64,000 nucleotides of DNA from Euzebyales bacterium. Lineage in GTDB: Bacteria > Actinomycetota > Nitriliruptoria > Euzebyales > JAHELV01. Under the pieces are notes generated by a model. It saw only the letters and a list, made by a program, of their open reading frames with translations, searched no databases and had not been told where the DNA came from. Shown one piece after another: positions 1 through 64,000 of this stretch. The translations under genes were made by a program, and so were the position numbers. Numbering within the stretch: the first letter of the stretch is position 1; the number at the start of each line of letters is the position of its first letter. The stretch is from assembly GCA_036374135.1 (NCBI GenBank), contig DASUUK010000035.1, positions 1 through 64,000 on the forward strand, in the 5' to 3' direction.

Positions 1-272
1 CCGTCCTCGATGCGGTTCTTGGCCGAGTCGGCCGTCCACTCCAGATACAGGATGTCGTCTTCGAACACGACCTTCGGCAGTTCCCACGAGGCATCCGGCA
101 CGGTGTCGATCAACTCCACGAACGCCGCACGTACACCGTCGAGGCCACGCCGGACGGTCCCATTGCCGATGAAGAGCGCGTCGTCGGTGTAGTCCTCGAC
201 GATGGCGTCGATGTCCTGGGCTCCGAGGGCCTCCACGTGGTGCTGGAACGTCTCCTGCGGGGTGCGTGCCAT
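1..272 (-). CDS. SnoaL-like / NTF2-fold protein, partial
   Basis: Only the first 90 codons are in the window; the gene runs off the left edge. The start at 272 is preceded by a good ribosome binding site (AGGAGG, about 278-284). The visible part begins MARTPQETFQHHVEAL and continues with an acidic segment (EDYTDDALFIG) and an aromatic, acidic strand (DDILYLEWTADS), the usual layout of SnoaL/NTF2-like single-domain proteins of 110-140 residues. These proteins are small cone-shaped dimers that act as polyketide cyclases, isomerases or binding proteins, so no reaction can be assigned. It follows the alcohol dehydrogenase on the same strand with a gap of about 90 bp and is probably the last visible member of that operon. 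Confidence 0.75.
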   Translation of the reverse strand, partial: MARTPQETFQHHVEALGAQDIDAIVEDYTDDALFIGNGTVRRGLDGVRAAFVELIDTVPDASWELPKVVFEDDILYLEWTADSAKNRIED

Positions 273-363
273 GCCCGATCCTCCTTCGTGGCACCCACCG
301 ATGTGGCGGAGCGCCGGTTGTCTGTCGCTGCGGTGGCCGCTTCAGGCGGACCGGCGCGGGATG

Positions 364-1395
364 TCAGCTCTCCGGGACGAGGATGCCCCGGCCCTGCAGG
401 CGGCCCTGTTCGAGGTCGTCCATGGCGTCGTTGACGGCATCGAGCGGATATGTGCGCGTGTGGAGCGTGACCTTGCCGCCGGCGGCCAGTGCCATGAGCT
501 CCGCGAGCTCGTTGTAGGAGCCGACGAGGTTGCCGATGATGTTCCGCTCGGTGGAGATGATGTCAATGGTCGGCACGTTGACCGCCCCGCCGTATCCGAT
601 GACGTAGTGCGAGCCAGCGCGCCGCGTCATCGTCCAGGCGTCGGCCTCCGCGCCGCGCTCGCCGACGAAGTCGAAGACGACCTCAGCGCCCTGCCCACCG
701 GTCAGCTCCATCACCTCATCGACGTGGGAGCCGTCGGCAAGCACCGTGTGCTCGGCGCCTGTCGACCGGGCCAGGTCAAGCGCCGCGTCGGAGGCATCCA
801 CCACGATGATCTCGGCAGAAGTCAGGGCCACCAGCGACTGGATGCCGATGTGCCCGAGACCCCCGGCGCCGATCACGACCGCTCGCGCGCCGGGAGGCAG
901 CAGCGGTACGGCCTTCTTGACGGCGTGGTATGCGGTGAGACCGGCATCGGCGAGCGCTGCGATGTCTGCCGGCTGGAGCGACGGGTCGATCTTGACCGTG
1001 GAGCGCGCACCGGTCAGCAGGTATTCCGCCATGCCGCCGTCGGTGTCGATCCCGGGGAACGCGCTGTGCTCGCAGTGCACATCGTCACCGTCCCGGCACG
1101 CGCGGCACAGCCCGCAGGTGACGAGGGGATGGAGGATGACGGTGTCGCCCGGTGCCACGTTGGTCACCGCCGAGCCGACCTCCTCGACCCATCCGGCGTT
1201 CTCGTGGCCGATCGTGTAGGGCAGCTTGACTCCGGACTTCTCGGCCCACTGCCCTTCATAGATGTGGAGGTCGGTCCGACACAGCCCGGCACCGCCGATC
1301 TTGACGATGACGTCGTGCGGTCCTGAGATCGCCGGCTCGGGCACGTCCTCGACGACCGGTCGCTGTTCGTACTCGTGGAGACGGACGGCCTTCAT
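364..1395 (-). CDS. Zinc-dependent NAD(P) alcohol dehydrogenase
   Basis: A 343-residue medium-chain dehydrogenase/reductase. Catalytic zinc ligands are visible at Cys39 and in GHE (His64); the structural zinc site is the four-cysteine lobe CGLCRACRDGDDVHC (Cys94, 97, 100, 108); the Rossmann motif is VIGAGGLGHIG near residue 175. It should oxidise an alcohol to an aldehyde or ketone (or the reverse) in the cytosol. The ATG at 1395 shares one base with the upstream TGA; a GTG three bases earlier is also possible, and MKAVRL is the family-typical start. It is translationally coupled to the recombinase-like gene. In related actinobacterial clusters a dehydrogenase of this type oxidises the alcohol made by a di-iron monooxygenase; that role is an inference here because no monooxygenase is in view. 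Confidence 0.9.
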   Translation of the reverse strand: MKAVRLHEYEQRPVVEDVPEPAISGPHDVIVKIGGAGLCRTDLHIYEGQWAEKSGVKLPYTIGHENAGWVEEVGSAVTNVAPGDTVILHPLVTCGLCRACRDGDDVHCEHSAFPGIDTDGGMAEYLLTGARSTVKIDPSLQPADIAALADAGLTAYHAVKKAVPLLPPGARAVVIGAGGLGHIGIQSLVALTSAEIIVVDASDAALDLARSTGAEHTVLADGSHVDEVMELTGGQGAEVVFDFVGERGAEADAWTMTRRAGSHYVIGYGGAVNVPTIDIISTERNIIGNLVGSYNELAELMALAAGGKVTLHTRTYPLDAVNDAMDDLEQGRLQGRGILVPES

Positions 1396-2255
1396 CACTG
1401 CTCCGTTTCGCTCGCGGCGGCTCGTTGCATGAAGCGTTCACCCGGCATACCCCACGTGCGGAAGAACTCGCCGGTCGTCCGGCACAGGTCGACGTTGAGA
1501 CGGTTGCCGGCGCGGATCAGATCGTGCGCCCGTCGCCGGGCCGACGTCACCGCATCACGTGTAGCCGGGCGACCGTCCGCCGTTGCGATCAACGGGGCTT
1601 CGGGTCCGACGTCCATCCCCTCGCGGCGACGGCGGGCGACCTCGTCGATCACCGCCTGGCGCGCGGCGAATGACAGGAACGTCACACGCTCGGCGACGCG
1701 ACCCCGCCGCTGGTCGAAGCGCACGGCCAGCGGCTCCGCCTCGAGATCGGGGATGACGTCGCCGTCCGTGTCGAGGACGCCCAGGTCCCCGAGCCGGACC
1801 CGCAGCAGTTCGGCGAGGTACAGGCCCGTGCCGATGAGGCCGAGGAGCACGAGCCGATCGCGTGTGCTGCCGGACGCGATCGGCTGCGGCGTCCCCCGAG
1901 CTGGCAATGGTCGCCACGCAACGTCCACGCCGTTGAGGCGGAACCACACCTTCGGGCCCATCGCCAACCCTGCGACGGCGACATCGGTCTGTCCGTCCAG
2001 GGCGCGGGACAGCGCCAGGAGTTGCGCTTCCGCGACGCCGGGATTGGCCTGCGCGGTCGCGGCCAGCGCCTCGAGGTCGTCGACCCCCGTCAGCGTGGCG
2101 AACCGATCGAGTGCCGGCACCAACGTCCGGATCCACGAGGGTTCACGACAGCGTCGTTCGAGCACGTCGACCATGCGTGCCACGCTCGGCAGCTCCAGCA
2201 GCGCTGCCTCGCGGCGCCCAGCGAGTGGCGTCCAGGCACGGGTCGCCACACTCAT
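1395..2255 (-). CDS. Tyrosine-recombinase-like protein lacking catalytic residues
   Basis: A 286-residue protein with the two-domain outline of a tyrosine recombinase: a helical N-terminal half and a C-terminal half with RDRLVLLGLIGTGLYLAELL (residues 132-151), normally TGLRxxEL. The first catalytic Arg is Tyr146, the HxxR box has become DLCR (256-259), and the protein stops at residue 286 before any nucleophilic Tyr. It therefore should not cut DNA. The start at 2255 overlaps the DUF59 gene's stop by four bases, and its own stop overlaps the dehydrogenase start, so it is a fixed operon member, not a mobile-element integrase. A scaffold, regulatory or DNA-binding role in this operon is possible but unproven. 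Longer in-frame starts upstream exist, but they lie inside the DUF59 gene and are unlikely. Confidence 0.75.
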   Translation of the reverse strand: MSVATRAWTPLAGRREAALLELPSVARMVDVLERRCREPSWIRTLVPALDRFATLTGVDDLEALAATAQANPGVAEAQLLALSRALDGQTDVAVAGLAMGPKVWFRLNGVDVAWRPLPARGTPQPIASGSTRDRLVLLGLIGTGLYLAELLRVRLGDLGVLDTDGDVIPDLEAEPLAVRFDQRRGRVAERVTFLSFAARQAVIDEVARRRREGMDVGPEAPLIATADGRPATRDAVTSARRRAHDLIRAGNRLNVDLCRTTGEFFRTWGMPGERFMQRAAASETEQ

Positions 2256-2590
2256 CGGCGCATCAGTCCGCGCGTCAGAGCTGAGCGATCCCCGTGGTTC
2301 ATCAACTCGTGCAGTGCGTCCGCCATGAAGTGATCCTGGAGCACCACTTCCACCGACGCGACGCCCGGGACCTTGGACACGCGACGGCGGATCTCCTGCC
2401 CGATCGCGCCGGCGAACTTCGCGGGGCACAGCGGAGATGTGAGGTGGAAGTGGACCGTGACATCGCCCCCGTCGACGACGACCTCGTCGAGCAGATCCAT
2501 GTCGGCGAGCGACATCCGGATCTCCGGGTCCTTCACCGAACCCGCAACTGCGCGGATGCGGTCGAGGTCGATCGGGGCGCCGTTGCTCAT
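2252..2590 (-). CDS. DUF59 / MIP18-family iron-sulfur assembly-type protein
   Basis: A 112-residue protein of the DUF59 (MIP18/SufT-like) family, with the family's early KDPEI motif (residues 20-24) and the LTSPLCPA segment holding the single conserved cysteine. Relatives help mature iron-sulfur or other metalloproteins; in monooxygenase gene clusters such a protein sits beside the amidohydrolase. Both ends overlap neighbours by four bases (ATGA), which means tight translational coupling. The likely job here is maturation of a metalloenzyme encoded by the same pathway, but the target is not in the window. Confidence 0.87.
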   Translation of the reverse strand: MSNGAPIDLDRIRAVAGSVKDPEIRMSLADMDLLDEVVVDGGDVTVHFHLTSPLCPAKFAGAIGQEIRRRVSKVPGVASVEVVLQDHFMADALHELMNHGDRSALTRGLMRR

Positions 2591-3693
2591 CGTGACGTCG
2601 TGCCCGTCACCCCGGTATCGACCGCTGGGGGTTCCTCGCCTGGGACGGACGTCGGCCGCACGGCCCGCCCCCCGACGTACTCGGTCCGCCGCTGGGCGAA
2701 CTCGTCATCGGCGATCGCGGCGAGCTTGGCCTCGACGTCGATGTCGTACAGGCGCGCGATGTTTCCGCCGACGATCTTCTGCTTGATCTCGGGTGTCAGG
2801 TCGACCCCGTACTCCTCCTTGAGGTCCTCGGGCAACTCGAAGTTCATCAAGTCGTCGAGCTGCCAGTGGGGGTACCAGATGGGGAAGTCGGTGCCGTAGG
2901 TGATGCGGTCCTCGCCGAGCCAGAACAGCAGGTTCGCCATGACGTCCGCGAACCACCGGGGCCGGTTGTGGATGAACGCCAACACGACCGCAAGCCCCGC
3001 GTACACGTTGGGGCAGCGTGCCGCCAGCCAGCAGAAGTCGTCGACGCGCGGCGCGCCGCAGTGGTCGATGATGAAGTTGAGTTCCGGGTACAGCCAGGCC
3101 GGCTCGTCGATGTCGCGCACGTCGAACTTCGCCAGCGACAGTGGCTCGACTGCGGGACCTTTGTGGAAGAACATGTTCCGCACACCGAGTTCGAGGCATT
3201 TCTCGTAGAGCGGGTAGACCATCGGGTCGTTGGCCGACCATCCGCGCGACTCGCCCCGCCACTCGGCCGTGTACCACTTGAAGCCCTGCATGCCGAGCTC
3301 GGTGATCTGGTACTCCACCTGCTCGAGGGCGTCGGGGGCGCGCGGATCGACGCCGCCGAGCGGGATGATCCGCTCCGGCGCCCGCGCCGCCAGTTCAGCG
3401 TTGCGCTCAGGGTTGACGAACCCGGTGTGGTAGAAGTCCATCAGGACCTGCGTCGACAGGATTGACATGTCGGCCTCGCCGCGGACGAAGACCTCCTCCA
3501 GGTACCAGTCGGGGTCGACCTTGCGGAAGACCGTGTCGTAGTCCATCTTCCAGCGCTCGTCCGGCGGATTGAAGCCGTTGTGGAACGCGTAGAACGTTTC
3601 GATGAAGGCCTCACCGAAGCGGTTCTTCGTGTTCTCGGGGCTGGCGTCCCAGTAGCCCGTGTGCGCGTCGAGAACGAATGAGCCATCCCTCAT
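2587..3693 (-). CDS. Amidohydrolase-2 family protein of monooxygenase-cluster type
   Basis: A 368-residue TIM-barrel protein of the amidohydrolase_2 family. Visible motifs are LDAHTGYWDAS near the N-terminus, GFKWYTAEWRGESRGW in the middle, FFHKGP, IDHCGAP and ITYGTDFPIWYPHW. The usual HxH metal pair is HxG here; from memory, the homologue beside actinobacterial propane/acetone-type monooxygenases also lacks the second His, so the metal site of this subfamily differs from classical members. The start at 3693 is chosen for its GGAGG site and family N-terminus; the frame stays open to 4038, but that extension is low-complexity and unsupported. It is the first gene of the leftward operon and overlaps the DUF59 gene by four bases. 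Its substrate is unknown. Confidence 0.85.
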   Translation of the reverse strand: MRDGSFVLDAHTGYWDASPENTKNRFGEAFIETFYAFHNGFNPPDERWKMDYDTVFRKVDPDWYLEEVFVRGEADMSILSTQVLMDFYHTGFVNPERNAELAARAPERIIPLGGVDPRAPDALEQVEYQITELGMQGFKWYTAEWRGESRGWSANDPMVYPLYEKCLELGVRNMFFHKGPAVEPLSLAKFDVRDIDEPAWLYPELNFIIDHCGAPRVDDFCWLAARCPNVYAGLAVVLAFIHNRPRWFADVMANLLFWLGEDRITYGTDFPIWYPHWQLDDLMNFELPEDLKEEYGVDLTPEIKQKIVGGNIARLYDIDVEAKLAAIADDEFAQRRTEYVGGRAVRPTSVPGEEPPAVDTGVTGTTSR

Positions 3694-4159
3694 GGCCGGC
3701 CTCCGCGATCCGAACGGGTTCCCCCGCGGCCGCCCTCGACCACCAACGTGTTCGAAGAGCGGTCTCCGTCGATCGTCACGTCGGTGGCCGAACGTGTCAA
3801 CAGACAATCCGGGACGCCTGGAGGAGGAGTCGATCGCTTGGGAGTCGGTGTGCTCCGAGCATGCCGTTGCCAGGCTGCCGTCGCGCTGCAACGACGCCCC
3901 ACCAACCCCAGCTGTCCCTCGATCTGTGATCTTGGCGAGGTCGCCGTCGCCGGCATCACTGCGTCGGGACTGTACGAGCGCACCCGCCGTGGCGACACAT
4001 TCGCTACGGCTGCACCGCTCCCCCGCGCACCCGTGCAAGGAGTCATCACCGCCTGCCTATGGGCCGGTGGCGACAGTGCCGCCAGCCACGAGGCTGCGCT
4101 GGCGGTCCACGGCACTTCCGACGTGATGCCGTCGGCAAGTCCACATCACCGTTCCCCGC
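3694..4159. other. Intergenic region, no supported gene
   Basis: No frame here shows a recognisable domain or a start with a credible ribosome binding site. It must hold the promoter of the leftward amidohydrolase operon, though I see no clear -35/-10 pair. The right end may include decayed N-terminal sequence of the pseudogene that follows. Confidence 0.5.
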
Positions 4160-4443
4160 GGGCCCCGCGGCCGTCAGGACGGCGTCGTCATCCAAAGCCG
4201 CGGCCGCGGCGGGACCCTGCCGACCAGCCTCACGTACCGGAACGGGCTTCTCTACGTCCTGAGCGACGGCGTGCCGGACAACATCAGCGGGTTCACCGTC
4301 GACGGTGGCAAGATGCAGCCGCCGTCCGACTCGACGCGTCCCTTGAGCGCCGACTCAACGTCCTTGAAGCGGACGGATCGCTGTCGCCGCTGCCCTTCCT
4401 GATCGCCACACCGGCTGGCCTGGCCGGTCTCGCCGCCTATTAG
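4160..4443 (+). pseudogene. Remnant of a secreted lactonase-like beta-propeller protein
   Basis: Two blocks match the same protein type in different frames. From about 4175 one frame reads QDGVVIQSRGRGGTLPTSLT, then YRNGLLYVLSDGVPDN and ISGFTVDGG, which is the early blade of YncE/6-phosphogluconolactonase-like propellers, ending near 4350. The adjacent block in another frame, NVLEADGSLSPLP followed by TPAGLAGLAAY and a stop at 4443, matches the extreme C-terminus of the same family. Roughly 200 or more residues between the blocks are missing and the frame changes at the join, so this is a deletion remnant. The N-terminus and signal peptide cannot be found. Confidence 0.6.
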
Positions 4444-4586
4444 GACCGCACCAGCTGGCGGGGTCGGTCCTCAAGGCAACGGCCCCGCCGCCCGGTTTCC
4501 CGTCCCCTGCGGGAGCCTTCTTCGACACGCCCTTGACTCTGTTCGTGGAAGTGAGAGGTTCGAGGGAGCGAGGGAAGGAGGTTGCC

Positions 4587-5597
4587 ATGAAGGCAGCCGT
4601 TGCTCATGAACTCGGTGGGCCCCTGATGATCGAGGACGTGCCACAGCCCGAGCCCGGCCGTGGCGAGGTGGTTGTGCAGATCGAAGCATCGGGTCTCTGC
4701 CATACCGATATCCACGCGGTCCACGGGGACTGGCCAGTCAAGCCGAAGCTCCCGCTCATTCCGGGGCATGAAGGGGTCGGACGGGTCGTGGCCCTGGGCG
4801 AAGGCGTCGAACATGTCTCGGAAGGCGACCGCGTCGCCCTGCCCTGGCTCGGATGGGCGTGCGGTCGGTGCGAGTACTGCGTGGACGGCTGGGAGACCCT
4901 GTGTCCGCGTCAGGAGAACACGGGCTACTCGATCCCGGGCTCCTACGCGGAATATGCAAAGGCACACGCGGATTTCGTCGGCCGCGTGCCCGAGGGCATC
5001 GATCCGTTCGACGCGGCGCCGTTGACCTGTGCGGGCGTGACGACGTACAAGGCCGTCAAGGTGTCGGGGGTTCGTCCCTCGAACATCATGGCGGTCTACG
5101 GCATCGGCGGACTCGGTCATCTGGCCCTGCAGTACGGTCAGGTTGCCGGCGCCTCCGTCGTGGCGGTGGACCTCGAGGACGCGAAGCTCGAGCTCGCCGC
5201 CGAACTCGGTGCGTCGGTCACCGTGAATGCCCGCGAGCAGGACCCCGTCGAGGTGATCAACGACCTCGGAGGAGCCCACGCCGCGATCTCCACCGCCGTC
5301 TCGCCGAAGGCGTTCGAGCAGGCCTACGGCTCACTTCGTCGCGGCGGAACGCTGGTCTTCGTGGCGTTACCGGCCGACAACGAGGTGCGCCTGCCGATCT
5401 TTGAGACGGTGCTCAACGGCACCGCCATCAAGGGCTCGATCGTGGGCACCCGCAACGACCTCGCCGAGGTCTTTCGCCTGCATGCGGCTGGCCGGACGCG
5501 CGTGGTCTCCGAACGTGCGGAGCTGGACCGCGTCAACGAGGAGTTCGCCGAGGTCCTGGCCGGCAAGGTCACGGGGCGCCGGGTGTTTGCGATCTGA
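4587..5597 (+). CDS. AdhP-type zinc alcohol dehydrogenase
   Basis: A 336-residue zinc-dependent alcohol dehydrogenase. It has the catalytic Cys in SGLCHTDIH, the GHEGVG motif, a four-cysteine structural zinc lobe (CGRCEYCVDGWETLC) and the nucleotide-binding motif VYGIGGLGHLALQ. The pattern is that of AdhP/propanol-preferring enzymes that interconvert primary alcohols and aldehydes with NAD. The start at 4587 has the strong site AAGGAGG at 4575-4581; in-frame starts further upstream add residues unlike the family. It stands alone between a pseudogene and a terminator-like hairpin, so it is probably a single-gene transcript. It is a different subgroup from the dehydrogenase at 364-1395. Confidence 0.92.
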   Translation: MKAAVAHELGGPLMIEDVPQPEPGRGEVVVQIEASGLCHTDIHAVHGDWPVKPKLPLIPGHEGVGRVVALGEGVEHVSEGDRVALPWLGWACGRCEYCVDGWETLCPRQENTGYSIPGSYAEYAKAHADFVGRVPEGIDPFDAAPLTCAGVTTYKAVKVSGVRPSNIMAVYGIGGLGHLALQYGQVAGASVVAVDLEDAKLELAAELGASVTVNAREQDPVEVINDLGGAHAAISTAVSPKAFEQAYGSLRRGGTLVFVALPADNEVRLPIFETVLNGTAIKGSIVGTRNDLAEVFRLHAAGRTRVVSERAELDRVNEEFAEVLAGKVTGRRVFAI

Positions 5598-5612
5598 CGC
5601 CCTCATGAGCCG

Positions 5613-5644
5613 AGGGCAGGCTGCGAGGTCCGTCAGCCTGCCCT
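5613..5644 (+). terminator. Terminator-like hairpin after the AdhP gene
   Basis: A perfect 11-bp inverted repeat, AGGGCAGGCTG at 5613-5623 and CAGCCTGCCCT at 5634-5644, with a 10-base loop, 16 bp beyond the stop codon. There is no U-tract, which is common for actinobacterial terminator hairpins. Confidence 0.6.
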
Positions 5645-5818
5645 AGGCGTGACGATCGGCGCGGCCGGGGTCATCGCGTTCAGGTGCGGCGCTCGCCGGG
5701 CCGAGGCCGCTGGCGTAGCCCGGCGCGACGACAGGTGACGCGCAGCGGGCAGCGCTGCCAGCGCTCGGCGCGCACCGGCCGGGCCTGATCGCGCTGGGAG
5801 CCGGGACCGGCGCGGTGG

Positions 5819-6277
5819 TCAGTCCGCGAACTCGGGTGGGATCCCGCCGGTCGCCACCGGACCCCAGTCGGTCACGGTGATCGCCAGACAGACCTTGCCG
5901 CGGTCGCGCATGGCGGCGCGGTACTCGTCCCAGTCGTCGTGCTCGCCGGCGGCCGCCCGGTAGTAGTCGACCAGGGCCTCAACGCCTGCCTCGCCGTCCA
6001 GCACCTCGGCCGTCCCGTACACCTGCACCCACGGTCCGTCGAAGTCGTCACTGAGAACCAGCACCGCGCAATCGGGGTCGCGTCGCAGGTTCTTCGCCTT
6101 GGCGCGTGTCGGGTACGTGGAGATCAGCAGCCGCCCGTCGTCTGCCAGCGCCCCGGTGACCGGCGACACCTGCGGTCGGCCGTCCGACCGGGACGTGATC
6201 AGCACGTACCGGCGCCGGTCGGACAGAAAGGTGCTCAGCGCGTCGCGGTCGACGGTGTCCTTGGTCGCAATGTTCAT
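5819..6277 (-). CDS. PPOX-class F420/flavin-dependent oxidoreductase
   Basis: A 152-residue split-barrel protein of the pyridoxamine-5-phosphate-oxidase-like superfamily. The segments YVLITSRSDGRPQVSPVTGA and KAKNLRRDPDCAVLVL, followed by a WVQVYGTAEV strand, are typical of the actinobacterial F420-dependent PPOX subgroup. It should bind a flavin or deazaflavin in the cytosol and reduce an unknown substrate. The start at 6277 fits the family length. It is divergent from the arsR gene and could share its 168-bp upstream region, though no shared site is evident. Confidence 0.85.
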   Translation of the reverse strand: MNIATKDTVDRDALSTFLSDRRRYVLITSRSDGRPQVSPVTGALADDGRLLISTYPTRAKAKNLRRDPDCAVLVLSDDFDGPWVQVYGTAEVLDGEAGVEALVDYYRAAAGEHDDWDEYRAAMRDRGKVCLAITVTDWGPVATGGIPPEFAD

Positions 6278-6411
6278 GCGGCGATGCCTGCCCGCTGACG
6301 CCTTGCAGCGAACCTGCAGGGACGGGTGCCCCGCATCGTCCCGGCGCGCAGCGACGGGTCAACTCGCATCCGGGTAGATGAGATCACGATATCGACAGCA
6401 CTATATGCTTG

Positions 6412-6445
6412 TTGCGTTATATAACTGATAGAGTATGCTAACCGC
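6412..6445 (+). promoter_or_regulatory. Leaderless-type promoter with palindromic operator for arsR
   Basis: TTGCGT at 6412-6417 and TATGCT at 6434-6439 are 16 bp apart. The arsR start codon begins six bases after the -10, so transcription would begin at or next to the ATG. The perfect palindrome GTTATATAAC (6416-6425) lies in the spacer, where a bound repressor would block RNA polymerase. The stretch is far more AT-rich than its surroundings. Confidence 0.6.
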
Positions 6446-6811
6446 ATGATCTCATCGTTCGACGTCATCGCCGAGCCGACGCGACGGCGCATCCTCGACC
6501 GGCTCCGTGCCGGTCCGTGCACCGTCGGCGACCTCGCGACCGCGCTCGAGCTCAGCCAGCCGAACACCTCCAAGCACCTGAAGGTCCTCAGGGACGCCGA
6601 GCTCGTACGGGTTCGGGTCGACGCGCAACGGCGCTGGTACGTGCTGAACCCGGAGCCCCTGGCACCCGTCGATGCGTGGCTCGCGCCGTACCGGTGGATG
6701 TGGGAGGGCCGCATCGACGCGCTGGAGCGGCACCTCGACACGCTGCGCGGTGGAGCGGATCAGGGGCCGGCGGCACCACACGATCGTCATCCGAAGGAGG
6801 ACCCGACATGA
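6446..6811 (+). CDS. ArsR-family winged-helix repressor
   Basis: A 121-residue ArsR/SmtB-type regulator: FDVIAEPTRRRILDRL opens the winged helix, and QPNTSKHLKVLRDAELV is the recognition helix and following segment. There is no obvious metal-binding cysteine cluster; this subgroup, coupled to an SRPBCC (AHSA1) gene, is common in actinobacteria and usually does not sense metals. Its stop overlaps the next gene's ATG (ATGA), so the two are translated together. It probably represses its own promoter at the palindrome just upstream. The ligand is unknown. Confidence 0.9.
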   Translation: MISSFDVIAEPTRRRILDRLRAGPCTVGDLATALELSQPNTSKHLKVLRDAELVRVRVDAQRRWYVLNPEPLAPVDAWLAPYRWMWEGRIDALERHLDTLRGGADQGPAAPHDRHPKEDPT

Positions 6812-7722
6812 CACGAGACGACGAGCTGATGCCGAGGGACGGCCGGTGGGCCGTGCGGCTCGAACGCCGGCTGTCACATCCCATCGACCGGGTGTGGCAG
6901 GCGATCACGCAGACCGATCACCTCAACGTGTGGTTCCCGGCCCACGTCGCCGGTGAGATGCGGACCGGCGGACAGCTGACGTTCACGTTCGGCGACACGG
7001 CGGACGAGCCCGCGACCCACGGCACGGTGCTGCAGGCGGACCCTCCCGACCTGCTCGTGTACACCTGGGACGACAACGAACTGCGCTTCGAGCTCACCCC
7101 CGACGGCGACGCGACGCTGCTGGTCCTCGTCAACACGTTCGACGACCGACCCGGCGCCGCGAGCTTCGCGACCGGTTGGGGCCTGTGCCTCGCCGCCCTC
7201 GACCCGGTGCTGCGGGGCGCCCCGGTCCCGGGGCCGGCCGACCCCCGCGGAGTCGCACGTCACGAGGAGCTGGTGAGACGGTTCGGCCTCGACCAGCCCG
7301 ACGTGACCGAGGACGCAGGCGAGTGGCAGGTCCGCTTCGAGCGCCAGCTGACCTGCGCGGCCGACGTCGCCTGGGACCTGTTCCTCGGTCGTGACCCGCA
7401 GACCGGACAGCAGCGCACCGCACCCGATGTCGGGTCACCGCTGAATCCATTCGCGACTCCTCATGTCGTGCTCGGGACGGTGACCGAGGTCGCCGCGCCC
7501 TCGGTCCTGGCCTTCGACACCGCACCAGGCGAACCGGGCGACCATGTGCGCCTCGAGCTCGTCGAGGGCACGGGCCACGGCGCCAGGCTCGTGCTCACGA
7601 TCACGGGACGGTCCGACCATCCCGACGAGCGGCAGGCCGCGATCGACCAGTGGGGCCCCGGCGCCGTCGAGCACGTCGCGCGGGAGGGCGCGGCCCGGGC
7701 AGCTGCCCACATTCCCGCGTGA
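6808..7722 (+). CDS. Tandem SRPBCC (AHSA1-like) domain protein
   Basis: A 304-residue protein. The first SRPBCC/START-like domain runs from RLSHPIDRVWQAITQTDHLN (about residues 17-36) through DNELRFELTPDGDATLLVL to about 150. A second, weaker copy begins at WQVRFERQLTCAADVAWDLF (about 173) and ends near 300. SRPBCC domains form a deep hydrophobic pocket for ligand binding. The ATG at 6808 overlaps the arsR stop, and GAAGGAGG lies just upstream. ArsR plus SRPBCC partners are common but of unknown function; the second domain makes this protein about twice the usual length. Confidence 0.85.
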   Translation: MTRDDELMPRDGRWAVRLERRLSHPIDRVWQAITQTDHLNVWFPAHVAGEMRTGGQLTFTFGDTADEPATHGTVLQADPPDLLVYTWDDNELRFELTPDGDATLLVLVNTFDDRPGAASFATGWGLCLAALDPVLRGAPVPGPADPRGVARHEELVRRFGLDQPDVTEDAGEWQVRFERQLTCAADVAWDLFLGRDPQTGQQRTAPDVGSPLNPFATPHVVLGTVTEVAAPSVLAFDTAPGEPGDHVRLELVEGTGHGARLVLTITGRSDHPDERQAAIDQWGPGAVEHVAREGAARAAAHIPA

Positions 7723-7996
7723 ACCCATGCCGCCGTCTCCCGCCGTGTGCGAGGTGCGCGTGGGGGCGAGCGGGCGACCGAGGCCGGGCCGCGAGGAAGA
7801 TTGCCTCTACTGCCCCATGGTGATCTGCTCTAGCGTCCCTGGCGGGCTCAAGATGCTTCCACCGATGCCGCCAATGAGGTGGCGACCGGCCACCGTGCAG
7901 GGTGCCGGCGGGCACGGATATGTCAACGAGATCATCGGCCGCCCGATGGGCTCGTGAGACGACCGGTCCACAGGGGCTGAGCGCCCGGAGGAGCAC
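7723..7996. other. Intergenic region, no gene seen
   Basis: 274 bp before the thiolase without a supported coding frame. The promoter of the thiolase/fused beta-oxidation operon should lie here, but I see no confident -35/-10 pair or operator. Confidence 0.5.
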
Positions 7997-9208
7997 ATGA
8001 ACGAGGCCTACATCTACGACGCGGTCCGCACGCCGCGCGGCCGAGGCCGCCCGACGGGCGCGTTGCACACGGTCAAGCCGATCGACCTCGTGACGACCCT
8101 GATGGACGCGATCCGCGAACGCAACCCGGGGCTGGACGCCACCGGGATCGACGACGTGATCATGGGCATCGTCGAGCCGCACGGCGACCAGGGTGGCGTG
8201 CTGCCGCGCACCGCGGCGAACGTCGCCGGTCTCGGTGAGGACGTCGCGGGCACCCAGCTCAACCGCTACTGCGGCTCAGGGCTGGAAGCGGTCAATCAGG
8301 CCGCGGCGCGCATCCGATCGGGCTGGGAGGATCTGTTCCTGGCCGGTGGCGTCGAGTCGATGTCGCGCGTGCCGATGTTCTCCGGCGGTGATCCGTGGGC
8401 GCTGGACCCGGCCACCAACTACGCCACCGGCTTCGTCCCGCAGGGCATCGGCGCGGACCTGATCGCCACGATCGAGGAGTTCACGCGGACCGACGTCGAC
8501 GCGTTCGCGGTGCAGTCGCAGGAGCGGGCCGCCAAGGCGTGGGCCAACGGTCACTTCGAGCGGTCGATCGTGCCGGTCGTCGACGTGAGCGGGCAGGTGG
8601 TGCTCGACCGCGACGAGCACATGCGTCCCGGCACCACGATGGGCGATCTGGCCGCGCTGACGCCGTCGTTCGCCGCACTCGGTGAACGGGCCGGCTTCGA
8701 CGCCGTCGCGCTGCAGCGTTACACGCGGGTCGAGCGCATCGACCACGTCCACCACGCGGGGAACTCGTCGGGGATCGTCGACGGCGCCGCACTCGTGCTG
8801 CTGGGCTCGGCCGAGGCGGGCTCGCGCCACGACCTGACGCCGCGGGCCCGCGTCGTAGCGGCCGGCGTCGTGGGCTCGGAGCCGACCATCATGCTGACCG
8901 GTCCCGCGCCGGCCAGCCGCAAGGCACTGGATCGCGCGGCCATGACGATCGACGACATCGACCTGGTCGAGATCAACGAAGCGTTCGCGTCGGTCGCGCT
9001 GAAGCTGATGCGCGAGCTCGGCGTCGACGGGGAGATCACCAACGTCAACGGCGGCGCGATCGCCATGGGACACCCGTTGGGCGCGACCGGCGCGATGCTG
9101 CTGGGCACCATGGTCGACGAGCTCGAACGCCGCGACCTCACCACCGCGCTTGTGACACTGTGCATCGGCGGAGGCATGGGCATCGCGACGATCGTTGAAC
9201 GGGTCTGA
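7997..9208 (+). CDS. Acetyl-CoA C-acyltransferase (thiolase)
   Basis: A 403-residue thiolase. The acyl-accepting Cys92 lies in [13 protein letters not shown], the His motif is [15 protein letters not shown] (about 353-367), and the second Cys is in [11 protein letters not shown] near the C-terminus. It catalyses the last step of beta-oxidation (3-ketoacyl-CoA to acyl-CoA plus acetyl-CoA) or the reverse condensation. A GGAGGAG site precedes the ATG. It is followed after five bases by the fused hydratase/dehydrogenase, so together they supply a complete beta-oxidation cycle apart from acyl-CoA ligase and dehydrogenase. Placement beside an aromatic-type cluster suggests use on CoA-activated ring-cleavage or side-chain products. 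Confidence 0.95.
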
Positions 9209-9213
9209 CCACG

Positions 9214-11436
9214 GTGAGCTTCGAGACGCTGCGCTACGACCGTGCCCCGGATGGGATCGTCACCGTCACGTTCGACGACCCGGACCGGTCCGCCAACACC
9301 ATGCGCGCGGCATTCCTCGCGGACTACATCGCGCTCGCACGGCGACTGCGTGACGAGCGTGACCAGGTGACCGGCGTGATCTTCACGTCCGGCAAGCCGA
9401 CGTTCTTCGCCGGCGGCGACATGCGCGACATGATCCGCACGACGCCGCATGACGCCGCGGCGGTGACGGAGCGCCTGCGGGCGTTCAAGCTGGCGATGCG
9501 CACCGTCGAGACGCTCGGCGTGCCGGTCGTCGCCGCGATCAACGGGTCGGCGCTGGGCGGGGGCTGCGAGCTCGCGCTGGTCTCCCACCACCGGATCGCG
9601 CTCGACGAGCCGCGGCTGCGCATCGGTCAGCCGGAGGTCACGTTCGGTCTGTTGCCGGGCGCCGGCGGCTGCACGCGCATCCCGCGCCTGCTCGGCATCG
9701 TCGATGCGCTGACCCACGTGCTGCTGCGCGGCCAGCAGCATGACCCCGCCCGCGCGCTGGAACTGGGGTTGATCGACGCGCTGGCCACCGACACGGATGG
9801 ACTGCTGGATCAGGCTCGCGCGTGGATACACGCAAACCCCGACGCCGCGCAGCCGTGGGACCGTCCCGGCTACCGGATCCCTGGCGGCGGACCGGCGCAG
9901 CGGTCGTTCGCGACCGACGCGCCTGCGATCCCCGCGACGCTGCGCGCCGAGCTCTCTGGCGCCCACTACGACGCCCCGCACCACATCCTCGCGGCGGTCG
10001 TCGAGGGTGCCCAGGTGCCCGTCGACCGGGCGTTCGACATCGAGACCCGTTACCTCGTCGACCTGCTGTGCCACTCGGCGCAGGCCAGGAACATGATGCA
10101 GGCGTTCTTCTTCGACCTGCAGGCGGTCAACCGCGGCCGTTCGCGCCCCGAGGGCCACGACCGATGGTACGCGTCGAAGGTCGCGGTGCTGGGCGCCGGG
10201 ATGATGGGCTCGGCGATCGCGTACCAGTGTGCGAAGGTCGGCATCGAGGTCGTGCTGACCGACGTCGACGCCGAGGCGGCAGAGGCGGGCAAGGGCCACA
10301 GCAGCAGGCTCGTCGCACGTGACGTCGAGCGCGGCCGCATCGATCAGGACCGCGCCGCCGCGCTGCTCGCGCACATCACGCCGACAACGGACGCCGCAGA
10401 CCTGGCGGGCTGCGACCTCGTGATCGAGGCCGTGTTCGAGTCCACCGAGCTCAAGCACCGGGTCTTCGGGGAGGTCGAACCGTGCGTCGCCGACGACGCG
10501 CTGCTGTGCTCGAACACATCGACGATCCCGATCACCACGCTGGCAGAGGGCGTGACCCGCCCGGACGACTTCGTCGGCCTGCACTTCTTCTCGCCGGTCG
10601 ACCGGATGCCGTTGGTAGAGATCATCCGTGGCGCCGCCACGTCGGACGCAGCGCTGGCGAGGGCGTTCGACGTCGTCCTCCAACTGCGCAAGACCCCGAT
10701 CGTCGTCAACGACTCGCGTGGCTTCTTCACCAGCAGAGTGATCGGCACGTTCCTCAACGAGGCGGTCGCCGCGCTCGGCGAAGGTGTGCATCCGGTAATG
10801 ATCGAACGGGCCGGACTCGCGGCCGGGTACCCGGCGCCGCCGCTGCAGCTGATGGACGAGCTGACCCTCACGCTGCCGCGCCGCATCCGCAGGGAGACGC
10901 AGGCGGCGGCCGCGGCAACCGGCGAGCCGGTGCCGACGCACCCCGCGGACGCGATCGTGGACCGGATCATCGACGAGTTCGGACGCGAGGGCCGGGCCGC
11001 CGGCGCGGGCTTCTACGACTACGGCGCCGACGGCGCCCGGATCGGGCTGTGGCACGGTCTGGTCGACCACTTCACCGACGATGCCGCGACCCACATCCAT
11101 CCCGGCGACGACGACCTGCTGGTCGATCTGCAGGAACGGATGCTGTTCGCCGAGGCCATCGAGACCGTCCGATGCCTCGACGAAGGCGTGATCACCAGCT
11201 TCCCCGACGCCAACATCGGGTCACTGTTCGGCATCGGCTTCCCACGCTGGACCGGCGGCGTCGCCCAGTACATCGACCAGTATCCGGGCGGCACCACCGG
11301 ATTCGTCGCGCGCTGCAAGGTGCTCGCCGAGCGCTACGGCGACCGCTTCAGGCCGCCGGCGAGCCTGGCGGCGCGGGCCCAGGCCGGCGAGCCGCTACGT
11401 CCCGAGGACACACGGCTGCCCGCCGCGTCCGCGTGA
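9214..11436 (+). CDS. Fused enoyl-CoA hydratase / 3-hydroxyacyl-CoA dehydrogenase (FadB type)
   Basis: A 740-residue bifunctional enzyme. Residues about 1-190 form a crotonase domain (FAGGDMRDM and [12 protein letters not shown] make the oxyanion hole; [14 protein letters not shown] carries the expected catalytic acid). The Rossmann motif [16 protein letters not shown] is near 325, and [15 protein letters not shown] marks the dehydrogenase active-site region, followed by two C-terminal 3HCDH segments. It hydrates enoyl-CoA and oxidises the 3-hydroxyacyl-CoA with NAD. The start is GTG at 9214, five bases after the thiolase stop. Its 3' end nearly meets the oppositely directed LigA-like gene, with 11 bp between the stops. 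Confidence 0.94.
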
Positions 11437-11447
11437 GGTGGTCGCGC

Positions 11448-11810
11448 CTACGTCGCGATGTCGGGATACGGCAGCGAGAAATGGGACAGCTTCTCGGCGT
11501 ACTCGAGCTGGAAGCCGAGCGGCTCGTCGTAGTCGCGCTCGAACATGGCGATGAACAGCGTGAGCGTCAGGAACGGGTGCGCGCCGAGTTCGAACAGCTT
11601 CGGGTAGTCGTGGCCGGCCAGCGCCTCGCGCTCGACGTCATCGAACGCGAGCCACGTGCTCGCCTCGCCGCTGTGGCAGTTGAGGATCTCGTTGGCCCTC
11701 TCCGCCTCCCACCACGCAACGGTGCCCTCCGGGTCCTCGCGGTAGCGCTCGACGAGGTCCGGATCCCGGTCGACGGTGAACAGGAACTTGTTCAGCAGGT
11801 ACGTGCTCAT
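11448..11810 (-). CDS. LigA-like small subunit of class III extradiol dioxygenase
   Basis: A 120-residue protein with the LigA fold: LNKFLFTVDRDPDLVERYRE near the N-terminus and LFELGAHPFLTLTLF in the second half. In protocatechuate 4,5-dioxygenase this alpha chain caps the active site of the LigB beta chain. It overlaps the LigB-like gene by four bases, with the catalytic-subunit gene first, the reverse of the textbook ligA-ligB order. It should form a complex with the upstream product; on its own it has no catalytic residues. Confidence 0.85.
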   Translation of the reverse strand: MSTYLLNKFLFTVDRDPDLVERYREDPEGTVAWWEAERANEILNCHSGEASTWLAFDDVEREALAGHDYPKLFELGAHPFLTLTLFIAMFERDYDEPLGFQLEYAEKLSHFSLPYPDIAT

Positions 11811-12670
11811 GCCGGGACTCCGTTCGGGTACCAGGTGAAGTACGCCTCCATGGTGTGGAACAGGTCGAGGGTGTCGACGTAGTCGGCCTCACCGTCCCCG
11901 TCCGCGGCCCCCATCATCAACATGAAGTCCATGAACCCGTGGGTCGCGTTGCCGGGGTTCCACAGGTTGTCGAGCGAGACCTCCTTCGCGCAGCCGTCGA
12001 TGTCGCAGCTGGCGATCCACTCGACGGCCTTGCGGTCGAACTCGGGATCGGGGCCGTGCGGGCCGAACTGGCGCGGCCCGCCGAGCTCCAGCGACAGATG
12101 ACCGGTGCCGATGATCGCCACCCGCAGATCGCTGGGCCACTCCTCGACGAGTCGCCGGATCGTGCGGCCGAGCTCCACGAACCGGGACGGCTGCGGCAAC
12201 GGTGGGGCGAAGATGTTCGTGTAGATCGGGACGATCGGCAGGTCGGCGTCGGGGCGCAGCGTGATGATGGGGCACGTGATGCTGTGATCGATGCGCAGTT
12301 CGTTGCTGAACGCAAGATCGAACCCGGCGTCCAGGCCGTGGCGCAGGATGTGCGCCGACAGCTCCTCGTCGCCCTCGAGGCGGAACTTCGGCAGTCCGAA
12401 CTCGCGTTGCTCGTTGTACCAGTTGGCGTCGTAGAACGGCGCCTTGCCCACGAGGAACTGGGGCATGTTGTCGAGCCACAGCTGGTGGAAGTGGTCCGAC
12501 CCGACCATCACCAGCAGGTCGGGGTCCGCACGGGTCAGCGTCTCACGGAAACGCTCGATCTTGGCGACCCATTCGTCGGCGAACGGCGGCCGTTCGTCCC
12601 CCGTCGACGTGCTGGCGCGGTAGTAGAAGGGGTGGTGGGTGGAGGCGATGACGGCGCACACCTCGGCCAT
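11807..12670 (-). CDS. LigB-like catalytic subunit of extradiol ring-cleavage dioxygenase
   Basis: A 287-residue class III extradiol dioxygenase. Fe(II) ligands are expected at His12 (IASTHHPFYYR) and near His60/His62 (MVGSDHFHQLW), with the late catalytic His in IIGTGHLSLELGG. It should open a catecholic ring next to the hydroxyls using O2, as protocatechuate or gallate dioxygenases do. The actual ring substrate cannot be read from sequence. It is the third gene of the leftward unit that starts with the CoA-transferase, 89 bp downstream of the citryl-CoA-lyase-like gene. Confidence 0.9.
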   Translation of the reverse strand: MAEVCAVIASTHHPFYYRASTSTGDERPPFADEWVAKIERFRETLTRADPDLLVMVGSDHFHQLWLDNMPQFLVGKAPFYDANWYNEQREFGLPKFRLEGDEELSAHILRHGLDAGFDLAFSNELRIDHSITCPIITLRPDADLPIVPIYTNIFAPPLPQPSRFVELGRTIRRLVEEWPSDLRVAIIGTGHLSLELGGPRQFGPHGPDPEFDRKAVEWIASCDIDGCAKEVSLDNLWNPGNATHGFMDFMLMMGAADGDGEADYVDTLDLFHTMEAYFTWYPNGVPA

Positions 12671-12759
12671 GGCTGTCTCCCTCGCTCGTCGGCTCGGCTC
12701 GGTTCTTGCCCGGCGGAGCCGGTCCCCGCGCGTTTCGTGGAACCAGGCTCCGCGAAGTA

Positions 12760-13554
12760 TCAGTCGGACTCCGGTTCATACACGGCATTGCGGTCGATGT
12801 GCATGTACATGTCCATGCTCAGCTGTGTCCGGTGCTCCTCCGCCAGCTGACCGAGCAGCCCCGCCGCCCGCGCGAGCAGCGCGACGCCGCGCAGCAGCTC
12901 GACCGGCAGATCGAGGTCCGCCAGCGCTGCGCCGCACACCCCCGCCCCGTTGAGCGGCAGCGCCCGGCCCAGGATCTCCGGGTGCACGCGTCCGACCGCT
13001 TCGAACAACCGCAGATGCGGTCCGCGCAGCCCTTCCTCGTCAGCGATGCGGATGAGTACCGGCGTGCGCGGGTCCTGCTCCTTGTGGACGGGGTGGCCGA
13101 GTCCGGGGATCCGCTCGGAGCGCGCCTTGGACTGCTTGACAGCAGCGCGGGCGATGTCGTCGTAGCGATCGTCTGAGGACGGGGGCTGTCCTACATCCGC
13201 CAGCACATCATGCAGCCACCTCCCGGTGTTCTCCGTCACACCGAGGAACCGCGAGCCGCCGCCGAGCAGGCCCGCGGCCATGGCGCCCTGCAACGCGTCC
13301 GGAGCGGACAGGTAGGTCAGGCGCGCGGCGATCGCCGTCGGCGTGAACCCGTGGTCGGCGAGCGCGGCGAGCACGGCCTCGAACACGCGCACCTTCGACG
13401 GTTCGGGCCGATCCTGGGTCATGAGCCACAGCGCGAGCTCGCCGAACCCGACCTGGCCCATCAGCTCGTCCGCCAGGTCGTGGCCCAGCAGGTAGATCCG
13501 CTCGCGGTCCGACGTGCCGAGTCCTGTGGGGTAGCGCGGCTGCTCGCCGGTCAC
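12760..13554 (-). CDS. Citrate-synthase-fold lyase (citryl-CoA lyase-like)
   Basis: A 264-residue, short citrate-synthase-fold protein. GLGHPVHKEQDPRTPVL is the typical substrate-loop motif with the catalytic His, preceded by GGGSRFLGVTENTGRWL; LNGAGVCGAALADLDLP gives the C-terminal core. Such short forms, lacking the first domain of true citrate synthase, are annotated as citryl-CoA lyases that split a citryl-CoA-like thioester. It overlaps the CoA-transferase gene by four bases, which suggests the transferase makes the thioester that this enzyme cleaves. A substrate from extradiol cleavage resembling citrate (for example 4-carboxy-4-hydroxy-2-oxoadipate) is a hypothesis only. Confidence 0.8.
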   Translation of the reverse strand: MTGEQPRYPTGLGTSDRERIYLLGHDLADELMGQVGFGELALWLMTQDRPEPSKVRVFEAVLAALADHGFTPTAIAARLTYLSAPDALQGAMAAGLLGGGSRFLGVTENTGRWLHDVLADVGQPPSSDDRYDDIARAAVKQSKARSERIPGLGHPVHKEQDPRTPVLIRIADEEGLRGPHLRLFEAVGRVHPEILGRALPLNGAGVCGAALADLDLPVELLRGVALLARAAGLLGQLAEEHRTQLSMDMYMHIDRNAVYEPESD

Positions 13555-14729
13555 CGGACGCCCTCCTGGTCCGTCGCCAACCAGGCCCGTATGTCGTCGC
13601 CATGCTCGTCGAGCACTGGTGGCGGCAGGTCGTAGCGCGCCGGCGTCTCGGAGAAGGTGATGGGGTGACGGACGGTCGGCATCGCCGTGTCGCCCTCACC
13701 GACCACGACCACGGGATCGAGCCCGATCTCCTCCGCGAACTCGACCCCGCCCTTGACCGTGTTGATCGGTCCACACGCGACGCCGGCGGCGATCAGATCG
13801 TCGAACCACTCCTGGGTCGTTCGCTGACCCAACCGGTCGACCAGGATCGGTCGCAGATCGTCGCGGTTGGCGGTGCGGTCCTGGTTGTGGGCGAACCGCT
13901 CGTCGTCCAGCAGTTCGGTCAGCCCCAGCACCTTGCACAGCTTCTCGAACTGGCCGTCGTTGCCCGCGGTGATGATCAGTTCTCCGTCCGCCGTCGGCAA
14001 CGGCTCGTACGGGAACAGGCTGGGGTGGCTGTTGCCCATCCGCTCGGGGACGACCTCGCCGGCGACCCAAGCGCTGGTCTGGTTGACCATGCCCGACAGC
14101 GCGCTGGCCAGCAGGTTGACCTCCACGTGCTGGCCGACGCCCGAATCGCGCCGGTGGTGCAACGCCGCGAGGATGCCGATGGTCGCCTGCATGCCGGTCA
14201 TGACGTCGAAGACGGAGATGCCTGCACGGTACGGCGGACCGTCCGGCGAGCCGGTGAGGTCCATGAGACCGGACATCGCCTGCACGATGAGGTCATAACC
14301 CGGCAGGCTCCGCGCCTCGTCGGAGGTGCCGAACCCGCTGATCGAGGCGTACACGATCCCCGGGTTGCGCGTGTTGACGGTCTCGTAGTCCAGATCGAAC
14401 TTCGCCAGTCCGCCAGGGCGGAAGTTCTCGACGATGATGTCGGCGCGCCGGGCCAGCTCGTGCGCCATCGCAAGGTCGTCGTCGTCCGTGAAGTCCAGTG
14501 CGACCGAGCGCTTGTTGCGGTTGATGGCCAGGTAATAGGTGGAGACGCCGTCGCGGACCGGCGGCATCCACGTCCGCGTGTCGTCACCGCCGGGGCTCTC
14601 GACCTTGACGACCTCGGCGCCCATGTCGGCCAGGAGCATTGTGCAGTAGGGACCCGCGAGGATCCGTGAGAAGTCCGCGACCAGCACGCCGTGCAGTGGT
14701 CCGCCCGTGGTGGCCGTGCGCCCGTTCAT
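13551..14729 (-). CDS. Class III (CaiB/BaiF) CoA-transferase
   Basis: A 392-residue CaiB/BaiF family member. LVADFSRILAGPYCTMLLAD and VKVESPGGDDTR open the protein; FRPGGLAKFDLDYETV and DLTGSPDGPPYRAG match the family, and the catalytic Asp is expected in or just before the last motif. These enzymes move CoA between carboxylic acids, activating a substrate without ATP. It is first in the leftward unit with the citryl-CoA-lyase-like and LigAB-like genes. An 18-bp palindromic site (14760-14777) lies 31 bp upstream of its start and is repeated beside the IclR gene. Confidence 0.92.
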   Translation of the reverse strand: MNGRTATTGGPLHGVLVADFSRILAGPYCTMLLADMGAEVVKVESPGGDDTRTWMPPVRDGVSTYYLAINRNKRSVALDFTDDDDLAMAHELARRADIIVENFRPGGLAKFDLDYETVNTRNPGIVYASISGFGTSDEARSLPGYDLIVQAMSGLMDLTGSPDGPPYRAGISVFDVMTGMQATIGILAALHHRRDSGVGQHVEVNLLASALSGMVNQTSAWVAGEVVPERMGNSHPSLFPYEPLPTADGELIITAGNDGQFEKLCKVLGLTELLDDERFAHNQDRTANRDDLRPILVDRLGQRTTQEWFDDLIAAGVACGPINTVKGGVEFAEEIGLDPVVVVGEGDTAMPTVRHPITFSETPARYDLPPPVLDEHGDDIRAWLATDQEGVR

Positions 14730-14750
14730 GTCCGCCCTTCCGGCATCGCG

Positions 14751-14777
14751 TGTCCGCCATGCGGACAGTCGTCCGAA
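14751..14777. promoter_or_regulatory. Palindromic operator upstream of the CoA-transferase unit
   Basis: The core TGCGGACAGTCGTCCGAA (14760-14777) contains the inverted repeat CGGAC-AGTC-GTCCG and is identical to a site at 15842-15859. Here it is preceded by TGTCCGC, which pairs with GCGGACA (TGTCCGC-CAT-GCGGACA, 14751-14767), giving three half-sites. Three-repeat operators are known for PcaU/PobR members of the IclR family. Confidence 0.65.
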
Positions 14778-14914
14778 AACGAGTATTCCCGTGCCTCGGC
14801 ATCATGTCAACGTCGTTCGCGCCAGCGGCCGGCGTCATGGGAGCCCGGCCGGTCCGGGGCGGCGTCAGCCCGCTCGGCGGTCGCCCCCCGCCGCCCCTCG
14901 GGCGCCGCCCGGAA

Positions 14915-15730
14915 TCAGAAGGAGCGCTGCGAACCCACCACCAGGTGCGGCGTGGCCCCCAGTCGCGCCCAGTCCGCGCTGATGTCGCTCGCCGTCTGCA
15001 GCAGGCGCGGCAGGTAGTCACCGGTCACGCGCTCCAGCGGCGTCTCGGCGGCGTGCACCGTGACGTTCATCGCCGCGACGACCCGGCCGTCGCCGTCGCG
15101 CAACGGCGCCGCGACGGACCTGATGCCGGCGGCGAGCTGCTCGTCGGTGACGGCGTAGCCCTGCGCGCGGACCTGTCGCAACGCGATGTCACGTTCGTCG
15201 CGATCCGGCCGCCAGCTCGGCGTGATGCCCGAGCGGCTGCGCTCGGCGAGCACGTCATCGACCTCGCCCGGCGGCAGGGCCGCCAGCAGCACCTTGCCGA
15301 GCGAGGTCTGCAGCGCCGGGAACCTCGTGCCGATGCTCACGGCGAACGTGATGATCTTCGGCACCGACACACGGGCGACGTAGACGATGTCCGACCCGTC
15401 GAGCTGTGCGATCGACGAGGACTCGTGCGTGTACGCGACGAGCTGCTCCATGTGAGGGCGCGCGATGTCCCACAGCCCCATCGAGCGCACGAACGCGACA
15501 CCGAGGTCGAGCACCCTCGGCGTCAGGGTGAACGCGCCCTCGTCGTTGCGGACGTAGCCGAGCTCGACGAGCGTCAGCAGGATGCGACGCACCGTCGGTC
15601 GCGCAAGGCCGGTCGCCGCTGCCAGCTCGCTCAGCGTCATCCGCCGACGGTCCTGCTGGAAGGCGGTGATGACGTCCAGCCCTCGCGCGAGCGCCTCGAT
15701 GAAGTCGGGCCCCGCGCTGCGGCGCGCCAT
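14915..15730 (-). CDS. IclR-family transcriptional regulator (PcaR-like)
   Basis: A 271-residue IclR protein. The N-terminal winged helix includes MTLSELAAATGLARPTVRRI (about 31-50); the C-terminal effector-binding domain includes SSIAQLDGSDIVYVARV, FPALQTSLGKVLLAALPPG and AVTDEQLAAGIRSVAAPLRD. Its nearest functional type is PcaR/PcaU, regulators of aromatic acid catabolism. Start 15730 gives the family length; a longer open frame upstream is unsupported. It stands between the CoA-transferase/LigAB unit and a divergent amidohydrolase, and the same 18-bp palindrome is present in both intergenic regions, so it most likely controls both units and itself. Confidence 0.9.
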   Translation of the reverse strand: MARRSAGPDFIEALARGLDVITAFQQDRRRMTLSELAAATGLARPTVRRILLTLVELGYVRNDEGAFTLTPRVLDLGVAFVRSMGLWDIARPHMEQLVAYTHESSSIAQLDGSDIVYVARVSVPKIITFAVSIGTRFPALQTSLGKVLLAALPPGEVDDVLAERSRSGITPSWRPDRDERDIALRQVRAQGYAVTDEQLAAGIRSVAAPLRDGDGRVVAAMNVTVHAAETPLERVTGDYLPRLLQTASDISADWARLGATPHLVVGSQRSF

Positions 15731-15841
15731 CGGTGACCTCCCACTCGTCGGTGCGGTGTGCCGCGTGACTGGGCTCCCGGTCCCGCGGCGGTCGACCCTT
15801 GACACGATCGACTGGGTCGCATCATACTCGCCCGACCGCTG

Positions 15842-15859
15842 TGCGGACAGTCGTCCGAA
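15842..15859. promoter_or_regulatory. Palindromic operator between iclR and the amidohydrolase
   Basis: An exact copy of the 18-bp sequence found at 14760-14777, centred on CGGAC-AGTC-GTCCG. It sits 26 bp upstream of the amidohydrolase start and about 110 bp upstream of the IclR start, where one bound protein could act on both divergent genes. Confidence 0.65.
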
Positions 15860-15884
15860 TCTGACGGGATCGAGGAGCGAGCCC

Positions 15885-17351
15885 ATGAGTGCGAGCAATG
15901 GCCAGAGCCGACCCATCGAACCCGACCGTCCGATCGTGTTCCGCGGTGGCACCGTCCTGACGATGGACGACCAGCACAGGGTGCTGAACGACGGCGACGT
16001 CCTGGTCGTCGACGATCGGATCGCCGAGGTGGGGACCGCACTCGAGGTCCCGGAGGGCACGCAGGAGATCGACGCGTCCGGCGGGATCGTCATGCCAGGC
16101 ATGATCGACACCCATCGCCACATGTGGCAGACCGCCATGCGCGGGTATGGCGCCGACTGGACGCTGACGCAGTACTTCGTGTTCTACTACCTGGAGTGGG
16201 GCAAGGTCTTCCGCCCCGAGGACGTGCACGCGGGCAACCTGCTGGCCGCGATCGAGTCGATCGACGCGGGCGTCACCACGACCGTCGACTGGTCGCATGG
16301 GCTGCAGACCGTCGACCACGCCGACGCGGCGCTCGACGCGCTGCAGGCCGTGCCCGGCCGCTTCGTGCTGGCCTACGGCAACATCCAGCAGGGCCCATGG
16401 GAGTGGGCGACCTCACCGGAGTTCCGCGACTTCTATGAGCGACGCATCGATGGCAGCGGCGACATGCTCGGCTTCCAGCTGGCGTTCGACGTGACTGGCG
16501 ACCCCGAGTTCCCCGAGCGCGCCGCGTTCGAGGTCGCCCGGGAGCTGGGCGTGCCGGTCACGACCCACGCCGGCGTGTGGGGCGCCACGGGCAACGACAG
16601 CATCGAACTGATGTACGACAACGGCTTCATGACGCCGGACACGATCTACGTCCATGCCGCGAGCCTGTCCCACGACTCGTACCACCGCATCGCCGCCACG
16701 GGCGGGTCGGCGTCGGTGTCCACCGAGAGCGAGCAGAGCGCGGGCCAGGGCTACCCACCAACCTGGGCGCTGCGCAAGCACGACATCCCCGTGTCGATCT
16801 CCATGGACACCAGCGTGTGGTGGAGCGGCGACCTGTTCAGCGCCATGCGCGCCACGCTCGGGGCCGACCGCTCCCGCGAGCACCTGGAGGCTCAGAGCAG
16901 GAACGAGACCGTCACCCACTGCCACCTGCGCGCCGAGCAGGTCGTCGAGTGGGCGACCCGCGGCGGGTCGAAGGCGCTCGGCTTCGACGACGTCGCGGGC
17001 AGCCTGGAGCCCGGGAAGAAGGCCGACATCGTGTTGCTGCACAACGATGCGTCGCCGGTGATGTACCCGGTGCTGAACCCGTACGGCCATGTCGCGTTCC
17101 AGGCGCAGCGTGGTGACGTGCACACCGTGGTCGTCAACGGGCGCGTGGTCAAGCACGACCACCAACTGGTCGACATCGACCTCGCGGCCGCCAGGGAACG
17201 CGTCGGGCAGACGGTCGAGTACCTGCAGGGTCAGCTCGGCCCCGAGGCGTGGGCGCAGGGCATGAACCCCGACATCCCCGAGACCAAGGTGCTCGACAAC
17301 CCGTACCAGTACACCGAGTTCCGCACCGAGGCGACCCACACCACGTTCTGA
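15885..17351 (+). CDS. Metal-dependent amidohydrolase (cytosine deaminase / chlorohydrolase type)
   Basis: A 488-residue amidohydrolase. The composite beta-domain (FRGGTVLTMDDQHRVLNDGD) leads into MPGMIDTHRHMWQTAMRG with the HxH metal pair; later ligands are in VPVTTHAGVWG and VHAASLSHDS, the conserved Asp in SISMDTSVWWSGD, and the C-terminal GSLEPGKKADIVLL closes the beta-domain. The subgroup covers deaminases and dechlorinases of N-heterocycles. The start at 15885 has GAGGAG upstream, while the longer open frame runs through the operator and is unlikely. It is divergent from the IclR gene and shares its operator, so it probably acts in the same catabolic pathway, perhaps on an upstream compound. 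Confidence 0.88.
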   Translation: MSASNGQSRPIEPDRPIVFRGGTVLTMDDQHRVLNDGDVLVVDDRIAEVGTALEVPEGTQEIDASGGIVMPGMIDTHRHMWQTAMRGYGADWTLTQYFVFYYLEWGKVFRPEDVHAGNLLAAIESIDAGVTTTVDWSHGLQTVDHADAALDALQAVPGRFVLAYGNIQQGPWEWATSPEFRDFYERRIDGSGDMLGFQLAFDVTGDPEFPERAAFEVARELGVPVTTHAGVWGATGNDSIELMYDNGFMTPDTIYVHAASLSHDSYHRIAATGGSASVSTESEQSAGQGYPPTWALRKHDIPVSISMDTSVWWSGDLFSAMRATLGADRSREHLEAQSRNETVTHCHLRAEQVVEWATRGGSKALGFDDVAGSLEPGKKADIVLLHNDASPVMYPVLNPYGHVAFQAQRGDVHTVVVNGRVVKHDHQLVDIDLAAARERVGQTVEYLQGQLGPEAWAQGMNPDIPETKVLDNPYQYTEFRTEATHTTF

Positions 17352-17454
17352 CCGCCAGCCGCCAGGCGGTCCGCGACCGGCACCATCGCCTGCGTCGTGC
17401 TGACCCCGCCGGGGGTCACGTGCACGTCGTGTGACCCCGAGCGGAGCCTCGGCG

Positions 17455-17796
17455 TCAGCGCGTGTCGATGCGCCCGCCGAAGAACACCTGCACCTCGTGG
17501 ACCCGGCCGTCGCGCACCGTGTGGACCTCGGTGTTGCGGAAGCGCCCGCCGCCGGAGAGCTCGTACTCGTAGAGCACGAAGACGTCGTCGCCCCCTGTCG
17601 GCACGACGTGGAGCACCTCATAGGACGCCAGCCGATCGACCGTCGGAAAGCACCGGTCGAACCACGTCGCCTTGTCGATGTGGTTGTCCTGCGGGCTGGT
17701 GAACACGAAGTCGTCCGCGAGCAGCCGGTCGGCCGCATCCCGATCCTGGTCGAGGTAGGCGGTGAACGTGGCCCGCACGATGTCACTGTTGGTCAT
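17455..17796 (-). CDS. SnoaL-like / NTF2-fold protein
   Basis: A 113-residue single-domain protein beginning MTNSDIVRATFTAYLDQDRD, with ADRLLADDFVFTSPQDNHID and a closing GRVHEVQVFFG strand, which is the normal SnoaL-like layout. It may be an isomerase, hydratase or small binding protein; the neighbours (DoxX-like protein 78 bp downstream on the same strand, amidohydrolase convergent) give no reaction. It may be co-transcribed with the DoxX-like gene, which precedes nothing else. Sequence similarity to the partial SnoaL-like protein at the left edge is only of family level. Confidence 0.85.
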   Translation of the reverse strand: MTNSDIVRATFTAYLDQDRDAADRLLADDFVFTSPQDNHIDKATWFDRCFPTVDRLASYEVLHVVPTGGDDVFVLYEYELSGGGRFRNTEVHTVRDGRVHEVQVFFGGRIDTR

Positions 17797-17874
17797 GGCG
17801 ATTCCATCTCGTCGTCCAACCAGTGCCGACGACTCGTCGTCGCCGACCCATCGCCTCCCCGCCTTCGGCCGCAG

Positions 17875-18240
17875 TCAGTCGCCCTCCGCCGCACGGCTGG
17901 CCAGCAGCAGACCGCCGATCAACCCCACGTTCTTGAGGAACTGGATGCGGTTGCCCTTGCGCGCCGCCGGATCGTCGTCCGCCCAGAAGCGGTGGCCGGC
18001 CAGGGTCGTAGGGATCATCGACGCCACAAGGCCGGCGGCCGCTGTCCGCGGCAGGACCCGGAGGGCCAGCCCGAGCCCACCCGCGACCATGGCGACGCCG
18101 TTGAACCGCACGGCCTCCTCCGGATACGGGATGCCGATGTCCTCGGCCAGCGCGACGCGGGGGCCCGGCTCGCGCGCCGCCTCCGCGCCCAGCACGATGA
18201 ACGGCACAGCCAGCGCCATGCGCGCGAGCCCGCGGATCAT
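17875..18240 (-). CDS. DoxX-family membrane protein
   Basis: A 121-residue membrane protein with about four hydrophobic segments. IRGLARMALAVPFIVLGAEA, PEEAVRFNGVAMVAGGLGLA and GNRIQFLKNVGLIGGLLL match DoxX family members. DoxX proteins are small quinone-linked membrane proteins associated with redox homeostasis; this one has no partner gene that would specify its role. Start 18240 is chosen over an in-frame start at 18321 because the extension is hydrophilic and unlike the family. The ribosome binding site is weak (GGGGTGA). Confidence 0.82.
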   Translation of the reverse strand: MIRGLARMALAVPFIVLGAEAAREPGPRVALAEDIGIPYPEEAVRFNGVAMVAGGLGLALRVLPRTAAAGLVASMIPTTLAGHRFWADDDPAARKGNRIQFLKNVGLIGGLLLASRAAEGD

Positions 18241-18514
18241 CGTCCGTTCACCCCGCCGGGCGTGACCGCCGCCGTCATCTGCGCAACCTGCGTGCACGTC
18301 GCCACAGCACACACTCCTCACCCGACCGACCCGGACTGCTGGCAGCCTAGCGCCCCGTCCGGCCGCTCCTGCACCGTCGGCAGGGCATGTGGAGCCGTCC
18401 GACGGGGACGATGCCCGGCGCGATACCCTGCGCGGCGCCGCGGGTGCTGACCGACGCCACGAGATCCGGGATGGCCGGCGCCCGCCGACAGACGGACCAA
18501 GGACGGAGAGACAC

Positions 18515-19090
18515 GTGGCACAGGTGCTGATGTTCCATCACGCACAGGGACGCACGGACGGCGTCACACGGTTCGCCGATGACCTGCGCCGCGCCGGTCA
18601 CACCGTGCACGCACCGGACCTGTACGGGGGACGGACGTTCGACGACCTCGACGCCGGCGTGGCCCACGCGATGGAGGTCGGGTTCGACACGCTCCTGGAG
18701 CGGGGCGTCCACAGCGCGACCGACCTGCCGGAGGAGCTGGTCTACATCGGCTTCTCACTGGGCGTGATGCCGGCGCAGAAGCTGGCGCAGACCCGGCCGG
18801 GCGCGGCCGGCGCGATCCTGGTGCACGCCTGCGTCCCCGCGAGCGAGTTCGGGCCGTGGCCCGATGACGTCCCGGTCCAGGTCCACGGGATGGACGCCGA
18901 CGAGTTCTTCGTGGCCGACGGCGACCTCGACGCAGCCCGCGCTCTGGTGTCGAGCGTTGACGACGCCGAGTTGTTCATGTACCCGGGCGATCAGCACCTG
19001 TTCGCCGACGACAGTCTCGAGTCCTACGACGCGGCGGCGGCGCGCCTGCTCGCCGAGCGGGTGCTCGGCTTCCTCGACGCCGTCGGCTGA
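18515..19090 (+). CDS. Dienelactone hydrolase family protein
   Basis: A 191-residue alpha/beta hydrolase of the dienelactone hydrolase family, starting VAQVLMFHHAQGRTDGV from GTG at 18515 with GGAGAG upstream. The nucleophile elbow is IGFSLGVMPAQ, with Ser instead of the Cys of true dienelactone hydrolase. Asp lies in DADEFFVADGDLDAAR and His in MYPGDQHLFADDS. It probably hydrolyses an ester or lactone in the cytosol. The DNA before it (18241-18514) holds no gene that I can support. Presence near ring-cleavage genes is suggestive, but no shared operator is seen. Confidence 0.88.
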   Translation: MAQVLMFHHAQGRTDGVTRFADDLRRAGHTVHAPDLYGGRTFDDLDAGVAHAMEVGFDTLLERGVHSATDLPEELVYIGFSLGVMPAQKLAQTRPGAAGAILVHACVPASEFGPWPDDVPVQVHGMDADEFFVADGDLDAARALVSSVDDAELFMYPGDQHLFADDSLESYDAAAARLLAERVLGFLDAVG

Positions 19091-19147
19091 CGCGCAGCGC
19101 GGGCCCACGCGCGTCGTCAGCCGGCAGCGTGGCGAGGCTGCGGCCAG

Positions 19148-19533
19148 GCCGCGGCGCACGCCATCCTCCACCTGTCGGTGCACGCCGGTGACCGCGATCC
19201 GGATGAGGGTCTGCACGAGCTCACCGACCGGTTGGCGTCGTGACCTGCTCGCGCTGGACCTCGTGGCCGTGGCCCACGGGCATGAAGGGACCGCGACCGG
19301 CGGCGGGAACGGCGACGGCGCCCCTGAACGGCGTGCTCACGGTCAGGCTCGCCAGGTCCCGGTCGCTGCTCGGCGAGATCCTCGAGGTGGTGCGCACATG
19401 GCTGCGCCGGCGGCCAACGCTCGCGACAAGCCTGCGGATGGGCGATGCGACCCCGACCCTCGGCGGCGCAGGGTCGCACACCGAGCGGGACCGCAGCATC
19501 GAGACCTGGATCGATCGCGCGCTCGCACCGTAG
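19148..19533 (+). pseudogene. Possible EACC1-like fragment with frame change
   Basis: One frame ends AHAILHLSVHAGDRDPDEGL then HELTDRLAS and stops at 19243. A second frame, from a GTG overlapping that stop, continues to 19533 with LNGVLTVRLARSRSLLGEIL followed by EVVRTWLRRR and ERDRSIETWIDRAL. Together they resemble effector-associated constant component 1 (EACC1): an N-terminal EL-RL strand-helix, a hydrophobic helix ending in WLRRR, and a short C-terminal strand-helix. EACC1 proteins are adaptors in actinobacterial biological-conflict systems; no effector gene is adjacent. It may be a frameshifted relic, two tiny overlapping genes, or chance. The rest of 19091-19651 holds nothing else I recognise. 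Confidence 0.32.
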
Positions 19534-19651
19534 GCCACGCGGCGCGCGATCGGACGCCGCCGACGCGGTCGCATCCGACCGCGGGATCTGCGATCGTGCG
19601 GATCCTGGCCCGTCCGGAGGCCCACGGCGCCGCCAGCAGATCGGGACCGCC

Positions 19652-20506
19652 ATGATCGACGCCGGACAATCCGACCGTCGCGGTCGGCACGTGACGTTGC
19701 GCGATGTCCGCGACGACTGGCGTGCTGTCGCAGATGTGGCCCCACGCGACGACCAGCGCGACTTCGTGTTCGCCCTGGCGGCACGCTACCTGCTGCTGTC
19801 GCTCATGGGCGACGACTGGGAGTCGCTCGCCGTCTACGCCGACGACACGGCGGTCGGGCATGTCATGTGGGCCGTCGACGACGACGGCTCCCACTGGATC
19901 GGCGGACTGGTCATCGACGCGACGCAGCAGGGACTGGGCCTCGGGCGGGCGGCCACGGGCACGCTGATGACGTGGCTGCTGGAGAAGCCGGCCTGTGAGG
20001 TCGTCCGGCTGTCGTACCACCCGGACAACATCGTGGCCGCCCGGCTGTACGCCGGACTGGGGTTCACGCCGACGGGCGAGACCGTCGACGACGAGATCGT
20101 CGTGCAGTACGGACCTGCTCAGCCGGACGGCACGGACCACGACCGCGCCGCGACCGTCATCGCGTTCAACACCTGCATCAACGACGGCGACCTCGACGGC
20201 ATCGCGGCGCTCATGGCGCCGGACCACACGTTCGTCGACTCGTCAGGCGCCGGCGAGCGCGGCAGAGACGCAGTCGTTGCGGCATGGAGCCGGTTCTTCG
20301 ACCGCTTCCCCGACTACCGGAACGTCTTCGAGGAGATCGATGTGCGCGACGACCTGGTCGTGGTCACGGGTCGGTCCGAGTGTCCGGTCGAGGCGCTCGA
20401 CGGGCCCGCGATCTGGACGGCTCGCGTGCGCGACGGTCTCGTGACCGAGTGGCGGGTCCACGACGACACGCCCGGGCAGCGTGCGGCACTCGGCCTGCGT
20501 GACTGA
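19652..20506 (+). CDS. GNAT acetyltransferase fused to a SnoaL-like domain
   Basis: A 284-residue two-domain protein. Residues about 10-150 are a GNAT N-acetyltransferase (SHWIGGLVIDATQQGLGLGR gives the acetyl-CoA loop; HPDNIVAARLYAGLGFTPTG is typical of the BltD/polyamine type). Residues about 165-284 are a SnoaL-like domain (VIAFNTCINDGDLDGIAALM, then VVAAWSRFFDRFPDYRNVFE). The GNAT half should transfer acetyl to an amine; the SnoaL half could bind the substrate or catalyse a second step. The start ATG at 19652 is the first that preserves only GNAT sequence. It converges on the GbsR/MarR gene, with two bases between the stop codons. Confidence 0.85.
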   Translation: MIDAGQSDRRGRHVTLRDVRDDWRAVADVAPRDDQRDFVFALAARYLLLSLMGDDWESLAVYADDTAVGHVMWAVDDDGSHWIGGLVIDATQQGLGLGRAATGTLMTWLLEKPACEVVRLSYHPDNIVAARLYAGLGFTPTGETVDDEIVVQYGPAQPDGTDHDRAATVIAFNTCINDGDLDGIAALMAPDHTFVDSSGAGERGRDAVVAAWSRFFDRFPDYRNVFEEIDVRDDLVVVTGRSECPVEALDGPAIWTARVRDGLVTEWRVHDDTPGQRAALGLRD

Positions 20507-20508
20507 GA

Positions 20509-21000
20509 TCAGTCGATGCCCCACGCCCGACGCAGTTCGTCGCGCCGCACCGCCCACCGCTTGGTCAGGTCCCCCAGTTCCTCGTGGATGAACTCGAAGA
20601 ACGCGATGGTCTCGGCCAACCGCATGCCGGCCGGGCTGTCAGGACCCACGGCGTCACGCCCCTCACGCACCGTCTCGATCCACTGCACGAGCAGCCGGTC
20701 GCGACTGGCGTACAGCTCGTGCCACACGTCCTGATCGACCTGGAAGTGATCGCGCCGCGAACCCGGTTCACGCTCGCGCACCACGAGTGCGACCTGCTCC
20801 AGGTAACGCACGGCGCCGGACACCGACGCAGGACTGACCTGGAGCAGGTCGGCGAGCTCACCGGCGGTGAGGTTGCCCGAGTCGGTCGTCAGCAGGCCGG
20901 CGAACACGCGCGCGGGCATGCGCGGGACGCCCGAGGACGTCAGGTCGAGCGCGAACCGCTCGATGAACCGCTGCACCGCCGCCGCGTCGCGTGCCGTCAT
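20509..21000 (-). CDS. GbsR/MarR-type transcriptional repressor
   Basis: A 163-residue winged-helix protein. NLTAGELADLLQVSPASVSG (about 43-62) is the HTH, AVRYLEQVALVVREREPGSR the recognition-wing region, and the C-terminal half is a long helical dimerisation part (FFEFIHEELGDLTKRWAVRR). It matches GbsR-type MarR proteins that repress adjacent exporters. It is divergent from the ABC ATPase gene, and the 77-bp gap contains TTCACA-AATG-TGTGAA overlapping the predicted promoter. It probably represses the exporter and itself and is released by a drug or solute. Confidence 0.85.
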   Translation of the reverse strand: MTARDAAAVQRFIERFALDLTSSGVPRMPARVFAGLLTTDSGNLTAGELADLLQVSPASVSGAVRYLEQVALVVREREPGSRRDHFQVDQDVWHELYASRDRLLVQWIETVREGRDAVGPDSPAGMRLAETIAFFEFIHEELGDLTKRWAVRRDELRRAWGID

Positions 21001-21042
21001 CCAGGCCTCTCACTCCTCCGAGCATTCATGACCTTCACGATC

Positions 21043-21077
21043 TTCACAAATGTGTGAATACAGTGTAGGATACCCGC
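21043..21077 (+). promoter_or_regulatory. Leaderless-type promoter and operator for the ABC exporter
   Basis: TTCACA (21043-21048, -35) and TAGGAT (21066-21071, -10) are separated by exactly 17 bp. The ATPase ATG at 21078 lies seven bases after the -10, so the mRNA should begin at its start codon. The -35 is the left arm of the inverted repeat TTCACA-AATG-TGTGAA (21043-21058), a natural site for the divergent GbsR/MarR protein. Confidence 0.68.
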
Positions 21078-21980
21078 ATGGACACCGTGATCTCAATCCA
21101 CGATCTGCGCAAGACCTTCGGCGCGACCGTCGCGCTCGACGGACTGGATCTGGAGGTCCTGCCCGGCGAGGTCCACGGGTTCCTCGGCCCGAACGGCGCC
21201 GGCAAGTCGACGACGCTGCGGGTGTTGCTCGGCCTGCTGCACGCCGACAGCGGCACCGCACGGCTCCTCGGCGGCGACCCGTGGCGGGACACGGCCGAGC
21301 TGCACCGGCGGCTGGCATACGTGCCGGGCGACGTGGCGCTCTGGCCGCAACTGTCGGGCGGGGAGGTCATCGACCTGCTCGGACGCCTGCGCGGTGGGCT
21401 GGACGAGCAGCGCCGCGCGCGGCTGCTCGAACGCTTCGAGCTGGATCCCACCAAGAAGGGGCGAACCTACTCCAAGGGCAACCGCCAGAAGGTCGCGCTC
21501 GTCGCCGCGTTGTCGTCCGACGTCGAGCTGTTGCTCCTGGACGAGCCGACTGCCGGCCTCGACCCGCTGATGGACGCGGTGTTCCGCGAGTGCATCGTCG
21601 AGGAGCGCGACCGCGGGCGCACCGTGCTGCTGTCCAGCCACATCCTCGCCGAGGTCGAGGCGCTGTGTGACCGGGTCAGCATCATCCGCAACGGCCGCAA
21701 CGTCGAGAGCGGCACGCTCGCGGACCTCCGTCACCTCACCCGCACCGCGGTCCTGGCCGACCTGGCGTCCGCGCCGGGCGGGCTCGACAGGCTGCCGGGT
21801 GTGCACGACCTGGAGGTCCGCGGCTCACGCGTGCGCTGCCAGGTGGACACCGAGCACCTGGACACCCTGCTCGCCGCGCTCGGCCGCGCCGGCATCCGCA
21901 GCCTCACCAGCCAGCCCCCGACGCTGGAGCAGCTGTTCATGCGCCACTACGCCTCCGAGCCGCAGGACGCGACGCTGTGA
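21078..21980 (+). CDS. ABC transporter ATP-binding protein (drug-export type)
   Basis: A 300-residue ABC ATPase. Walker A is GPNGAGKST (about 35-43), the signature YSKGNRQKV stands in place of LSGGQ, Walker B is [13 protein letters not shown], and the switch His is in [13 protein letters not shown]. The modified signature YSKGNRQK is typical of a DrrA-like exporter subgroup in actinobacteria. It energises the permease encoded next. There is no Shine-Dalgarno site and the gene seems leaderless. It is controlled by the divergent GbsR/MarR regulator by position. Confidence 0.93.
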
Positions 21981-22044
21981 GCGCGTCAGCGGTCACCGGA
22001 CAGGCCGGGGGGCGACCTGCTCGCGCCAGCGAGGAGGTCGGGCG

Positions 22045-23652
22045 GTGACCACCCTGACCGGCACCGGCCACCTGATCCGCCTGGCCCTGCGGCTGGACCG
22101 CGTGAAGCTGCCCATCTGGGTGCTGGCGCTCACCGCCCTGACCGCCACCACCGCCTCGGCGTTCGAGGGGCTGTACGACACGGTGGCCGAACGCGAGGCG
22201 TTCGCCGCGACGATCACGACCAACCCCGCCTTCACGGCCCTGCTCGGACCGATCTTCGACCCGACGACGACAGGCGGGCTCACGGCCTGGCGCATCGGGT
22301 CGATCTTCGGTGTCCTGGGCGGACTCATGGGGCACCAGACCGTCGTGCGCCACACACGGCTGGAGGAGGAGACCGGCCGGCTGGAGATGGTGGGTGCCGG
22401 CGTCGTCGGACGCCATGCGACGCTCGCCGCAGCGTTGTGCACCGCGTGGGGTGCCGGTGCACTCACCGGGCTGGCCTCCACCGCCGCCCTGATCGGCCTC
22501 GGACAGCCCGTGGCGGGATCGGTGGCGTTCGGGGCCGGCCTGACCGGCATCGTGGCGATGTTCGCTGCGGTCGGCGCGGCCGCCGCACAGCTGACCACGA
22601 CCGGACGTGCCGCCAACGGCATCGCCGGGGGCGTGGTGGGCACCGCGTTCCTGCTCCGCGCCGCCGGCGACGCCATGGGTGACGGCGGTTCGGCGTGGCC
22701 GTCGTGGGTCTCCCCCATCGGCTGGTACCAGCAGCTGCGACCGTTCGCCGACGAGCGCTGGTGGGTTCTGGGTCTGATGCTGGCGTTCACAGTGGTCGCC
22801 GCCGCGGGCGCGCACGCGATGGCGGTGCGTCGCGACATCGACGCCGGCATGCTGCCGACCCGTTCCGGCCCCGCGGTGGCGGACGACGGCCTGCGCAGCC
22901 CGCTGGCGCTGGCGTGGCGGCTGCAACGGGGCATGCTGCTCGGCTGGGTCGGCGCGCTCGCAGTCTGGAGCGCCGTCATCGGCAGCCTCGCCGCGAGCGT
23001 CGGGGACGTGTTCGCCGCCGATGGCAACGAGCAGCTCGCGCAGATCATCGAGGCACTCGGTGGGGCCGAGAACATCGTCGACACCTACCTCAGCCTGGTC
23101 TTCGCGATCGTCGGGCTCGCGACGGCGGTGTACGCGATGCAGGCGGCACTGCGTCTGCGCACCGAGGAGACCGCGCTGCGGGCTGAACCACTGCTCGCGA
23201 CGCGGGTGCGGCGCACGGCGTGGGTGGGCAGCCACCTGACGTTCGCACTGCTCGGACCGGCGCTGCTCCTGGTGGTCAGCGGCGCGGCCATGGGACTGGT
23301 GCACGGCCTGCGCACCGGCGATCCCGCCACCGAGATCGTCCGGCTGGCGGCATCCGCGCTCACGCAACTGCCCGCCACGTGGGTGCTCGCCGGCATCGCG
23401 CTGGCGCTGTTCGGGCTGGCGCCGCGCATGACGACCGCCGTGTGGGGCGTGCTGGTGGCCTACCTGCTGATCGGCCAGCTGGGACCGGTGCTCCAGCTCG
23501 ACCAGTGGGTCCTGAACCTGTCGCCGTTCACGCACGTGCCCGCGCTGCCGATGGCCGATCTGACGTGGACACCGCTGCTGTGGCTGGCCGCGATCGCCGC
23601 CGCCCTCATGGCGGCGGGCATCGCCGGCGCCCGACGTCGCGACATCGGCTGA
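22045..23652 (+). CDS. ABC exporter permease, two-unit fusion (about 12 membrane segments)
   Basis: A 535-residue polytopic membrane protein. It reads as two similar halves, each with a hydrophobic N-terminal helix and about six membrane segments; IGSIFGVLGGLMGHQTVVRH, LEEETGRLEMVGAGVVGRHA, LRTEETALRAEPLLATRVRR and HVPALPMADLTWTPLLWLAA are typical of exporter permeases that pair with one ATPase. The start is GTG at 22045 with GAGGAGG at 22031-22037, 64 bp after the ATPase stop. It forms the membrane channel of the exporter; the cargo (antibiotic, solvent or lipid) is unknown. Confidence 0.9.
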   Translation: MTTLTGTGHLIRLALRLDRVKLPIWVLALTALTATTASAFEGLYDTVAEREAFAATITTNPAFTALLGPIFDPTTTGGLTAWRIGSIFGVLGGLMGHQTVVRHTRLEEETGRLEMVGAGVVGRHATLAAALCTAWGAGALTGLASTAALIGLGQPVAGSVAFGAGLTGIVAMFAAVGAAAAQLTTTGRAANGIAGGVVGTAFLLRAAGDAMGDGGSAWPSWVSPIGWYQQLRPFADERWWVLGLMLAFTVVAAAGAHAMAVRRDIDAGMLPTRSGPAVADDGLRSPLALAWRLQRGMLLGWVGALAVWSAVIGSLAASVGDVFAADGNEQLAQIIEALGGAENIVDTYLSLVFAIVGLATAVYAMQAALRLRTEETALRAEPLLATRVRRTAWVGSHLTFALLGPALLLVVSGAAMGLVHGLRTGDPATEIVRLAASALTQLPATWVLAGIALALFGLAPRMTTAVWGVLVAYLLIGQLGPVLQLDQWVLNLSPFTHVPALPMADLTWTPLLWLAAIAAALMAAGIAGARRRDIG

Positions 23653-23725
23653 ACGGGCTGCATCGTCACCGAGGCGACCGGTCCGGCGCGGTTCGGCGGT
23701 CTGACCGCCGGGCATCGTCGGCGAC

Positions 23726-24775
23726 ATGAGCGACGACGCACGCGGCTACGTGGTGGCCGACGACTACGACCGCGACACCCGCTACATCCCGACGCGGATC
23801 ACGGCCGACGGCAGGGACGGCTATCCGGTCGAGCCCGGTCGCTACCGGCTGATGGTCGCGCGTGCCTGCCCGTGGGCCAACCGCACCATCATCGTGCGCC
23901 GGGTGCTCGGGCTCGAGGACGCCATCTCGATGAGCATCGCCGGTCCCACCCATGACCAACGCAGCTGGGACTACCGCGAGACGTACCCCGACGGACGTGA
24001 CCCGGTGCTGGGGATCGAGCGCCTCCAGCAGGCGTATTTCGCACGCGACCCCGACTACGACAAAGGCATCACGGTGCCTGCCATCGTCGACATCCCGTCC
24101 GGCGCGGTCGTCACGAACGACTTCCCGCAGATCACGATCGACTTCTCGCTCGAGTGGTCCGACCACCACCGCGACGGCGCGCCCGAGCTGTATCCACCCG
24201 ACAGGCGCGACGAGATCGACGCCATCGCCGCGCAGGTGTACCGCGACGTGAACAACGGCGTGTACCGCTGTGGGTTCGCCGGCACGCAGGAGTCGTACGA
24301 ACGGGCGTACGACCGCCTGTTCTCACGGCTGGACGACCTCGAGGAACGCCTGGCCGGCCAGCGGTACCTCGTCGGCGACACGATCACGGAGGCCGATGTC
24401 CGGCTGTTCACGACGCTCGCCCGGTTCGACGCCGTCTACCACGGCCACTTCAAGTGCAACCGCGCGAAGCTGAGCGAGTTCACCGCGCTGTGGGGCTACG
24501 CCCGGGACCTGTTCCAGACCCCGGGGTTCGGCGACACGATCGACTTCGATCACATCAAACGCCACTACTACGTGGTGCACAGCGACATCAACCCGACCCG
24601 GATCGTGCCGGCGGGGCCCGCCCTGGAGAACTGGCTGACACCGCACCACCGCGACGAGCTCGGCGGCTCGCCGTTCGGCGACGGCACACCCCCCGGACCA
24701 CCTCCGGCCGACGAGGGCGTCCCGCCGGCCCACAACCCGTTGATCGCCGTGACCGTGCGCACCGGACCGACGTGA
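23726..24775 (+). CDS. ECM4/GTO-type thiol-dependent hydroquinone reductase
   Basis: A 349-residue glutathione-S-transferase-fold protein of the ECM4/YqjG (glutathionyl-hydroquinone reductase) family. The active-site motif is RACPWANRTIIVRR with Cys48; the helical domain includes NNGVYRCGFAGTQESYERAY, LVGDTITEADVRLFTTLARF and HYYVVHSDINPTRIVPAGP. In glutathione-using organisms it removes glutathione from conjugated hydroquinones; in an actinobacterium mycothiol is the likely thiol. It precedes the formaldehyde dehydrogenase by about 200 bp with no gene between. Confidence 0.9.
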   Translation: MSDDARGYVVADDYDRDTRYIPTRITADGRDGYPVEPGRYRLMVARACPWANRTIIVRRVLGLEDAISMSIAGPTHDQRSWDYRETYPDGRDPVLGIERLQQAYFARDPDYDKGITVPAIVDIPSGAVVTNDFPQITIDFSLEWSDHHRDGAPELYPPDRRDEIDAIAAQVYRDVNNGVYRCGFAGTQESYERAYDRLFSRLDDLEERLAGQRYLVGDTITEADVRLFTTLARFDAVYHGHFKCNRAKLSEFTALWGYARDLFQTPGFGDTIDFDHIKRHYYVVHSDINPTRIVPAGPALENWLTPHHRDELGGSPFGDGTPPGPPPADEGVPPAHNPLIAVTVRTGPT

Positions 24776-24980
24776 GCGTCGAGGATCTGCGGCCCGGCTG
24801 ACCCATGAGACGCCGCGCGGTTCCGCGAGCGCGTCGCGGCCATGACGGACCGGGCCGATCGGCGGCAATGGCGGGCTCGTGGCGTCGCGCATCAGGCGCG
24901 GGTCATCGGGAACGATGTGTTGGTACGGGGCGAAAGCCAATGCACCACATCGCCCGACCGAGAGGGGCAAGGAGCCAGCC

Positions 24981-26195
24981 ATGGCAGACAACCGCATCGT
25001 CACGTACGACGGGCCCGGCAAGGTCAGCGTCAACGACATCGACTACCCGAGGCTCGAGATCCCCAAAGAGGTCGCGGACCACTTCGGCGTGCCGCAGGCG
25101 GCGCCACACGCCGTCATCCTCAAGATCGTCACCACGAACATCTGCGGCTCGGACCAGCACATGGTCCGTGGGCGCACGACGGCCCCTGAGGGGCAGACCC
25201 TGGGCCACGAGATCACCGGCGAGGTCGTCGAGAAGGGCGACGACGTCATGTTCGTCAACGAGGGCGACATCTGCTCGGTGCCGTTCAACATCGCCTGCGG
25301 CCGGTGCCGCATGTGCGAGGAGCGCAAGACCGGCATCTGCCTCAACGTCAACCCCGCCCGTCCGGGTGCCGCGTACGGCTACGTGGACATGGGCGGCTGG
25401 CTCGGTGGCCAGGCAGAGTACGTGATGGTCCCCTACGCGGACTTCAACCTGTTGAAGTTCCCCGACCGGGACCAGGCGCTCGAGAAGATCATGGACCTGA
25501 CGATGCTGTCGGACATCTTCCCGACCGGTTACCACGGCGCCTACACAGCCGGCACGACGACGGGATCGACCGTCTACGTCGCCGGCGCCGGACCGGTCGG
25601 ACTGGCCGCGGCGCACTCCGCACAACTGCTCGGCGCCTCGGTGGTGATCGTGGGCGACATGATCCCCGAGCGCCTCGAGCAGGCCCGCAGCTTCGGGTGT
25701 GAGACCGTCGACCTGACCCAGGACGCCACGGTCGCCGAGATGATCGAGGACATCACCGGCGAGCCTGTCGTCGACGCCGCAGTCGATGCCGTGGGGTTCG
25801 AGGCACGCGGCCACGGGGCCGACGCCGGGGAGGCGCCCGCCACCGTGCTGAACACGATCATGACCGTCGGCCGCGCGGGTGCCGGCCTGGGCATCCCGGG
25901 CCTGTACGTCACCGGTGACCCGGGTGGCGTCGACGAGGCCGCACAGCACGGGACCCTCGGCGTACGGATCGGCCTGGGCTGGGCGAAGTCGCAGTACATG
26001 ACCACCGGCCAGTGCCCGGTGAAGAAGTACAACCGCGGCCTGATGCATGCCATCCTGGCCAACAGGACGCAGATCGCCAAGGCGGTCAACGCGACGAAGA
26101 TCTCGCTCGACGAGTCACCGGAGGGCTACGCCGATTTCGACTCCGGCACGTCGGTCAAGTACGTCATCGACCCACACGGCATGGTCGCCGCCTGA
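24981..26195 (+). CDS. fdhA: Glutathione-independent formaldehyde dehydrogenase
   Basis: A 404-residue zinc dehydrogenase of the glutathione-independent formaldehyde dehydrogenase type (FdhA, as in Pseudomonas putida). Catalytic zinc ligands are Cys55 (NICGSDQHM) and His76 (LGHEITG); the structural zinc lobe has Cys106, 109, 112 and 120; the nucleotide motif is VAGAGPVGLAAAH. The enzyme oxidises formaldehyde, or dismutates aldehydes, using a tightly bound NAD. The ATG at 24981 follows CAAGGAG. A strong terminator hairpin follows, so the gene closes its transcript. It may protect against formaldehyde from demethylation or catabolism elsewhere in the cell. Confidence 0.92.
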   Translation: MADNRIVTYDGPGKVSVNDIDYPRLEIPKEVADHFGVPQAAPHAVILKIVTTNICGSDQHMVRGRTTAPEGQTLGHEITGEVVEKGDDVMFVNEGDICSVPFNIACGRCRMCEERKTGICLNVNPARPGAAYGYVDMGGWLGGQAEYVMVPYADFNLLKFPDRDQALEKIMDLTMLSDIFPTGYHGAYTAGTTTGSTVYVAGAGPVGLAAAHSAQLLGASVVIVGDMIPERLEQARSFGCETVDLTQDATVAEMIEDITGEPVVDAAVDAVGFEARGHGADAGEAPATVLNTIMTVGRAGAGLGIPGLYVTGDPGGVDEAAQHGTLGVRIGLGWAKSQYMTTGQCPVKKYNRGLMHAILANRTQIAKAVNATKISLDESPEGYADFDSGTSVKYVIDPHGMVAA

Positions 26196-26217
26196 CGCCG
26201 ACGCCGGTCGAACCGCC

Positions 26218-26245
26218 ACGAGGCCCCGCATCGGCGGGGCCTCGT
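26218..26245 (+). terminator. Strong intrinsic-type terminator hairpin
   Basis: A perfect 12-bp stem, ACGAGGCCCCGC (26218-26229) and GCGGGGCCTCGT (26234-26245), with an ATCG tetraloop, 22 bp beyond the formaldehyde dehydrogenase stop. It is followed by CGCTCCT rather than a T-run. Confidence 0.8.
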
Positions 26246-26327
26246 CGCTCCTGCGCCGGAACGTGTCCGAGCGGCGATCGCAGTAGTAGCGTGGAGCGCC
26301 CGCGTCGTCCCGAGCGTCGGAGCTGGT

Positions 26328-27755
26328 GTGTCCACGGTACTTGTGCTGTCAATGCTGTCATCCCCGGCGGTCGCCGCGCTCGCGGTGGTCACCGCATTCG
26401 GCCTGGTCGCCGCCGTGGCGGCCCGTGCGAGCGGTCGACGACGCCGGACGTTGCTGGCGGCGGGCACCGTCGTGGTGCTGCTCGCCGGGTGCACCGCCGC
26501 CGACGGCGGCGGGGAGGCAGCCGGCGTGACCGACACCTCGTCGACCGGCCCGAGCGAGATGGCGTTCGGCGACGCGCCCGAGCTCGCCGACGCCGCCCGT
26601 ACCAACCCCCGGCACTTCCCCCCAATGCTCGAGCCCGAGGAGCCGCCCGGGCAGATGCCCCGCCTGGAGGTCAGCAGCGACGGCGGCGTCCAACCCGGGA
26701 CCGTGACGTTCACCACCTACACGACGCCGCGGATGACGGAGGACATGCCGTACTTCCCGTCGTTCCTCGTCGAGCTCGACAAGGAGTCAGGTGAGCTGAC
26801 CAAGGCGCAGCAGATGCTGACGGCGGCCACGATGTTCCAGCCGGAGCCCGGCGACCGCTACTCGTACAACATCGTCGACAGGGAGGGAGAAGCGGGCGCC
26901 GGGATCGAGGTCACGCACTACGTCACCGACGACGAGCTGAACATCCTCGCGAAGTACGACCTCGACGACCTCGAGGGCGGCGACGCCGACCTGCACGACT
27001 TCGAACTGCTCGACGACGGCAACGCGATGCTGCTGGCCTACCGCAAGCGTGAGGTCGACCTCAGCGAGTTCGGGGGTCCCAGCGACGGCGCGGTGTGGGA
27101 CACGGTGATCGCCGAGCGGACACCCGACGGTGAGACCGTGTGGGAGTGGGACGGCGCCGAGCACATGGACCTCGCCGATGTGCCCGACCCCGTCGCCGAG
27201 GCGGAGTTCGTCGAGTCGCCGCCGTCGGGCGCCGCCGACTACGCCCATCCCAACTCCCTGGAGATCGCCGACGACGGTGATGTGCTCGTGTCGATCCGCC
27301 ACTACGACTGCACCTTGCGCATCGACCGCGATTCCGGCGACGTGGTCTGGGCCTTCGGTGGGCCCAACTGCGCGCAGAACGACTTCGAGATCAGCGGGGA
27401 CCCGTTCGGCGGGCCAAGCCACCAGCACGACGCCTCGCTCACCGACGACGGCACGCTGCTGATCTTCGACAACGGCAACCTCCGCACGGGCGACGAGCAG
27501 GTCAGCCGCGTCGTGGAGTACGAGATCGACGAGGAGGCGATGACCGCAGAGCTCGTGTGGTCCTACGATGACGACCGCTACACGCCGATCATGGGCTCCG
27601 CCGAGCGCCTGGAGAACGGCAACACCCTGATCGGCTGGGGGCAGCTGACCGATCCGGCGATCAGTGAGGTGACTCCCGACGGCGAGGAGGTCCTCACGGT
27701 GTCGCTGCCGGACGGCCAGTTGGTCTACCGCGCCTACCAGGGTGCCACCAGGTAG
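26328..27755 (+). CDS. Arylsulfotransferase-like (ASST) lipoprotein, copy 1
   Basis: A 475-residue exported protein of the arylsulfotransferase (ASST) beta-propeller family. The N-terminus has a hydrophobic helix (residues 4-31), an arginine cluster, and a second hydrophobic stretch ending in a lipobox-like LLAGCTA (Cys near 55), so the propeller is outside the membrane. Repeated blade motifs include DLHDFELLDDGNAMLLAYRK, DYAHPNSLEIADDGDVLVSI, PFGGPSHQHDASLTDDG and SAERLENGNTLIGWG. Classical ASST moves sulfate between phenols through a His; the conserved His pair here (HDF, SHQHD) is compatible, but activity is unproven. The start is GTG at 26328. A homologue follows after three bases. Confidence 0.82.
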   Translation: MSTVLVLSMLSSPAVAALAVVTAFGLVAAVAARASGRRRRTLLAAGTVVVLLAGCTAADGGGEAAGVTDTSSTGPSEMAFGDAPELADAARTNPRHFPPMLEPEEPPGQMPRLEVSSDGGVQPGTVTFTTYTTPRMTEDMPYFPSFLVELDKESGELTKAQQMLTAATMFQPEPGDRYSYNIVDREGEAGAGIEVTHYVTDDELNILAKYDLDDLEGGDADLHDFELLDDGNAMLLAYRKREVDLSEFGGPSDGAVWDTVIAERTPDGETVWEWDGAEHMDLADVPDPVAEAEFVESPPSGAADYAHPNSLEIADDGDVLVSIRHYDCTLRIDRDSGDVVWAFGGPNCAQNDFEISGDPFGGPSHQHDASLTDDGTLLIFDNGNLRTGDEQVSRVVEYEIDEEAMTAELVWSYDDDRYTPIMGSAERLENGNTLIGWGQLTDPAISEVTPDGEEVLTVSLPDGQLVYRAYQGATR

Positions 27756-27758
27756 CCG

Positions 27759-29216
27759 TTGGGGAGCATCAACTGGCTGCGCCCCCCGGCGCTGCTTGCA
27801 GCGCTCGGAGTTACGGCCGCCGTGGCCCTCGTGCTCGTCGCGGCCGGCGTCGCGCTGCGCCGCGCAGGTCAGCGGCCCGGCCGACGGGGGCGGATCGTCG
27901 CAGGCGTCGCGGTGCTCGTCGCAGCCGCCACGCTCGTCGGCACGGTGCGCGTGGTCCGGGAGCTCACCGCCCCGATGCCGTCGAACGCGACGCTGGCCCG
28001 GGTCCAGCCCCTGCGCCCTCCCTTCCGTGCGCTCCATGACCCCGGCCGGCCGCCGAACGGCTTCCCGGAGCTGCGCACGACCGCTGAGGACGGGATGCAG
28101 CCGGGGACGGTGCTGATCACCACGTCGACGACACCACGGCTCACCGACACGACGGTGTTCCACCCGCCGTTCCTGGCCGAGGTGGACAAGGCGACCGGTG
28201 AGCTGGTGTGGGCGCAGCGCATGTTCGCGATGGCGTCGATGCTCCAGCCAGAGCCCGGCGGGCGCTACTCGTACAACGCCGTCGATCGCAACGGGCGCAA
28301 CGGGGCTGGCTTCCACGTCACCCATCACGTCACGGACGACCGGCTGCGCGTGCTGCAGCAGTTCGACCTCGACGATCTGCCCGGCGGCGACGCGGACCTG
28401 CACGACTTCGAGCTGCTCGACAACGGCAATGCCCTGCTGCTGGCGTACCGCCGACGACAGGTCGATCTGACCGCCTACGACGGCGCGGCCGATGCGATCG
28501 TGTACGACCCGGTCATCGCCGAACGCACACCCGCGGGCGAGACCGTGTGGCTCTGGGACGGCGCCGACCACCTCACGCTCGAGGACGTGCCGGACGTCAA
28601 CAAGCGGCTCAAGCTGACTGCGCGGCCACCGGCTGTCGCCGACTACGCCCATCCCAACTCGCTCGAACTGTTCGACGACGGCGACATCCTGCTGTCGATC
28701 CGCAACTATGACTGCATCCACCGGATCGACCGCGACACAGGTGACATCGCCTGGACGCTCGGCGGCGTCAACTGCGCGGAGAACGACTTCGAGATCTCCG
28801 GCGACCCGTACGGTGGCTTCAGCCACCAGCACGACGCCACCCTGGTCGACGGCGGCAACTTCGCGGAGCCTGGCTCCACGAAGCACGCGGTCGACCGGCG
28901 CCGCCGGACAGAGAACATCCTGCTGTTCGACAACGGCAACCTGCACGACCCACCTCGCAGCCGTGCTGTCGAGTACGCCATCGACGAGGAGACGATGACG
29001 GCCGAGCTGGTGTGGTCGCACGACGACGGCCGCTACACCAGCTACTTCGGATCGGCCGAGCGGCTGGACAACGGCAACACGTTGATCAGCTGGGGTGCGT
29101 TGCCCGATCCGCTCGTCACGGAGGTCACGCCCGGTGGCGAGCGGGTGTTCACGCTCTCGCTGCCGCCGGGCCAGCGCACGTACCGGGCCTACCAGGGGCC
29201 GTCCGCCGCGCCGTGA
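27759..29216 (+). CDS. Arylsulfotransferase-like (ASST) membrane-anchored protein, copy 2
   Basis: A 485-residue paralogue of the preceding protein; the blades align through the whole propeller (DLHDFELLDNGNALLLAYRR, DYAHPNSLELFDDGDILLSI, YGGFSHQHDATLVDGG). Instead of a lipobox it has two N-terminal membrane helices (about 10-33 and 45-65). An extra stretch of about 20 residues, rich in Arg and Glu, follows the SHQHD motif. The start is TTG at 27759, three bases after the upstream stop; translation is probably coupled. The tandem arose by gene duplication, and the two may act as a pair at the outer face of the membrane. Confidence 0.8.
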   Translation: MGSINWLRPPALLAALGVTAAVALVLVAAGVALRRAGQRPGRRGRIVAGVAVLVAAATLVGTVRVVRELTAPMPSNATLARVQPLRPPFRALHDPGRPPNGFPELRTTAEDGMQPGTVLITTSTTPRLTDTTVFHPPFLAEVDKATGELVWAQRMFAMASMLQPEPGGRYSYNAVDRNGRNGAGFHVTHHVTDDRLRVLQQFDLDDLPGGDADLHDFELLDNGNALLLAYRRRQVDLTAYDGAADAIVYDPVIAERTPAGETVWLWDGADHLTLEDVPDVNKRLKLTARPPAVADYAHPNSLELFDDGDILLSIRNYDCIHRIDRDTGDIAWTLGGVNCAENDFEISGDPYGGFSHQHDATLVDGGNFAEPGSTKHAVDRRRRTENILLFDNGNLHDPPRSRAVEYAIDEETMTAELVWSHDDGRYTSYFGSAERLDNGNTLISWGALPDPLVTEVTPGGERVFTLSLPPGQRTYRAYQGPSAAP

Positions 29217-29228
29217 ACCGGCATCGCG

Positions 29229-30719
29229 TCACAGCGCGGGCAGCCACACCGCCTGGCACCGGCTGGGTTCGGACGCGTCGAGCGAGCGCCGCGCGAGCAG
29301 ACGACGGACGAACGGCGACATCCGCCGCCCCAGCTCCTCGCCGGTGCCCGTCACGGTCACACCGTCACCGCGTTCGTAGGTGACGGACGCTGATGGTCGT
29401 GCCGCCAGGTGATGGCGCAGGTTGCGCTCGGGCACCAGCCACCGCGAACCCACGTAGGCCTGCAACGCCTCGTCGTCGGTCCGCACGACCCGGACGTAGC
29501 CGCCGTCGACGACCTGCGCGGCGGCCGGCACCACCAGGTGGTTGCTCCGCCCGTCACCGGTGACGAGGTTCGCGTACATGTTCCAGGCGTTGGCCGTCTT
29601 GAGCCCCACGTACGGGACGACTCCGTTGACGATGACGGCGGCGACGAGGATCGCAGCGATGGCACCCCGCGGGGCGGGGGCGTCGGCCAACGGAGTCCGT
29701 GCACCCCGCACCGCGTACAGCACGACGAGCGCGCCGAGGGGGATCCACAGCACCAGCACCGCCAGGCGTGCCAGCGCGAGCACCGGCAGGGACGGCACCG
29801 CGATGACCGCGGCGGCGAGGACCGCCCACGTGATCGTCACCCAGGTCACGGCACGACGGTGACGCAGCCACCGGGTGATCGGTGTGGTCACGTCCTCGTG
29901 GGCCCACGCGCCGAGGCCGACGAAGATCACGGACGTGAAGTCGTAGAAGTGCTGCAGCAGGTCGAGCGAGATCGCGTAGTGGAACACGGCGGCCAACGCG
30001 ACGCCGACGCCACGGGTTCGGCGGACGATCAGTAGCACCGGCACCGACAGCTCGACCACCAGCGCGACGACCACGGTCACCGCCGCGAGCGGGGACTCTG
30101 GGGTCAGCGGTGCCAGCCCCCACGACGTGAGGGCGTGATCGGCGTAGAAGACGGCGCAGGACACGGCCGGGTCGAGGAACGCCGTGTTGAGCTTGGCGAA
30201 CGCCGCGAAGGCGTAGAAGGCCATGAACGTGACGCGGACCGTGCCCGCGAGCCACGGCCACGGGGTGCGGCGCCACAGCGAGGCGAGCACCGCCGCGGCG
30301 AACACGCCGAGCAGCAGCCAGTGGTTGCCCACCGTGGGCGCCTCCAGCCACGCGATGACCAGCACGATGGTCGCCACGACCGCCCACGCCGACCGCGACG
30401 CGGGCCTGCGCACGAGCGCCACCGTGCCGCCGGCGAGCAGGAACGTCACGGCCCCCAGCACCGGCGACGCCGTCGGCGGGTTGCCGATGATGTGCGCCCC
30501 GACGGCGATGGCGAACAGCACCGCGAACCAGGGCGGCGCGACCGCGTGCCGCCCTGCTACGTCCGCGGTGTCGTCATCGACATCCGCCCCGTGTGGAAGC
30601 GCCAGCCTGCACCCGTCCACGCAGCCATCACCTGACGTCCCGGCGCTCCCGGGCCCCGGTGGCCGGTCGGTGGCCGTGACCGTGCCACCGCGCCCGACGA
30701 CGCGACCGGCGGCGCCCAT
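29229..30719 (-). CDS. HTTM-like polytopic membrane protein
   Basis: A 496-residue membrane protein with about ten hydrophobic segments followed by a soluble C-terminal part of about 120 residues. FMAFYAFAAFAKLNTAFLDP, HYAISLDLLQHFYDFTSVIF and YVGLKTANAWNMYANLVTGD resemble the HTTM (horizontally transferred transmembrane) domain related to vitamin-K-dependent carboxylase. The bacterial function is unknown. It converges on the second ASST-like gene, with 12 bp between stops. The start at 30719 is uncertain, since the first 45 residues are hydrophilic and a shorter start is possible. Confidence 0.7.
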   Translation of the reverse strand: MGAAGRVVGRGGTVTATDRPPGPGSAGTSGDGCVDGCRLALPHGADVDDDTADVAGRHAVAPPWFAVLFAIAVGAHIIGNPPTASPVLGAVTFLLAGGTVALVRRPASRSAWAVVATIVLVIAWLEAPTVGNHWLLLGVFAAAVLASLWRRTPWPWLAGTVRVTFMAFYAFAAFAKLNTAFLDPAVSCAVFYADHALTSWGLAPLTPESPLAAVTVVVALVVELSVPVLLIVRRTRGVGVALAAVFHYAISLDLLQHFYDFTSVIFVGLGAWAHEDVTTPITRWLRHRRAVTWVTITWAVLAAAVIAVPSLPVLALARLAVLVLWIPLGALVVLYAVRGARTPLADAPAPRGAIAAILVAAVIVNGVVPYVGLKTANAWNMYANLVTGDGRSNHLVVPAAAQVVDGGYVRVVRTDDEALQAYVGSRWLVPERNLRHHLAARPSASVTYERGDGVTVTGTGEELGRRMSPFVRRLLARRSLDASEPSRCQAVWLPAL

Positions 30720-30857
30720 CGTGACCGCACGCGCGTCGATCGTCCAGTCGACACCGTCGCGGGCGGCCGATCGCCGACTCGTTCTGCGCTGCGCGCGGCA
30801 CGCCCGCGGTCGACGGTCCACCATTGGGCGCACAGGGACGACGTCAGGAGACGAGTG

Positions 30858-31736
30858 ATGTACGTAGTGGTGACAGGCGCCAACGGCAAGGTGGGGTCGG
30901 CGGCCGTCGAGGCGTTGCAGGCCGCGGGCCACCGCGTACGCGCGACCGACACGGCCCGGGGCGTGTTCGAGCGCCCCGAGCCCGACGCGCCCGAGTACTG
31001 GCAGGCCGACCTCACCGACGCGGGCGATGCGTTCGCCCTGGTGCGCGGCGCCGATGCCGTCGTCCACGCCGCCGCGATCCCGGATCCGTCGCACAACCCG
31101 CCGCACGTCGTGTTCCACAACAATGCCATGGCGGCGTTCAACGTCGTCGAGGCGGCCGTCCGCTGGGGCGTGCGGCGGCTGGTCAACATCTCCAGCGAGA
31201 CCGTGCCCGGCTTCCTGTTCCCCGAGCGGCCGGCCTCCCCCGACTACGTGCCGGTCGACGAGGATCACCCCATCCGTCCGCAGGATCCCTACGCGTTCTC
31301 GAAGTACGTCGGTGAGCTGCTGTGCGACGCCGCGGTGCGACGCAGTGACCTGCGCTGCACATCGTTGCGCCCGAGCTGGGTGCAGCACGCCGGGAACTAC
31401 GCGCACAACCTCGGGCCCACACTCCGCCAACCCGGACCCAGCGCCAACTTCTGGAGCTACATCGACGTCGCGGACCTCGCCGACGCCATCCGGCTGGCGG
31501 TCGAATCGGACCTGCCTGGGCACGAGGTGTTCTACATCGCCTCGCCCGACAACCACGCGGGCCGCCCACTGCGCGAACTGATCGCAGACCACGCCGATCC
31601 CGATGTCGAGGTGCGTGACCTCCCACAGGACGACGCGTCGGGAATCTCGACAGCCAAGGCACAGCGCATGCTCGGATGGCGACCGACCCGGTCGTGGCGG
31701 GACCACTTGGACGACGACGGCCGGCCACGCGGCTGA
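30858..31736 (+). CDS. NAD-dependent epimerase/dehydratase (extended SDR)
   Basis: A 292-residue extended short-chain dehydrogenase. VVTGANGKVGSAAVEALQAA is the nucleotide-binding turn, DAVVHAAAIPDPS the second strand region, NISSETVPG carries the catalytic Ser, and DPYAFSKYVGELL the YxxxK pair. It likely acts on a nucleotide sugar or other hydroxylated substrate. GTG-ATG at 30855-30860 gives two start options; the ATG at 30858 has AGGAG at a better distance. It lies next to an alpha/beta-hydrolase gene that starts 122 bp downstream on the same strand. Confidence 0.92.
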   Translation: MYVVVTGANGKVGSAAVEALQAAGHRVRATDTARGVFERPEPDAPEYWQADLTDAGDAFALVRGADAVVHAAAIPDPSHNPPHVVFHNNAMAAFNVVEAAVRWGVRRLVNISSETVPGFLFPERPASPDYVPVDEDHPIRPQDPYAFSKYVGELLCDAAVRRSDLRCTSLRPSWVQHAGNYAHNLGPTLRQPGPSANFWSYIDVADLADAIRLAVESDLPGHEVFYIASPDNHAGRPLRELIADHADPDVEVRDLPQDDASGISTAKAQRMLGWRPTRSWRDHLDDDGRPRG

Positions 31737-31858
31737 CACGGCGAAACGGTCATCTTTCCCCATGCCGGGTATGCCGTCGGTCTGCGAGACTGCGCAACGA
31801 TGACGTGTGGAGCGGCACGCCGCGACTCGCCGACGCCCGTGGTGGCCGGTCGGCGGTC

Positions 31859-32623
31859 ATGACCGACTACGACCGCGCAGTCGCCGTGCCCACGCTGACC
31901 TGGGGAGCACGCGGTCGTCAGCGGGCGCTGCTGCTGCACGGTCTGTCATCGTCGGCGGGGACGTGGTGGCGGATCGCCGACGGACTGGCCGGCGCCGGAT
32001 ACAACGTCACGGCACCTGACCTCCGCGGTCACGGAAATGCACCGCACACGGTGAGCTACCGGCTCAGCGGTTACGCCGCCGACCTCTGGGAGCTCGGGGG
32101 CGGATGGGACCTCGTGGTCGGCCACTCGCTGGGCGGCACGCTGGCCACGCTGATGGCCGCCGATCCCGGGTTCACACGCCGCCTGGTCCTCCTGGATCCC
32201 ATCTTCATGGTGCCCGAGGACCGCTTCGACGGACTGCTCGCCGACCAACTGTCCGAGCTCGACGACGCCGACGACCCGGCGGCCCTGGCGGCGGCGAACC
32301 CGGCATGGCACCCGGAGGACGCGGCGCTGAAGGCGCGGGCCGCGGCGCAGACCAGCCGTTACGTCGTCGAGCGGACGCTCGAGGACAACCGGCCATGGTG
32401 GTACCTCGACCTGCTCGGTGACGTGCGGGTCGCCACCGACATCCTTGTTGCCGACCCCGCCATCGGCACGCGGTTCGATCCGGCCGTGGGCGACGAGCTC
32501 ACGCGCCACAACGTGCGGATCACGACCCGGATCGTGCGCGGCGCGGGCCACAGCATCCATCGCGAGGCGCCGGGCGCCGTGTTGTCGCTGCTGCTGACCG
32601 ACCACGCAACGTACCGCCGCTGA
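31859..32623 (+). CDS. Alpha/beta hydrolase
   Basis: A 254-residue alpha/beta hydrolase: LLLHGLSSSAGTWWRIADGL gives the oxyanion strand, VVGHSLGGTLATLMA the nucleophile elbow (Ser in GHSLG), VLLDPIFMV a core strand, and IVRGAGHSIHREAPG the catalytic His. It probably hydrolyses an ester, epoxide or C-C bond. No specific family is recognised. The start at 31859 is the first ATG consistent with the fold; upstream in-frame sequence is the tail of the preceding gene read in another frame. It ends 11 bp before the convergent S9 peptidase remnant. Confidence 0.88.
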   Translation: MTDYDRAVAVPTLTWGARGRQRALLLHGLSSSAGTWWRIADGLAGAGYNVTAPDLRGHGNAPHTVSYRLSGYAADLWELGGGWDLVVGHSLGGTLATLMAADPGFTRRLVLLDPIFMVPEDRFDGLLADQLSELDDADDPAALAAANPAWHPEDAALKARAAAQTSRYVVERTLEDNRPWWYLDLLGDVRVATDILVADPAIGTRFDPAVGDELTRHNVRITTRIVRGAGHSIHREAPGAVLSLLLTDHATYRR

Positions 32624-32633
32624 CGCGTGCCGG

Positions 32634-33344
32634 TCAGACGCGGAGCACCTCGTCCAGGAACGCCGCGACGCGCGGATAGGCGTCGAGGCGGTTGGCCAGC
32701 TTGGCCAGCCCATGACCCTCGTCGTAGACCAGCAGGTCGCTGCGCAGGCCCTTGGCCCTGGCGACTGCATGGATCTGCTCGGCCTCTCCCAGGGGGACCC
32801 GCGGGTCGTTGCGGCCGTGGATGATGAGCAGCGGTGCGCGCAACCGGTCGACCTGGGTCAGTGGCGACAGCCGCTCCAGCAGCGGCCGGTCGGTCTCCAG
32901 CGATCCATACTCACGTTCGCGCCACGCACGCCGCCACGCTGCGGTGCTCGAGGAACGTCACCAGGTTGACGATGCCCACGATGTCCACCCCGGCTGCCCA
33001 GCGCTCCGACTGGTGGACCAGTCCCGACAGCACCATGTAGCCGCCGTACGACCCGCCGTACAACGCGCACCGGTCCGGATCGAGATCGTCCGTGCCGGCG
33101 ATCCAGTCGTGCACGGCCGCCAGGTCGGCGACGCTGTCGAGCCGCCGACCGGCTCGGTGTGGCCGGTGATCTGCACCAGATCGCGCGCGGCGACCGGGCC
33201 GTCGGCGGCGTGGGCGAGGTCCAACCGGTGCACCTGCGCCGTGCCCGGGAGGTTCGACGACACGAGCAGGCGCTCGCCCGTGTGGTCGAACCCCGATGGC
33301 GTCGCGGTGCGGATCTCGAGGTAGGGGCGGATGTCGCGCAACAT
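32634..33344 (-). pseudogene. S9 prolyl oligopeptidase remnant with large deletion and frameshifts
   Basis: The three pieces, in order along the minus strand, are in three frames. From 33344: MLRDIRPYLEIRTATPSGFD to about GHTEPVGG, the start of an S9 propeller. After a frame change near 33140: DLAAVHDWIAGTDDLDPDRC, then ALYGGSYGGYMVLSGL with the nucleophile Ser. After another change near 32950: WREREYGSLETDRPLLERLS, then LLIIHGRNDPRVPLGEAEQI and YDEGHGLAKLANR, with Asp and His of the triad. Members are about 600 residues; only about 235 codons remain, so most of the propeller is deleted. The catalytic residues are still readable, so inactivation is recent. Confidence 0.85.
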
Positions 33345-33385
33345 GGGGCGAGCGTAGTGCGCCATCCGTGCGAGACTCCCTCGCG

Positions 33386-34438
33386 ATGCCCTCGCTGCCG
33401 TCGACGATCGCCGAGCTCGTGGACGCCGTCGAGCCGGTTGATCCCGACGCTGCGGCGCGGGCGGAGGCACGCCATGCCGAGCTCGCCAAACCGCCGGGAA
33501 GCCTGGGTCGGCTCGAAGCGGTGGGTGTCCAGCTGGCCGCTGTGGCCTCGCGCTGCCCGCCGCCGGTCCCGCGGTCACCGGTGGTGGTCGTTGCCGCGGC
33601 CGACCACGGTGTGCACGCCCGGGGGGTCACGCCGTGGCCGCAGCACATCACGACGCGCATGGTGGCGACGATGTGCGCGGGTCAGGCGGCGGTCAACGCG
33701 GTGGCGGCGACCGTCGGCGCCGACCTGGTCGTGGTCGATGTCGGCTGCGTGGACCCGCCGCCTGACGATCGGCTGCTGCGCAGTCGGCGCGTACGCGCGG
33801 GAACCGCGGACCTGAGCACGCGTCCGGCCATGAGCCGCGGCGAGGCGGCGCAGGCGGTGTCGGTGGGTGCGGCGATCGCGGTGGAACTGATGGACGTCGG
33901 CGCCGACCTGCTGGTCACCGGCGACATGGGGATCGCGAACACGACGGCCTCTGCGTGTCTGATCGCAGCGTGCACCGGACGGCCGGCCGGAGCGGTCACC
34001 GGTCGGGGTGCCGGCACCGACGGTCACGTGCCGTCGCACAAGATCGAGGTGGTCGCGCGGGCGCTGGCCCTGCACCGTCCCGACCCGGACGACCCACTTG
34101 GCGTGCTGGCGAGCCTCGGAGGGCTGGAGCACGCCGCGCTCGTCGGCCTGCTGCTCGCCGCGGCCGCACGCCGGGTGCCGGCGGTGCTCGACGGCGTCGT
34201 CACGAACGCGGCGGCGCTGCTCGCCGCTCGGCTGTGTCCGCCTCTGAGTGGGCACCTCATCGCGTCTCACCGGTCTCCCGAGCCGGGCGCACAGATCGCG
34301 CTCGACGCGCTGGGGCTCGCACCGCTGCTCGACCTGGGCCTGCGCCTCGGCGAGGGCACCGGCGGCCTCCTGGCTGTGCCCCTGCTCCAGGCCGCCGCCC
34401 GCGCGCTGACCGACATCGCGCGGATCACGGACCTGTGA
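33386..34438 (+). CDS. cobT: Nicotinate-nucleotide--dimethylbenzimidazole phosphoribosyltransferase
   Basis: A 350-residue CobT, the enzyme that makes alpha-ribazole phosphate for the lower ligand of cobalamin. Motifs are KPPGSLGRLE (about 35-44), VVAAADHGVHARGVTPWPQ, VTGDMGIANTTASA (normally GEMGIGNTT), SHKIEVVARAL and the late RLGEGTGG with the catalytic Glu. Start ATG 33386 matches the family; an in-frame GTG at 33368 would add six residues. No other cobalamin gene is in the window and no cobalamin riboswitch could be recognised in the short upstream gap. It stands alone on the plus strand. Confidence 0.93.
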   Translation: MPSLPSTIAELVDAVEPVDPDAAARAEARHAELAKPPGSLGRLEAVGVQLAAVASRCPPPVPRSPVVVVAAADHGVHARGVTPWPQHITTRMVATMCAGQAAVNAVAATVGADLVVVDVGCVDPPPDDRLLRSRRVRAGTADLSTRPAMSRGEAAQAVSVGAAIAVELMDVGADLLVTGDMGIANTTASACLIAACTGRPAGAVTGRGAGTDGHVPSHKIEVVARALALHRPDPDDPLGVLASLGGLEHAALVGLLLAAAARRVPAVLDGVVTNAAALLAARLCPPLSGHLIASHRSPEPGAQIALDALGLAPLLDLGLRLGEGTGGLLAVPLLQAAARALTDIARITDL

Positions 34439-34537
34439 GGGCAGGCTGGTCGGCACCCGCGTGGTCGATCCGGGGGACATCGACCGGACCGGCGTGGTGC
34501 TGACGCCGCGGGGGTCGGGCCGGGTCGACCGGGTTCG

Positions 34538-35923
34538 TCAGGCGCCGTCCAGGACCGTCCCGTCGGGGATGCGTCCCGGAGCGTCGGCTGCGGTGACCGT
34601 CACGTCGCCACGAACCGTGACGTCGGCGCCGAACGTCCAGTCACCACGAACGGTCAGGCTGTCGCACGCCACGAGGGACGGGGCGCCGTGGGCGAAGCGG
34701 GCGTCGAAGTCGGCGATCAGCTTGTAGTGGCCGTCGAGGTCGACGAGTGGCGCGTCGGACCGTGACCCGACGAGGCGGACCTCGCCGTCGTCGGTCATCT
34801 CGTACGCGTCGGACCGCAGCACCAGCAGGTCGCTCGTCGTCTTGACCGGCAGGAACCGTGAGCGGTCGACCTCGATCGCGGTCGCGCCGTCGAAGACGGC
34901 GATCGCGGCACCCATCGCGGTCTCGATCTGGATGACGTCCGGCGACGACGGGTCCGTGGGGTCGACCGTCTTGGTGTTGCGGATCATCGGCAGGCCCAGC
35001 ACGCCGTCGGTCTCGTCCAACCGGACCGCCAGAGCGTCCAGGTCCAGCCACAGGTTGTTGGTGTTGAAGAACCGGTGGCGTTCGATGTCGGCGAAGGCGT
35101 CGGCGTCCCGCGGCCGCGTCTGTGCCGACTCGCGCAGCACCAGCCGACCGTCCGACCGGCGTCGCGCCAGATGGCCGCCCTTGCGGTCCATCCCGGTCCG
35201 CCGGCACGACTCGGACGCGAAGGGTCGACCGGTGCCGGCGAACCACGCCGCCAGCCGCGGATCGGGCGTCGCACCGAGGTTGTCGCTGTTCGACACGAAC
35301 AGGTACCGGTAGCCGGCGTCCCGCAACCGGAAGAGCACGCCGGAGGTGACCAGCGCCGTGTACAGGTCGCCGTGCCCGGGGGGGCACCACTCGAGCTCGG
35401 GGTCATCGGGCCACGCGATCGGCGTCAGGTCGTCGGTGCGCAGCTTCGGCTCGGAGTTCTGCAGGAAGTCGAGCGGCACGCCGTCGACCGGCAGATCGGG
35501 GTGGGCCGCCAGTGCCGCGAGGGTGTCGTCGCGGGTGCGGAAGCTGTCCATGAACAGCAGCGGCAGGGCCACGTCGTAGGTCGCACGCAGCGCTCTGACG
35601 CGCCGCACGATGACGTCCAGGAAGCGCTGCCCCGGACGCACCTCGATCAGCGACTTCGCCTGCTGCATGCCCATCGAGGTGCCCAGACCCCCATTGAGCT
35701 TCACCACGGCCGTCCTCGCCAGTGCGTCGCGACCTGCCGTGGCGTCCGCCTCGACGTCGGCAAGTCGCGGCAACCGCTCGATCGGCTCGATGTCGTCCTC
35801 TGCGATCACCCCGGTGCCGCCGGAGGCGAGCACGTCGTAGTAGTGGGCGAACACGGTGATCGCGGCCGGATGCACCCCGGCCTGTGCCATCTTGTCCTGC
35901 GCCTGCTGCCGCCCGTCGTCCAT
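34538..35923 (-). CDS. UTP--glucose-1-phosphate uridylyltransferase, eukaryote-type
   Basis: A 461-residue member of the UDPGP family related to eukaryotic UGP2, not to bacterial GalU. The nucleotide-binding loop is VVKLNGGLGTSMGMQQAKSL (about 73-92); GHGDLYTAL and LFVSNSDNLGA lie in the active site; FNTNNLWLDL and PMIRNTKT are typical. The C-terminal strands (SLTVRGDWTFGADVTVRGDV) form a short left-handed beta-helix. It makes UDP-glucose for glycans, trehalose or wall sugars. It follows the glucokinase gene by 37 bp on the same strand, so glucose phosphorylation and activation are encoded together. Confidence 0.92.
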   Translation of the reverse strand: MDDGRQQAQDKMAQAGVHPAAITVFAHYYDVLASGGTGVIAEDDIEPIERLPRLADVEADATAGRDALARTAVVKLNGGLGTSMGMQQAKSLIEVRPGQRFLDVIVRRVRALRATYDVALPLLFMDSFRTRDDTLAALAAHPDLPVDGVPLDFLQNSEPKLRTDDLTPIAWPDDPELEWCPPGHGDLYTALVTSGVLFRLRDAGYRYLFVSNSDNLGATPDPRLAAWFAGTGRPFASESCRRTGMDRKGGHLARRRSDGRLVLRESAQTRPRDADAFADIERHRFFNTNNLWLDLDALAVRLDETDGVLGLPMIRNTKTVDPTDPSSPDVIQIETAMGAAIAVFDGATAIEVDRSRFLPVKTTSDLLVLRSDAYEMTDDGEVRLVGSRSDAPLVDLDGHYKLIADFDARFAHGAPSLVACDSLTVRGDWTFGADVTVRGDVTVTAADAPGRIPDGTVLDGA

Positions 35924-35960
35924 GTGGTCGACTCTACGGGACCCTGGTGACCCGGCAGTG

Positions 35961-36905
35961 TCAGCGCAGGAGCATCGACGCGCGGCCGAGCGCGGCCGCC
36001 CCGATCACGCCGGGATCGTCGCCGAGCTCGGCCACGACGTAGCGTCGATCGTCGCGCGGCACGAGCGTCCACGGCTGCGCGGCCCTCGCGATGTCGTCCG
36101 CGAGATCCTGCCCGAGCTTCTCGGCGAGTCCGCCGCCGATCACGACGCGGTCGAGGTCGAGCAGGTTCACAACCGAACCGATCCCGATTGCGACCGCTTC
36201 GATCGCCTCGTCGATCAGCTCGGTCGTCAGGTCGTCGCCCTCGTCGAGCGCCTTGGCCCACACCGCCGACGTGAGCCGCTCCTTGCCCTTGTCGTCGCGG
36301 ATCTCGTACAGCTCGGTCCCACGACCGGCGGCGACGGCCATCTCGACGAACCGCTCCATCGACGCGCGGCCCGCGTAGGCCTCGATGCACCCGCGGCGCC
36401 CGCACCCGCACTGGGCGCCACCCCGGTGGACGATCATGTGCCCGAACTCACCCGCGCCACCGAACGCCCCCGTGTAGGGCCGTCCGTCGAGGATCAGCCC
36501 ACCACCGATGCCGGTGCCCATCCAGACGCCGAGCATGAACCTCGATCCCCGTCCGGCGCCCGCGACCCACTCTCCGAGGGCACCGACGTTGGCGTCATTG
36601 CCGACCTCGACCGGCATGCCCAGCTCGTCGCGCAGCAGCGTGCCGAAGCTGACCTCGTCCGGCCAGTTGCGCAGGTTCGGTGGGCGTGTGACGACCCCGT
36701 CATTGACGGGGCCCGGGATGCCGACGCCCACAGCCGACGGCCGGTCGTCCAGCTTGCCGACGAGCTCGGCGACGCGTTCGACCACCGCGTCATGACCGTC
36801 CGTGGGCGTCCGGCCTTTGGCGCGGTCGACGACGCTGTGATCGTCGTCGACCAGCGCGACCTCGATGTTCGTCCCGCCGACGTCGATACCGGCCACCAGC
36901 GCCAT
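35961..36905 (-). CDS. ROK-family glucokinase
   Basis: A 314-residue ROK kinase. The phosphate loop is GIDVGGTNIEVALVD, the substrate region VEVGNDANVGALGEW holds the catalytic Asp, GEFGHMIVHRGG the zinc-binding His, and QCGCGRRGCIEAYA the zinc cysteines with the ROK signature. It phosphorylates glucose (or a related sugar) with ATP. It is the first gene of a two-gene unit with UDP-glucose pyrophosphorylase. The start at 36905 has GGAGGCAGGC immediately upstream. Confidence 0.93.
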   Translation of the reverse strand: MALVAGIDVGGTNIEVALVDDDHSVVDRAKGRTPTDGHDAVVERVAELVGKLDDRPSAVGVGIPGPVNDGVVTRPPNLRNWPDEVSFGTLLRDELGMPVEVGNDANVGALGEWVAGAGRGSRFMLGVWMGTGIGGGLILDGRPYTGAFGGAGEFGHMIVHRGGAQCGCGRRGCIEAYAGRASMERFVEMAVAAGRGTELYEIRDDKGKERLTSAVWAKALDEGDDLTTELIDEAIEAVAIGIGSVVNLLDLDRVVIGGGLAEKLGQDLADDIARAAQPWTLVPRDDRRYVVAELGDDPGVIGAAALGRASMLLR

Positions 36906-37018
36906 GCCTGCCTCCTATGGATGTCCAGCCCCATGGCCGTCCTACCCATTTGCGGGCGGTTCACCGCGACGGTCCGCGTGGGTTGCCGCTATCGTCCTGC
37001 TGCTGCGAGGAGGAACGG

Positions 37019-37222
37019 ATGCGCGACCGGTTCGAGCGTTGGGGATGGCTGTTGTTCCTGGTGTGCGCCCTCGCGTTCGTCGCCGCGGGCGTGCGTGACG
37101 GGGACCTGCTGCTCACCGCCGGTAGCGTGGCGTTCCTGGTGGCGTGCGTGCTTTCCTGCTCGCACCGCCGCGCCGCTGACGCCTTCAGCCGCGCGCGCCC
37201 GCGCCGATGGTCGGGCCGGTGA
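37019..37222 (+). CDS. Small two-helix membrane protein
   Basis: A 67-residue protein with two predicted membrane helices (WGWLLFLVCALAFVAAGV and LLLTAGSVAFLVACVLSC) and a basic tail. The site GAGGAGG lies seven bases before the ATG, among the best in the window, so translation is likely. Its 3' end overlaps the 3' end of the convergent serS gene by 38 bp. No family is recognised; it is divergent from the glucokinase gene. Confidence 0.72.
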   Translation: MRDRFERWGWLLFLVCALAFVAAGVRDGDLLLTAGSVAFLVACVLSCSHRRAADAFSRARPRRWSGR

Positions 37223-38474
37223 GCAGGTCGGTCCCCAGGTACGGCTGCAGCACCTCGGGGACCGCGACGGTGCCGTCGTCACGCTGGTGGTTCTCGAGCA
37301 GCGCGATCAGCGTCCGGCCGACCGCGACCATCGTGCCGTTGAGCGTGTGGACCATCGCGGTGCCGCCCTCGGCGGTGCGATAGCGGCACCGCAGCCGCCG
37401 CGCCTGGTAGTCGGTGCAGTTCGATGTCGAGGTGAGCTCGCGGTACGCCTCCTGGCCGGGCAGCCACACTTCGCAGTCGTACTTGCGCGCCGCCGAGTCG
37501 CCCAGATCGCCGACGGGGATGTCGACGACCCGCCCGTGCAGACCCAACTGTCGGAACGTGTCGACCTCGATGTCGCGCAGCCGCGCGTGCTCATCCTCCG
37601 ACTCCTCTGGCAGGACGAAGCTGAACATCTCGAGCTTGTCGAACTGGTGGACGCGGAAGATGCCGCGGGTGTCCTTGCCGTAGGTGCCGGCCTCACGCCG
37701 GAAGCATGTCGAGAACCCCGCGTAGCGCAACGGCAGCGCGTCCGCGTCGAGGATCTCGTCCATGTGCAGACCCGCGAGCGGGACCTCGGACGTGCCGACG
37801 AGGTACATGTCGTCGCGCTCCATGTGGTACAGCTGATCCGCGCCGTTCGGCAGGAACGCCGTGCCGTACAGCGCCTCCTCGCGGGTGAGGACCGGGGGCA
37901 CGACAGGCAGGAACCCGTGCTCGGCGAGGCGGTCGAGTCCCCAACGCACCAGCGCGAACTCGAGCAGTACCGCCGTGCCCATCAGGTACGCGAACCGGCT
38001 GCCGGACACCCTCACGCCCCGGGGGATGTCGATGATGCCGAGCGCTTCGCCCAGCTCGACGTGGTCCGAGACGGGAAAGTCGAACGTCGGCGGCTCCCCG
38101 AACCTGAACAGCTCGACGGCGTCGCTGTCGTCGACACCGTCCGGGGCTTCGGGATGGGGCAGATTGGGCACCACCGCGAGCGCCTCGTCGAGCGCGCGCT
38201 GCGCCGCCGCCTGCTGCGGTTCGAGGTCGTCGAGGCGCGCGGACACCGCCTTGACGGCGGCGATGAGCTCATCGCGCTCCTCTGGCGTGGCCGCCCCGAT
38301 CCGGCGCGACCCCTCACGCTGCTCAGCGCGCAGGTTGTCGCTCTCGGCGATCAACGCCCGGCGGCGTTCGTCGAGCGCGCGGATCTCCTCGAGCTGGCGG
38401 TCGCTCACACCGCGCCGCCGCAACGCCTGCGCGGTGCCGTCGAAGTCGTCGCGGACCCGTCGGATGTCGATCAT
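37185..38474 (-). CDS. serS: Seryl-tRNA synthetase
   Basis: A 429-residue class II synthetase. The N-terminal coiled coil that holds tRNA-Ser covers about 20-105 (RALIAESDNLRAEQREGSRR and the following helix). Motif 2 is FSTCFRREAGTYGKDTRGIF followed by RVHQFDKLEMF; the serine site lies in ELTSTSNCTDYQARR; motif 3 is VHTLNGTMVAVGRTLIALLE. It charges tRNA-Ser. It is the last gene of a five-gene leftward operon with overlapping starts and stops, an uncommon place for a synthetase, and its start overlaps the YibE/F stop by four bases. Confidence 0.96.
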   Translation of the reverse strand: MIDIRRVRDDFDGTAQALRRRGVSDRQLEEIRALDERRRALIAESDNLRAEQREGSRRIGAATPEERDELIAAVKAVSARLDDLEPQQAAAQRALDEALAVVPNLPHPEAPDGVDDSDAVELFRFGEPPTFDFPVSDHVELGEALGIIDIPRGVRVSGSRFAYLMGTAVLLEFALVRWGLDRLAEHGFLPVVPPVLTREEALYGTAFLPNGADQLYHMERDDMYLVGTSEVPLAGLHMDEILDADALPLRYAGFSTCFRREAGTYGKDTRGIFRVHQFDKLEMFSFVLPEESEDEHARLRDIEVDTFRQLGLHGRVVDIPVGDLGDSAARKYDCEVWLPGQEAYRELTSTSNCTDYQARRLRCRYRTAEGGTAMVHTLNGTMVAVGRTLIALLENHQRDDGTVAVPEVLQPYLGTDLLTGPTIGAGARG

Positions 38475-39787
38475 CGCTGTCCCTCATCCCTCGCGGTGGT
38501 GTGCCGCCGTTCGCCGCCACGGATGCCGTACGAGTCACGCAGGCGGCGCTCCCATTCCTGTTCGACGCCGTCATCGGCGAACGGCGACGTGGCGCCGCGG
38601 GCGGTGAGGTCCACCTGGTGGTCGGGCGGTCCCTGCGGCCCGTCGGACCCGTCGACCCCCCCACGTGGTCGGGACGCCCGCCCGCAGGCGAGCCACGCCG
38701 CGAGCGCGGTGGTCACCGGCACACTGACCATCAACCCGATCGATCCGACCAGTGTGCGGACGATCTCGACGGCCACCAGCTCGCTGGACGCGATCACAGG
38801 CAGCGGGTCCGGTGAGGTGCTGAACAGGATCAGCAGTGGCAGCGACGCCCCGGCGTAGGCCAGGAACAGCGTGTTGATGGCGGCCGCCACGTGATCCCGA
38901 CCGACCGCCATGGCTCCGGCGAACAGGCTGCCGACGTCGGCGTGCTGATCCGCACGCCGCAGCTCGAACACCGTCGACGCCTGTGCCATCGTCACGTCGT
39001 CGAGCACGCCGAGCGCGCCGATGATGATCCCGGCGAGCAGGAGGCCGCGGAGTGACAGGCCGCCACTGGAGACGCTGGCCAGCCGGGCCTCCTCGTCGGC
39101 GAGTCCACTGAGCGACGCGACCTCGATGAACAGCCACGACAGGCCCACGGTGACCGCGAGCGCGATCAGGGTGCCCACCACCGCCGCGGTCGTCTTGGGC
39201 CGCACTCCGTGGGTCATGTACAGGGTGACCGCCATGATGACGACGGCCGCCGAGAGCGCGACGACGACGGGGTCGCGCCCGTCCAGCACGGCCGGCACGA
39301 CGAAGACCACGACGACGCCGAGTGTGATGCCGAGGCTGAGCAGTGCGCGCAGGCCCTGCCAGCGGCCGAACACGAGCACCGCGACCAGGAACACGAGCGT
39401 GAGCAGCAGCAGCGGACGGTCCCGCTCGATGTCGTTGACGTAGTAGACGACGCCGCCGTCGGGGCCCTTGGCCTCGGCGACGCGCACGCGCTGACCGACT
39501 GCGAAGAGGTCTCCGGTCTCGTCGACCATCTCGAACGTGACCGTCCGCCCGTCGTCCAGCCGTGCGGTCAGCTCCAGCACCCGGGCACCGGGCGCGAGGC
39601 CGGGATCGTCGACGTCGTCGAGCTCGGTGACCCCGGTCAGCTCGGCGGAGCGGAGGGCGACGTCGTCGGGCACCGTCGACACGTCCGGCTGCGCGGCGTT
39701 CGACGGCCAGAGGAGGACGACCCCGAGGACGGCTGCGACACACGCGACGCCGACCACCGTCAGCAGTGCACGGTGCGCCCTGCGCAT
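38471..39787 (-). CDS. YibE/F-like multi-pass membrane protein
   Basis: A 438-residue YibE/F family protein. One N-terminal helix is followed by an extracytoplasmic domain of about 100 residues (RVLELTARLDDGRTVTFEMV), then about seven membrane helices with the conserved GALGVLDDVTMAQASTVFEL and VGSLFAGAMAVGRDHVAAAI. The family is of unknown function but is proposed to be a transporter or permease. A 22-residue longer start is possible, but MRRAHRALL at 39787 fits better and shares one base with the mscS stop. The acidic C-terminal tail is disordered-looking. Confidence 0.85.
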   Translation of the reverse strand: MRRAHRALLTVVGVACVAAVLGVVLLWPSNAAQPDVSTVPDDVALRSAELTGVTELDDVDDPGLAPGARVLELTARLDDGRTVTFEMVDETGDLFAVGQRVRVAEAKGPDGGVVYYVNDIERDRPLLLLTLVFLVAVLVFGRWQGLRALLSLGITLGVVVVFVVPAVLDGRDPVVVALSAAVVIMAVTLYMTHGVRPKTTAAVVGTLIALAVTVGLSWLFIEVASLSGLADEEARLASVSSGGLSLRGLLLAGIIIGALGVLDDVTMAQASTVFELRRADQHADVGSLFAGAMAVGRDHVAAAINTLFLAYAGASLPLLILFSTSPDPLPVIASSELVAVEIVRTLVGSIGLMVSVPVTTALAAWLACGRASRPRGGVDGSDGPQGPPDHQVDLTARGATSPFADDGVEQEWERRLRDSYGIRGGERRHTTARDEGQR

Positions 39788-40710
39788 CACGGCGTCTCCC
39801 GGCGCGTCGTGTGGAACGTGCCGTCCGGCACCAGTGTCCGGATCGGCCACGGGATGGTGAGGCCGGCGTCCTGGATCGCTCGCTTGGCGGCCGCGAGCAC
39901 GCGATCCTGGGTCCGGCGCACGCTGCGGATGTCGGGCCGCGTCCAGTAGCGGACCTCGAAGTTGACGCTGGATTCTCCCAGCTCGGTGAGCAGCACCTCA
40001 GGCTCCGGATGGTCGAGGACCCCGTCGACGGCACGGACCGCGTCCAGGATGATCGCGCGCGCCTCGTCGTGATCGTCACGATAGTCGACACCGACCATCA
40101 CGACGGTCCGTCGCTTGCCCCGACGGGTCAGGTTGACCAGCGGGTTGTTGTAGACGTCCCGGTTCGGGATGAGGATCGTCTCCCCGTCGTAGTCGATGAG
40201 ATGGGTGACCCGCAGGTCGAGCGACTCGACCGTGCCCTCGAACTCCGCGGACCGGATCTGGTCGCCGGCGGAGAACGGCTTGCGCACCAGCAGGATGACC
40301 CCGGCGATGAAGTTCTCGAGGATGCCCTGCACCGCCAGACCGACGGCGACACCGATGACGGCGAGACCGGCCAGCACCGAGCCGACCTCGACGCCGGCGA
40401 TCGACAGGGTCAGCAGCGCCGCGCCGATCAGACCCGCCAGACGCACCAGCCGCGACAGCAGCACGACGGCCACGTGGTCGGCCCGCGTGCGGGACAGCGC
40501 GCGTTCCACCAGCCGCGCGAGCGCCAGCGCACCGAGCATGGCGACCAGCCCCACGAGGAGCGCGGTCGCGATGACCGGCAACTGGTCGAGCACCATCGAC
40601 CCGAACGTGCGCGCCTCGTCCGCGACGTCGGTGACGGCGTCGGCCGCGTCGACGGCCTCGCTGGCCGCCTCGGTGGCGGCGTCCGCGACCTGGGTGGCCG
40701 ACAGGGTCAT
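39787..40710 (-). CDS. MscS-family mechanosensitive channel
   Basis: A 307-residue small-conductance mechanosensitive channel. Three membrane helices (about 43-66, 85-110 and 112-135) end in the pore helix GLAVIGVAVGLAVQGILENF; the beta domain reads EFEGTVESLDLRVTHLIDYD and ETILIPNRDVYNNPLVNLTR, which are diagnostic. It opens under membrane tension to release solutes during osmotic downshift. The N-terminal 35 residues are Ala- and Asp-rich and amphipathic. The gene overlaps pheA upstream (four bases) and YibE/F downstream (one base). Confidence 0.92.
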   Translation of the reverse strand: MTLSATQVADAATEAASEAVDAADAVTDVADEARTFGSMVLDQLPVIATALLVGLVAMLGALALARLVERALSRTRADHVAVVLLSRLVRLAGLIGAALLTLSIAGVEVGSVLAGLAVIGVAVGLAVQGILENFIAGVILLVRKPFSAGDQIRSAEFEGTVESLDLRVTHLIDYDGETILIPNRDVYNNPLVNLTRRGKRRTVVMVGVDYRDDHDEARAIILDAVRAVDGVLDHPEPEVLLTELGESSVNFEVRYWTRPDIRSVRRTQDRVLAAAKRAIQDAGLTIPWPIRTLVPDGTFHTTRRETP

Positions 40711-41651
40711 CCGCGGTCGGTGTGCTGCAGGATCCCGGCGTACCAGTCGTCGGACTCGGCGTAGGCCGCTGCGCTGTCGGTGGACGTCGGTACGTCTGCC
40801 CGACCGACCGCACGGGGGTACGACCCCAGCACGCGCAGCTCGGCGACGTGGCGGTGCACGCCCCTGAGCGCCTCGCCGACGCGGGGCTCGGACACGTGGC
40901 CTGCGCAGTCGACGAAGATGCAGTACTCGCCGAGCTGCTTCTTGGTCGGCCGCGACTCGATCTTGGTGAGGTTGATGCCGCGCATCGCGAACTCGTGCAG
41001 CACCGAGAGCAGCTGGCCCGGACGGTCATGGCCGAAGAACACGACGAGCGAGGTCTTGTCGGCGCCGGTCGCGCTGGCGAACCCGCTCGCCAGCACGACG
41101 AACCGTGTGGTGGTGTCGATGTGGTCACCGATGTCGGCGGCGATGATCGACAGCCCGAAGCGGCCCGCGGCCGCCGTGGTCCCGATCGCCGCCACCGACG
41201 GGTCGGCACCGACCTGCCGTGCCGCCTCCGCCGTGGACGTCACCGCCTCCTGCCGGGCGTTCGGCAACTGGGCGGCCAGCCACCCCCGGGCCTGCGCGAG
41301 GGCGTGCGAGTGGCTGCGCACCACGGTGATGGTCGACAGATCGGCCTCGGGACTGCCCAGCAGGTTCATCGTCACCGGCATCGTGATCTCGGCCCGGATG
41401 AACACCCCGGGGTCGCCGAAGGCGAGCTCGTCGAGCGTGACGTTGACCGATCCCTCGACGGAGTTCTCCATCGGGACGACGCCCCAGTCGCAGGAACCGA
41501 CGCGGACCGCGTCGATGACGTCGACGACCGTCGGCATCGGCTGCAGCGACGCAGGCCGGTGGCTCGCGCGCCGCGCCGCCTCCGACGCGAAGCTGCCGTC
41601 GGGACCGAGGTAGGCGATGCGTCGCACCGTGCTGCCGCTGCTCGTGGTCAT
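40707..41651 (-). CDS. pheA: Prephenate dehydratase
   Basis: A 314-residue prephenate dehydratase. The catalytic domain covers about 10-190 (AYLGPDGSFASEAAR, WGVVPMENSVEGSV and the TTRF motif in DTTTRFVVLA), followed by an ACT domain from about 200 with the phenylalanine-binding ESRP motif (TKIESRPTKKQLGEYCIFVD). It converts prephenate to phenylpyruvate in phenylalanine synthesis and should be feedback-inhibited by phenylalanine. It is second in the overlapping five-gene operon. Confidence 0.95.
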   Translation of the reverse strand: MTTSSGSTVRRIAYLGPDGSFASEAARRASHRPASLQPMPTVVDVIDAVRVGSCDWGVVPMENSVEGSVNVTLDELAFGDPGVFIRAEITMPVTMNLLGSPEADLSTITVVRSHSHALAQARGWLAAQLPNARQEAVTSTAEAARQVGADPSVAAIGTTAAAGRFGLSIIAADIGDHIDTTTRFVVLASGFASATGADKTSLVVFFGHDRPGQLLSVLHEFAMRGINLTKIESRPTKKQLGEYCIFVDCAGHVSEPRVGEALRGVHRHVAELRVLGSYPRAVGRADVPTSTDSAAAYAESDDWYAGILQHTDRG

Positions 41652-42166
41652 CCGTCACCCACAGGTTGCTCGTCGGCGCGTGCCCGGTCCAGGGTGCTGG
41701 CGCGGCGCAGCACATCGGACTCCTCCGCCGACAGCCGCTGGCGGCTCTCGCCGCCCACCACGCGCTTGCCCCACGCGCGCGTCTCGGTGCGGCCGTTGAT
41801 CACTGACAGCACGATGCCATCTCCCTGCTCATCGAGCATCGCGACCGAGAACGATAGCTTGCCGCCCATGTCGGGGAACGCGTCGTAGTGGACCATGGCG
41901 ACACGGTTGGTGCACAGTTCGATGCTCTGCTCCACGCGGGCGACGCGCGCGCGCAGGTCGACCACCGCGGCGTCGAGCTCGTCGAGGTCGTCGTCGTGGT
42001 TGCGCAGCGCCAGCAGCAGTTCATTGCCCGACGCGCCGGCGCCGACGCGCAGCGTGCGTCTGATGCGCCGCTGCAACCGCACCGCTGAGATCGCGACGGC
42101 GAGCGCCAGCGCGGCGATCACCGCGATGACGGCCAGCAGTGCGACATCCAGGGGCCCGCTCAACAT
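41648..42166 (-). CDS. DUF4446-family membrane-anchored protein
   Basis: A 172-residue DUF4446 protein: one N-terminal membrane helix (VALLAVIAVIAALALAVAIS), a coiled-coil segment (ELDAAVVDLRARVARVEQSI), and the conserved C-terminal block RVAMVHYDAFPDMGGKLSFS, VAMLDEQGDGIVLSVINGRT. Function is unknown; homologues occur across Actinomycetota and Firmicutes near envelope or origin genes. It is the first gene of the five-gene leftward operon, overlapping pheA by four bases. The start at 42166 puts the helix at the N-terminus. Confidence 0.85.
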   Translation of the reverse strand: MLSGPLDVALLAVIAVIAALALAVAISAVRLQRRIRRTLRVGAGASGNELLLALRNHDDDLDELDAAVVDLRARVARVEQSIELCTNRVAMVHYDAFPDMGGKLSFSVAMLDEQGDGIVLSVINGRTETRAWGKRVVGGESRQRLSAEESDVLRRASTLDRARADEQPVGDG

Positions 42167-42250
42167 GGTCGTGCAATCTTCGCACAACGGTGCCCGCGCG
42201 CAGCGCCGTGCGGTGACCGGCCGGGCGTGACCGCCGGTAGGGTGCCCGCG

Positions 42251-42643
42251 ATGGACGACATCCGGACATGGCTGCGGGCGGCGGCGGACGAGGCGTACGC
42301 CTACGTGACGACGACCGGCCGCGTCACGGGTGAGCCGCACGAGATCGAGATCTGGTTCGCCGCGGACGGTGCCACCGTGTACTTCCTGTCCGGTGGGCGC
42401 GATCGTGCCGACTGGGTGCGCAACCTGCGACGTGACGCGCGGGTGACGGTCAGGATCGCCGATCACACCGTGGCCGGCACCGCGCGCGTGGTCTCCGCCG
42501 ACGATCCCGAGGACGGCGTCGCCCGCCAGTTGGTGTGGCGGCGCTACACAACGGCCGAACGCGACCTCACCCACTGGCGTGACACCGCACTGCCGATCGC
42601 CGTCGATCTCGATGCACGACAACGCGGAGCAGCGACGTCGTAG
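42251..42643 (+). CDS. Deazaflavin/PPOX-type nitroreductase-like protein
   Basis: A 130-residue split-barrel protein of the PPOX / deazaflavin-dependent nitroreductase group: YAYVTTTGRVTGEPHEIEIW, GATVYFLSGGRDRADWVRNL and DARVTVRIADHTVAGTARVV. It should bind flavin or F420 and reduce an unknown compound. It is divergent from the DUF4446 operon with an 84-bp gap. Start ATG 42251 is the first that fits the family; there is an in-frame ATG eight codons upstream. Confidence 0.85.
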   Translation: MDDIRTWLRAAADEAYAYVTTTGRVTGEPHEIEIWFAADGATVYFLSGGRDRADWVRNLRRDARVTVRIADHTVAGTARVVSADDPEDGVARQLVWRRYTTAERDLTHWRDTALPIAVDLDARQRGAATS

Positions 42644-42704
42644 CCGGACCGGACGACCACCGCCGTGGTCCTGGTGGCGGCGCCGGCGGGGCGGCGTCGC
42701 GATC

Positions 42705-43043
42705 TCAGTGGGTGTGGTCGCCGCCGGCGTGGAGCAGGTCGGCGAGCGCCCCGGGCAGACGTCCGAGGTCTTCAGCCGGCACGACGGCGTCGGCGCCGGC
42801 CAGGTCGCCGACGCCGACGAGCAGCACGTCGCCGACCGGGGTTCGGACGTGATCGGTCGACGCCCCGCTCGCGGCGTCGACCACCAGCACCTTCGCATGG
42901 AGTGCGCGCAACCGGTCGACGGCCTCGTCGACGTCGCCGACCGCGGCGACCACCTGCCACGCCGTGCCGACGGCTGCGCGCCGCAGCGCCGCGCGCCGCT
43001 CCTTCGTGGCGGCGAGGATCACGATCCTGACAGCCGTGCACAC
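42705..43043 (-). CDS. Atypical receiver-like (REC) single-domain protein
   Basis: A 112-residue protein that follows the receiver fold: VRIVILAATKERRAALRRA (strand 1 and helix 1), VDRLRALHAKVLVVDAASG (strand 3 with a possible phospho-acceptor Asp), VGDVLLVGVGDLAGADAVV and a final helix. The acidic pair that holds Mg2+ at the end of strand 1 is absent (AATKE), so normal phosphorylation is doubtful. It has no output domain and no histidine kinase neighbour. It precedes nothing on its strand but follows ppk1 by 58 bp upstream-to-downstream order. Codon use looks genuine. Confidence 0.6.
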   Translation of the reverse strand: MCTAVRIVILAATKERRAALRRAAVGTAWQVVAAVGDVDEAVDRLRALHAKVLVVDAASGASTDHVRTPVGDVLLVGVGDLAGADAVVPAEDLGRLPGALADLLHAGGDHTH

Positions 43044-43100
43044 CGCGATCTCCGTCCTCCGACCGGTTCTGCCCTTGGCTCCGGCGGCCCGCGCCCGCCA

Positions 43101-45170
43101 TCAACCCCGGGTGCGCTCGATCGCCAGCTCGCGAAGCTTCTCGTGCGTGTGGATGCCGTCGCGCTCCTCGACGCGGTGCCACGTGCCGTCGGTTCCGTCG
43201 AGCTCCCAGGCGAGCTGATCGTCGGCCAGCACGACGTCGAGGATCTCCTGCAGTCGCCCGCGGGCGTGCTCGTCGGTGACCGGCAGCACCGCCTCGATCC
43301 GGCGGTCGAGGTTGCGGGGCATGAGATCGGCCGATCCGATCAGATAGTCGTAGCCACGCTCGGCGGACCCGAAGCGGAAGATCCTCGAGTGCTCGAGGAA
43401 GTCCCCCACGATCGAACGCACGGAGATCGTGTCGCTGAGCCCTGGTACGCCGGGACGCAGGCTGCAGATGCTGCGCACGATCAGATCGACGGGCGTGCCG
43501 GCTTCGGACGCGTCGTAGAACGCGTCGATCAGATCGGTGTCGACGAGGTTGTTGACCTTCACGACGATGTGTCCGTCGTCGGCGTCGATCTCGCGCTGGA
43601 CGAACTCGGCCAGCCGTGGGCGCAGGGACCGGGGTGCCACCAGCAGCGTGTCGTAGTCGTCGTGCCGGCTGTAGCCGGTGAGCGAGTTGAACAGGTGCGA
43701 CAGATCCCGGCCGACGCTCGGCTCACACGTGAGGATGCCGATGTCCTCGTAGATCCTGGCGGTGCTGGGGTTGTAGTTGCCGGTCCCGATGTGGGCGTAC
43801 CGGCGCAGCACGCCGTCCTCCTCGCGCACCACCAGCGCGATCTTCGAGTGCGTCTTCAGCCCGATCAGCCCGTACGCGACGTGAACGCCCGCATCCTCCA
43901 GGCTTCGGGCTCTGGAGATGTTGGCCTCCTCGTCGAACCGCGCCTTGAGCTCCACCATCGCGACGGCCTGCTTCTCGGCCTCCGCCGCGCGGATCAGCGC
44001 CTCGACGATCGGGCTCTCCTGCTCGGTCGTGCGGTAGATAGACACCTTGATCGCCAGGACGGCGGGGTCCCGGGACGCGTCGACGATGAACCTCTGCACC
44101 GACGCGTCGAAGCTGTCGTACGGGTGCTGGACGAAGATGTCGCCCCGCCCGATCTCGGCGAAGAGCGCGTCCGGTGCGCTGTCGAGCTGCGCCAGGCGCG
44201 CCGGCATGCGCGGCTCCCACGACGGATCCCGCAGCTCCTGGGGGCCGGCGCCGTACAGCTCCCACAACGCGGACATGTCCAGCGGTGCGTCCACGACGGT
44301 CTCGGCGGCCGCGCCGAGGTCCAGCTCCCGCAGCAGCCGGTCCGACAGCCACTCGGGCATCGACGGGCGGCGCTCCAGGCGCACGGCGCGTCCGAACCGC
44401 CGTTCCAGCAGATGGTCCTCGATCGTCTCGAGCAGATCCTCCGCCTCGTCCTCGCGGATCGCCAGATCGGCGTTGCGGGTCACGCGGAACTGGTGCCACT
44501 CGAGCACCTCGATGCCGGAGAACAGGGTGTCGAGCTTGTTGGCGATCACGAGTTCGATCGGGATGAAGCGCGTCCCGCTGGGCAGGCGGACGAAGCGGTC
44601 GAGCAGCGACGGCACCTTGACGCGGGCGAGCTGGCGTCGCCCACGGTCCGGGTCGTGCAGCACGACGGCCAGGTTGAGCGACAGGCTCGAGATGTGGGGG
44701 AAGGGGTGACCGGGGTCGATCGCCAGTGGTGTCAGGACCGGGAACACCTGCGCCTCGAAGTACGCGGTGACGTAGTCCAGCTCGTCGTCGTCCAGGTCGT
44801 CCCAGGCGCACAGCTCGAGCCCACCCGCCGCGAGTCCCGGTGCGATCTCGTCGTTGAACAGCGCCGACTGCTCGTCGGCCAGCTCCTGGGCATAGGTGCG
44901 CACGGCGGCGAGCTGGTGCGCGGGCGGGATCTGGTCGGGCGACACCGTCTCCGCGCCGGTCTTGGCCTGCTCGAGCAGGCTGCCGACACGCTTCTGGAAG
45001 AACTCGTCGTTGTTGGTCGCGAAGATCGCGAGGAACTTGGCGCGTTCGAGCAGTGGGCGACGCTTGTCCGCAGCGACGGCCAGCACGCGGGCGTTGAACG
45101 ACATGGTCGACAGCTCGCGGTTGAGGTACCGCGCACTTCCGAGCCCCACGGGCGAGGCGGACTCGGTCAT
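43101..45170 (-). CDS. ppk1: Polyphosphate kinase 1
   Basis: A 689-residue Ppk1. Domains in order: N (to about 110, with RYLNRELSTMSFNARVL), H (about 115-320), and the two phospholipase-D-like C domains. The autophosphorylated His is His441 in LIGLKTHSKIALVVRE, with the second active-site His460 in YAHIGTGNYNPSTA. The enzyme reversibly makes polyphosphate from ATP, for energy and phosphate storage and stress responses. It is divergent from the DUF4191 gene with a 60-bp gap. No pho-box could be identified. Confidence 0.96.
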   Translation of the reverse strand: MTESASPVGLGSARYLNRELSTMSFNARVLAVAADKRRPLLERAKFLAIFATNNDEFFQKRVGSLLEQAKTGAETVSPDQIPPAHQLAAVRTYAQELADEQSALFNDEIAPGLAAGGLELCAWDDLDDDELDYVTAYFEAQVFPVLTPLAIDPGHPFPHISSLSLNLAVVLHDPDRGRRQLARVKVPSLLDRFVRLPSGTRFIPIELVIANKLDTLFSGIEVLEWHQFRVTRNADLAIREDEAEDLLETIEDHLLERRFGRAVRLERRPSMPEWLSDRLLRELDLGAAAETVVDAPLDMSALWELYGAGPQELRDPSWEPRMPARLAQLDSAPDALFAEIGRGDIFVQHPYDSFDASVQRFIVDASRDPAVLAIKVSIYRTTEQESPIVEALIRAAEAEKQAVAMVELKARFDEEANISRARSLEDAGVHVAYGLIGLKTHSKIALVVREEDGVLRRYAHIGTGNYNPSTARIYEDIGILTCEPSVGRDLSHLFNSLTGYSRHDDYDTLLVAPRSLRPRLAEFVQREIDADDGHIVVKVNNLVDTDLIDAFYDASEAGTPVDLIVRSICSLRPGVPGLSDTISVRSIVGDFLEHSRIFRFGSAERGYDYLIGSADLMPRNLDRRIEAVLPVTDEHARGRLQEILDVVLADDQLAWELDGTDGTWHRVEERDGIHTHEKLRELAIERTRG

Positions 45171-45230
45171 CGAGACTCATCTCCTCACGAGTGCGTGCAC
45201 AGCATGCACACGACGGCCTACCATCCAATC

Positions 45231-45896
45231 ATGGCTTCCCGATTTCGTGACCGAGTAGGCGACCGCCTACGACAAATTCGGCTCGCGTTCACCCAGACGC
45301 GGGCACACGACGACCGACTGGTGCCGTACATGGTGGCAGCGGCCATCGCAGGCATGGTGCTGCCGCTGGCTGTCCTGACGTGGCTCGGCTCGCCGGTGCT
45401 CGGCGTGATCGCCGGACTGGCGATGGCCGCGCCGAGCGCGATGATCGTGCTGGGCGTCCGCGGCCAGAACGCCGCCATCGCGCAGATCGAGGGCCAGCCC
45501 GGTGCCGCGCTCGCCGTGCTCCAGCAGCTCAGGGGGACGTGGAAGGTCACGCCCGCAGTGGCCTTCAGCGGCAAGCAGGACCTGGTGCACCGCGTGGTCG
45601 GTCGCCCGGGTGTGATCCTCGTCGGGGAGGGTCGGCGATCCCGGGTACGGGCGCTGCTGCGCCAGGAAGCGCGCAAGACCGCACGCATCAGTGGCGACAT
45701 CCCCGTGCACGAGGTCAGCGTCGGCCATGCTGACGACCAGGTGGAGCTCGGCGGCCTGCGCATGCACGTGATGAAGCTGCCGCGGGCGATGAAGGCCAAG
45801 GAGATCGGCCCGCTCGACCGCCGGCTGCACGCGCTGGGCGGTTCCGACCTGCCCCTGCCGAAGGGTCCGCTGCCCAACGTGCGGCGGCCGCGGTAG
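45231..45896 (+). CDS. DUF4191-family membrane protein
   Basis: A 221-residue protein of the actinobacterial DUF4191 family: a basic N-terminus (RQIRLAFTQTRAHDDRLVPY), two membrane helices (about 32-53 and 56-78), and a soluble domain with VTPAVAFSGKQDLVHRVVGR, PGVILVGEG and RVRALLRQEARKTARI. The function is unknown; in other actinobacteria a homologue lies near lipoate or glutamine synthetase genes. It is divergent from ppk1 and followed by hairpins that probably end transcription. Confidence 0.85.
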   Translation: MASRFRDRVGDRLRQIRLAFTQTRAHDDRLVPYMVAAAIAGMVLPLAVLTWLGSPVLGVIAGLAMAAPSAMIVLGVRGQNAAIAQIEGQPGAALAVLQQLRGTWKVTPAVAFSGKQDLVHRVVGRPGVILVGEGRRSRVRALLRQEARKTARISGDIPVHEVSVGHADDQVELGGLRMHVMKLPRAMKAKEIGPLDRRLHALGGSDLPLPKGPLPNVRRPR

Positions 45897-45903
45897 CGCG
45901 TCG

Positions 45904-45947
45904 GTCGACGGCACGTGGCCATCACCGTCGACGGACGCCGCGGCGTC
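45904..45947 (+). terminator. Possible terminator between DUF4191 gene and tRNA-Leu
   Basis: Two inverted repeats in succession: GTCGACGG (45904-45911) with CCGTCGAC (45925-45932), 13-base loop, and the perfect palindrome GACGCCGCGGCGTC (45934-45947). They separate convergent transcripts and could serve both. Confidence 0.4.
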
Positions 45948-45953
45948 GACTGG

Positions 45954-46038
<85 letters not shown>

Positions 46039-46177
46039 TTGGGACAAGCAACGCCGCAGCGCGCGGAGTGTAGCATCGCCAGAAGCACGCTGCGGCGCGC
46101 GTGACGGGGTCGCACGACCCTCCGACGTCCTGTCATCCCCCATGTGCCCGCCACCTCGAGGGAAACCGAGCGAACGG

Positions 46178-46888
46178 ATGAGTGTCCTGCGGGATTTTGA
46201 ACGACGCCTTGAAGGAGCTGTCGAAGGCTTCTTCGCACGAGCGTTCCGGTCCGGGCTGCAGCCTGTGGAGCTCGCCAAGGCGATACAGCGCTACGCGGGG
46301 AACTACCAGAACGTCGGGGTCGACGGCGTGTTCGTACCCAACGTCTACCGCTTCGAGCTGAGCCCTTCCGATCACGAGCGGTTCCGGGAGTTCGGTGAGT
46401 CGCTGGCCAATGAGCTGAGCGACGTGCTGGTGCGCACGGCCGCCGAGCGCGGCTGGCAGCTGCGTGGGCCCGCGCGCATCGAACTGGCCATCGACGACCA
46501 CGTCCCTGTGGGCACGTACGAGCTTCGCGGCAAGGTCGAGGCGGGCCGACAGGACGGTCCGTCGCGCCGGACCGGCGGTCCGCGTAACCTCGCGCCGGAG
46601 CGGCACGGCGCCGTCCTCGAGCTCGTGGATCAGGCCGGCCAGGAGATCCCGATCTCGGACCAGGCGGTCATCGGCCGCATGCCCGGCTGTGACGTCCAAC
46701 TCGACGACCCCTCGGTGTCACGGCGCCATGCGCGGATCAGCCGCGGTGACCAGGGGTGGCTCATCGAGGATCTCGGCTCGACCAACGGAATCATGGTCAA
46801 CGGCACCACCGTCGACCGCGAGTACCTCGCGGGCGGCGAGGACCTCGAGCTCGGCAACGTCAGGTTGCGGTTCGTCGCAGGCCGCTAG
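46178..46888 (+). CDS. fhaA: FhaA-type DUF3662/FHA-domain protein
   Basis: A 236-residue protein. The N-terminal DUF3662 domain (RDFERRLEGAVEGFFARAFR, QPVELAKAIQRYAGNYQNVG, VPNVYRFELSPSDHERFREF) is followed by a linker and a C-terminal FHA domain from about 150 (IGRMPGCDVQLDDPSVSRRH and LIEDLGSTNGIMVNG). The FHA domain binds phosphothreonine; in mycobacteria FhaA binds phosphorylated MviN and links kinase signalling to peptidoglycan synthesis. It is shorter than the mycobacterial protein because the middle linker is small. It is the first gene of the fhaA-fhaB-pstP-rodA-pbpA-pknB operon. Confidence 0.93.
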   Translation: MSVLRDFERRLEGAVEGFFARAFRSGLQPVELAKAIQRYAGNYQNVGVDGVFVPNVYRFELSPSDHERFREFGESLANELSDVLVRTAAERGWQLRGPARIELAIDDHVPVGTYELRGKVEAGRQDGPSRRTGGPRNLAPERHGAVLELVDQAGQEIPISDQAVIGRMPGCDVQLDDPSVSRRHARISRGDQGWLIEDLGSTNGIMVNGTTVDREYLAGGEDLELGNVRLRFVAGR

Positions 46889-46895
46889 ACCGGCG

Positions 46896-47309
46896 ATGCC
46901 ACCCATCATTCTGTGGTTGCTGCAGGGGTTCTTCCTGCTGTTGCTCTACATCTTCTTGTGGCGCGCGGTCCGCGCCATCGTCCGCGATCTGCGGACGCCC
47001 GGACCGGCACCACGGCCGGCACCCGGCCAATTGGTCGTGCACATCCCGGACGGTCGGCCACGCATCATCGACCTGGAGCAGGACGCCATCCTCTTCGGCC
47101 GGTCGCCATCTAGTACAGTGCGGCTCGAGGATCCGTACGTCAGTGACGACCACGCGCGCATCTATCAGGCGGACGGCAGCTGGATGGTCGCCGACTGCAA
47201 GTCGACCAACGGTACGTTCCTCAACCGGGTGAAGGTGACCACGCCGACACAGATCGCGGCCGGCGATCAGCTCGGGATCGGGAAGACGATCGTCGAGGTC
47301 AGGAAGTGA
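46896..47309 (+). CDS. fhaB: FhaB-type membrane-anchored FHA protein
   Basis: A 137-residue protein with an N-terminal membrane helix (LWLLQGFFLLLLYIFLWRAV) and an FHA domain (LFGRSPSSTVRLEDPYVSDD, HARIYQADGSWMVADCKSTN, GTFLNRVKV). It matches FhaB/FipA, which is phosphorylated by PknA/PknB and connects kinase signalling with the division machinery. It starts eight bases after fhaA and overlaps pstP by GTGA. Confidence 0.93.
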   Translation: MPPIILWLLQGFFLLLLYIFLWRAVRAIVRDLRTPGPAPRPAPGQLVVHIPDGRPRIIDLEQDAILFGRSPSSTVRLEDPYVSDDHARIYQADGSWMVADCKSTNGTFLNRVKVTTPTQIAAGDQLGIGKTIVEVRK

Positions 47310-48700
47310 CAGTGCGCGGGCAGGCGCTGACGGTGCGTGCGTTCGGCGCGACCCACACCGGACGCGTCCGCGCGGGCAACGAGGACAGCTTCCTCGTCGG
47401 CGACGTCGTGCACGCCGTCGCTGACGGCATGGGTGGCCATCAGGCGGGCGAGATCGCGTCCGATGCCGCGCTCGAGCCGCTGCGCATCCTCGACGTGTCG
47501 TCCCTGCGCGGTCCCGAGGAGGTCAGCGACGCACTGGCCGCCGCGGTCCGCGACGCCAACACGCTCGTCGTCGAGCGTGCATCGTCGGATCCGCAACTGG
47601 AGGGGATGGGCACGACCCTGACCGCGGTCGCCGTGCGGGACGGCCAACTGCACGTGGCGCACGTCGGTGACAGTCGGGCCTACCTGCTGCGCGACGACGA
47701 GCAGATGAGCCAGTTGACCACCGACCACACCCTGGTCGAGCGGCTGGTGCGGGAGGGGCGGTTGTCGCGCGACGAGGCGGCGACCCATCCGCAGCGCAAC
47801 GTGATCACCCGCGCCATCGGGCACGAGACCACGGTCGACGTGGAGGTGCTGCCACCGATCACCCTGCACGACGGCGACCAGGTCCTGCTGTGCTCCGACG
47901 GCCTGTCGGGGCCGGTCGACGACACACGCATCGCCGGGATCCTGGCCAGCACGCCCGACGGGGACCAGGCCGTCACCGCGCTGCTGGCGCAGGCCAACGC
48001 CGCCGGTGGCCCCGACAACATCACGGCGGTGCTGATCCGCGTCGGCGACCACTGGGCCCAGCCGGCTGCACCGGCGGACGAGCCCGACGGGTCCACCACG
48101 CAGCAGATCGCGTCGCTCCCCACCGACGCCGGCACGGCCGGGGACCCCGCGGCGAACGCCCGTGCCGATGGGACCGACCGCTCGACGGACGACCGGGTGG
48201 GCGGCGACGCCGCGGCCCCGACGGCGGTGGCCGAACCGACCGGTGACGGCCGTGCGGTCGCGACCACCGAGGTGCCGCCGCCGGCCGCGCCCGCGGGCGA
48301 CCGCCGTGCACGCACGCGCTCCCGGCGCATCGTCGTGCGGTCCATCGCGGTGCTGATGGCGCTCGTCGTGGTCGGTGCGCTCGTGCTGGGCGGCGGGTGG
48401 CTGCTGCTGTCGCGCTCCTACTTCGTCGGGGAGCACGAGGGCATGGTCGCGATCTACCGCGGCATCCCACAGGAGTTCGCCGGCGTGACGGCGGCCCGCG
48501 TCGTACCCACCGAGATCACCACGACACCGGTGTCGGCGTTCCCCGAGTTCCGCCAGCAGGCGATCACGGAGGGTCTGACCGCGCAGAGCCTGACGGACGC
48601 ACAGCACATCGTGGAGGACCTGCAGGAGCAGGCGCGCGACGCGCAGCAGCCGGCGCCGGCCATCGGAGAACCGTTGACCGAGCCCACGCAGGGCCCGTGA
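47306..48700 (+). CDS. pstP: PP2C-type Ser/Thr protein phosphatase
   Basis: A 464-residue membrane phosphatase. The PP2C domain covers about 10-245: RAGNEDSFLVGD, VADGMGGHQAGEIASD, MGTTLTAVAVRDGQLHVAHV, GDSRAYLLR, DQVLLCSDGLSGPV and GGPDNITAVLIR contain the metal-binding Asp residues. An acidic, Thr/Ala-rich linker, one membrane helix (about 345-370) and an extracytoplasmic tail of about 95 residues follow. It removes phosphates placed by PknB and on its targets. The start GTG overlaps the fhaB stop. Confidence 0.94.
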   Translation: MTVRGQALTVRAFGATHTGRVRAGNEDSFLVGDVVHAVADGMGGHQAGEIASDAALEPLRILDVSSLRGPEEVSDALAAAVRDANTLVVERASSDPQLEGMGTTLTAVAVRDGQLHVAHVGDSRAYLLRDDEQMSQLTTDHTLVERLVREGRLSRDEAATHPQRNVITRAIGHETTVDVEVLPPITLHDGDQVLLCSDGLSGPVDDTRIAGILASTPDGDQAVTALLAQANAAGGPDNITAVLIRVGDHWAQPAAPADEPDGSTTQQIASLPTDAGTAGDPAANARADGTDRSTDDRVGGDAAAPTAVAEPTGDGRAVATTEVPPPAAPAGDRRARTRSRRIVVRSIAVLMALVVVGALVLGGGWLLLSRSYFVGEHEGMVAIYRGIPQEFAGVTAARVVPTEITTTPVSAFPEFRQQAITEGLTAQSLTDAQHIVEDLQEQARDAQQPAPAIGEPLTEPTQGP

Positions 48701-50091
48701 ACGCCGCCGAGACCAAGCTGGAGGCGCGGCGGCGGGCCAACACCGAACTGGGTCTGCTGGTGCTCGCGCTGGTCGTGTGCCTCGTGGCATACGCGCTGGT
48801 CGGACTCGCCCGCGAGCCCAAGCTGCCTGCCGGCATGGCCGGTTACGGCGGCGTGCTGGCGGTGCTCGCCGTGGGCACCCACCTGCTGACACGCCGCATC
48901 GCGCCCGGGGCTGACCCCCTGCTGTTCCCGCTCGCGTACGTCCTGAACGGCCTCGGCCTGGTCATGATCCGGCGGATCGACTATGCCCTCGCCGCGAGTG
49001 ACACGTCCGAGCTGGCTCCGTCGCAGACGGTGTGGACCATGGTCGGCGTCGGGCTGCTGATCACGACGTTGCTCGTGATCCGCGACTACGAGTCCCTCGA
49101 CCGGTACCGCTACAGCATCGGCATCGGCGCGATCGTGCTGCTGCTGATGCCGCTGCTGCCCGTGATCGGCGCCAACATCAACGGCGCCAACCTGTGGATC
49201 CGGGTGGCCGGGTTCTCGATCCAGCCCGGTGAGTTCGCCAAGATCGGCCTCGCCGTGTTCTTCGCCAGCTACCTGGCGGAGAACCGGCAGCTGCTGACAG
49301 TGGCGACGAACCGGGTCGGGCCGGTGATGGTACCGCCGGCTCGCGCGTTCGGTCCCGTGCTCGCCGTCTGGGTGCTCAGCCTCGCCGTCCTTGTGTTCGA
49401 ACGTGACCTGGGGCTGTCGCTGCTGTTGTTCGGCCTGTTCATCTGCATGCTGTACGTCGCGACGTCACGCATCGCGTACGTGATCGGCGGGGTCAGCCTG
49501 TTCGCACTGGGCGGCTTCATGGCCTACCAGCTGTTCGGACACGTCCGCGATCGGATCGGTATCTGGCTGGACCTGTGGAACAGCGACGCGTTCGGTGCCG
49601 GCCAGCTGCAGCAGTCGCTGTTCGCGCTGGGCACCGGTGGCGTGGCCGGCGTCGGGCTTGGTCAGGGGCACCCCGACTTCATCCCGATCGTGTCGACCGA
49701 CTTCATCTTCAGCGCGTTCGGTGAGGAAGTCGGACTGCTGGGCACGACCGGCCTGCTCCTGTGCTACCTGCTGTTCATCGGACGGGGCTACCGCATCGCG
49801 CTGCGATGCCGCCAGGAGTTCGGGCAGCTGCTCGCAATGGGCCTGGTCACCCTGTACGCACTGCAGGTCTTCATCATCGTCGGTGGCGTGACCCGCCTGA
49901 TCCCCCTCACCGGCCTGACGCTGCCGTTCGTGTCCTATGGCGGATCGTCCCTGCTGGCGAACTACGTGCTGGTCGGGCTGCTCATCCGCGTCTCGGCCAC
50001 TGAGCTGGGGACACGTGGCAGGCCACTGCGCCGCCGACGCGCGGCCGCACGCGAGGACGAGGCCGACGATGCCGGGAAGGCGCAGGCGTGA
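48697..50091 (+). CDS. rodA: SEDS-family peptidoglycan glycosyltransferase (RodA/FtsW)
   Basis: A 464-residue SEDS protein with about twelve membrane helices. GANLWIRVAGFSIQPGEFAK is the typical region near the catalytic Asp loop, followed later by FERDLGLSLLLFGLF; VSTDFIFSAFGEEVGLLGT and GLTLPFVSYGGSSLLANYVL are the conserved C-terminal signature. It polymerises lipid II at the membrane. Its partner is the transpeptidase encoded next. GTG at 48697 overlaps the pstP stop. By position it is the RodA of the mycobacterial cluster, though naming RodA versus FtsW from sequence is uncertain. Confidence 0.93.
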   Translation: MNAAETKLEARRRANTELGLLVLALVVCLVAYALVGLAREPKLPAGMAGYGGVLAVLAVGTHLLTRRIAPGADPLLFPLAYVLNGLGLVMIRRIDYALAASDTSELAPSQTVWTMVGVGLLITTLLVIRDYESLDRYRYSIGIGAIVLLLMPLLPVIGANINGANLWIRVAGFSIQPGEFAKIGLAVFFASYLAENRQLLTVATNRVGPVMVPPARAFGPVLAVWVLSLAVLVFERDLGLSLLLFGLFICMLYVATSRIAYVIGGVSLFALGGFMAYQLFGHVRDRIGIWLDLWNSDAFGAGQLQQSLFALGTGGVAGVGLGQGHPDFIPIVSTDFIFSAFGEEVGLLGTTGLLLCYLLFIGRGYRIALRCRQEFGQLLAMGLVTLYALQVFIIVGGVTRLIPLTGLTLPFVSYGGSSLLANYVLVGLLIRVSATELGTRGRPLRRRRAAAREDEADDAGKAQA

Positions 50092-51578
50092 ACGCCTCCA
50101 TCCGCCGGGTGGCTCTGCTGATCGTGGCGCTCTTCGCCGCGCTGTTCGTCAACCTCAACTACCTGCAGGTCGTCCGCGCCGACGACCTCGCGTCCAACGG
50201 CGCCAATGCTCGTCGGCTCGTGGAGGAGTACGAGTCGGAACGTGGGCGGATCCTCATCGGCGACGGCAACGCCACGCGCCCGATCGCCGAGTCCGTCGAG
50301 ACGGGCGGCGAGCTGAAGTATCGGCGCACCTATGCGAGCGGACCACGCTACGCACACGTGACCGGGTACTCGTCGCCCATCTTCGGACGCTCCGAGATCG
50401 AGCGGGCGTTCAACGACGAGCTGACCGGCAACGCCCCGGAGGCCTTCGCGCGCAACCTCGCAGACCTCATTGCGGGTCGCGAGCGTGCGGGCGACTCGGT
50501 GCACACGACCGTACGGGAGGCGGTCCAGCAAGCCGCCGCGGAAGGGGTCGGCAACCGCGAAGGTGCGGTCGTCGCACTCGAGCCGCGGACCGGGGCGGTG
50601 CTCGCGCTCTGGTCGTCGCCGACGTACGACCCGAACGCGCTGGCCAGTCACAACCCGGCCGACGTCCGCGCCGCGTGGGAGGACCTGAACGCCGACCCGG
50701 CCACGCCGTTGCTCAACCGCGCGGTACGCGAGTCGTATCCCCCCGGCTCGACGTTCAAGCTGGTCACCGCCGCAGCCGCCCTGGAGAGCGGGGTGAGCCC
50801 TGACCAGACGTTCACCGACCCCGCGGCGCTGGATCTGCCACAGACCACCGCGACGATCGGCAACTTCAGCGGCGGGACGTGCAACGGAGGGCAGCCGATC
50901 ACCCTCACGCAGGCGCTGACCATCAGCTGCAACACGACCTTTGCCCAGCTCGGCCTCGAACTGGGACCCGACCTGCTGGCCGAACAGGCCGAGCGCTTCG
51001 GCTTCAACGCCGAGTGGACCTTCCAGCTCCCCGGTCCCGGGACGAGTCAGATCCCCACCGATCTCGATCCTCCCGCCACGGCCCAGAGCGCGATCGGCCA
51101 GCGCGACGTGCGGGCAACGCCGTTGCAGATGGCCATGGTCGCCGCCGCGATCGGCAACGACGGGGTGTTGATGACCCCACGCATCGTCGACCGCGTCGAG
51201 GACATGTCCGGTCGGGTGATCCGTCCGTTCGAGCCCGAGGAGCTGCGCCTGCCCGATCAGCCGAGTGCGCAGGCGCTCAGTCGCAGTTCGGCCGACGCGC
51301 TGCAGGCCATGATGGAGAACGTGGTCAACGCGGGCTCCGGTCAGTCCGCAGCGATCAGCGGCGTCGAGGTCGCCGGCAAGACCGGCACCGCTGAGACAGG
51401 GCAGGGTCGCCCACCTACGGTGTGGTTCGTAGGATTCGCGCCGGCGGACGACCCGACCGTCGCGGTGGCCGTCGTCCTGCCGGACGGTGGCGGCGCGGGC
51501 AGCGGTGCCACCGGTGGTGCCGTCGCCGCTCCCGTAGCGGCCCGGGTGATGCAGGCCGCACTCGACACAGCACAGTGA
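50088..51578 (+). CDS. pbpA: Class B penicillin-binding protein (PbpA)
   Basis: A 496-residue transpeptidase. An N-terminal anchor (VALLIVALFAALFVNLNYLQ) precedes a dimerisation domain and the transpeptidase domain with S221TFK, S280CN and K431TG, all catalytic motifs intact. It crosslinks peptidoglycan made by the SEDS partner encoded immediately upstream (GTGA overlap). It is the mycobacterial PbpA position and length, shorter than PBP2b types. Phosphorylation by the neighbouring kinase is known for the mycobacterial homologue. Confidence 0.95.
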   Translation: MNASIRRVALLIVALFAALFVNLNYLQVVRADDLASNGANARRLVEEYESERGRILIGDGNATRPIAESVETGGELKYRRTYASGPRYAHVTGYSSPIFGRSEIERAFNDELTGNAPEAFARNLADLIAGRERAGDSVHTTVREAVQQAAAEGVGNREGAVVALEPRTGAVLALWSSPTYDPNALASHNPADVRAAWEDLNADPATPLLNRAVRESYPPGSTFKLVTAAAALESGVSPDQTFTDPAALDLPQTTATIGNFSGGTCNGGQPITLTQALTISCNTTFAQLGLELGPDLLAEQAERFGFNAEWTFQLPGPGTSQIPTDLDPPATAQSAIGQRDVRATPLQMAMVAAAIGNDGVLMTPRIVDRVEDMSGRVIRPFEPEELRLPDQPSAQALSRSSADALQAMMENVVNAGSGQSAAISGVEVAGKTGTAETGQGRPPTVWFVGFAPADDPTVAVAVVLPDGGGAGSGATGGAVAAPVAARVMQAALDTAQ

Positions 51579-51615
51579 GCTGGCGTCGCCGACGGCGACA
51601 GACAGCGAGGACGAC

Positions 51616-53664
<2,049 letters not shown>

Positions 53665-53724
53665 CCACGGTCGACGGATCGTCGCCCGCGCAGGACGCGG
53701 CGGCTCGTCAGCCCTCGGTCGTCG

Positions 53725-54750
53725 TCATCGGGCGAGCAACGCCTGCGCGGCGGCGAGCCCGCTGCGCGCCGCGCCCTCGATCCGCGCGTGTCCGAACGCG
53801 TCGCCGGCGAACCCCACCGCGGCGCCGTCGACGGCACCGTGCAGGGTTCGATGGTCGACGAGGTCGCGGGGCTGGGCGTACCGCCAGCGCTTGACCTGGG
53901 CGGCGACCACGGTCGCGTCCCCCAACCAGGGCGCCAGCCAGCCGCGCAGTGTCGCCGCGACGTCGGCCTCGGCGCGGTCGTACCACGCTGTGCTCCACGG
54001 TGCGGACGCGTGCACCGTGACCGCGGGACGGTCCGATACGGGCTTGCGGGCATTGTCGGCAAGCCAACGCACCGGCCCGTCCGCGAACTGCACCCCGCCC
54101 GGCGCGGGCAGACCCGGATCGGTGTCCAGGACCGCGAGCAACGCCAGGCACGGGTCGTAGCTGACCGCTTCGAGTGCCGCCGCCAACGACGTGGGCAGCA
54201 CCGTGCCACCGCGGGCCAGCAACGCCAGGCCCTGTGGCACCGGGGGGGTGCACACCAGCGCCGCTCCGTCGTGCACATCGGGACCACCCGCACCGGCGAC
54301 GGCCACACGCCATCGCCCGTCGCGCACCCACGCCGCCGTCGCCCGCGCATCGGTGAGGACCGTGAGATCGTCGCGGGCCAGCGCCTTGGCGAGCGCGTTC
54401 ATCCCGCCGCGCAGGACGTAGCGCGCGTGGCCGTCCCCGCCGGTCTCCGTCACGCCCGACGGTCCGTCACGGATGTCGGACGCCTGGGCGAAGCCGTCGC
54501 TCCACCGCTCGATGGGGGCGCCGGAGCGCTGCCAACGCCGCGCGAGGTCGGCGAACTCGTCGCTTCGCACGGTGAAGAACTGCGCACCGTGGTCGAGGGT
54601 CGCGCCGTCGATGCGGCGCGTGGCCAGCCGCCCGCCGGGCCCGGTGCTCTTGTCGAGGACGACGACGGTGCGACCCGCGGCGGTCAGCGACCGCGCGGCC
54701 GTGAGCCCGGCGAGCCCGGCACCGATGACCAGGACGTCGACGTCAGCCAA
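53725..54750 (-). CDS. FAD-dependent amine-oxidase-like (renalase-type) oxidoreductase
   Basis: A 341-residue flavoprotein. The dinucleotide motif is VLVIGAGLAGLTAARSLTAA; GPGGRLATRR, LDHGAQFFTVR and the C-terminal FAGDAFGHARIEGAARSGLA complete the FAD-binding signature of renalase-like or deaminating oxidases. The substrate is unknown. It overlaps trpG by eight bases at its 5' end and converges with pknB, so it likely shares the trpG transcript. The gene is not part of the mycobacterial order and looks like an insertion. Confidence 0.88.
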   Translation of the reverse strand: MADVDVLVIGAGLAGLTAARSLTAAGRTVVVLDKSTGPGGRLATRRIDGATLDHGAQFFTVRSDEFADLARRWQRSGAPIERWSDGFAQASDIRDGPSGVTETGGDGHARYVLRGGMNALAKALARDDLTVLTDARATAAWVRDGRWRVAVAGAGGPDVHDGAALVCTPPVPQGLALLARGGTVLPTSLAAALEAVSYDPCLALLAVLDTDPGLPAPGGVQFADGPVRWLADNARKPVSDRPAVTVHASAPWSTAWYDRAEADVAATLRGWLAPWLGDATVVAAQVKRWRYAQPRDLVDHRTLHGAVDGAAVGFAGDAFGHARIEGAARSGLAAAQALLAR

Positions 54751-55339
54751 CCGGAAGCGGGGCGGTGCGGCGTACGAACGTGCGCAGCAGATCCATGCCG
54801 GCGGTGGTCAGGATCGACTCGGGATGGAACTGGACGCCCTCGATCGGATGGGTGCGATGACGCAGCCCCATGATCAGCCCGTCCTGCGTGCGTGCGGTGA
54901 CCTCCAGCACGTCCGGAAGGTCGTCGTCCGCGACGATCAGGGAGTGGTACCTGGTGGCCACGAACGGGCTGGGCAGATCGGCGAAGACGCCGGCGCCGGC
55001 GTGGTGGATCTGAGACGTCTTGCCGTGCAGCAGTTCCGGCGCGCGCACGACACGTCCGCCGTGGACGTGCGCGATGCACTGGTGCCCCAGGCACACACCC
55101 AGGATGGGTATCCGGTCACCGAACGCGGCGATGACGTCGTTGGACAGGCCCGCATCGAGCGGCGTGCCGGGGCCGGGCGAGACAACGATGCCCTCCGGCG
55201 CCGCCGACGCGACGTCGTCCAGCACGAAGGCGTCGTTGCGCGCGACCTCGACCTGCGCCCCCAGCTCACCGAACTCCTGGACGAGGTTGTAGGTGAAGCT
55301 GTCGTAGTTGTCGATGACGAAGAGCCGTGGGCCGGTCAT
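54743..55339 (-). CDS. trpG: Glutamine amidotransferase of anthranilate/aminodeoxychorismate synthase
   Basis: A 198-residue class I glutamine amidotransferase. Its triad is Cys83 (GVCLGHQCIA), His172 and Glu174 (VQFHPESIL); VIDNYDSFTYNLVQEFGELG and VSPGPGTP are family-typical. It supplies ammonia to a chorismate-using partner (TrpE or PabB), which is not in the window; it could serve both folate and tryptophan synthesis. Position next to the PknB operon matches trpG in the mycobacterial origin region. TrpG and PabA cannot be told apart here. Confidence 0.93.
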   Translation of the reverse strand: MTGPRLFVIDNYDSFTYNLVQEFGELGAQVEVARNDAFVLDDVASAAPEGIVVSPGPGTPLDAGLSNDVIAAFGDRIPILGVCLGHQCIAHVHGGRVVRAPELLHGKTSQIHHAGAGVFADLPSPFVATRYHSLIVADDDLPDVLEVTARTQDGLIMGLRHRTHPIEGVQFHPESILTTAGMDLLRTFVRRTAPLPVG

Positions 55340-55377
55340 GGGCGCAATCCTAGTCCCGCACCGCGCGTCGAGCGCTG

Positions 55378-56676
55378 TCAGTCATCCGTCTGCACGTGCT
55401 CCTGCGCGGCGTCGGGCAGCACCGTCAGGTAGCCGTCGGCGTCGAGTGTCCCGTCGGTGGCGGCGTCGACCCACTCGCCCGAGCACAGCTGCGGTCCGCG
55501 GATCCACACGTGACCCCGGTCACTCGCGGGTCGCGCACGTCCGGTGGCCGGATCGACGACAGCGGTGGCGGTGTCGGGCAGGGGTAGGCCCACGCTACCG
55601 GACAGCACACGCCCGTAGATCGGGTCGGCGTGCGTGAGCACGCCCCGGATCCCCCACGCACGCCGCACGCGGCCCTTGTCGGTCACCTGCTCCAGGGCGG
55701 CGCTGGACCGTTCGTCGAGCGCGTCGGTCGAGACCGCGATGCGCACGGAGCTCAGCAGCCCCCGACGCCACGACGATCGCAGCAGGTCGCCCGTGAGCTG
55801 CGCGTCCAGCGGCAGGATCGTCGGGCGGGCGCGCATCGCGGCGCGCTGCCGCCGGGCCGTGCGACTGTGGTCGACCAGCACGATCGTGGCGGCCGACAGC
55901 ACGGCGGTGAGCAGCCACACGACACCGGCCATCGACGTGAGGGGGACGGCCAGAAGCATGCGCTCGTCGCCCGCGACCACGTCAGGGAGCCACAGCCGGA
56001 GCTGGAAGCTGTTGACCACCAGGTGGTGCTGCGTGGTGGACACGGCACGCGCGGTCGTGACCGCGTCGGCATCGGGCGCCGCCCGACCGCCGGTCGTGGG
56101 ATGGCTGCGCCGGATGAGATCGGACAGTGGCAGGATCATGTCGTCGCGCGCGCCGCGGAGGCGGTTGCGCAGCGAGGCCGCCATGTTGCGGGGGAACGGG
56201 AGGTAGTCCTCGCGCGCGGTGACGATGACGGGTGTCGACGGTGCCATCGACGCACGGACCTCCGCGACAGCCGACCCGTACCACCGGTCGGTGGTGACCA
56301 CGACGCGTGGCTCCAGTGCCGCGAGGTGCGGACCCTCGTCGCGGTGCACGAGTGCCGCGACGGCGCCGACGCGCCATGTGGCGAACAGCGCGATCACCGC
56401 CTGTGGACATGTCGGCAGCACCACCGCCACCCGATGGCCGGGCGCGACGCCGAGCGCCGTCAGCGCGGTCGCCAGCCGATCCACATGATCGACGAGCTTG
56501 CGATAGGTCAGGCGGTAGCCCCGGTACTCCACGGCGACGACGTCGGGGAAGTCCTGGGCGGCGTCGTCGAGCAGGCGGCACGCGACGACGTCCGGATAGG
56601 CGTACGAGGACGGCACCCCGGCCGGATAGGTCGCCGACGACGCGCGCCCATCCCAGTCGGGGTCCGGCGGGACCAC
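55378..56676 (-). CDS. Degenerate ANL-superfamily (AMP-forming ligase-like) protein
   Basis: A 432-residue protein of the acyl-CoA synthetase/ligase fold. The N-terminal part is clear (YRLTYRKLVDHVDRLATALT, GVAPGHRVAVVLPTCPQAVI), as are core strands (LLAVPLTSMAGVVWLLTAVL and LPLPDTATAVVDPATGRARP). The phosphate-binding TSGTTGxPK loop is missing (AVSTTQHHLV at about 211-220), and the sequence ends at the GYLTVLP strand, so nearly the whole C-terminal domain with its catalytic Lys is absent. Members usually have 500-550 residues. It is probably inactive as a ligase; it could be a binding protein or decaying. The start is GTG at 56676. Confidence 0.78.
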   Translation of the reverse strand: MVPPDPDWDGRASSATYPAGVPSSYAYPDVVACRLLDDAAQDFPDVVAVEYRGYRLTYRKLVDHVDRLATALTALGVAPGHRVAVVLPTCPQAVIALFATWRVGAVAALVHRDEGPHLAALEPRVVVTTDRWYGSAVAEVRASMAPSTPVIVTAREDYLPFPRNMAASLRNRLRGARDDMILPLSDLIRRSHPTTGGRAAPDADAVTTARAVSTTQHHLVVNSFQLRLWLPDVVAGDERMLLAVPLTSMAGVVWLLTAVLSAATIVLVDHSRTARRQRAAMRARPTILPLDAQLTGDLLRSSWRRGLLSSVRIAVSTDALDERSSAALEQVTDKGRVRRAWGIRGVLTHADPIYGRVLSGSVGLPLPDTATAVVDPATGRARPASDRGHVWIRGPQLCSGEWVDAATDGTLDADGYLTVLPDAAQEHVQTDD

Positions 56677-56678
56677 GA

Positions 56679-56801
56679 TCAGCCGAGGACCGGGTTCGCG
56701 AAGAACTGCCGGTCCACCCAGGGGAACACGACGGTGAACAACACGATGACGGCGATCACGACGATGACGGCGATCACCAACAAGCGCACTGCACGGCTCA
56801 C
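56679..56801 (-). CDS. Short single-helix membrane peptide
   Basis: A 40-residue peptide from GTG at 56801: a basic N-terminus, one long membrane helix (RLLVIAVIVVIAVIVLFTVV) and a short polar tail FPWVDRQFFANPVLG. It fits between the sortase and the ANL-like gene on the same strand, with only a few bases on each side. The aromatic tail and exact spacing argue for a real gene, but the ribosome binding site is weak. Function is unknown. Confidence 0.55.
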   Translation of the reverse strand: MSRAVRLLVIAVIVVIAVIVLFTVVFPWVDRQFFANPVLG

Positions 56802-56827
56802 GGGCGGCCCGTTCTCTCGCTGGCCTG

Positions 56828-57535
56828 TCAGGTCACGAGCTCGGCATGCACGACCAGCCGCTGCGCCGCCGAGAACCGCGGGTTGCACGTCGTCAGCGTC
56901 AGGGTCGGTCGTCCCGTTCTGAGGGGATCGTCATCGATCACCCACGTGGCGCTCGGGGCCACGACCTGCTGGCCGGCGACCCGGTACGTGAAGCGGCGTC
57001 CACGGCGATCGGTGACCAGCACCTCATCGCCGGGGCGCAGGACGTCGAGGTGGAAGAACGGTGCGCCATAGGTCGTGCGGTGGCCTGCGACTGCGAAGTT
57101 CCCCGGCCGACCGGGCAGCGCCGTGCCCGGATAGTGACCGGGTCCCTGTTGCAGATCCGCGACGGAGACGTCGTCGAGGACCACGAGGGGATCATCGTGC
57201 ACGAGTGGCTCGTCAGTGCCGGGTCGCGCGAACTCGATGAGCGCGACACCACCACCTCCGGCGGCGACGGGATCGGCTCCGCCCGACGGAGGCTCCGACG
57301 GACCGTCGGCAGCGGCCACCACCACGCCACGATCGTCCGGCGTCTGCCATTGGCTGCGGAGCTCGTCCTGTGCGCGCTCGGCCGCCACGTTCGTGAACAG
57401 CAGCGAGTAGACCAGGTACAGGAGCACGACAGCGCCCGCGGCGAGAAGCATCCACCCGACCACACCGATCAGGCGGAGACTCCACGGCCGTTCACCGGTG
57501 GTCGCGTTCGAAGTCAACGCCGGAGACCGTACCAT
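56828..57535 (-). CDS. Class E sortase
   Basis: A 235-residue sortase. The N-terminal membrane helix (GWMLLAAGAVVLLYLVYSLL) is followed by an acidic, Gly/Pro-rich linker and the sortase barrel: VAGHRTTYGAPFFHLDVLRP has the catalytic His, LTLTTCNPRFSAAQRLVV has the Cys and Arg. TLTTCxP and Tyr-containing GHRTTYG are typical of class E, which attaches proteins bearing LAXTG to peptidoglycan. The start at 57535 is chosen because it leaves 19 residues before the helix. It is divergent from crgA with a 36-bp gap, as in other actinobacteria. Confidence 0.92.
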   Translation of the reverse strand: MVRSPALTSNATTGERPWSLRLIGVVGWMLLAAGAVVLLYLVYSLLFTNVAAERAQDELRSQWQTPDDRGVVVAAADGPSEPPSGGADPVAAGGGGVALIEFARPGTDEPLVHDDPLVVLDDVSVADLQQGPGHYPGTALPGRPGNFAVAGHRTTYGAPFFHLDVLRPGDEVLVTDRRGRRFTYRVAGQQVVAPSATWVIDDDPLRTGRPTLTLTTCNPRFSAAQRLVVHAELVT

Positions 57536-57571
57536 GAGCGTCGGAGCGTCCCACACGCACGGAGTTGTACC

Positions 57572-57799
57572 TTGCCGAAATCCCGATCCAAGCGCTCGAC
57601 CTACATCCCGCCGAAGCCGCCGAGGCCGAAACCGAGCCCGAGGTGGGTGCCCGCGCTCGGCCTTGGCCTCATCGGCGTGGGCACCCTGATCCTGATCCTG
57701 ATCTACCTCATCCCGGGGATACCCGGCGGCAACATCAACCTCATCATCGGGTTCGTGATGATGGCGGCGGGGCTGGTGACGTTGAGCCGCTGGCGGTGA
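57572..57799 (+). CDS. crgA: Cell division protein CrgA
   Basis: A 75-residue CrgA. It begins PKSRSKRSTYIPPKPPRPKP after a TTG start, followed by two membrane helices (WVPALGLGLIGVGTLILILI and NLIIGFVMMAAGLVTLS) separated by a short IPGGNIN turn. CrgA recruits or stabilises FtsZ-ring and septal peptidoglycan proteins. GGAG at 57561-57564 fits the TTG start. It is too short for a default length cut-off and has a rare start, so it could be missed by automatic gene finding. Confidence 0.92.
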   Translation: MPKSRSKRSTYIPPKPPRPKPSPRWVPALGLGLIGVGTLILILIYLIPGIPGGNINLIIGFVMMAAGLVTLSRWR

Positions 57800-57858
57800 C
57801 TCCAACGGCTGACGATCCCATGGATTCGTCTACTCCCACCGATGAGATTTCCCCAATG

Positions 57859-57985
57859 TTGTCCACACCTGGGGATAACCTGCGTGTGCGTGTGGTGGCC
57901 GATCACGCTCCGCACGGCGGCGACCGGCCCGTGCGGACCACCTCTCGCCCGCACTATCCACATGGTTATCCACAGGTGTGGACCA
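57859..57985. promoter_or_regulatory. Cluster of DnaA-box-like 9-mers
   Basis: The gap between crgA and the zinc-ribbon gene contains TTGTCCACA (57859-57867, plus), TTATCCCCA (57870-57878, minus), CTATCCACA (57954-57962, plus), TTATCCACA (57966-57974, plus) and TGGTCCACA (57977-57985, minus). Two match the consensus exactly (TTATCCACA and the actinobacterial TTGTCCACA), three differ at one base. A further TTCTCCACA lies at 58099-58107. The rest of 57800-58044 holds no gene. It may be a DnaA-titration or replication-control site, or an origin. Confidence 0.62.
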
Positions 57986-58044
57986 CGGCTCCGGACATGC
58001 GCCCATGCCCGGTCGGCCCGGATCGGCGGCGCCTCTGCCGCCGT

Positions 58045-58395
58045 TCACAGTCTCCGATCCGGGCGTTCGCGGGCGATCTCCACACGCTCGCGCATCCGTT
58101 CTCCACAGTGGCGCGGCGCGCTGTCGGTGCCGCGCATCAGCAACAGCACCTCGGCGCCGCAGCCGGCACACCAGTAGGTGATGCGTTCGTTCGCCACGTC
58201 CACCGGGACCGGGTCACCGTCTGGGATGTGCGCCGCACCCGCCTGCAGGGAGCGCAACGAACCAAGGCCGAACCACAGGATCACGACGCCGAGCAGCGGA
58301 GCGAACGCGTAGGACGACGGCACATCGGTGGCGAGCACCACCACCACGGCCACGACGACCGCGATGACCGCCAGGACGACGATCCAGCGACGCAT
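58045..58395 (-). CDS. Membrane protein with C-terminal zinc-ribbon-like motif
   Basis: A 116-residue protein with two membrane helices (WIVVLAVIAVVVAVVVVLAT and APLLGVVILWFGLGSL) and a soluble end with ITYWCAGCGAEVLLL and SAPRHCGERM, where CxxC and a later HC could hold zinc. The start at 58395 follows GGAAGG. The 3' end contains one extra DnaA-box-like 9-mer. No family function is known; it faces the DnaA-box cluster and is divergent from the DedA gene. Confidence 0.75.
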   Translation of the reverse strand: MRRWIVVLAVIAVVVAVVVVLATDVPSSYAFAPLLGVVILWFGLGSLRSLQAGAAHIPDGDPVPVDVANERITYWCAGCGAEVLLLMRGTDSAPRHCGERMRERVEIARERPDRRL

Positions 58396-58485
58396 CAGCA
58401 CCTTCCCGGGACGACCGCGAGGCAACAGTACCGCTGGCGCATCGCCCGCACGTGTCTCCGTCCGGTCACGGGGTAGCTGTCCTGC

Positions 58486-59169
58486 GTGACATCTCACCTG
58501 CCGGACGCGGTCGTCGACGTCGCCATTGCGGCGAGTGCCGCCCAGCCGAGCGAGCTGACAGGGCTCATCGGATGGATCGCCGACGTCATCGCCATGCTGG
58601 GATCCGTCGGCGTGGGCCTCCTCACGCTGGCGGAGGTGTTCTTCCCCCCGGTACCGAGCGAGTTGGTGCTGCCGATGGCGGGCTTCCTCGCCGGGCAGGG
58701 TCGTCTGAGCCTGCTCGGCGCAGTGGTCGCCGCGACCATCGGGTCGACGCTCGGCGCGCTCGGCCTGTACCTGCTGGCCGCGGCGTGGGGCAACGACCGG
58801 GTGCGGGATCTGCTGGAGCGCATCCCGCTCATGGAGCCCGGTGACCTCGACCGTGCCGAGCAGTGGTTCGACCGCCACGACCGGTCGTCGGTCCTCATCG
58901 GACGCCTGGTCCCGGGCGTCCGCAGCCTGATCTCGCTTCCCGCCGGTTTCCGCCGCATGCCGCTGGGCACGTTCGTCATCCTCACGACACTGGGCAGCGC
59001 GCTGTGGAACACGCTGCTGGTCACCGGCGGCTACCTGCTGGGCAACCGCTGGCGCTCGGTCGGGCAGTACTCGGACTGGCTGAACTACGCGGTCATCGCG
59101 CTGCTGGTCGGGGCCGTCGTCAAGTTCGTGTGGTCCCGACGCGATCGCATGTCGCTGCCGACCGGCTGA
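58486..59169 (+). CDS. DedA-family membrane protein
   Basis: A 227-residue DedA protein with about five membrane segments. VFFPPVPSELVLPMAGFLAG carries the conserved acidic residue, and GRLVPGVRSLISLPAGFRRM is the signature with conserved Arg, followed by a long C-terminal helix. DedA proteins recycle undecaprenyl phosphate or other lipids across the membrane. Start GTG at 58486. The nearby cell-wall cluster suits a role in lipid carrier recycling, which is an inference. Confidence 0.92.
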   Translation: MTSHLPDAVVDVAIAASAAQPSELTGLIGWIADVIAMLGSVGVGLLTLAEVFFPPVPSELVLPMAGFLAGQGRLSLLGAVVAATIGSTLGALGLYLLAAAWGNDRVRDLLERIPLMEPGDLDRAEQWFDRHDRSSVLIGRLVPGVRSLISLPAGFRRMPLGTFVILTTLGSALWNTLLVTGGYLLGNRWRSVGQYSDWLNYAVIALLVGAVVKFVWSRRDRMSLPTG

Positions 59170-59283
59170 CGCCGCGCCGCCGTACGGTGGGCGGACACGA
59201 ACTGGTCGGCACCTGGACGTCCGAGCACGCGCCGTTGGTGCGTACGCGTACACACACGTGCCACGACCCGAGGAAGGATGACC

Positions 59284-60520
59284 ATGCAGCGGATCGAGGC
59301 GCAGGTGCTGATCCCCGGCAGGGGCGACCCGGTCGCGGACGGCGTCGTCGTGATGGACGGGCCGCGCATCGTCTACGCCGGCCGCGCTCGCGACGCTCCC
59401 CCGATCGATGACGCCGTCGTCACCGAGGCGCACTTGCGTCATGCCGGGCATGTGGGACTGCCACGCCCACTTCACCGGGACATCGGCGATGAACCCCGTG
59501 TGGTGGGCGTTCGAGCCGCCGGCGGCGGCCGGTGCGCGATCGGCGATCGACGCACTCGCTGCGCTCCGCGCGGGCATCACGAGCATCCGTGAGGTCGGTG
59601 GTGTCGGCGTCCATCTGGCACGCGCCGTGACCGACGGAACCCTGCCCGGACCGGCGATCTACGGCGCCGGTGCGATGTTGTCGATGACCGGCGGGCACGG
59701 AGACCTCCACGAGATCCCGCTACCCGTCATGCGCACCCTGGGCGAGCACGTGTCGTACCTCAGGCTGTGCGACGGCGAGGCGGACTGCCGCCGGGCCGTT
59801 CGCGAGATGCTACGCATGAGCGCCCGCGTCATCAAGGTGCACGTCTCGGGCGGAATGATGTCCGCCGTCGACGATCCGCACCACCAGCAGTTCACCGACG
59901 ACGAACTGGGGGCGATCGTCGACGAGGCGGCGCGCATGGGCTGCGCAGTGGCCGCGCACTGCCATGGCAAGGCGGGGATCATGGCCGCGCTGCGCGCAGG
60001 TGTGGACACGATCGAGCACGGCACGTGGCTTGATGAGGAGGCGGCGGACGCGATGGTGAAAGCAGGCGCGACGCTCGTCCCGACGTGCTTCATCGACCAT
60101 CACCTGCGCGGCCTCGGTGCCGGCGGCGGGTTGCCCGACCACACCGTCGCCAAGGTGGCCGCGAGTGGCGACCGCCACGACGAGGCGATCCGCATCGCAG
60201 TGGCGGCGGGTGTGCCGATCGCCATGGGGACTGACATCTTCGCCTCACACCTGTGGGGGCGGAACGCCCAGGAGGCCGTGCTGCTCGCCGACCTGGGCAT
60301 GCCGGTGCTCGACGTGATCGCGGCCGCAAGCGCCAACGGACCAGCCACCCTGGGCCCACAGGCTCCGCGATCGGGGCTGCTCCGTCCGGATCATGACGCC
60401 GACGTCATCACGCTCGACGCCGACCCTACGGACGACATCGGCGTGCTCGCGGATCCTGAGCACATCACGGGCGTGTGGCGCGCCGGCGTGCGTGTGCCCG
60501 ATCGGATCCCCGCACGCTAG
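59284..60520 (+). pseudogene. Metal-dependent amidohydrolase (prolidase type) with one frameshift
   Basis: From ATG 59284 (after GAGGAAGG) one frame gives the N-terminal beta-domain, QRIEAQVLIPGRGDPVADGV and DGPRIVYAGRARDAP, up to about 59430. The remaining protein continues in another frame from CVMPGMWDCHAHFTGTSAMN (HxH metal pair) to the stop at 60520, with HVSGGMMSAVDDPHHQQFTD, AHCHGKAGIMAALRAGVDTI, EHGTWLDEEA and PIAMGTDIFAS. A single-base change near 59430-59440 breaks the gene. Either the frameshift is real, the base call is wrong, or an internal start at 59408 gives a shorter protein lacking the beta-domain. All metal ligands are still present. Confidence 0.75.
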
Positions 60521-60557
60521 CCGCGCGCGGTGCGCGACGCGCGACCCTGTCCTCGAG

Positions 60558-60977
60558 CTACCTGGTGGCGTTCCAGAGGCGGCGTGCCAGCACCCGGAGC
60601 ATGGCGAGGGCGACCTGCGGCTCGGACTCGACCAGGCGCGTGAAGTCGTCCCTTGCGAGCGCCAGCACACGCACCGGTGTCACCGCACGCACCCGCAGCG
60701 AGTGCACCGCACCCTCCCACAGCAGCGCCAACTCACCGAAGAACTCACCCGGCCCGAGTTCGACGGCGCCCTGGGGCCGTTCGACGACCACCGTGCCCTC
60801 TTCGACGACGAACAGGCCCGCGCCGGCCTGATCAGGCTGGATCAGCACGTGGCCGGCGGGCACCTCGTGCGAGCTGGCGGCCGCGAGCACCAACTCGAGG
60901 CCGTCGTCGCTCACGCCGGCGAACAACGGCACCGAACGAAGGCGGTCGGCACTGGCGGTTCGGGGCGCATCGGTCAT
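60558..60977 (-). CDS. Cyclic-nucleotide-binding domain protein
   Basis: A 139-residue protein that is only a cNMP-binding (Crp-like) sensor domain: LRSVPLFAGVSDDGLELVLA, AGHVLIQPDQAGAGLFVVEE and the phosphate cassette LGPGEFFGELALLWEGAVHS, with GEL in place but the usual Arg of the RxA motif replaced (HSLRVRA). There is no DNA-binding domain, so it is not a classical Crp regulator. The ligand is uncertain. It converges with the amidohydrolase remnant and lies beside tRNA-Ala. Confidence 0.85.
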   Translation of the reverse strand: MTDAPRTASADRLRSVPLFAGVSDDGLELVLAAASSHEVPAGHVLIQPDQAGAGLFVVEEGTVVVERPQGAVELGPGEFFGELALLWEGAVHSLRVRAVTPVRVLALARDDFTRLVESEPQVALAMLRVLARRLWNATR

Positions 60978-61080
60978 GGCGCAGTCCTATCACGCACCCG
61001 CCGGTCGCTGCAACGCCGTGCACGCGGGGCCGCCGCGTACACGTACACAAGATGGTCACGGCCGCAGCGGGCTCAGGTGG

Positions 61081-61153
61081 TGGACCCTGCCGGAATCGAA
61101 CCGGCGACCTCCACCTTGCAAAGGTGGCGCTCTACCAATTGAGCTAAGGGCCC
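61081..61153 (-). tRNA. tRNA-Ala (TGC)
   Basis: A 73-nt tRNA: acceptor GGGCCCT / AGGGTCC, D arm GCTCAATTGGTAGAGC, anticodon arm CCACC-TTTGCAA-GGTGG (anticodon TGC) and T arm GCCGGTTCGAATCCGGC. The next three bases in the transcript spell CCA (61078-61080), so the tail is encoded. Position matches the tRNA-Ile/tRNA-Ala pair after gyrA. Confidence 0.95.
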
Positions 61154-61179
61154 TGGGACGGCCGATGCGCCACCGGGGG

Positions 61180-61293
61180 CTATGCGCCCTGCGGCTCTTC
61201 CCAGATCGACTCGTCGAACTCCCGCTCGCGCTGCTTCTTGAGGAGGTACGAGACGGCAGCGGCCAGCAGGGCCATGATCGTCAGCTTGCGCAT
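61180..61293 (-). CDS. DLW-39-like short peptide
   Basis: A 37-residue peptide, MRKLTIMALLAAAVSYLLKK followed by a charged tail ending DESIWEEPQGA. DLW-39 peptides of actinobacteria have the same size, an N-terminal membrane helix, a basic turn and an acidic D-x-W motif, and sit in the same origin-proximal place. Here the motif reads DESIW instead of DLW. Start at 61293 follows GAGGTCCC. It lies between tRNA-Ala and tRNA-Ile. Function is unknown. Confidence 0.72.
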   Translation of the reverse strand: MRKLTIMALLAAAVSYLLKKQREREFDESIWEEPQGA

Positions 61294-61344
61294 GGTGGGA
61301 CCTCGGGTAGCGGAGCGGGCCGCGTGCCCGCTCACTGCGTCCAG

Positions 61345-61418
<74 letters not shown>

Positions 61419-61488
61419 GTTGTGGAATCGTGAGTGTAGCGGAGGCCACGGACCAGCGCAGGTCCGCGGATGTCGGCGATCCGGCCGC

Positions 61489-62079
61489 CTATTCGTCCTC
61501 GGCGAGATCGATGCGGATCCCACCGATCAGGTCGGCGACCAGGTTGTACAGGAACGCCAGGAAGACGTTGACCGCACTGGCGAAGATCACGCCCAGCACG
61601 CCCACGAGGAAGGTGGCCCGCAGGATGTTGCCGGTGTTGATCCGCAGCGCGATGTTGAGCGCACCGGCGATCTCGGTCACCTGGTCGATCAGCCCGAGGC
61701 GGTTGACGAACGCCCAGAAGATCGCGTTCGACAGCATGGTGATGATCAGCATCACCGCGTAGAACACGACGCTGATCTTGAGCACCGACCACGGGTCGAC
61801 GCGACGGACCATGATGTCGCGACGGATCATGCGTCGGGTCGGACGCGTGCTCGCGGGACGCGTCGACGCGCCGCGTGCCCTGGCCCGGGAGGTCACCATG
61901 TCGGTGAAGCGCTGTCGGCGTCCATCGCCATCCTCCGGTATCGCGCGCGTCGCCACGCCACCGCGTGTCGCCTGCCTCGATTGTGCCCCGCCAGCGCGAT
62001 CTCGCGAAGGGTCCGGAACACCCGGCTCGGCGAACGTGCGCGTCTGCGTCGAGCGCTCCGATGGCAGCCAGTCGTCCAT
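61489..62079 (-). CDS. DUF3566-family membrane protein
   Basis: A 196-residue protein. A charged, probably disordered N-terminal region of about 85 residues precedes the DUF3566 domain: RRDIMVRRVDPWSVLKISVV, a first membrane helix (FYAVMLIITMLSNAIFWAFV) and a second (VGVLGVIFASAVNVFLAFLY), ending LIGGIRIDLAEDE. It is the gene directly after gyrA in mycobacteria (Rv0007 position), where it is needed for normal shape or division in some species. It starts three bases after gyrA and is almost surely co-transcribed. Confidence 0.92.
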   Translation of the reverse strand: MDDWLPSERSTQTRTFAEPGVPDPSRDRAGGAQSRQATRGGVATRAIPEDGDGRRQRFTDMVTSRARARGASTRPASTRPTRRMIRRDIMVRRVDPWSVLKISVVFYAVMLIITMLSNAIFWAFVNRLGLIDQVTEIAGALNIALRINTGNILRATFLVGVLGVIFASAVNVFLAFLYNLVADLIGGIRIDLAEDE

Positions 62080-62082
62080 GGC

Positions 62083-64000
62083 CTAGTCGTCCTCCAACTC
62101 GTCACCTTCACGCACCGGTGCGATCGACACGACGGTGGCGCCTTCGGTCGGGGTCATCACACGCACGCCCTGGGTCGAGCGCCCGGTCGGCCGGATGTCC
62201 TTGACGTCCATCCTGATGATGGTACCGATGTCTGTGATGATGAAGATCTCCTGCTCGTAGGCTGCGACCAACGCACCGACCAGCGCACCACGCTCGTCGG
62301 TCAGCCTGGCGGTCCGCACCCCTTTGCCGCCGCGTCGCTGCCTGGGATACCGCTCCAGCGGTGTCCGCTTACCGTAGCCTTCTTCGGTCACGACCAACAG
62401 TTGGCCGTCAGTCACAGCCGGCGTCATCGACAGCACCGCGTCGGCCTCGCCGAGCTGCATGCCGATCACACCGGTCGTGTCGCGGCCCATGGCGCGGGCG
62501 TCCGTCTCGTGGAAGCGAATGGCCATGCCCTTGCGCGACACGAGGAAGATGTCGTCGTTGCCGCTGGTCACCGACACGCCGACCAGCCGGTCGTCATCAC
62601 GGAGGTTGATCGCGATCAGCACCTGGCGCGGCGAGTCGTACTCGTCGAGCACGGTCCGCTTGATCATCCCCTGCTCGGTCGCGAAGGTCAGGTAGTGCCC
62701 TCCGTTGCCCTCGAAGTCGCGCAGCGCGAGCACGGCGGCGATCCGCTCGTCCGACTCGAGCGCCAGGCCCTCGACGCTGGTGACATAGGTCCCCCGCGCC
62801 GTCCGCGACTTCTCCGGGATGCTCCACGCCCGGACCCGGTAGACACGTCCGAGGTTGGTGAAGAACAGCAACCAGTGGTGCGTCGTCGTCACGAACAGGT
62901 CGCGGACGATGTCGTCCTCCCTGAGGCCGGCACCCGCGACCCCTTTCCCACCGCGACGCTGCGTGCGGTACTCGCTCACCTTGGTGCGCTTGACGTAGCC
63001 GGCGCGCGTGACCGTCACGACGACGTCCTCGAGCGGGATCAGGTCCGCCATGTCGAGGTCGCCGTCTCCCGGCAGGATGCGCGTGCGGCGGGCGTCGCCG
63101 AAGCGATCGCGGATCTCCGTCAACTCGTCGACGATGATCCCGCGGATCCGCTCGGGCCGGGCGAGAATGTCGCGCAGGTCCGCGATGCGCTCGGTCAGCT
63201 CGGCGTACTCGTCGAGGATGCGCTGGCGCTCCAGAGCCGCCAGCCGCCGCAGCTGCATGTCCAGGATCGCGCGTGCCTGGATCTCCGAGAGCTCGAACCG
63301 CTGCTGCAGTTCGGTGAGCGCCACGTCCGCCGATGCGGCGTTGCGGATCAGGTTGATGACCTCGTCGAGATGGTCCAGCGCGACGATCAGACCCTCGAGG
63401 ACGTGCGCCCGCTCCTCGGCCTTGCGCAGGCGGTACTGGGTCCGTCGGGTGATGATCGTGATCTGGTGATCGATGTAGATGCGGATGGTGTCGAGCAGGC
63501 CCAGCGTCCGCGGGACGCCGTCCACCAGCGCGAGGTTGATGACCCCGAACGTCTCCTGCAGCTGGGTCATCTTGTAGAGCTGGTTGAGCACGACCTGAGC
63601 GTTGGCCCCCCGCTGGAGCTCGACGACGAGGCGGATGCCCTCCCGGTTCGACTCGTCGCGCACGTTGCGGATGCCGGCGACCCGTCGTTCGTTGACCAGC
63701 TCGGCGATCTTCATCGCCAGATTGGCCTTGTTCACCTGGTAGGGAAACTCGCTGATGACGATGCGCTCGCCGTCACGGGACTCCTCGATCTCGCTGACCG
63801 CCCGCATGCGGATCGACCCGCGCCCGGTCTCGTACGCCTCTCGGATGGCGGCGGTGCCCATGATCTGCGCGCCGGTAGGAAAGTCCGGCCCGGGGCAGAT
63901 CCGCTGGATGTCGTCGAGCGTGATGTCGGGGTCGTCGATCGTGGCGATGATCGCGTTGGTCATCTCGACCAGGTTGTGCGGCGGCACGTTGGTCGACATG
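62083..64000 (-). CDS. gyrA: DNA gyrase subunit A, partial
   Basis: The C-terminal 638 residues of GyrA; the start and the catalytic Tyr lie beyond the right edge. The visible part covers the end of the winged-helix/tower region (PHNLVEMTNAIIATIDDPDI), the coiled-coil and the C-terminal DNA-wrapping beta-pinwheel. The GyrA box appears as QRRGGKG in blade 1 (EYRTQRRGGKGVAGAG) and again exactly as QRRGGKG later (YPRQRRGGKGVRTARL), a twin-box layout described for mycobacteria. It introduces negative supercoils with GyrB. The TAG stop lies three bases before the DUF3566 gene. Confidence 0.97.
   Translation of the reverse strand, partial: MSTNVPPHNLVEMTNAIIATIDDPDITLDDIQRICPGPDFPTGAQIMGTAAIREAYETGRGSIRMRAVSEIEESRDGERIVISEFPYQVNKANLAMKIAELVNERRVAGIRNVRDESNREGIRLVVELQRGANAQVVLNQLYKMTQLQETFGVINLALVDGVPRTLGLLDTIRIYIDHQITIITRRTQYRLRKAEERAHVLEGLIVALDHLDEVINLIRNAASADVALTELQQRFELSEIQARAILDMQLRRLAALERQRILDEYAELTERIADLRDILARPERIRGIIVDELTEIRDRFGDARRTRILPGDGDLDMADLIPLEDVVVTVTRAGYVKRTKVSEYRTQRRGGKGVAGAGLREDDIVRDLFVTTTHHWLLFFTNLGRVYRVRAWSIPEKSRTARGTYVTSVEGLALESDERIAAVLALRDFEGNGGHYLTFATEQGMIKRTVLDEYDSPRQVLIAINLRDDDRLVGVSVTSGNDDIFLVSRKGMAIRFHETDARAMGRDTTGVIGMQLGEADAVLSMTPAVTDGQLLVVTEEGYGKRTPLERYPRQRRGGKGVRTARLTDERGALVGALVAAYEQEIFIITDIGTIIRMDVKDIRPTGRSTQGVRVMTPTEGATVVSIAPVREGDELEDD

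Follow-up and report, generated by a model that had tools for sequence, protein, structure and literature searches.

Clusters of prm/mim-type monooxygenases (SDIMOs), such as those of Aminobacter pAA02 (L001), Gemmobacter p2 (L006) and A. chiangmaiensis (Mim; PMC7176365), contain an amidohydrolase-fold protein (AMH), an adjoining DUF59 gene and a Zn-dependent alcohol dehydrogenase (ADH), with AMH preceding DUF59. The amidohydrolase-like protein of the Mim cluster accounted for 3.2% of the proteome of 2-HIBA-grown cells, a share comparable to those of the hydroxylase subunits (PMC7176365, Table 1). DUF59 proteins are described in PMC4498308 as known or suspected maturation factors, and the same paper states that the DUF59 protein PaaD is required for a di-iron epoxidase in vivo but not in vitro.

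We analyzed a window of 64,000 nucleotides (bases 1-64000 of the 125,971-base contig C35) from the draft genome G000, which comprises 115 contigs and is 96.3% complete. Homologous genes in the same order as in the prm/mim clusters form one minus-strand run here, with consecutive overlaps of 4, 4 and 1 bases. The first gene encodes AMH (2587..3693; PF04909, 1.8e-39, 136.7 bits against a cut-off of 26.4). It is followed, through an ATGA overlap, by a gene for a 112-aa DUF59 (FeS_assembly_P) protein (2252..2590; PF01883, 2.5e-14, 53.7 bits against a cut-off of 23.5) and, through a second ATGA overlap, by a gene for a degenerate, tyrosine-recombinase-like protein of 286 aa, P286 (1395..2255), which was recognized by structure search and profile relation. 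The last gene encodes ADH (364..1398; PF08240 and PF00107; start GTG at 1398 or ATG at 1395). All four genes are intact, and the names and tight coupling given in the initial annotation were borne out by the overlaps, read directly from the sequence, and by Pfam for AMH, DUF59 and ADH. Unlike the prm/mim clusters, the window has no visible hydroxylase, reductase, coupling protein or GroEL gene, and its DUF59 and recombinase-like parts are encoded by separate genes, the latter with an extra N-terminal domain. The DUF59 gene resembles paaD in being a dedicated member of what may be an oxidative catabolic operon; however, it comes after the gene of a PF04909 enzyme and is linked to a recombinase-like domain, whereas PaaD serves a di-iron epoxidase. 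A SnoaL_2-like gene (3..272, minus strand; PF12680, 4e-12) lies approximately 90 bases past ADH and is cut by the contig end; no such ORF is listed after ADH in the G099 locus (L119) described below, and it is thus not conserved there.

Monooxygenase genes and the setting of related loci

A tblastn search of the 64-kb window with the SDIMO parts of a congener (G001) matched only ADH and AMH, in agreement with the earlier observation that no hydroxylase lies upstream of AMH. Genome-wide, neither PF02332 nor two SDIMO large subunits gave a match in G000, with G001, from the same genus, as the positive control. Since no control had matched when G000 was scanned with PF02332 alone, that scan was uninformative and was repeated with positives: PF02332 matched none of the seven P286 carriers (G000, G099 and G418-G422), whereas G001 and the Thermomicrobium megaplasmid were positive. 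The SDIMO large subunit likewise gave no match in the P286 carriers. The initial annotation had recommended inspecting the sequence left of position 1, a sensible place to look because the SDIMO genes of G001 follow AMH-FeS-ADH downstream; since the window begins at contig base 1, this downstream side of the operon is absent from the assembly.

Among the best 80 AMH matches of our scan, 56 had an SDIMO alongside, 19 had none and 5 were P286 loci; two of the 19 SDIMO-free loci were cut by contig ends and still contained GroEL. When at least 6 kb was available on both sides, the numbers were 50, 8 and 5, respectively. The proposed tie of AMH and DUF59 to prm/mim-type clusters is therefore real for 56 of the 80 best relatives, and the genes may contribute to maturing the SDIMO at those loci. 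GroEL was found at 55 of these 56 SDIMO loci but at only 2 of the 19 SDIMO-free loci, whereas a long DUF59 protein was encoded at 56/56 and 17/19, respectively. The accessory genes thus fall into two groups: GroEL tracks the SDIMO, and DUF59, with the recombinase-like part, tracks AMH. Among 15 close AMH loci in the same class as that of the window, which is itself included, 14 had DUF59; none of five more distant PF04909 loci did.

SDIMO-free loci of Thermomicrobium, Thermoflexus, Chloroflexus, Bacillaceae and haloarchaea (L002, L062, L071, L065, L003 and L102) have the same AMH-DUF59-ADH set without an adjacent SDIMO; they differ from the window in encoding a single long DUF59 protein and an AMH that is 44-49% identical to ours. 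In T. roseum, an SDIMO lies approximately 370 kb from the AMH locus on the same megaplasmid. From 12 SDIMO-free loci we scanned 101 of 117 neighboring ORFs, omitting 16 that looked spurious and mostly overlapped others; among the families listed (25 shown), no partner recurred beyond AMH, ADH and DUF59.

Loci of the window's own type, with DUF59 and P286 split, were found in six other genomes. In G099, another genome of the phylum, AMH-DUF59-P286-ADH is intact, in mid-contig and flanked by unrelated genes, and AMH-DUF59-P286 is kept in five further genomes (L027-L031). In the freshwater genomes, ADH is not adjacent but approximately 2-7 kb away, and the L031 copy is truncated where its contig stops. 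Gene-by-gene reading of two of these loci, from Planktophila versatilis (L028) and Nanopelagicales (L027), revealed an upstream ABC importer of the sugar/polyol type with two ATPases, a feature that, like the distance of ADH, sets them apart from the window and from G099. The binding protein of this importer had no NCBIfam match and no homologue in G000, and the importer gave no definite pointer to the AMH substrate. A GroEL-like MimG/PrmG gene was absent from L027-L031 and was not seen around the G099 operon; in the window, the downstream side of the operon is cut off by the end of the contig. The module therefore exists in genomes in which no SDIMO was found, including a complete 1.3-Mb freshwater chromosome, which suggests that the "amidohydrolase" and "iron-sulfur assembly" genes of propane/acetone monooxygenase clusters have an independent function, one that could be tested without a monooxygenase.

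The amidohydrolase-fold enzyme and the role of the operon

The AlphaFold2 model of AMH was a TIM barrel (mean pLDDT, 89.1), in agreement with the fold search. The metal-site residues D8, H10, H176, H210 and D268 (numbered without the start Met) were conserved in 93 of 93 sequences from all contexts. K138 was considered as a special carboxylated lysine and dropped, as a Lys also occurs at this position in two other PF04909 proteins of G000; a third row (L143), in the wrong frame, was left out of this comparison. In the AMH tree, which came from a quick search and has long branches and an insecure root, the P286 rows formed a single clade (SH-aLRT, 98), in which the window sequence grouped with G099 and the freshwater genes. 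Its identity was 88% to the G099 AMH (over tree columns), 65-70% to L027-L031, 49% to L001 and 41% to G001; ADH was 82% identical to that of the G099 operon, 66% to that of the G001 SDIMO cluster and 54-56% to those of L027 and L028. SDIMO-linked AMHs were nested among SDIMO-free ones, and monooxygenase operons therefore probably took up an older, pre-existing AMH module.

We narrowly favor reading the operon as a catabolic module complete in itself, consisting of AMH, a DUF59/P286 maturation pair and ADH, and not as a stripped monooxygenase operon, because G099 carries these four genes by themselves, AMH-DUF59-P286 is retained in five further genomes and no SDIMO was found in any of the seven carriers. 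AMH would be a metal-dependent catabolic enzyme of the PF04909 family, a catalyst rather than a chaperone, which DUF59 and the recombinase-derived P286 would together mature or load with metal. ADH would make or use the small alcohol- or ketone-type metabolite of AMH, so that the two would act in series; a C3-type alcohol, ketone or ketol is our guess for the AMH substrate from the propane/acetone context. SDIMO operons would have recruited this AMH module and acquired GroEL to serve the monooxygenase. Of the three options in the initial annotation, service to another metalloenzyme thus came closest, with AMH itself as the best candidate since DUF59 follows it with or without a monooxygenase.

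A lost monooxygenase was another of these options, and a remnant of a prm/mim cluster whose hydroxylase genes were lost, or lie past the contig end, into which the operon runs, has parallels in the genus. In G001, AMH-FeS-ADH is followed by the hydroxylase, the reductase, the second subunit and GroEL, and in G002 the matching site is occupied by an AMH gene that lacks a large internal segment and by a defective DUF59 gene running into the ADH frame; SDIMO-linked clusters therefore do decay in this genus. However, the four window genes are intact and overlapping, their AMH belongs to the G099/freshwater lineage and not to that of G001, and the split DUF59/P286 form is absent from the G001 cluster. 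The PF02332 scan found an SDIMO in none of the seven P286 carriers, the complete Planktophila chromosome included, and the solitary G099 operon further weakens this explanation; in our sample, P286-type operons occurred only in SDIMO-free genomes. The loss is thus not supported for the window operon, and we regard a remnant as very unlikely.

It is also improbable that AMH is itself the "missing monooxygenase," namely an O2-activating dinuclear enzyme (ARO) of the AibH2/PtmU3/SfbO class. These enzymes share the PF04909 TIM barrel, DxH and two more likely ligands with AMH, the module occurs in several settings that lack an SDIMO, and the fold list included the ARO structure 8sm9 (VIA; Z 20.1) and DitZ 8uyr (Z 20.6), which is perhaps an ARO and perhaps not. 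Nevertheless, the uncharacterized 3irs (Z 28.1) and decarboxylases (Z up to 23.5) outscored them. AibH2 is liganded by D25, H27, H211, E265, D337 and H340 (PMC10401708); the AMH position D268+3, assigned by motif and not by structural superposition, is I or L in 93/93 sequences, and we marked the ARO reading down because this is where H340 would lie. In addition, 90% of AibH2-like genes are accompanied by a Rieske gene (PMC10401708), whereas Pfam identified no Rieske protein among the four operon genes, and no Rieske family with at least two members was among the families listed for the 101 scanned neighbors. A role of AMH, DUF59 and P286 as maturation factors for another, unlinked iron enzyme of the host would fit the maturation functions described in PMC4498308 and the company of GroEL in SDIMO loci; the lack of a further recurrent partner among the families listed for the 101 scanned neighbors and the retention of the AMH metal site in every context make it a doubtful alternative to a self-contained module.

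The DUF59 protein and P286

The window DUF59 protein matched the PaaD and SUF-associated models weakly, below their cut-offs. The conserved DUF59 Cys was present in the window protein (LTSPLCP) and in 85 of 85 long relatives, the full-length long forms retained from 93 DUF59 matches. P286 matched no Pfam family, and a sequence search of the PDB returned only chance-level rows, including a XerC-like one (E 0.85). Its N-terminal, core-binding part resembled tyrosine recombinases, which made up all 27 listed structure entries with Z of at least 5 (best, 8.8); past approximately residue 107, in the catalytic part, the model was poor. By profile, the C-terminal half was related to the tails of long DUF59 proteins, and those tails to Xer. 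A direct profile comparison of P286 with Xer was not significant (P 0.13 and 0.11), though in the expected register; the name "recombinase-like" thus stands as a remote relationship from structure and profiles, and not by the direct test.

The catalytic residues of tyrosine recombinases are not conserved. TGxR is absent from P286, where Y, H, N, D or T takes the place of Arg behind TGL/SGL in 7/7 rows, and the long DUF59 tails retained HxxRH in 0/85 and GxRxxE in 2/85; the 15/15 count for Xer is by construction because that set was chosen by its catalytic motifs. What looks like a degenerate recombinase-like domain appears to be shared by P286 and the C-terminal halves of the long DUF59 proteins of prm-like clusters; it contains an invariant Cys, located, by eye, near the place of the recombinase's second catalytic Arg. 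From these comparisons, P286 is probably a split-off, enlarged counterpart of the long-DUF59 C-terminal domain, and it looks like a former DNA recombinase that is now the partner of a metal-handling protein. More tentatively, a dead tyrosine recombinase domesticated with DUF59, fused in most lineages and split here, might constitute a new metallocofactor-insertion factor dedicated to a widespread class of PF04909 catabolic enzymes, later adopted by propane-type monooxygenase operons, in which the two invariant Cys would hold a metal or cluster for transfer. In the open-licence PMC papers found, the "amidohydrolase" and "iron-sulfur assembly" genes appear on cluster maps but are given no role, and we saw no description of a DUF59-recombinase fusion; if the proposal is true, the recombinase fold would gain a use outside DNA rearrangement.

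As a minor observation, PF20859 was matched by one of the seven P286 rows, at 0.0082.

Organization of the operon

The operon comprises four minus-strand genes, of which the first encodes a PF04909 amidohydrolase (AMH; 3693-2587), followed by genes for a DUF59 (PF01883) protein (2590-2252), a 286-residue recombinase-like protein (P286; 2255-1395) and a zinc alcohol dehydrogenase (ADH; 1398/1395-364). These genes are real, and successive pairs overlap by 4, 4 and 1 bases, in agreement with the linkage by 1-4 base overlaps reported in the initial annotation. A SnoaL_2-like gene follows ADH and is cut at position 3. Because the window occupies the initial 64 kb of contig C35 (125,971 bases; draft assembly of 3.98 Mb in 115 contigs, 96.3% complete), its left side, which is downstream of the operon, is a contig end. 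A second, AdhP-like Zn-ADH gene (337.1 bits; cut-off 344) lies divergently at 4578-5597 on the plus strand. The interval between (3694-4577) is without a convincing gene; by eye, a plus-strand frame at about 4130-4400 resembles a beta-propeller/lactonase remnant, and an 87-residue piece of it had no Pfam match.

Association with monooxygenase genes

The operon had been read as a monooxygenase-accessory operon without its monooxygenase. That observation is sound, but the operon is more aptly called a stand-alone module shared by monooxygenase operons. A genome search with PF02332 and two large subunits of soluble di-iron monooxygenases (SDIMOs) found no SDIMO in the window's genome; the congener G001 was positive with PF02332 and with one of the large subunits. 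The gene order in G001 is AMH, long DUF59 (with an extra C-terminal half), ADH, hydroxylase, 2Fe-2S reductase, second hydroxylase subunit and GroEL, so the absent genes could in principle have stood downstream in the window's genome. The matching place in a second congener, G002 (locus L110, 10148-12065), holds a decayed SDIMO-type locus, in which AMH has lost its middle through a large internal deletion and the broken DUF59 gene runs into the ADH frame; the corresponding stretch of the window's genome (contig C34, locus L107) gave no SDIMO match. In this genus SDIMO clusters do appear and disappear, but at a different locus and with a different AMH lineage from the window operon. L107 carries a second AMH type (9760-11257; 36% identical to the window AMH), with a short DUF59 gene before it and an MFS-like gene after it; in its metal site, Val replaces the first His and Glu the last Asp.

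Among the best 80 AMH relatives in genome contigs (more exist), 56 loci had an SDIMO, 19 did not and 5 were of the P286 type (50, 8 and 5 where at least 6 kb was available on both sides); two of the 19 (L044 and L047) are contig-cut SDIMO clusters still containing GroEL. In this set, GroEL was found in 55 of the 56 SDIMO loci, and long DUF59 in all 56 and in 17 of the 19 others, the exceptions being L089, where the contig ends 182 bases before AMH, and L094, where a weak DUF59 match (E 9e-5) adjoins AMH. Within the fetched stretches, a DUF59 gene accompanied 14 of 15 loci of the window's AMH class (E < 1e-39, the window's own locus and a second, more distant AMH type included) and none of five more distant PF04909 loci. 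DUF59 thus goes with AMH, and GroEL with SDIMO. In a quick tree of 95 rows, SDIMO rows were nested inside SDIMO-free rows, which suggests that the module predates its SDIMO association, within the limits that rooting, long branches and sampling set on such a tree.

On the Thermomicrobium roseum megaplasmid, SDIMO subunits (W01:899269-902548) lie approximately 370 kb from an AMH-DUF59-ADH module (L002). CobW-type metallochaperone families matched 2 of 101 neighbouring proteins scanned (L002, L003, L062, L065, L071, L080, L092, L098, L100, L102, L112 and L113).

The recombinase-like protein and its lineage

Of the module's parts, the most unusual is the recombinase-like partner of DUF59. In most relatives, DUF59 bears a C-terminal half roughly 120 residues long, across which the long DUF59 profile matched XerD weakly (E 0.008); against 15 Xer proteins, this half gave P 0.0019, a score that none of 150 column shuffles reached, and the reversed profile gave P 0.36. 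The C-terminal half of P286 in turn matched the long DUF59 tail (P 6.5e-5, equalled by none of 150 shuffles; 0.61 when reversed), in an alignment that superposes an invariant Cys (C258 in 7/7 P286 proteins; 84/85 long proteins). P286 compared directly with Xer gave no significant match (P 0.11). Only residues 14-107 or so of P286 are well modelled, and for that part all 27 listed fold matches with Z of at least 5 were tyrosine recombinases (best 8.8); Z values below 8-13 are common for helical parts, and the weight lies on the uniformity of the list. The description of P286 as recombinase-like was therefore right, resting on this N-terminal list and the C-terminal profile chain. Since tyrosine recombinase catalytic motifs are missing from P286 and from nearly all long DUF59 tails, P286 is very likely no working recombinase, judging from sequence, and is probably a separate form of the domain fused to DUF59 elsewhere.

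The closest full match to the operon is in G099, a genome of the same phylum and another family, where AMH, DUF59, P286 and ADH are contiguous and flanked on both sides by unrelated genes (identities: AMH 88% over tree columns, ADH 82%, P286 65%). AMH-DUF59-P286 is kept in five more loci, with AMH 65-70% identical to the window's: Planktophila versatilis, a Nanopelagicales MAG, an Actinobacteria MAG of Lake Pavin and two MAGs labelled Streptomycetaceae (one from a pond). Four of the five also have an ADH (54-56% identical) at the locus; the L031 copy runs off its contig. With the window's own genome this makes seven carriers, none of which has an SDIMO. The seven P286 rows form one clade in the tree (SH-aLRT 98), and the window operon is a lineage distinct from the SDIMO-type locus of G001 and G002. 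P286 is rare: a search of 396 genomes from the phylum at E 1e-3 gave matches in three, one of them weak and partial, and a search of 66 from the class gave one.

Gene-by-gene reading of the Nanopelagicales (L027) and P. versatilis (L028) loci showed a binding protein, two permeases and two ATPases preceding AMH-DUF59-P286; the nearest models for the L028 permeases and ATPases are sugar and glycerol-phosphate transporters. With ADH and a quinone-oxidoreductase-like gene in front, L028 (1851-12341) has ten genes on one strand, which may form a single uptake and degradation unit.

Metal site and possible function

The AlphaFold2 model of AMH is a confident TIM barrel (mean pLDDT 89.1). Its closest structural match is the uncharacterised 3irs (Z 28.1), ahead of family decarboxylases (Z to 23.5) and the amidohydrolase-type dinuclear oxygenase 8sm9 (Z 20.1). 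D8, H10, H176, H210 and D268 (numbered without the start Met) are present in 93/93 AMH sequences, whatever their context, and every one of them has I or L three residues past D268. In the literature on these oxygenases (PMC10401708, PMC7782822, PMC10811679), AibH2 is described as having a ligand His at this position (PMC10401708). The residues of the AMH site thus resemble those of mononuclear members, and AMH is unlikely to be a dinuclear oxygenase of the known kind.

Three features of the module are established: it occurs without SDIMO, its AMH, DUF59, recombinase-like and ADH parts are linked, and the AMH site is conserved. DUF59 and P286 might load metal into AMH or otherwise mature it, and ADH and AMH would act in series on a small alcohol or ketone. 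The maturation step would parallel that of PaaD, reported to be required by its epoxidase in vivo and dispensable in vitro (PMC4498308). In PMC9213486, AMH and DUF59 genes of SDIMO clusters are marked by annotation only. The amidohydrolase-like protein of the A. chiangmaiensis Mim cluster is reported at 3.2% of the proteome (PMC7176365), an abundance that would suit an enzyme better than a trace chaperone, although GroEL reaches 4.0% there.

What the first reader, a model, noticed from the sequence alone, without database searches (positions are those of the whole stretch)
57859..58107. DnaA-box cluster far from the expected origin
Five DnaA-box-like 9-mers within 127 bp, including exact TTATCCACA and TTGTCCACA, plus a sixth at 58099, lie between crgA and a zinc-ribbon gene. 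In actinobacteria with this gene order oriC is between dnaA and dnaN, which here should be to the right of gyrA, about 10 kb away. The cluster could be a titration/regulation locus (analogous to datA or DARS) or the true origin after rearrangement.
Basis: partly seen in the sequence, partly recalled or inferred. Interest (0 to 1): 0.7.

Follow-up and report, generated by a model that had tools for sequence, protein, structure and literature searches.

The report
Conserved DnaA-binding site beside crgA
Next to the cell-division gene crgA, about 12 kb from the replication origin, this actinobacterium carries a tight cluster of binding sites for the replication starter protein DnaA; the same cluster sits in the same place in most actinobacterial genera sampled, so it is probably an old control site for replication rather than an origin or an accident.

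Summary
The boxes are real and far beyond chance, but there are six in two copies of one 32-bp module, not five plus one. Each module is box, 3 bp, box, 2 bp, facing box (57847-57878 and 57954-57985). It is not the origin: dnaA-dnaN lies at 69.7-70.1 kb with six boxes and the GC-skew turn. In the whole 3.98-Mb genome, allowing 3 mismatches, the module occurs three times: two here, one upstream of dnaA. Across 69 actinobacterial genera (22 families), DnaA boxes pile up directly 3' of crgA: 47 have two or more within 300 bp, against 0.3 expected. Spacings 12 (tandem) and 11 (facing) are shared. In M. tuberculosis and M. smegmatis this locus (Rv0010c-Rv0011c; Rv0011c = crgA) is one of five DnaA-bound sites (PMC7738170), so DnaA binding there is known; I found no report of the phylum-wide conservation or the module. 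Best reading: a non-origin DnaA control site working through an ordered DnaA assembly. Whether it acts as a sink (datA-like) or a reactivator (DARS-like) is not settled.

The parts
57571..57800 (+). crgA (septation protein, 76 aa)
   Evidence: PF06781 match over the curated cut-off in the whole-genome search; a plain hmmscan of the 76-aa ORF at E 0.001 listed no family
57847..57878 (+). DnaA module A: ATTTCCCCA (57847+), TTGTCCACA (57859+), facing TTATCCCCA (57870-); spacings 12 and 11
   Evidence: Sequence; genome-wide module search; conserved block in 4 congeners
57954..57985 (+). DnaA module B: CTATCCACA (57954+), TTATCCACA (57966+), facing TGGTCCACA (57977-); spacings 12 and 11
   Evidence: Sequence; genome-wide module search; conserved block in 4 congeners
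57801..58044 (.). Intergenic region between the 3' ends of crgA and the zinc-ribbon gene, which converge
   Evidence: ORFs; 66% GC against 70.5% for the contig
58045..58395 (-). Zinc-ribbon membrane protein gene; contains the spurious 'sixth box' 58099-58107
   Evidence: Translation and codon check

Best explanation
This is a conserved, non-origin DnaA control site. SHOWN: two copies of a three-box module (tandem pair with 3-bp gap, then a facing box with 2-bp gap) lie 3' of crgA, between convergent genes and 12.5 kb from dnaA; boxes at this place and these spacings recur across Actinomycetota. SHOWN BY OTHERS in mycobacteria: DnaA binds the orthologous site in vitro and in cells. INFERRED: DnaA binds each module cooperatively as an ordered complex, the tandem pair plus a facing molecule. 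Because the site is copied soon after oriC fires, it changes the amount or the nucleotide state of free DnaA and so helps set initiation timing and its coordination with division. I favour control of DnaA activity by the assembled complex, as at E. coli DARS/datA, over a plain stoichiometric sink: the geometry is strict and the number of boxes is small.
For: Box density is 1.39 per 100 bp in the first 100 bp 3' of crgA and 0.74 in the next, against about 0.02 elsewhere within 1.5 kb, in 69 genera. 47/69 have at least 2 boxes within 300 bp, shuffles 0.3 (max 2); tandem-12 in 36 genera, facing-11 in 28, facing-23 in 30, full module in 28 genera of 10 families; shuffles about 0. The module occurs in the own genome only at crgA (2) and 5' of dnaA (1), with 0 for the reversed control pattern. 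A pattern scan of 84,980 genomes: of 80 loci held, 21 have crgA, 41 lie at dnaA/rpmH-rnpA and 6 at dnaB. Congeners keep the two modules while the spacer diverges. Mycobacterial DnaA binds the orthologous site; site variants give longer cells, as dnaA variants do; neither flanking gene changes in dnaA mutants (PMC7738170). The E. coli DARS core also has box I facing tandem boxes II-III.
Against: No binding or phenotype data exist for this organism. 14/69 genera have no box within 300 bp of crgA. The module is also at dnaA and dnaB upstream regions, so it may be a general DnaA operator rather than a dedicated activity switch. The facing gap differs from DARS (2 bp against 5 bp). In mycobacteria the site lies 65 bp upstream of Rv0010c, so a promoter role is not excluded there.
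Confidence: 0.55

Rival explanations
1. A simple DnaA sink (initiator titration): the boxes only hold DnaA, and doubling them just after initiation lowers free DnaA and blocks early re-initiation.
For: crgA lies within 60 kb of dnaA in 34 of 36 genomes measured, median 24 kb, so the site is copied early. [quoted passage not shown] coelicolor and B. subtilis (cited in PMC5742627). E. coli boxes are denser near oriC (PMC12371093).
Against: Few boxes (often 2-4) with conserved geometry. In two genomes the boxes stay with crgA at 143 and 338 kb from dnaA. Mycobacterial site variants resemble hypomorphic dnaA (long cells), not over-initiation.
Confidence: 0.25
2. A transcription-control site: DnaA bound here regulates crgA or the downstream gene, tying replication to septation.
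For: Boxes follow crgA, a division gene, even when crgA lies far from dnaA. The same module lies upstream of dnaA and dnaB.
Against: Here the site is between two 3' ends. The next gene and its orientation vary between lineages while the boxes stay (heuristic gene calls). Rv0010c and Rv0011c expression is unchanged in dnaA mutants.
Confidence: 0.15
3. An active or relocated replication origin.
For: Cluster of boxes near dnaA.
Against: dnaA-dnaN gap with six boxes at 69687-70053 and the cumulative GC-skew minimum near 69 kb. The crgA gap is no richer in AT than the dnaA-dnaN gap. The module is absent from 21 dnaA-dnaN regions examined.
Confidence: 0.01
4. Chance, or another regulator's operator that resembles DnaA boxes.
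For: Single-mismatch boxes occur elsewhere in the window.
Against: Simulations, phylum-wide conservation, co-occurrence of the module at dnaA and dnaB, and DnaA binding at the orthologous site.
Confidence: 0.02

Closest known systems
Rv0010c-Rv0011c DnaA site of Mycobacterium (Hicks et al. 2020, PMC7738170)
   Same: Same place (3' of crgA = Rv0011c); palindrome of two DnaA boxes; in sampled genomes that look mycobacterial by CrgA and gene order (genus g67) crgA is 13-35 kb from dnaA and boxes are present
   Different: In those genomes the downstream gene is co-directional and the facing gap reads as 1 bp; here the genes converge, the gap is 2 bp and the module is doubled. No binding data here
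DARS1/DARS2 core of E. coli
   Same: Three boxes: one facing two tandem boxes with 12-bp period
   Different: Facing period 14 instead of 11; IHF/Fis regulatory parts not looked for here; ADP release untested
datA of E. coli and DnaA-box clusters of Streptomyces (Smulczyk-Krawczyszyn 2006) and B. subtilis
   Same: Intergenic non-origin DnaA-box cluster
   Different: Box arrangement not compared in detail. From memory only: one Streptomyces cluster (H69) may be this locus; the paper was not held

Membership tests
Non-origin DnaA-box cluster (general kind) | Several DnaA boxes clustered beyond chance outside oriC | tested here: met
Non-origin DnaA-box cluster (general kind) | Bound by DnaA in cells | not testable with these tools
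   Shown only for the mycobacterial orthologue (PMC7738170)
Mycobacterial Rv0010c-Rv0011c site | Position directly 3' of crgA with facing DnaA boxes | tested here: met
DARS (DnaA-reactivating sequence) | Box I facing tandem boxes II-III | tested here: met
DARS (DnaA-reactivating sequence) | Fixed DARS spacing, 14 then 12 bp | tested here: not met
   11 then 12 bp here
DARS (DnaA-reactivating sequence) | Promotes ADP release from DnaA | not testable with these tools
   needs purified DnaA
datA | IHF-dependent stimulation of DnaA-ATP hydrolysis | not testable with these tools
   biochemical
oriC | Between dnaA and dnaN / at GC-skew turn | tested here: not met

The most novel reading that the evidence does not exclude
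The crgA-3' element is an ancestral actinobacterial counterpart of DARS/datA: a three-box DnaA assembly platform, older than the split of the sampled families, which switches DnaA's activity and links initiation to septation.
Probability: 0.3. Interest if true: 0.8.

Novelty: new member of a known kind. Interest (0 to 1): 0.58.

Why it matters
How actinobacteria limit DnaA is poorly understood. A DnaA site kept beside the same division gene in most of the genera sampled, and already linked to cell length in mycobacteria, gives a single small target for testing that control in harmless laboratory species.

Tried and rejected
Origin relocation (rejected). The sixth box at 58099 (rejected as coding). 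A 2-bp-gap inverted pair as the general signature: it held in the own order but mostly failed in other families of the class, and was replaced by the tandem-12 plus facing-11 module. The module as specific to crgA: rejected, since the genome-wide scan also finds it at dnaA and dnaB. A dnaB-upstream site in this genome: no boxes found within 1.5 kb. The Streptomyces 2006 paper is not held. The organism's class was not identified: DnaA identity to the named loci at hand was no guide.

Full report
OBSERVATION. Counting up to one mismatch to TTDTCCACA, the window has 18 sites, five of them in 127 bp; 300 first-order Markov simulations never gave more than 3 in 127 bp. The real unit is a 32-bp module of three boxes: box, 3-bp gap, box, 2-bp gap, facing box. 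Module A is 57847-57878 and module B 57954-57985. In three congeners both modules survive as conserved blocks, with a few changes, while the spacer between them diverges and is much shorter than here. The box at 58099 is in the zinc-ribbon gene and encodes part of its HCGER motif.

NOT THE ORIGIN. dnaA and dnaN lie on the same contig; the gap between them (69687-70053) has six boxes. The cumulative GC skew of the 126-kb contig turns near 69 kb, although the skew is weak.

SPECIFICITY IN THIS GENOME. Exact TTDTCCACA occurs 20 times in 3.98 Mb, five of them between 57.9 and 71.5 kb of this contig. The full module with up to three mismatches occurs three times, two here and one at 71500-71530 upstream of dnaA; the reversed control pattern gave none.

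CONSERVATION. CrgA (PF06781) was located in relatives, class and phylum. In one genome per genus (69 genera, 22 families) the density of boxes jumps from about 0.02 to 1.39 per 100 bp at the crgA stop codon and falls back within 500 bp. 55 of 69 have at least one box within 300 bp, 47 at least two, 34 at least three; dinucleotide shuffles give 5.4, 0.3 and 0.02. Spacings are shared: tandem 12 bp in 36 genera, facing 11 bp in 28, facing 23 bp in 30, each about 0 in shuffles; the full module is in 28 genera of 10 families. The spacings were chosen after looking at some of these sequences, but the shuffle comparison covers all spacings from 9 to 40. The module was not found in 21 dnaA-dnaN regions. 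Fourteen genera show no box within 300 bp, so the site is common, not universal. crgA is within 60 kb of dnaA in 34 of 36 genomes; in two it is 143 and 338 kb away and still has boxes.

UNBIASED SCAN. This ties the module to DnaA, and shows it is not confined to crgA.

LITERATURE. Hicks et al. 2020 (PMC7738170) found five DnaA-bound regions in M. tuberculosis DNA in vitro and their homologues in M. [quoted passage not shown] Rv0011c is crgA (PMC3989709). Natural variants there fall mostly in a palindrome of two DnaA boxes; reconstructed variants had longer cells, like dnaA variants; expression of the two flanking genes was unchanged in dnaA mutants. So DnaA binding 3' of crgA is known in mycobacteria. 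In E. coli, DnaA prefers boxes 2-3 bp apart (PMC11317965). The DARS core has one box facing two tandem boxes (PMC5742627); I measured 14 and 12 bp there against 11 and 12 bp here.

MECHANISM. Location between convergent genes here, changing neighbours elsewhere (heuristic gene calls), early replication and fixed geometry point to control of DnaA rather than of a promoter. Which way it acts is inferred only. The mycobacterial phenotype and the DARS-like order of boxes lean towards a positive or activity-switching role; proximity to oriC and the Streptomyces and Bacillus precedents lean towards a negative one.

LIMITS. Gene' of crgA are heuristic (the automatic call is wrong for this genome itself, where the ORF list shows a convergent neighbour); genomes are one per genus from a sample; genomes held are unnamed, so 'mycobacterial' and 'Streptomyces-like' among them are inferences. 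The paper library holds only open-licence papers; the statement that the conservation is unreported rests on that library.

Noticed in passing
G000 contig C74:98862-99132 (locus L094): A further non-origin DnaA-box cluster (TTGTCCACA, TTGTCCCCA, TTATCCACA and two one-mismatch boxes) just 3' of a protein-coding frame (96300-98576); conservation not tested.
   Followed up: partly
L002:15501-15531 (contig C35:71500-71530): The same three-box module lies just upstream of dnaA, a likely autoregulatory site.
   Followed up: partly
L141, L148, L149, L164, L181: The same three-box module sits next to dnaA in Selenomonas-type Firmicutes and Methylomirabilota, outside the actinobacteria.
   Followed up: no
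L140, L154, L161, L180, L188, L204: Module beside dnaB in Jiangellaceae-type genomes and an Actinomycetaceae MAG, matching the dnaB-upstream DnaA site known in mycobacteria; no boxes at dnaB in the window's genome.
   Followed up: partly
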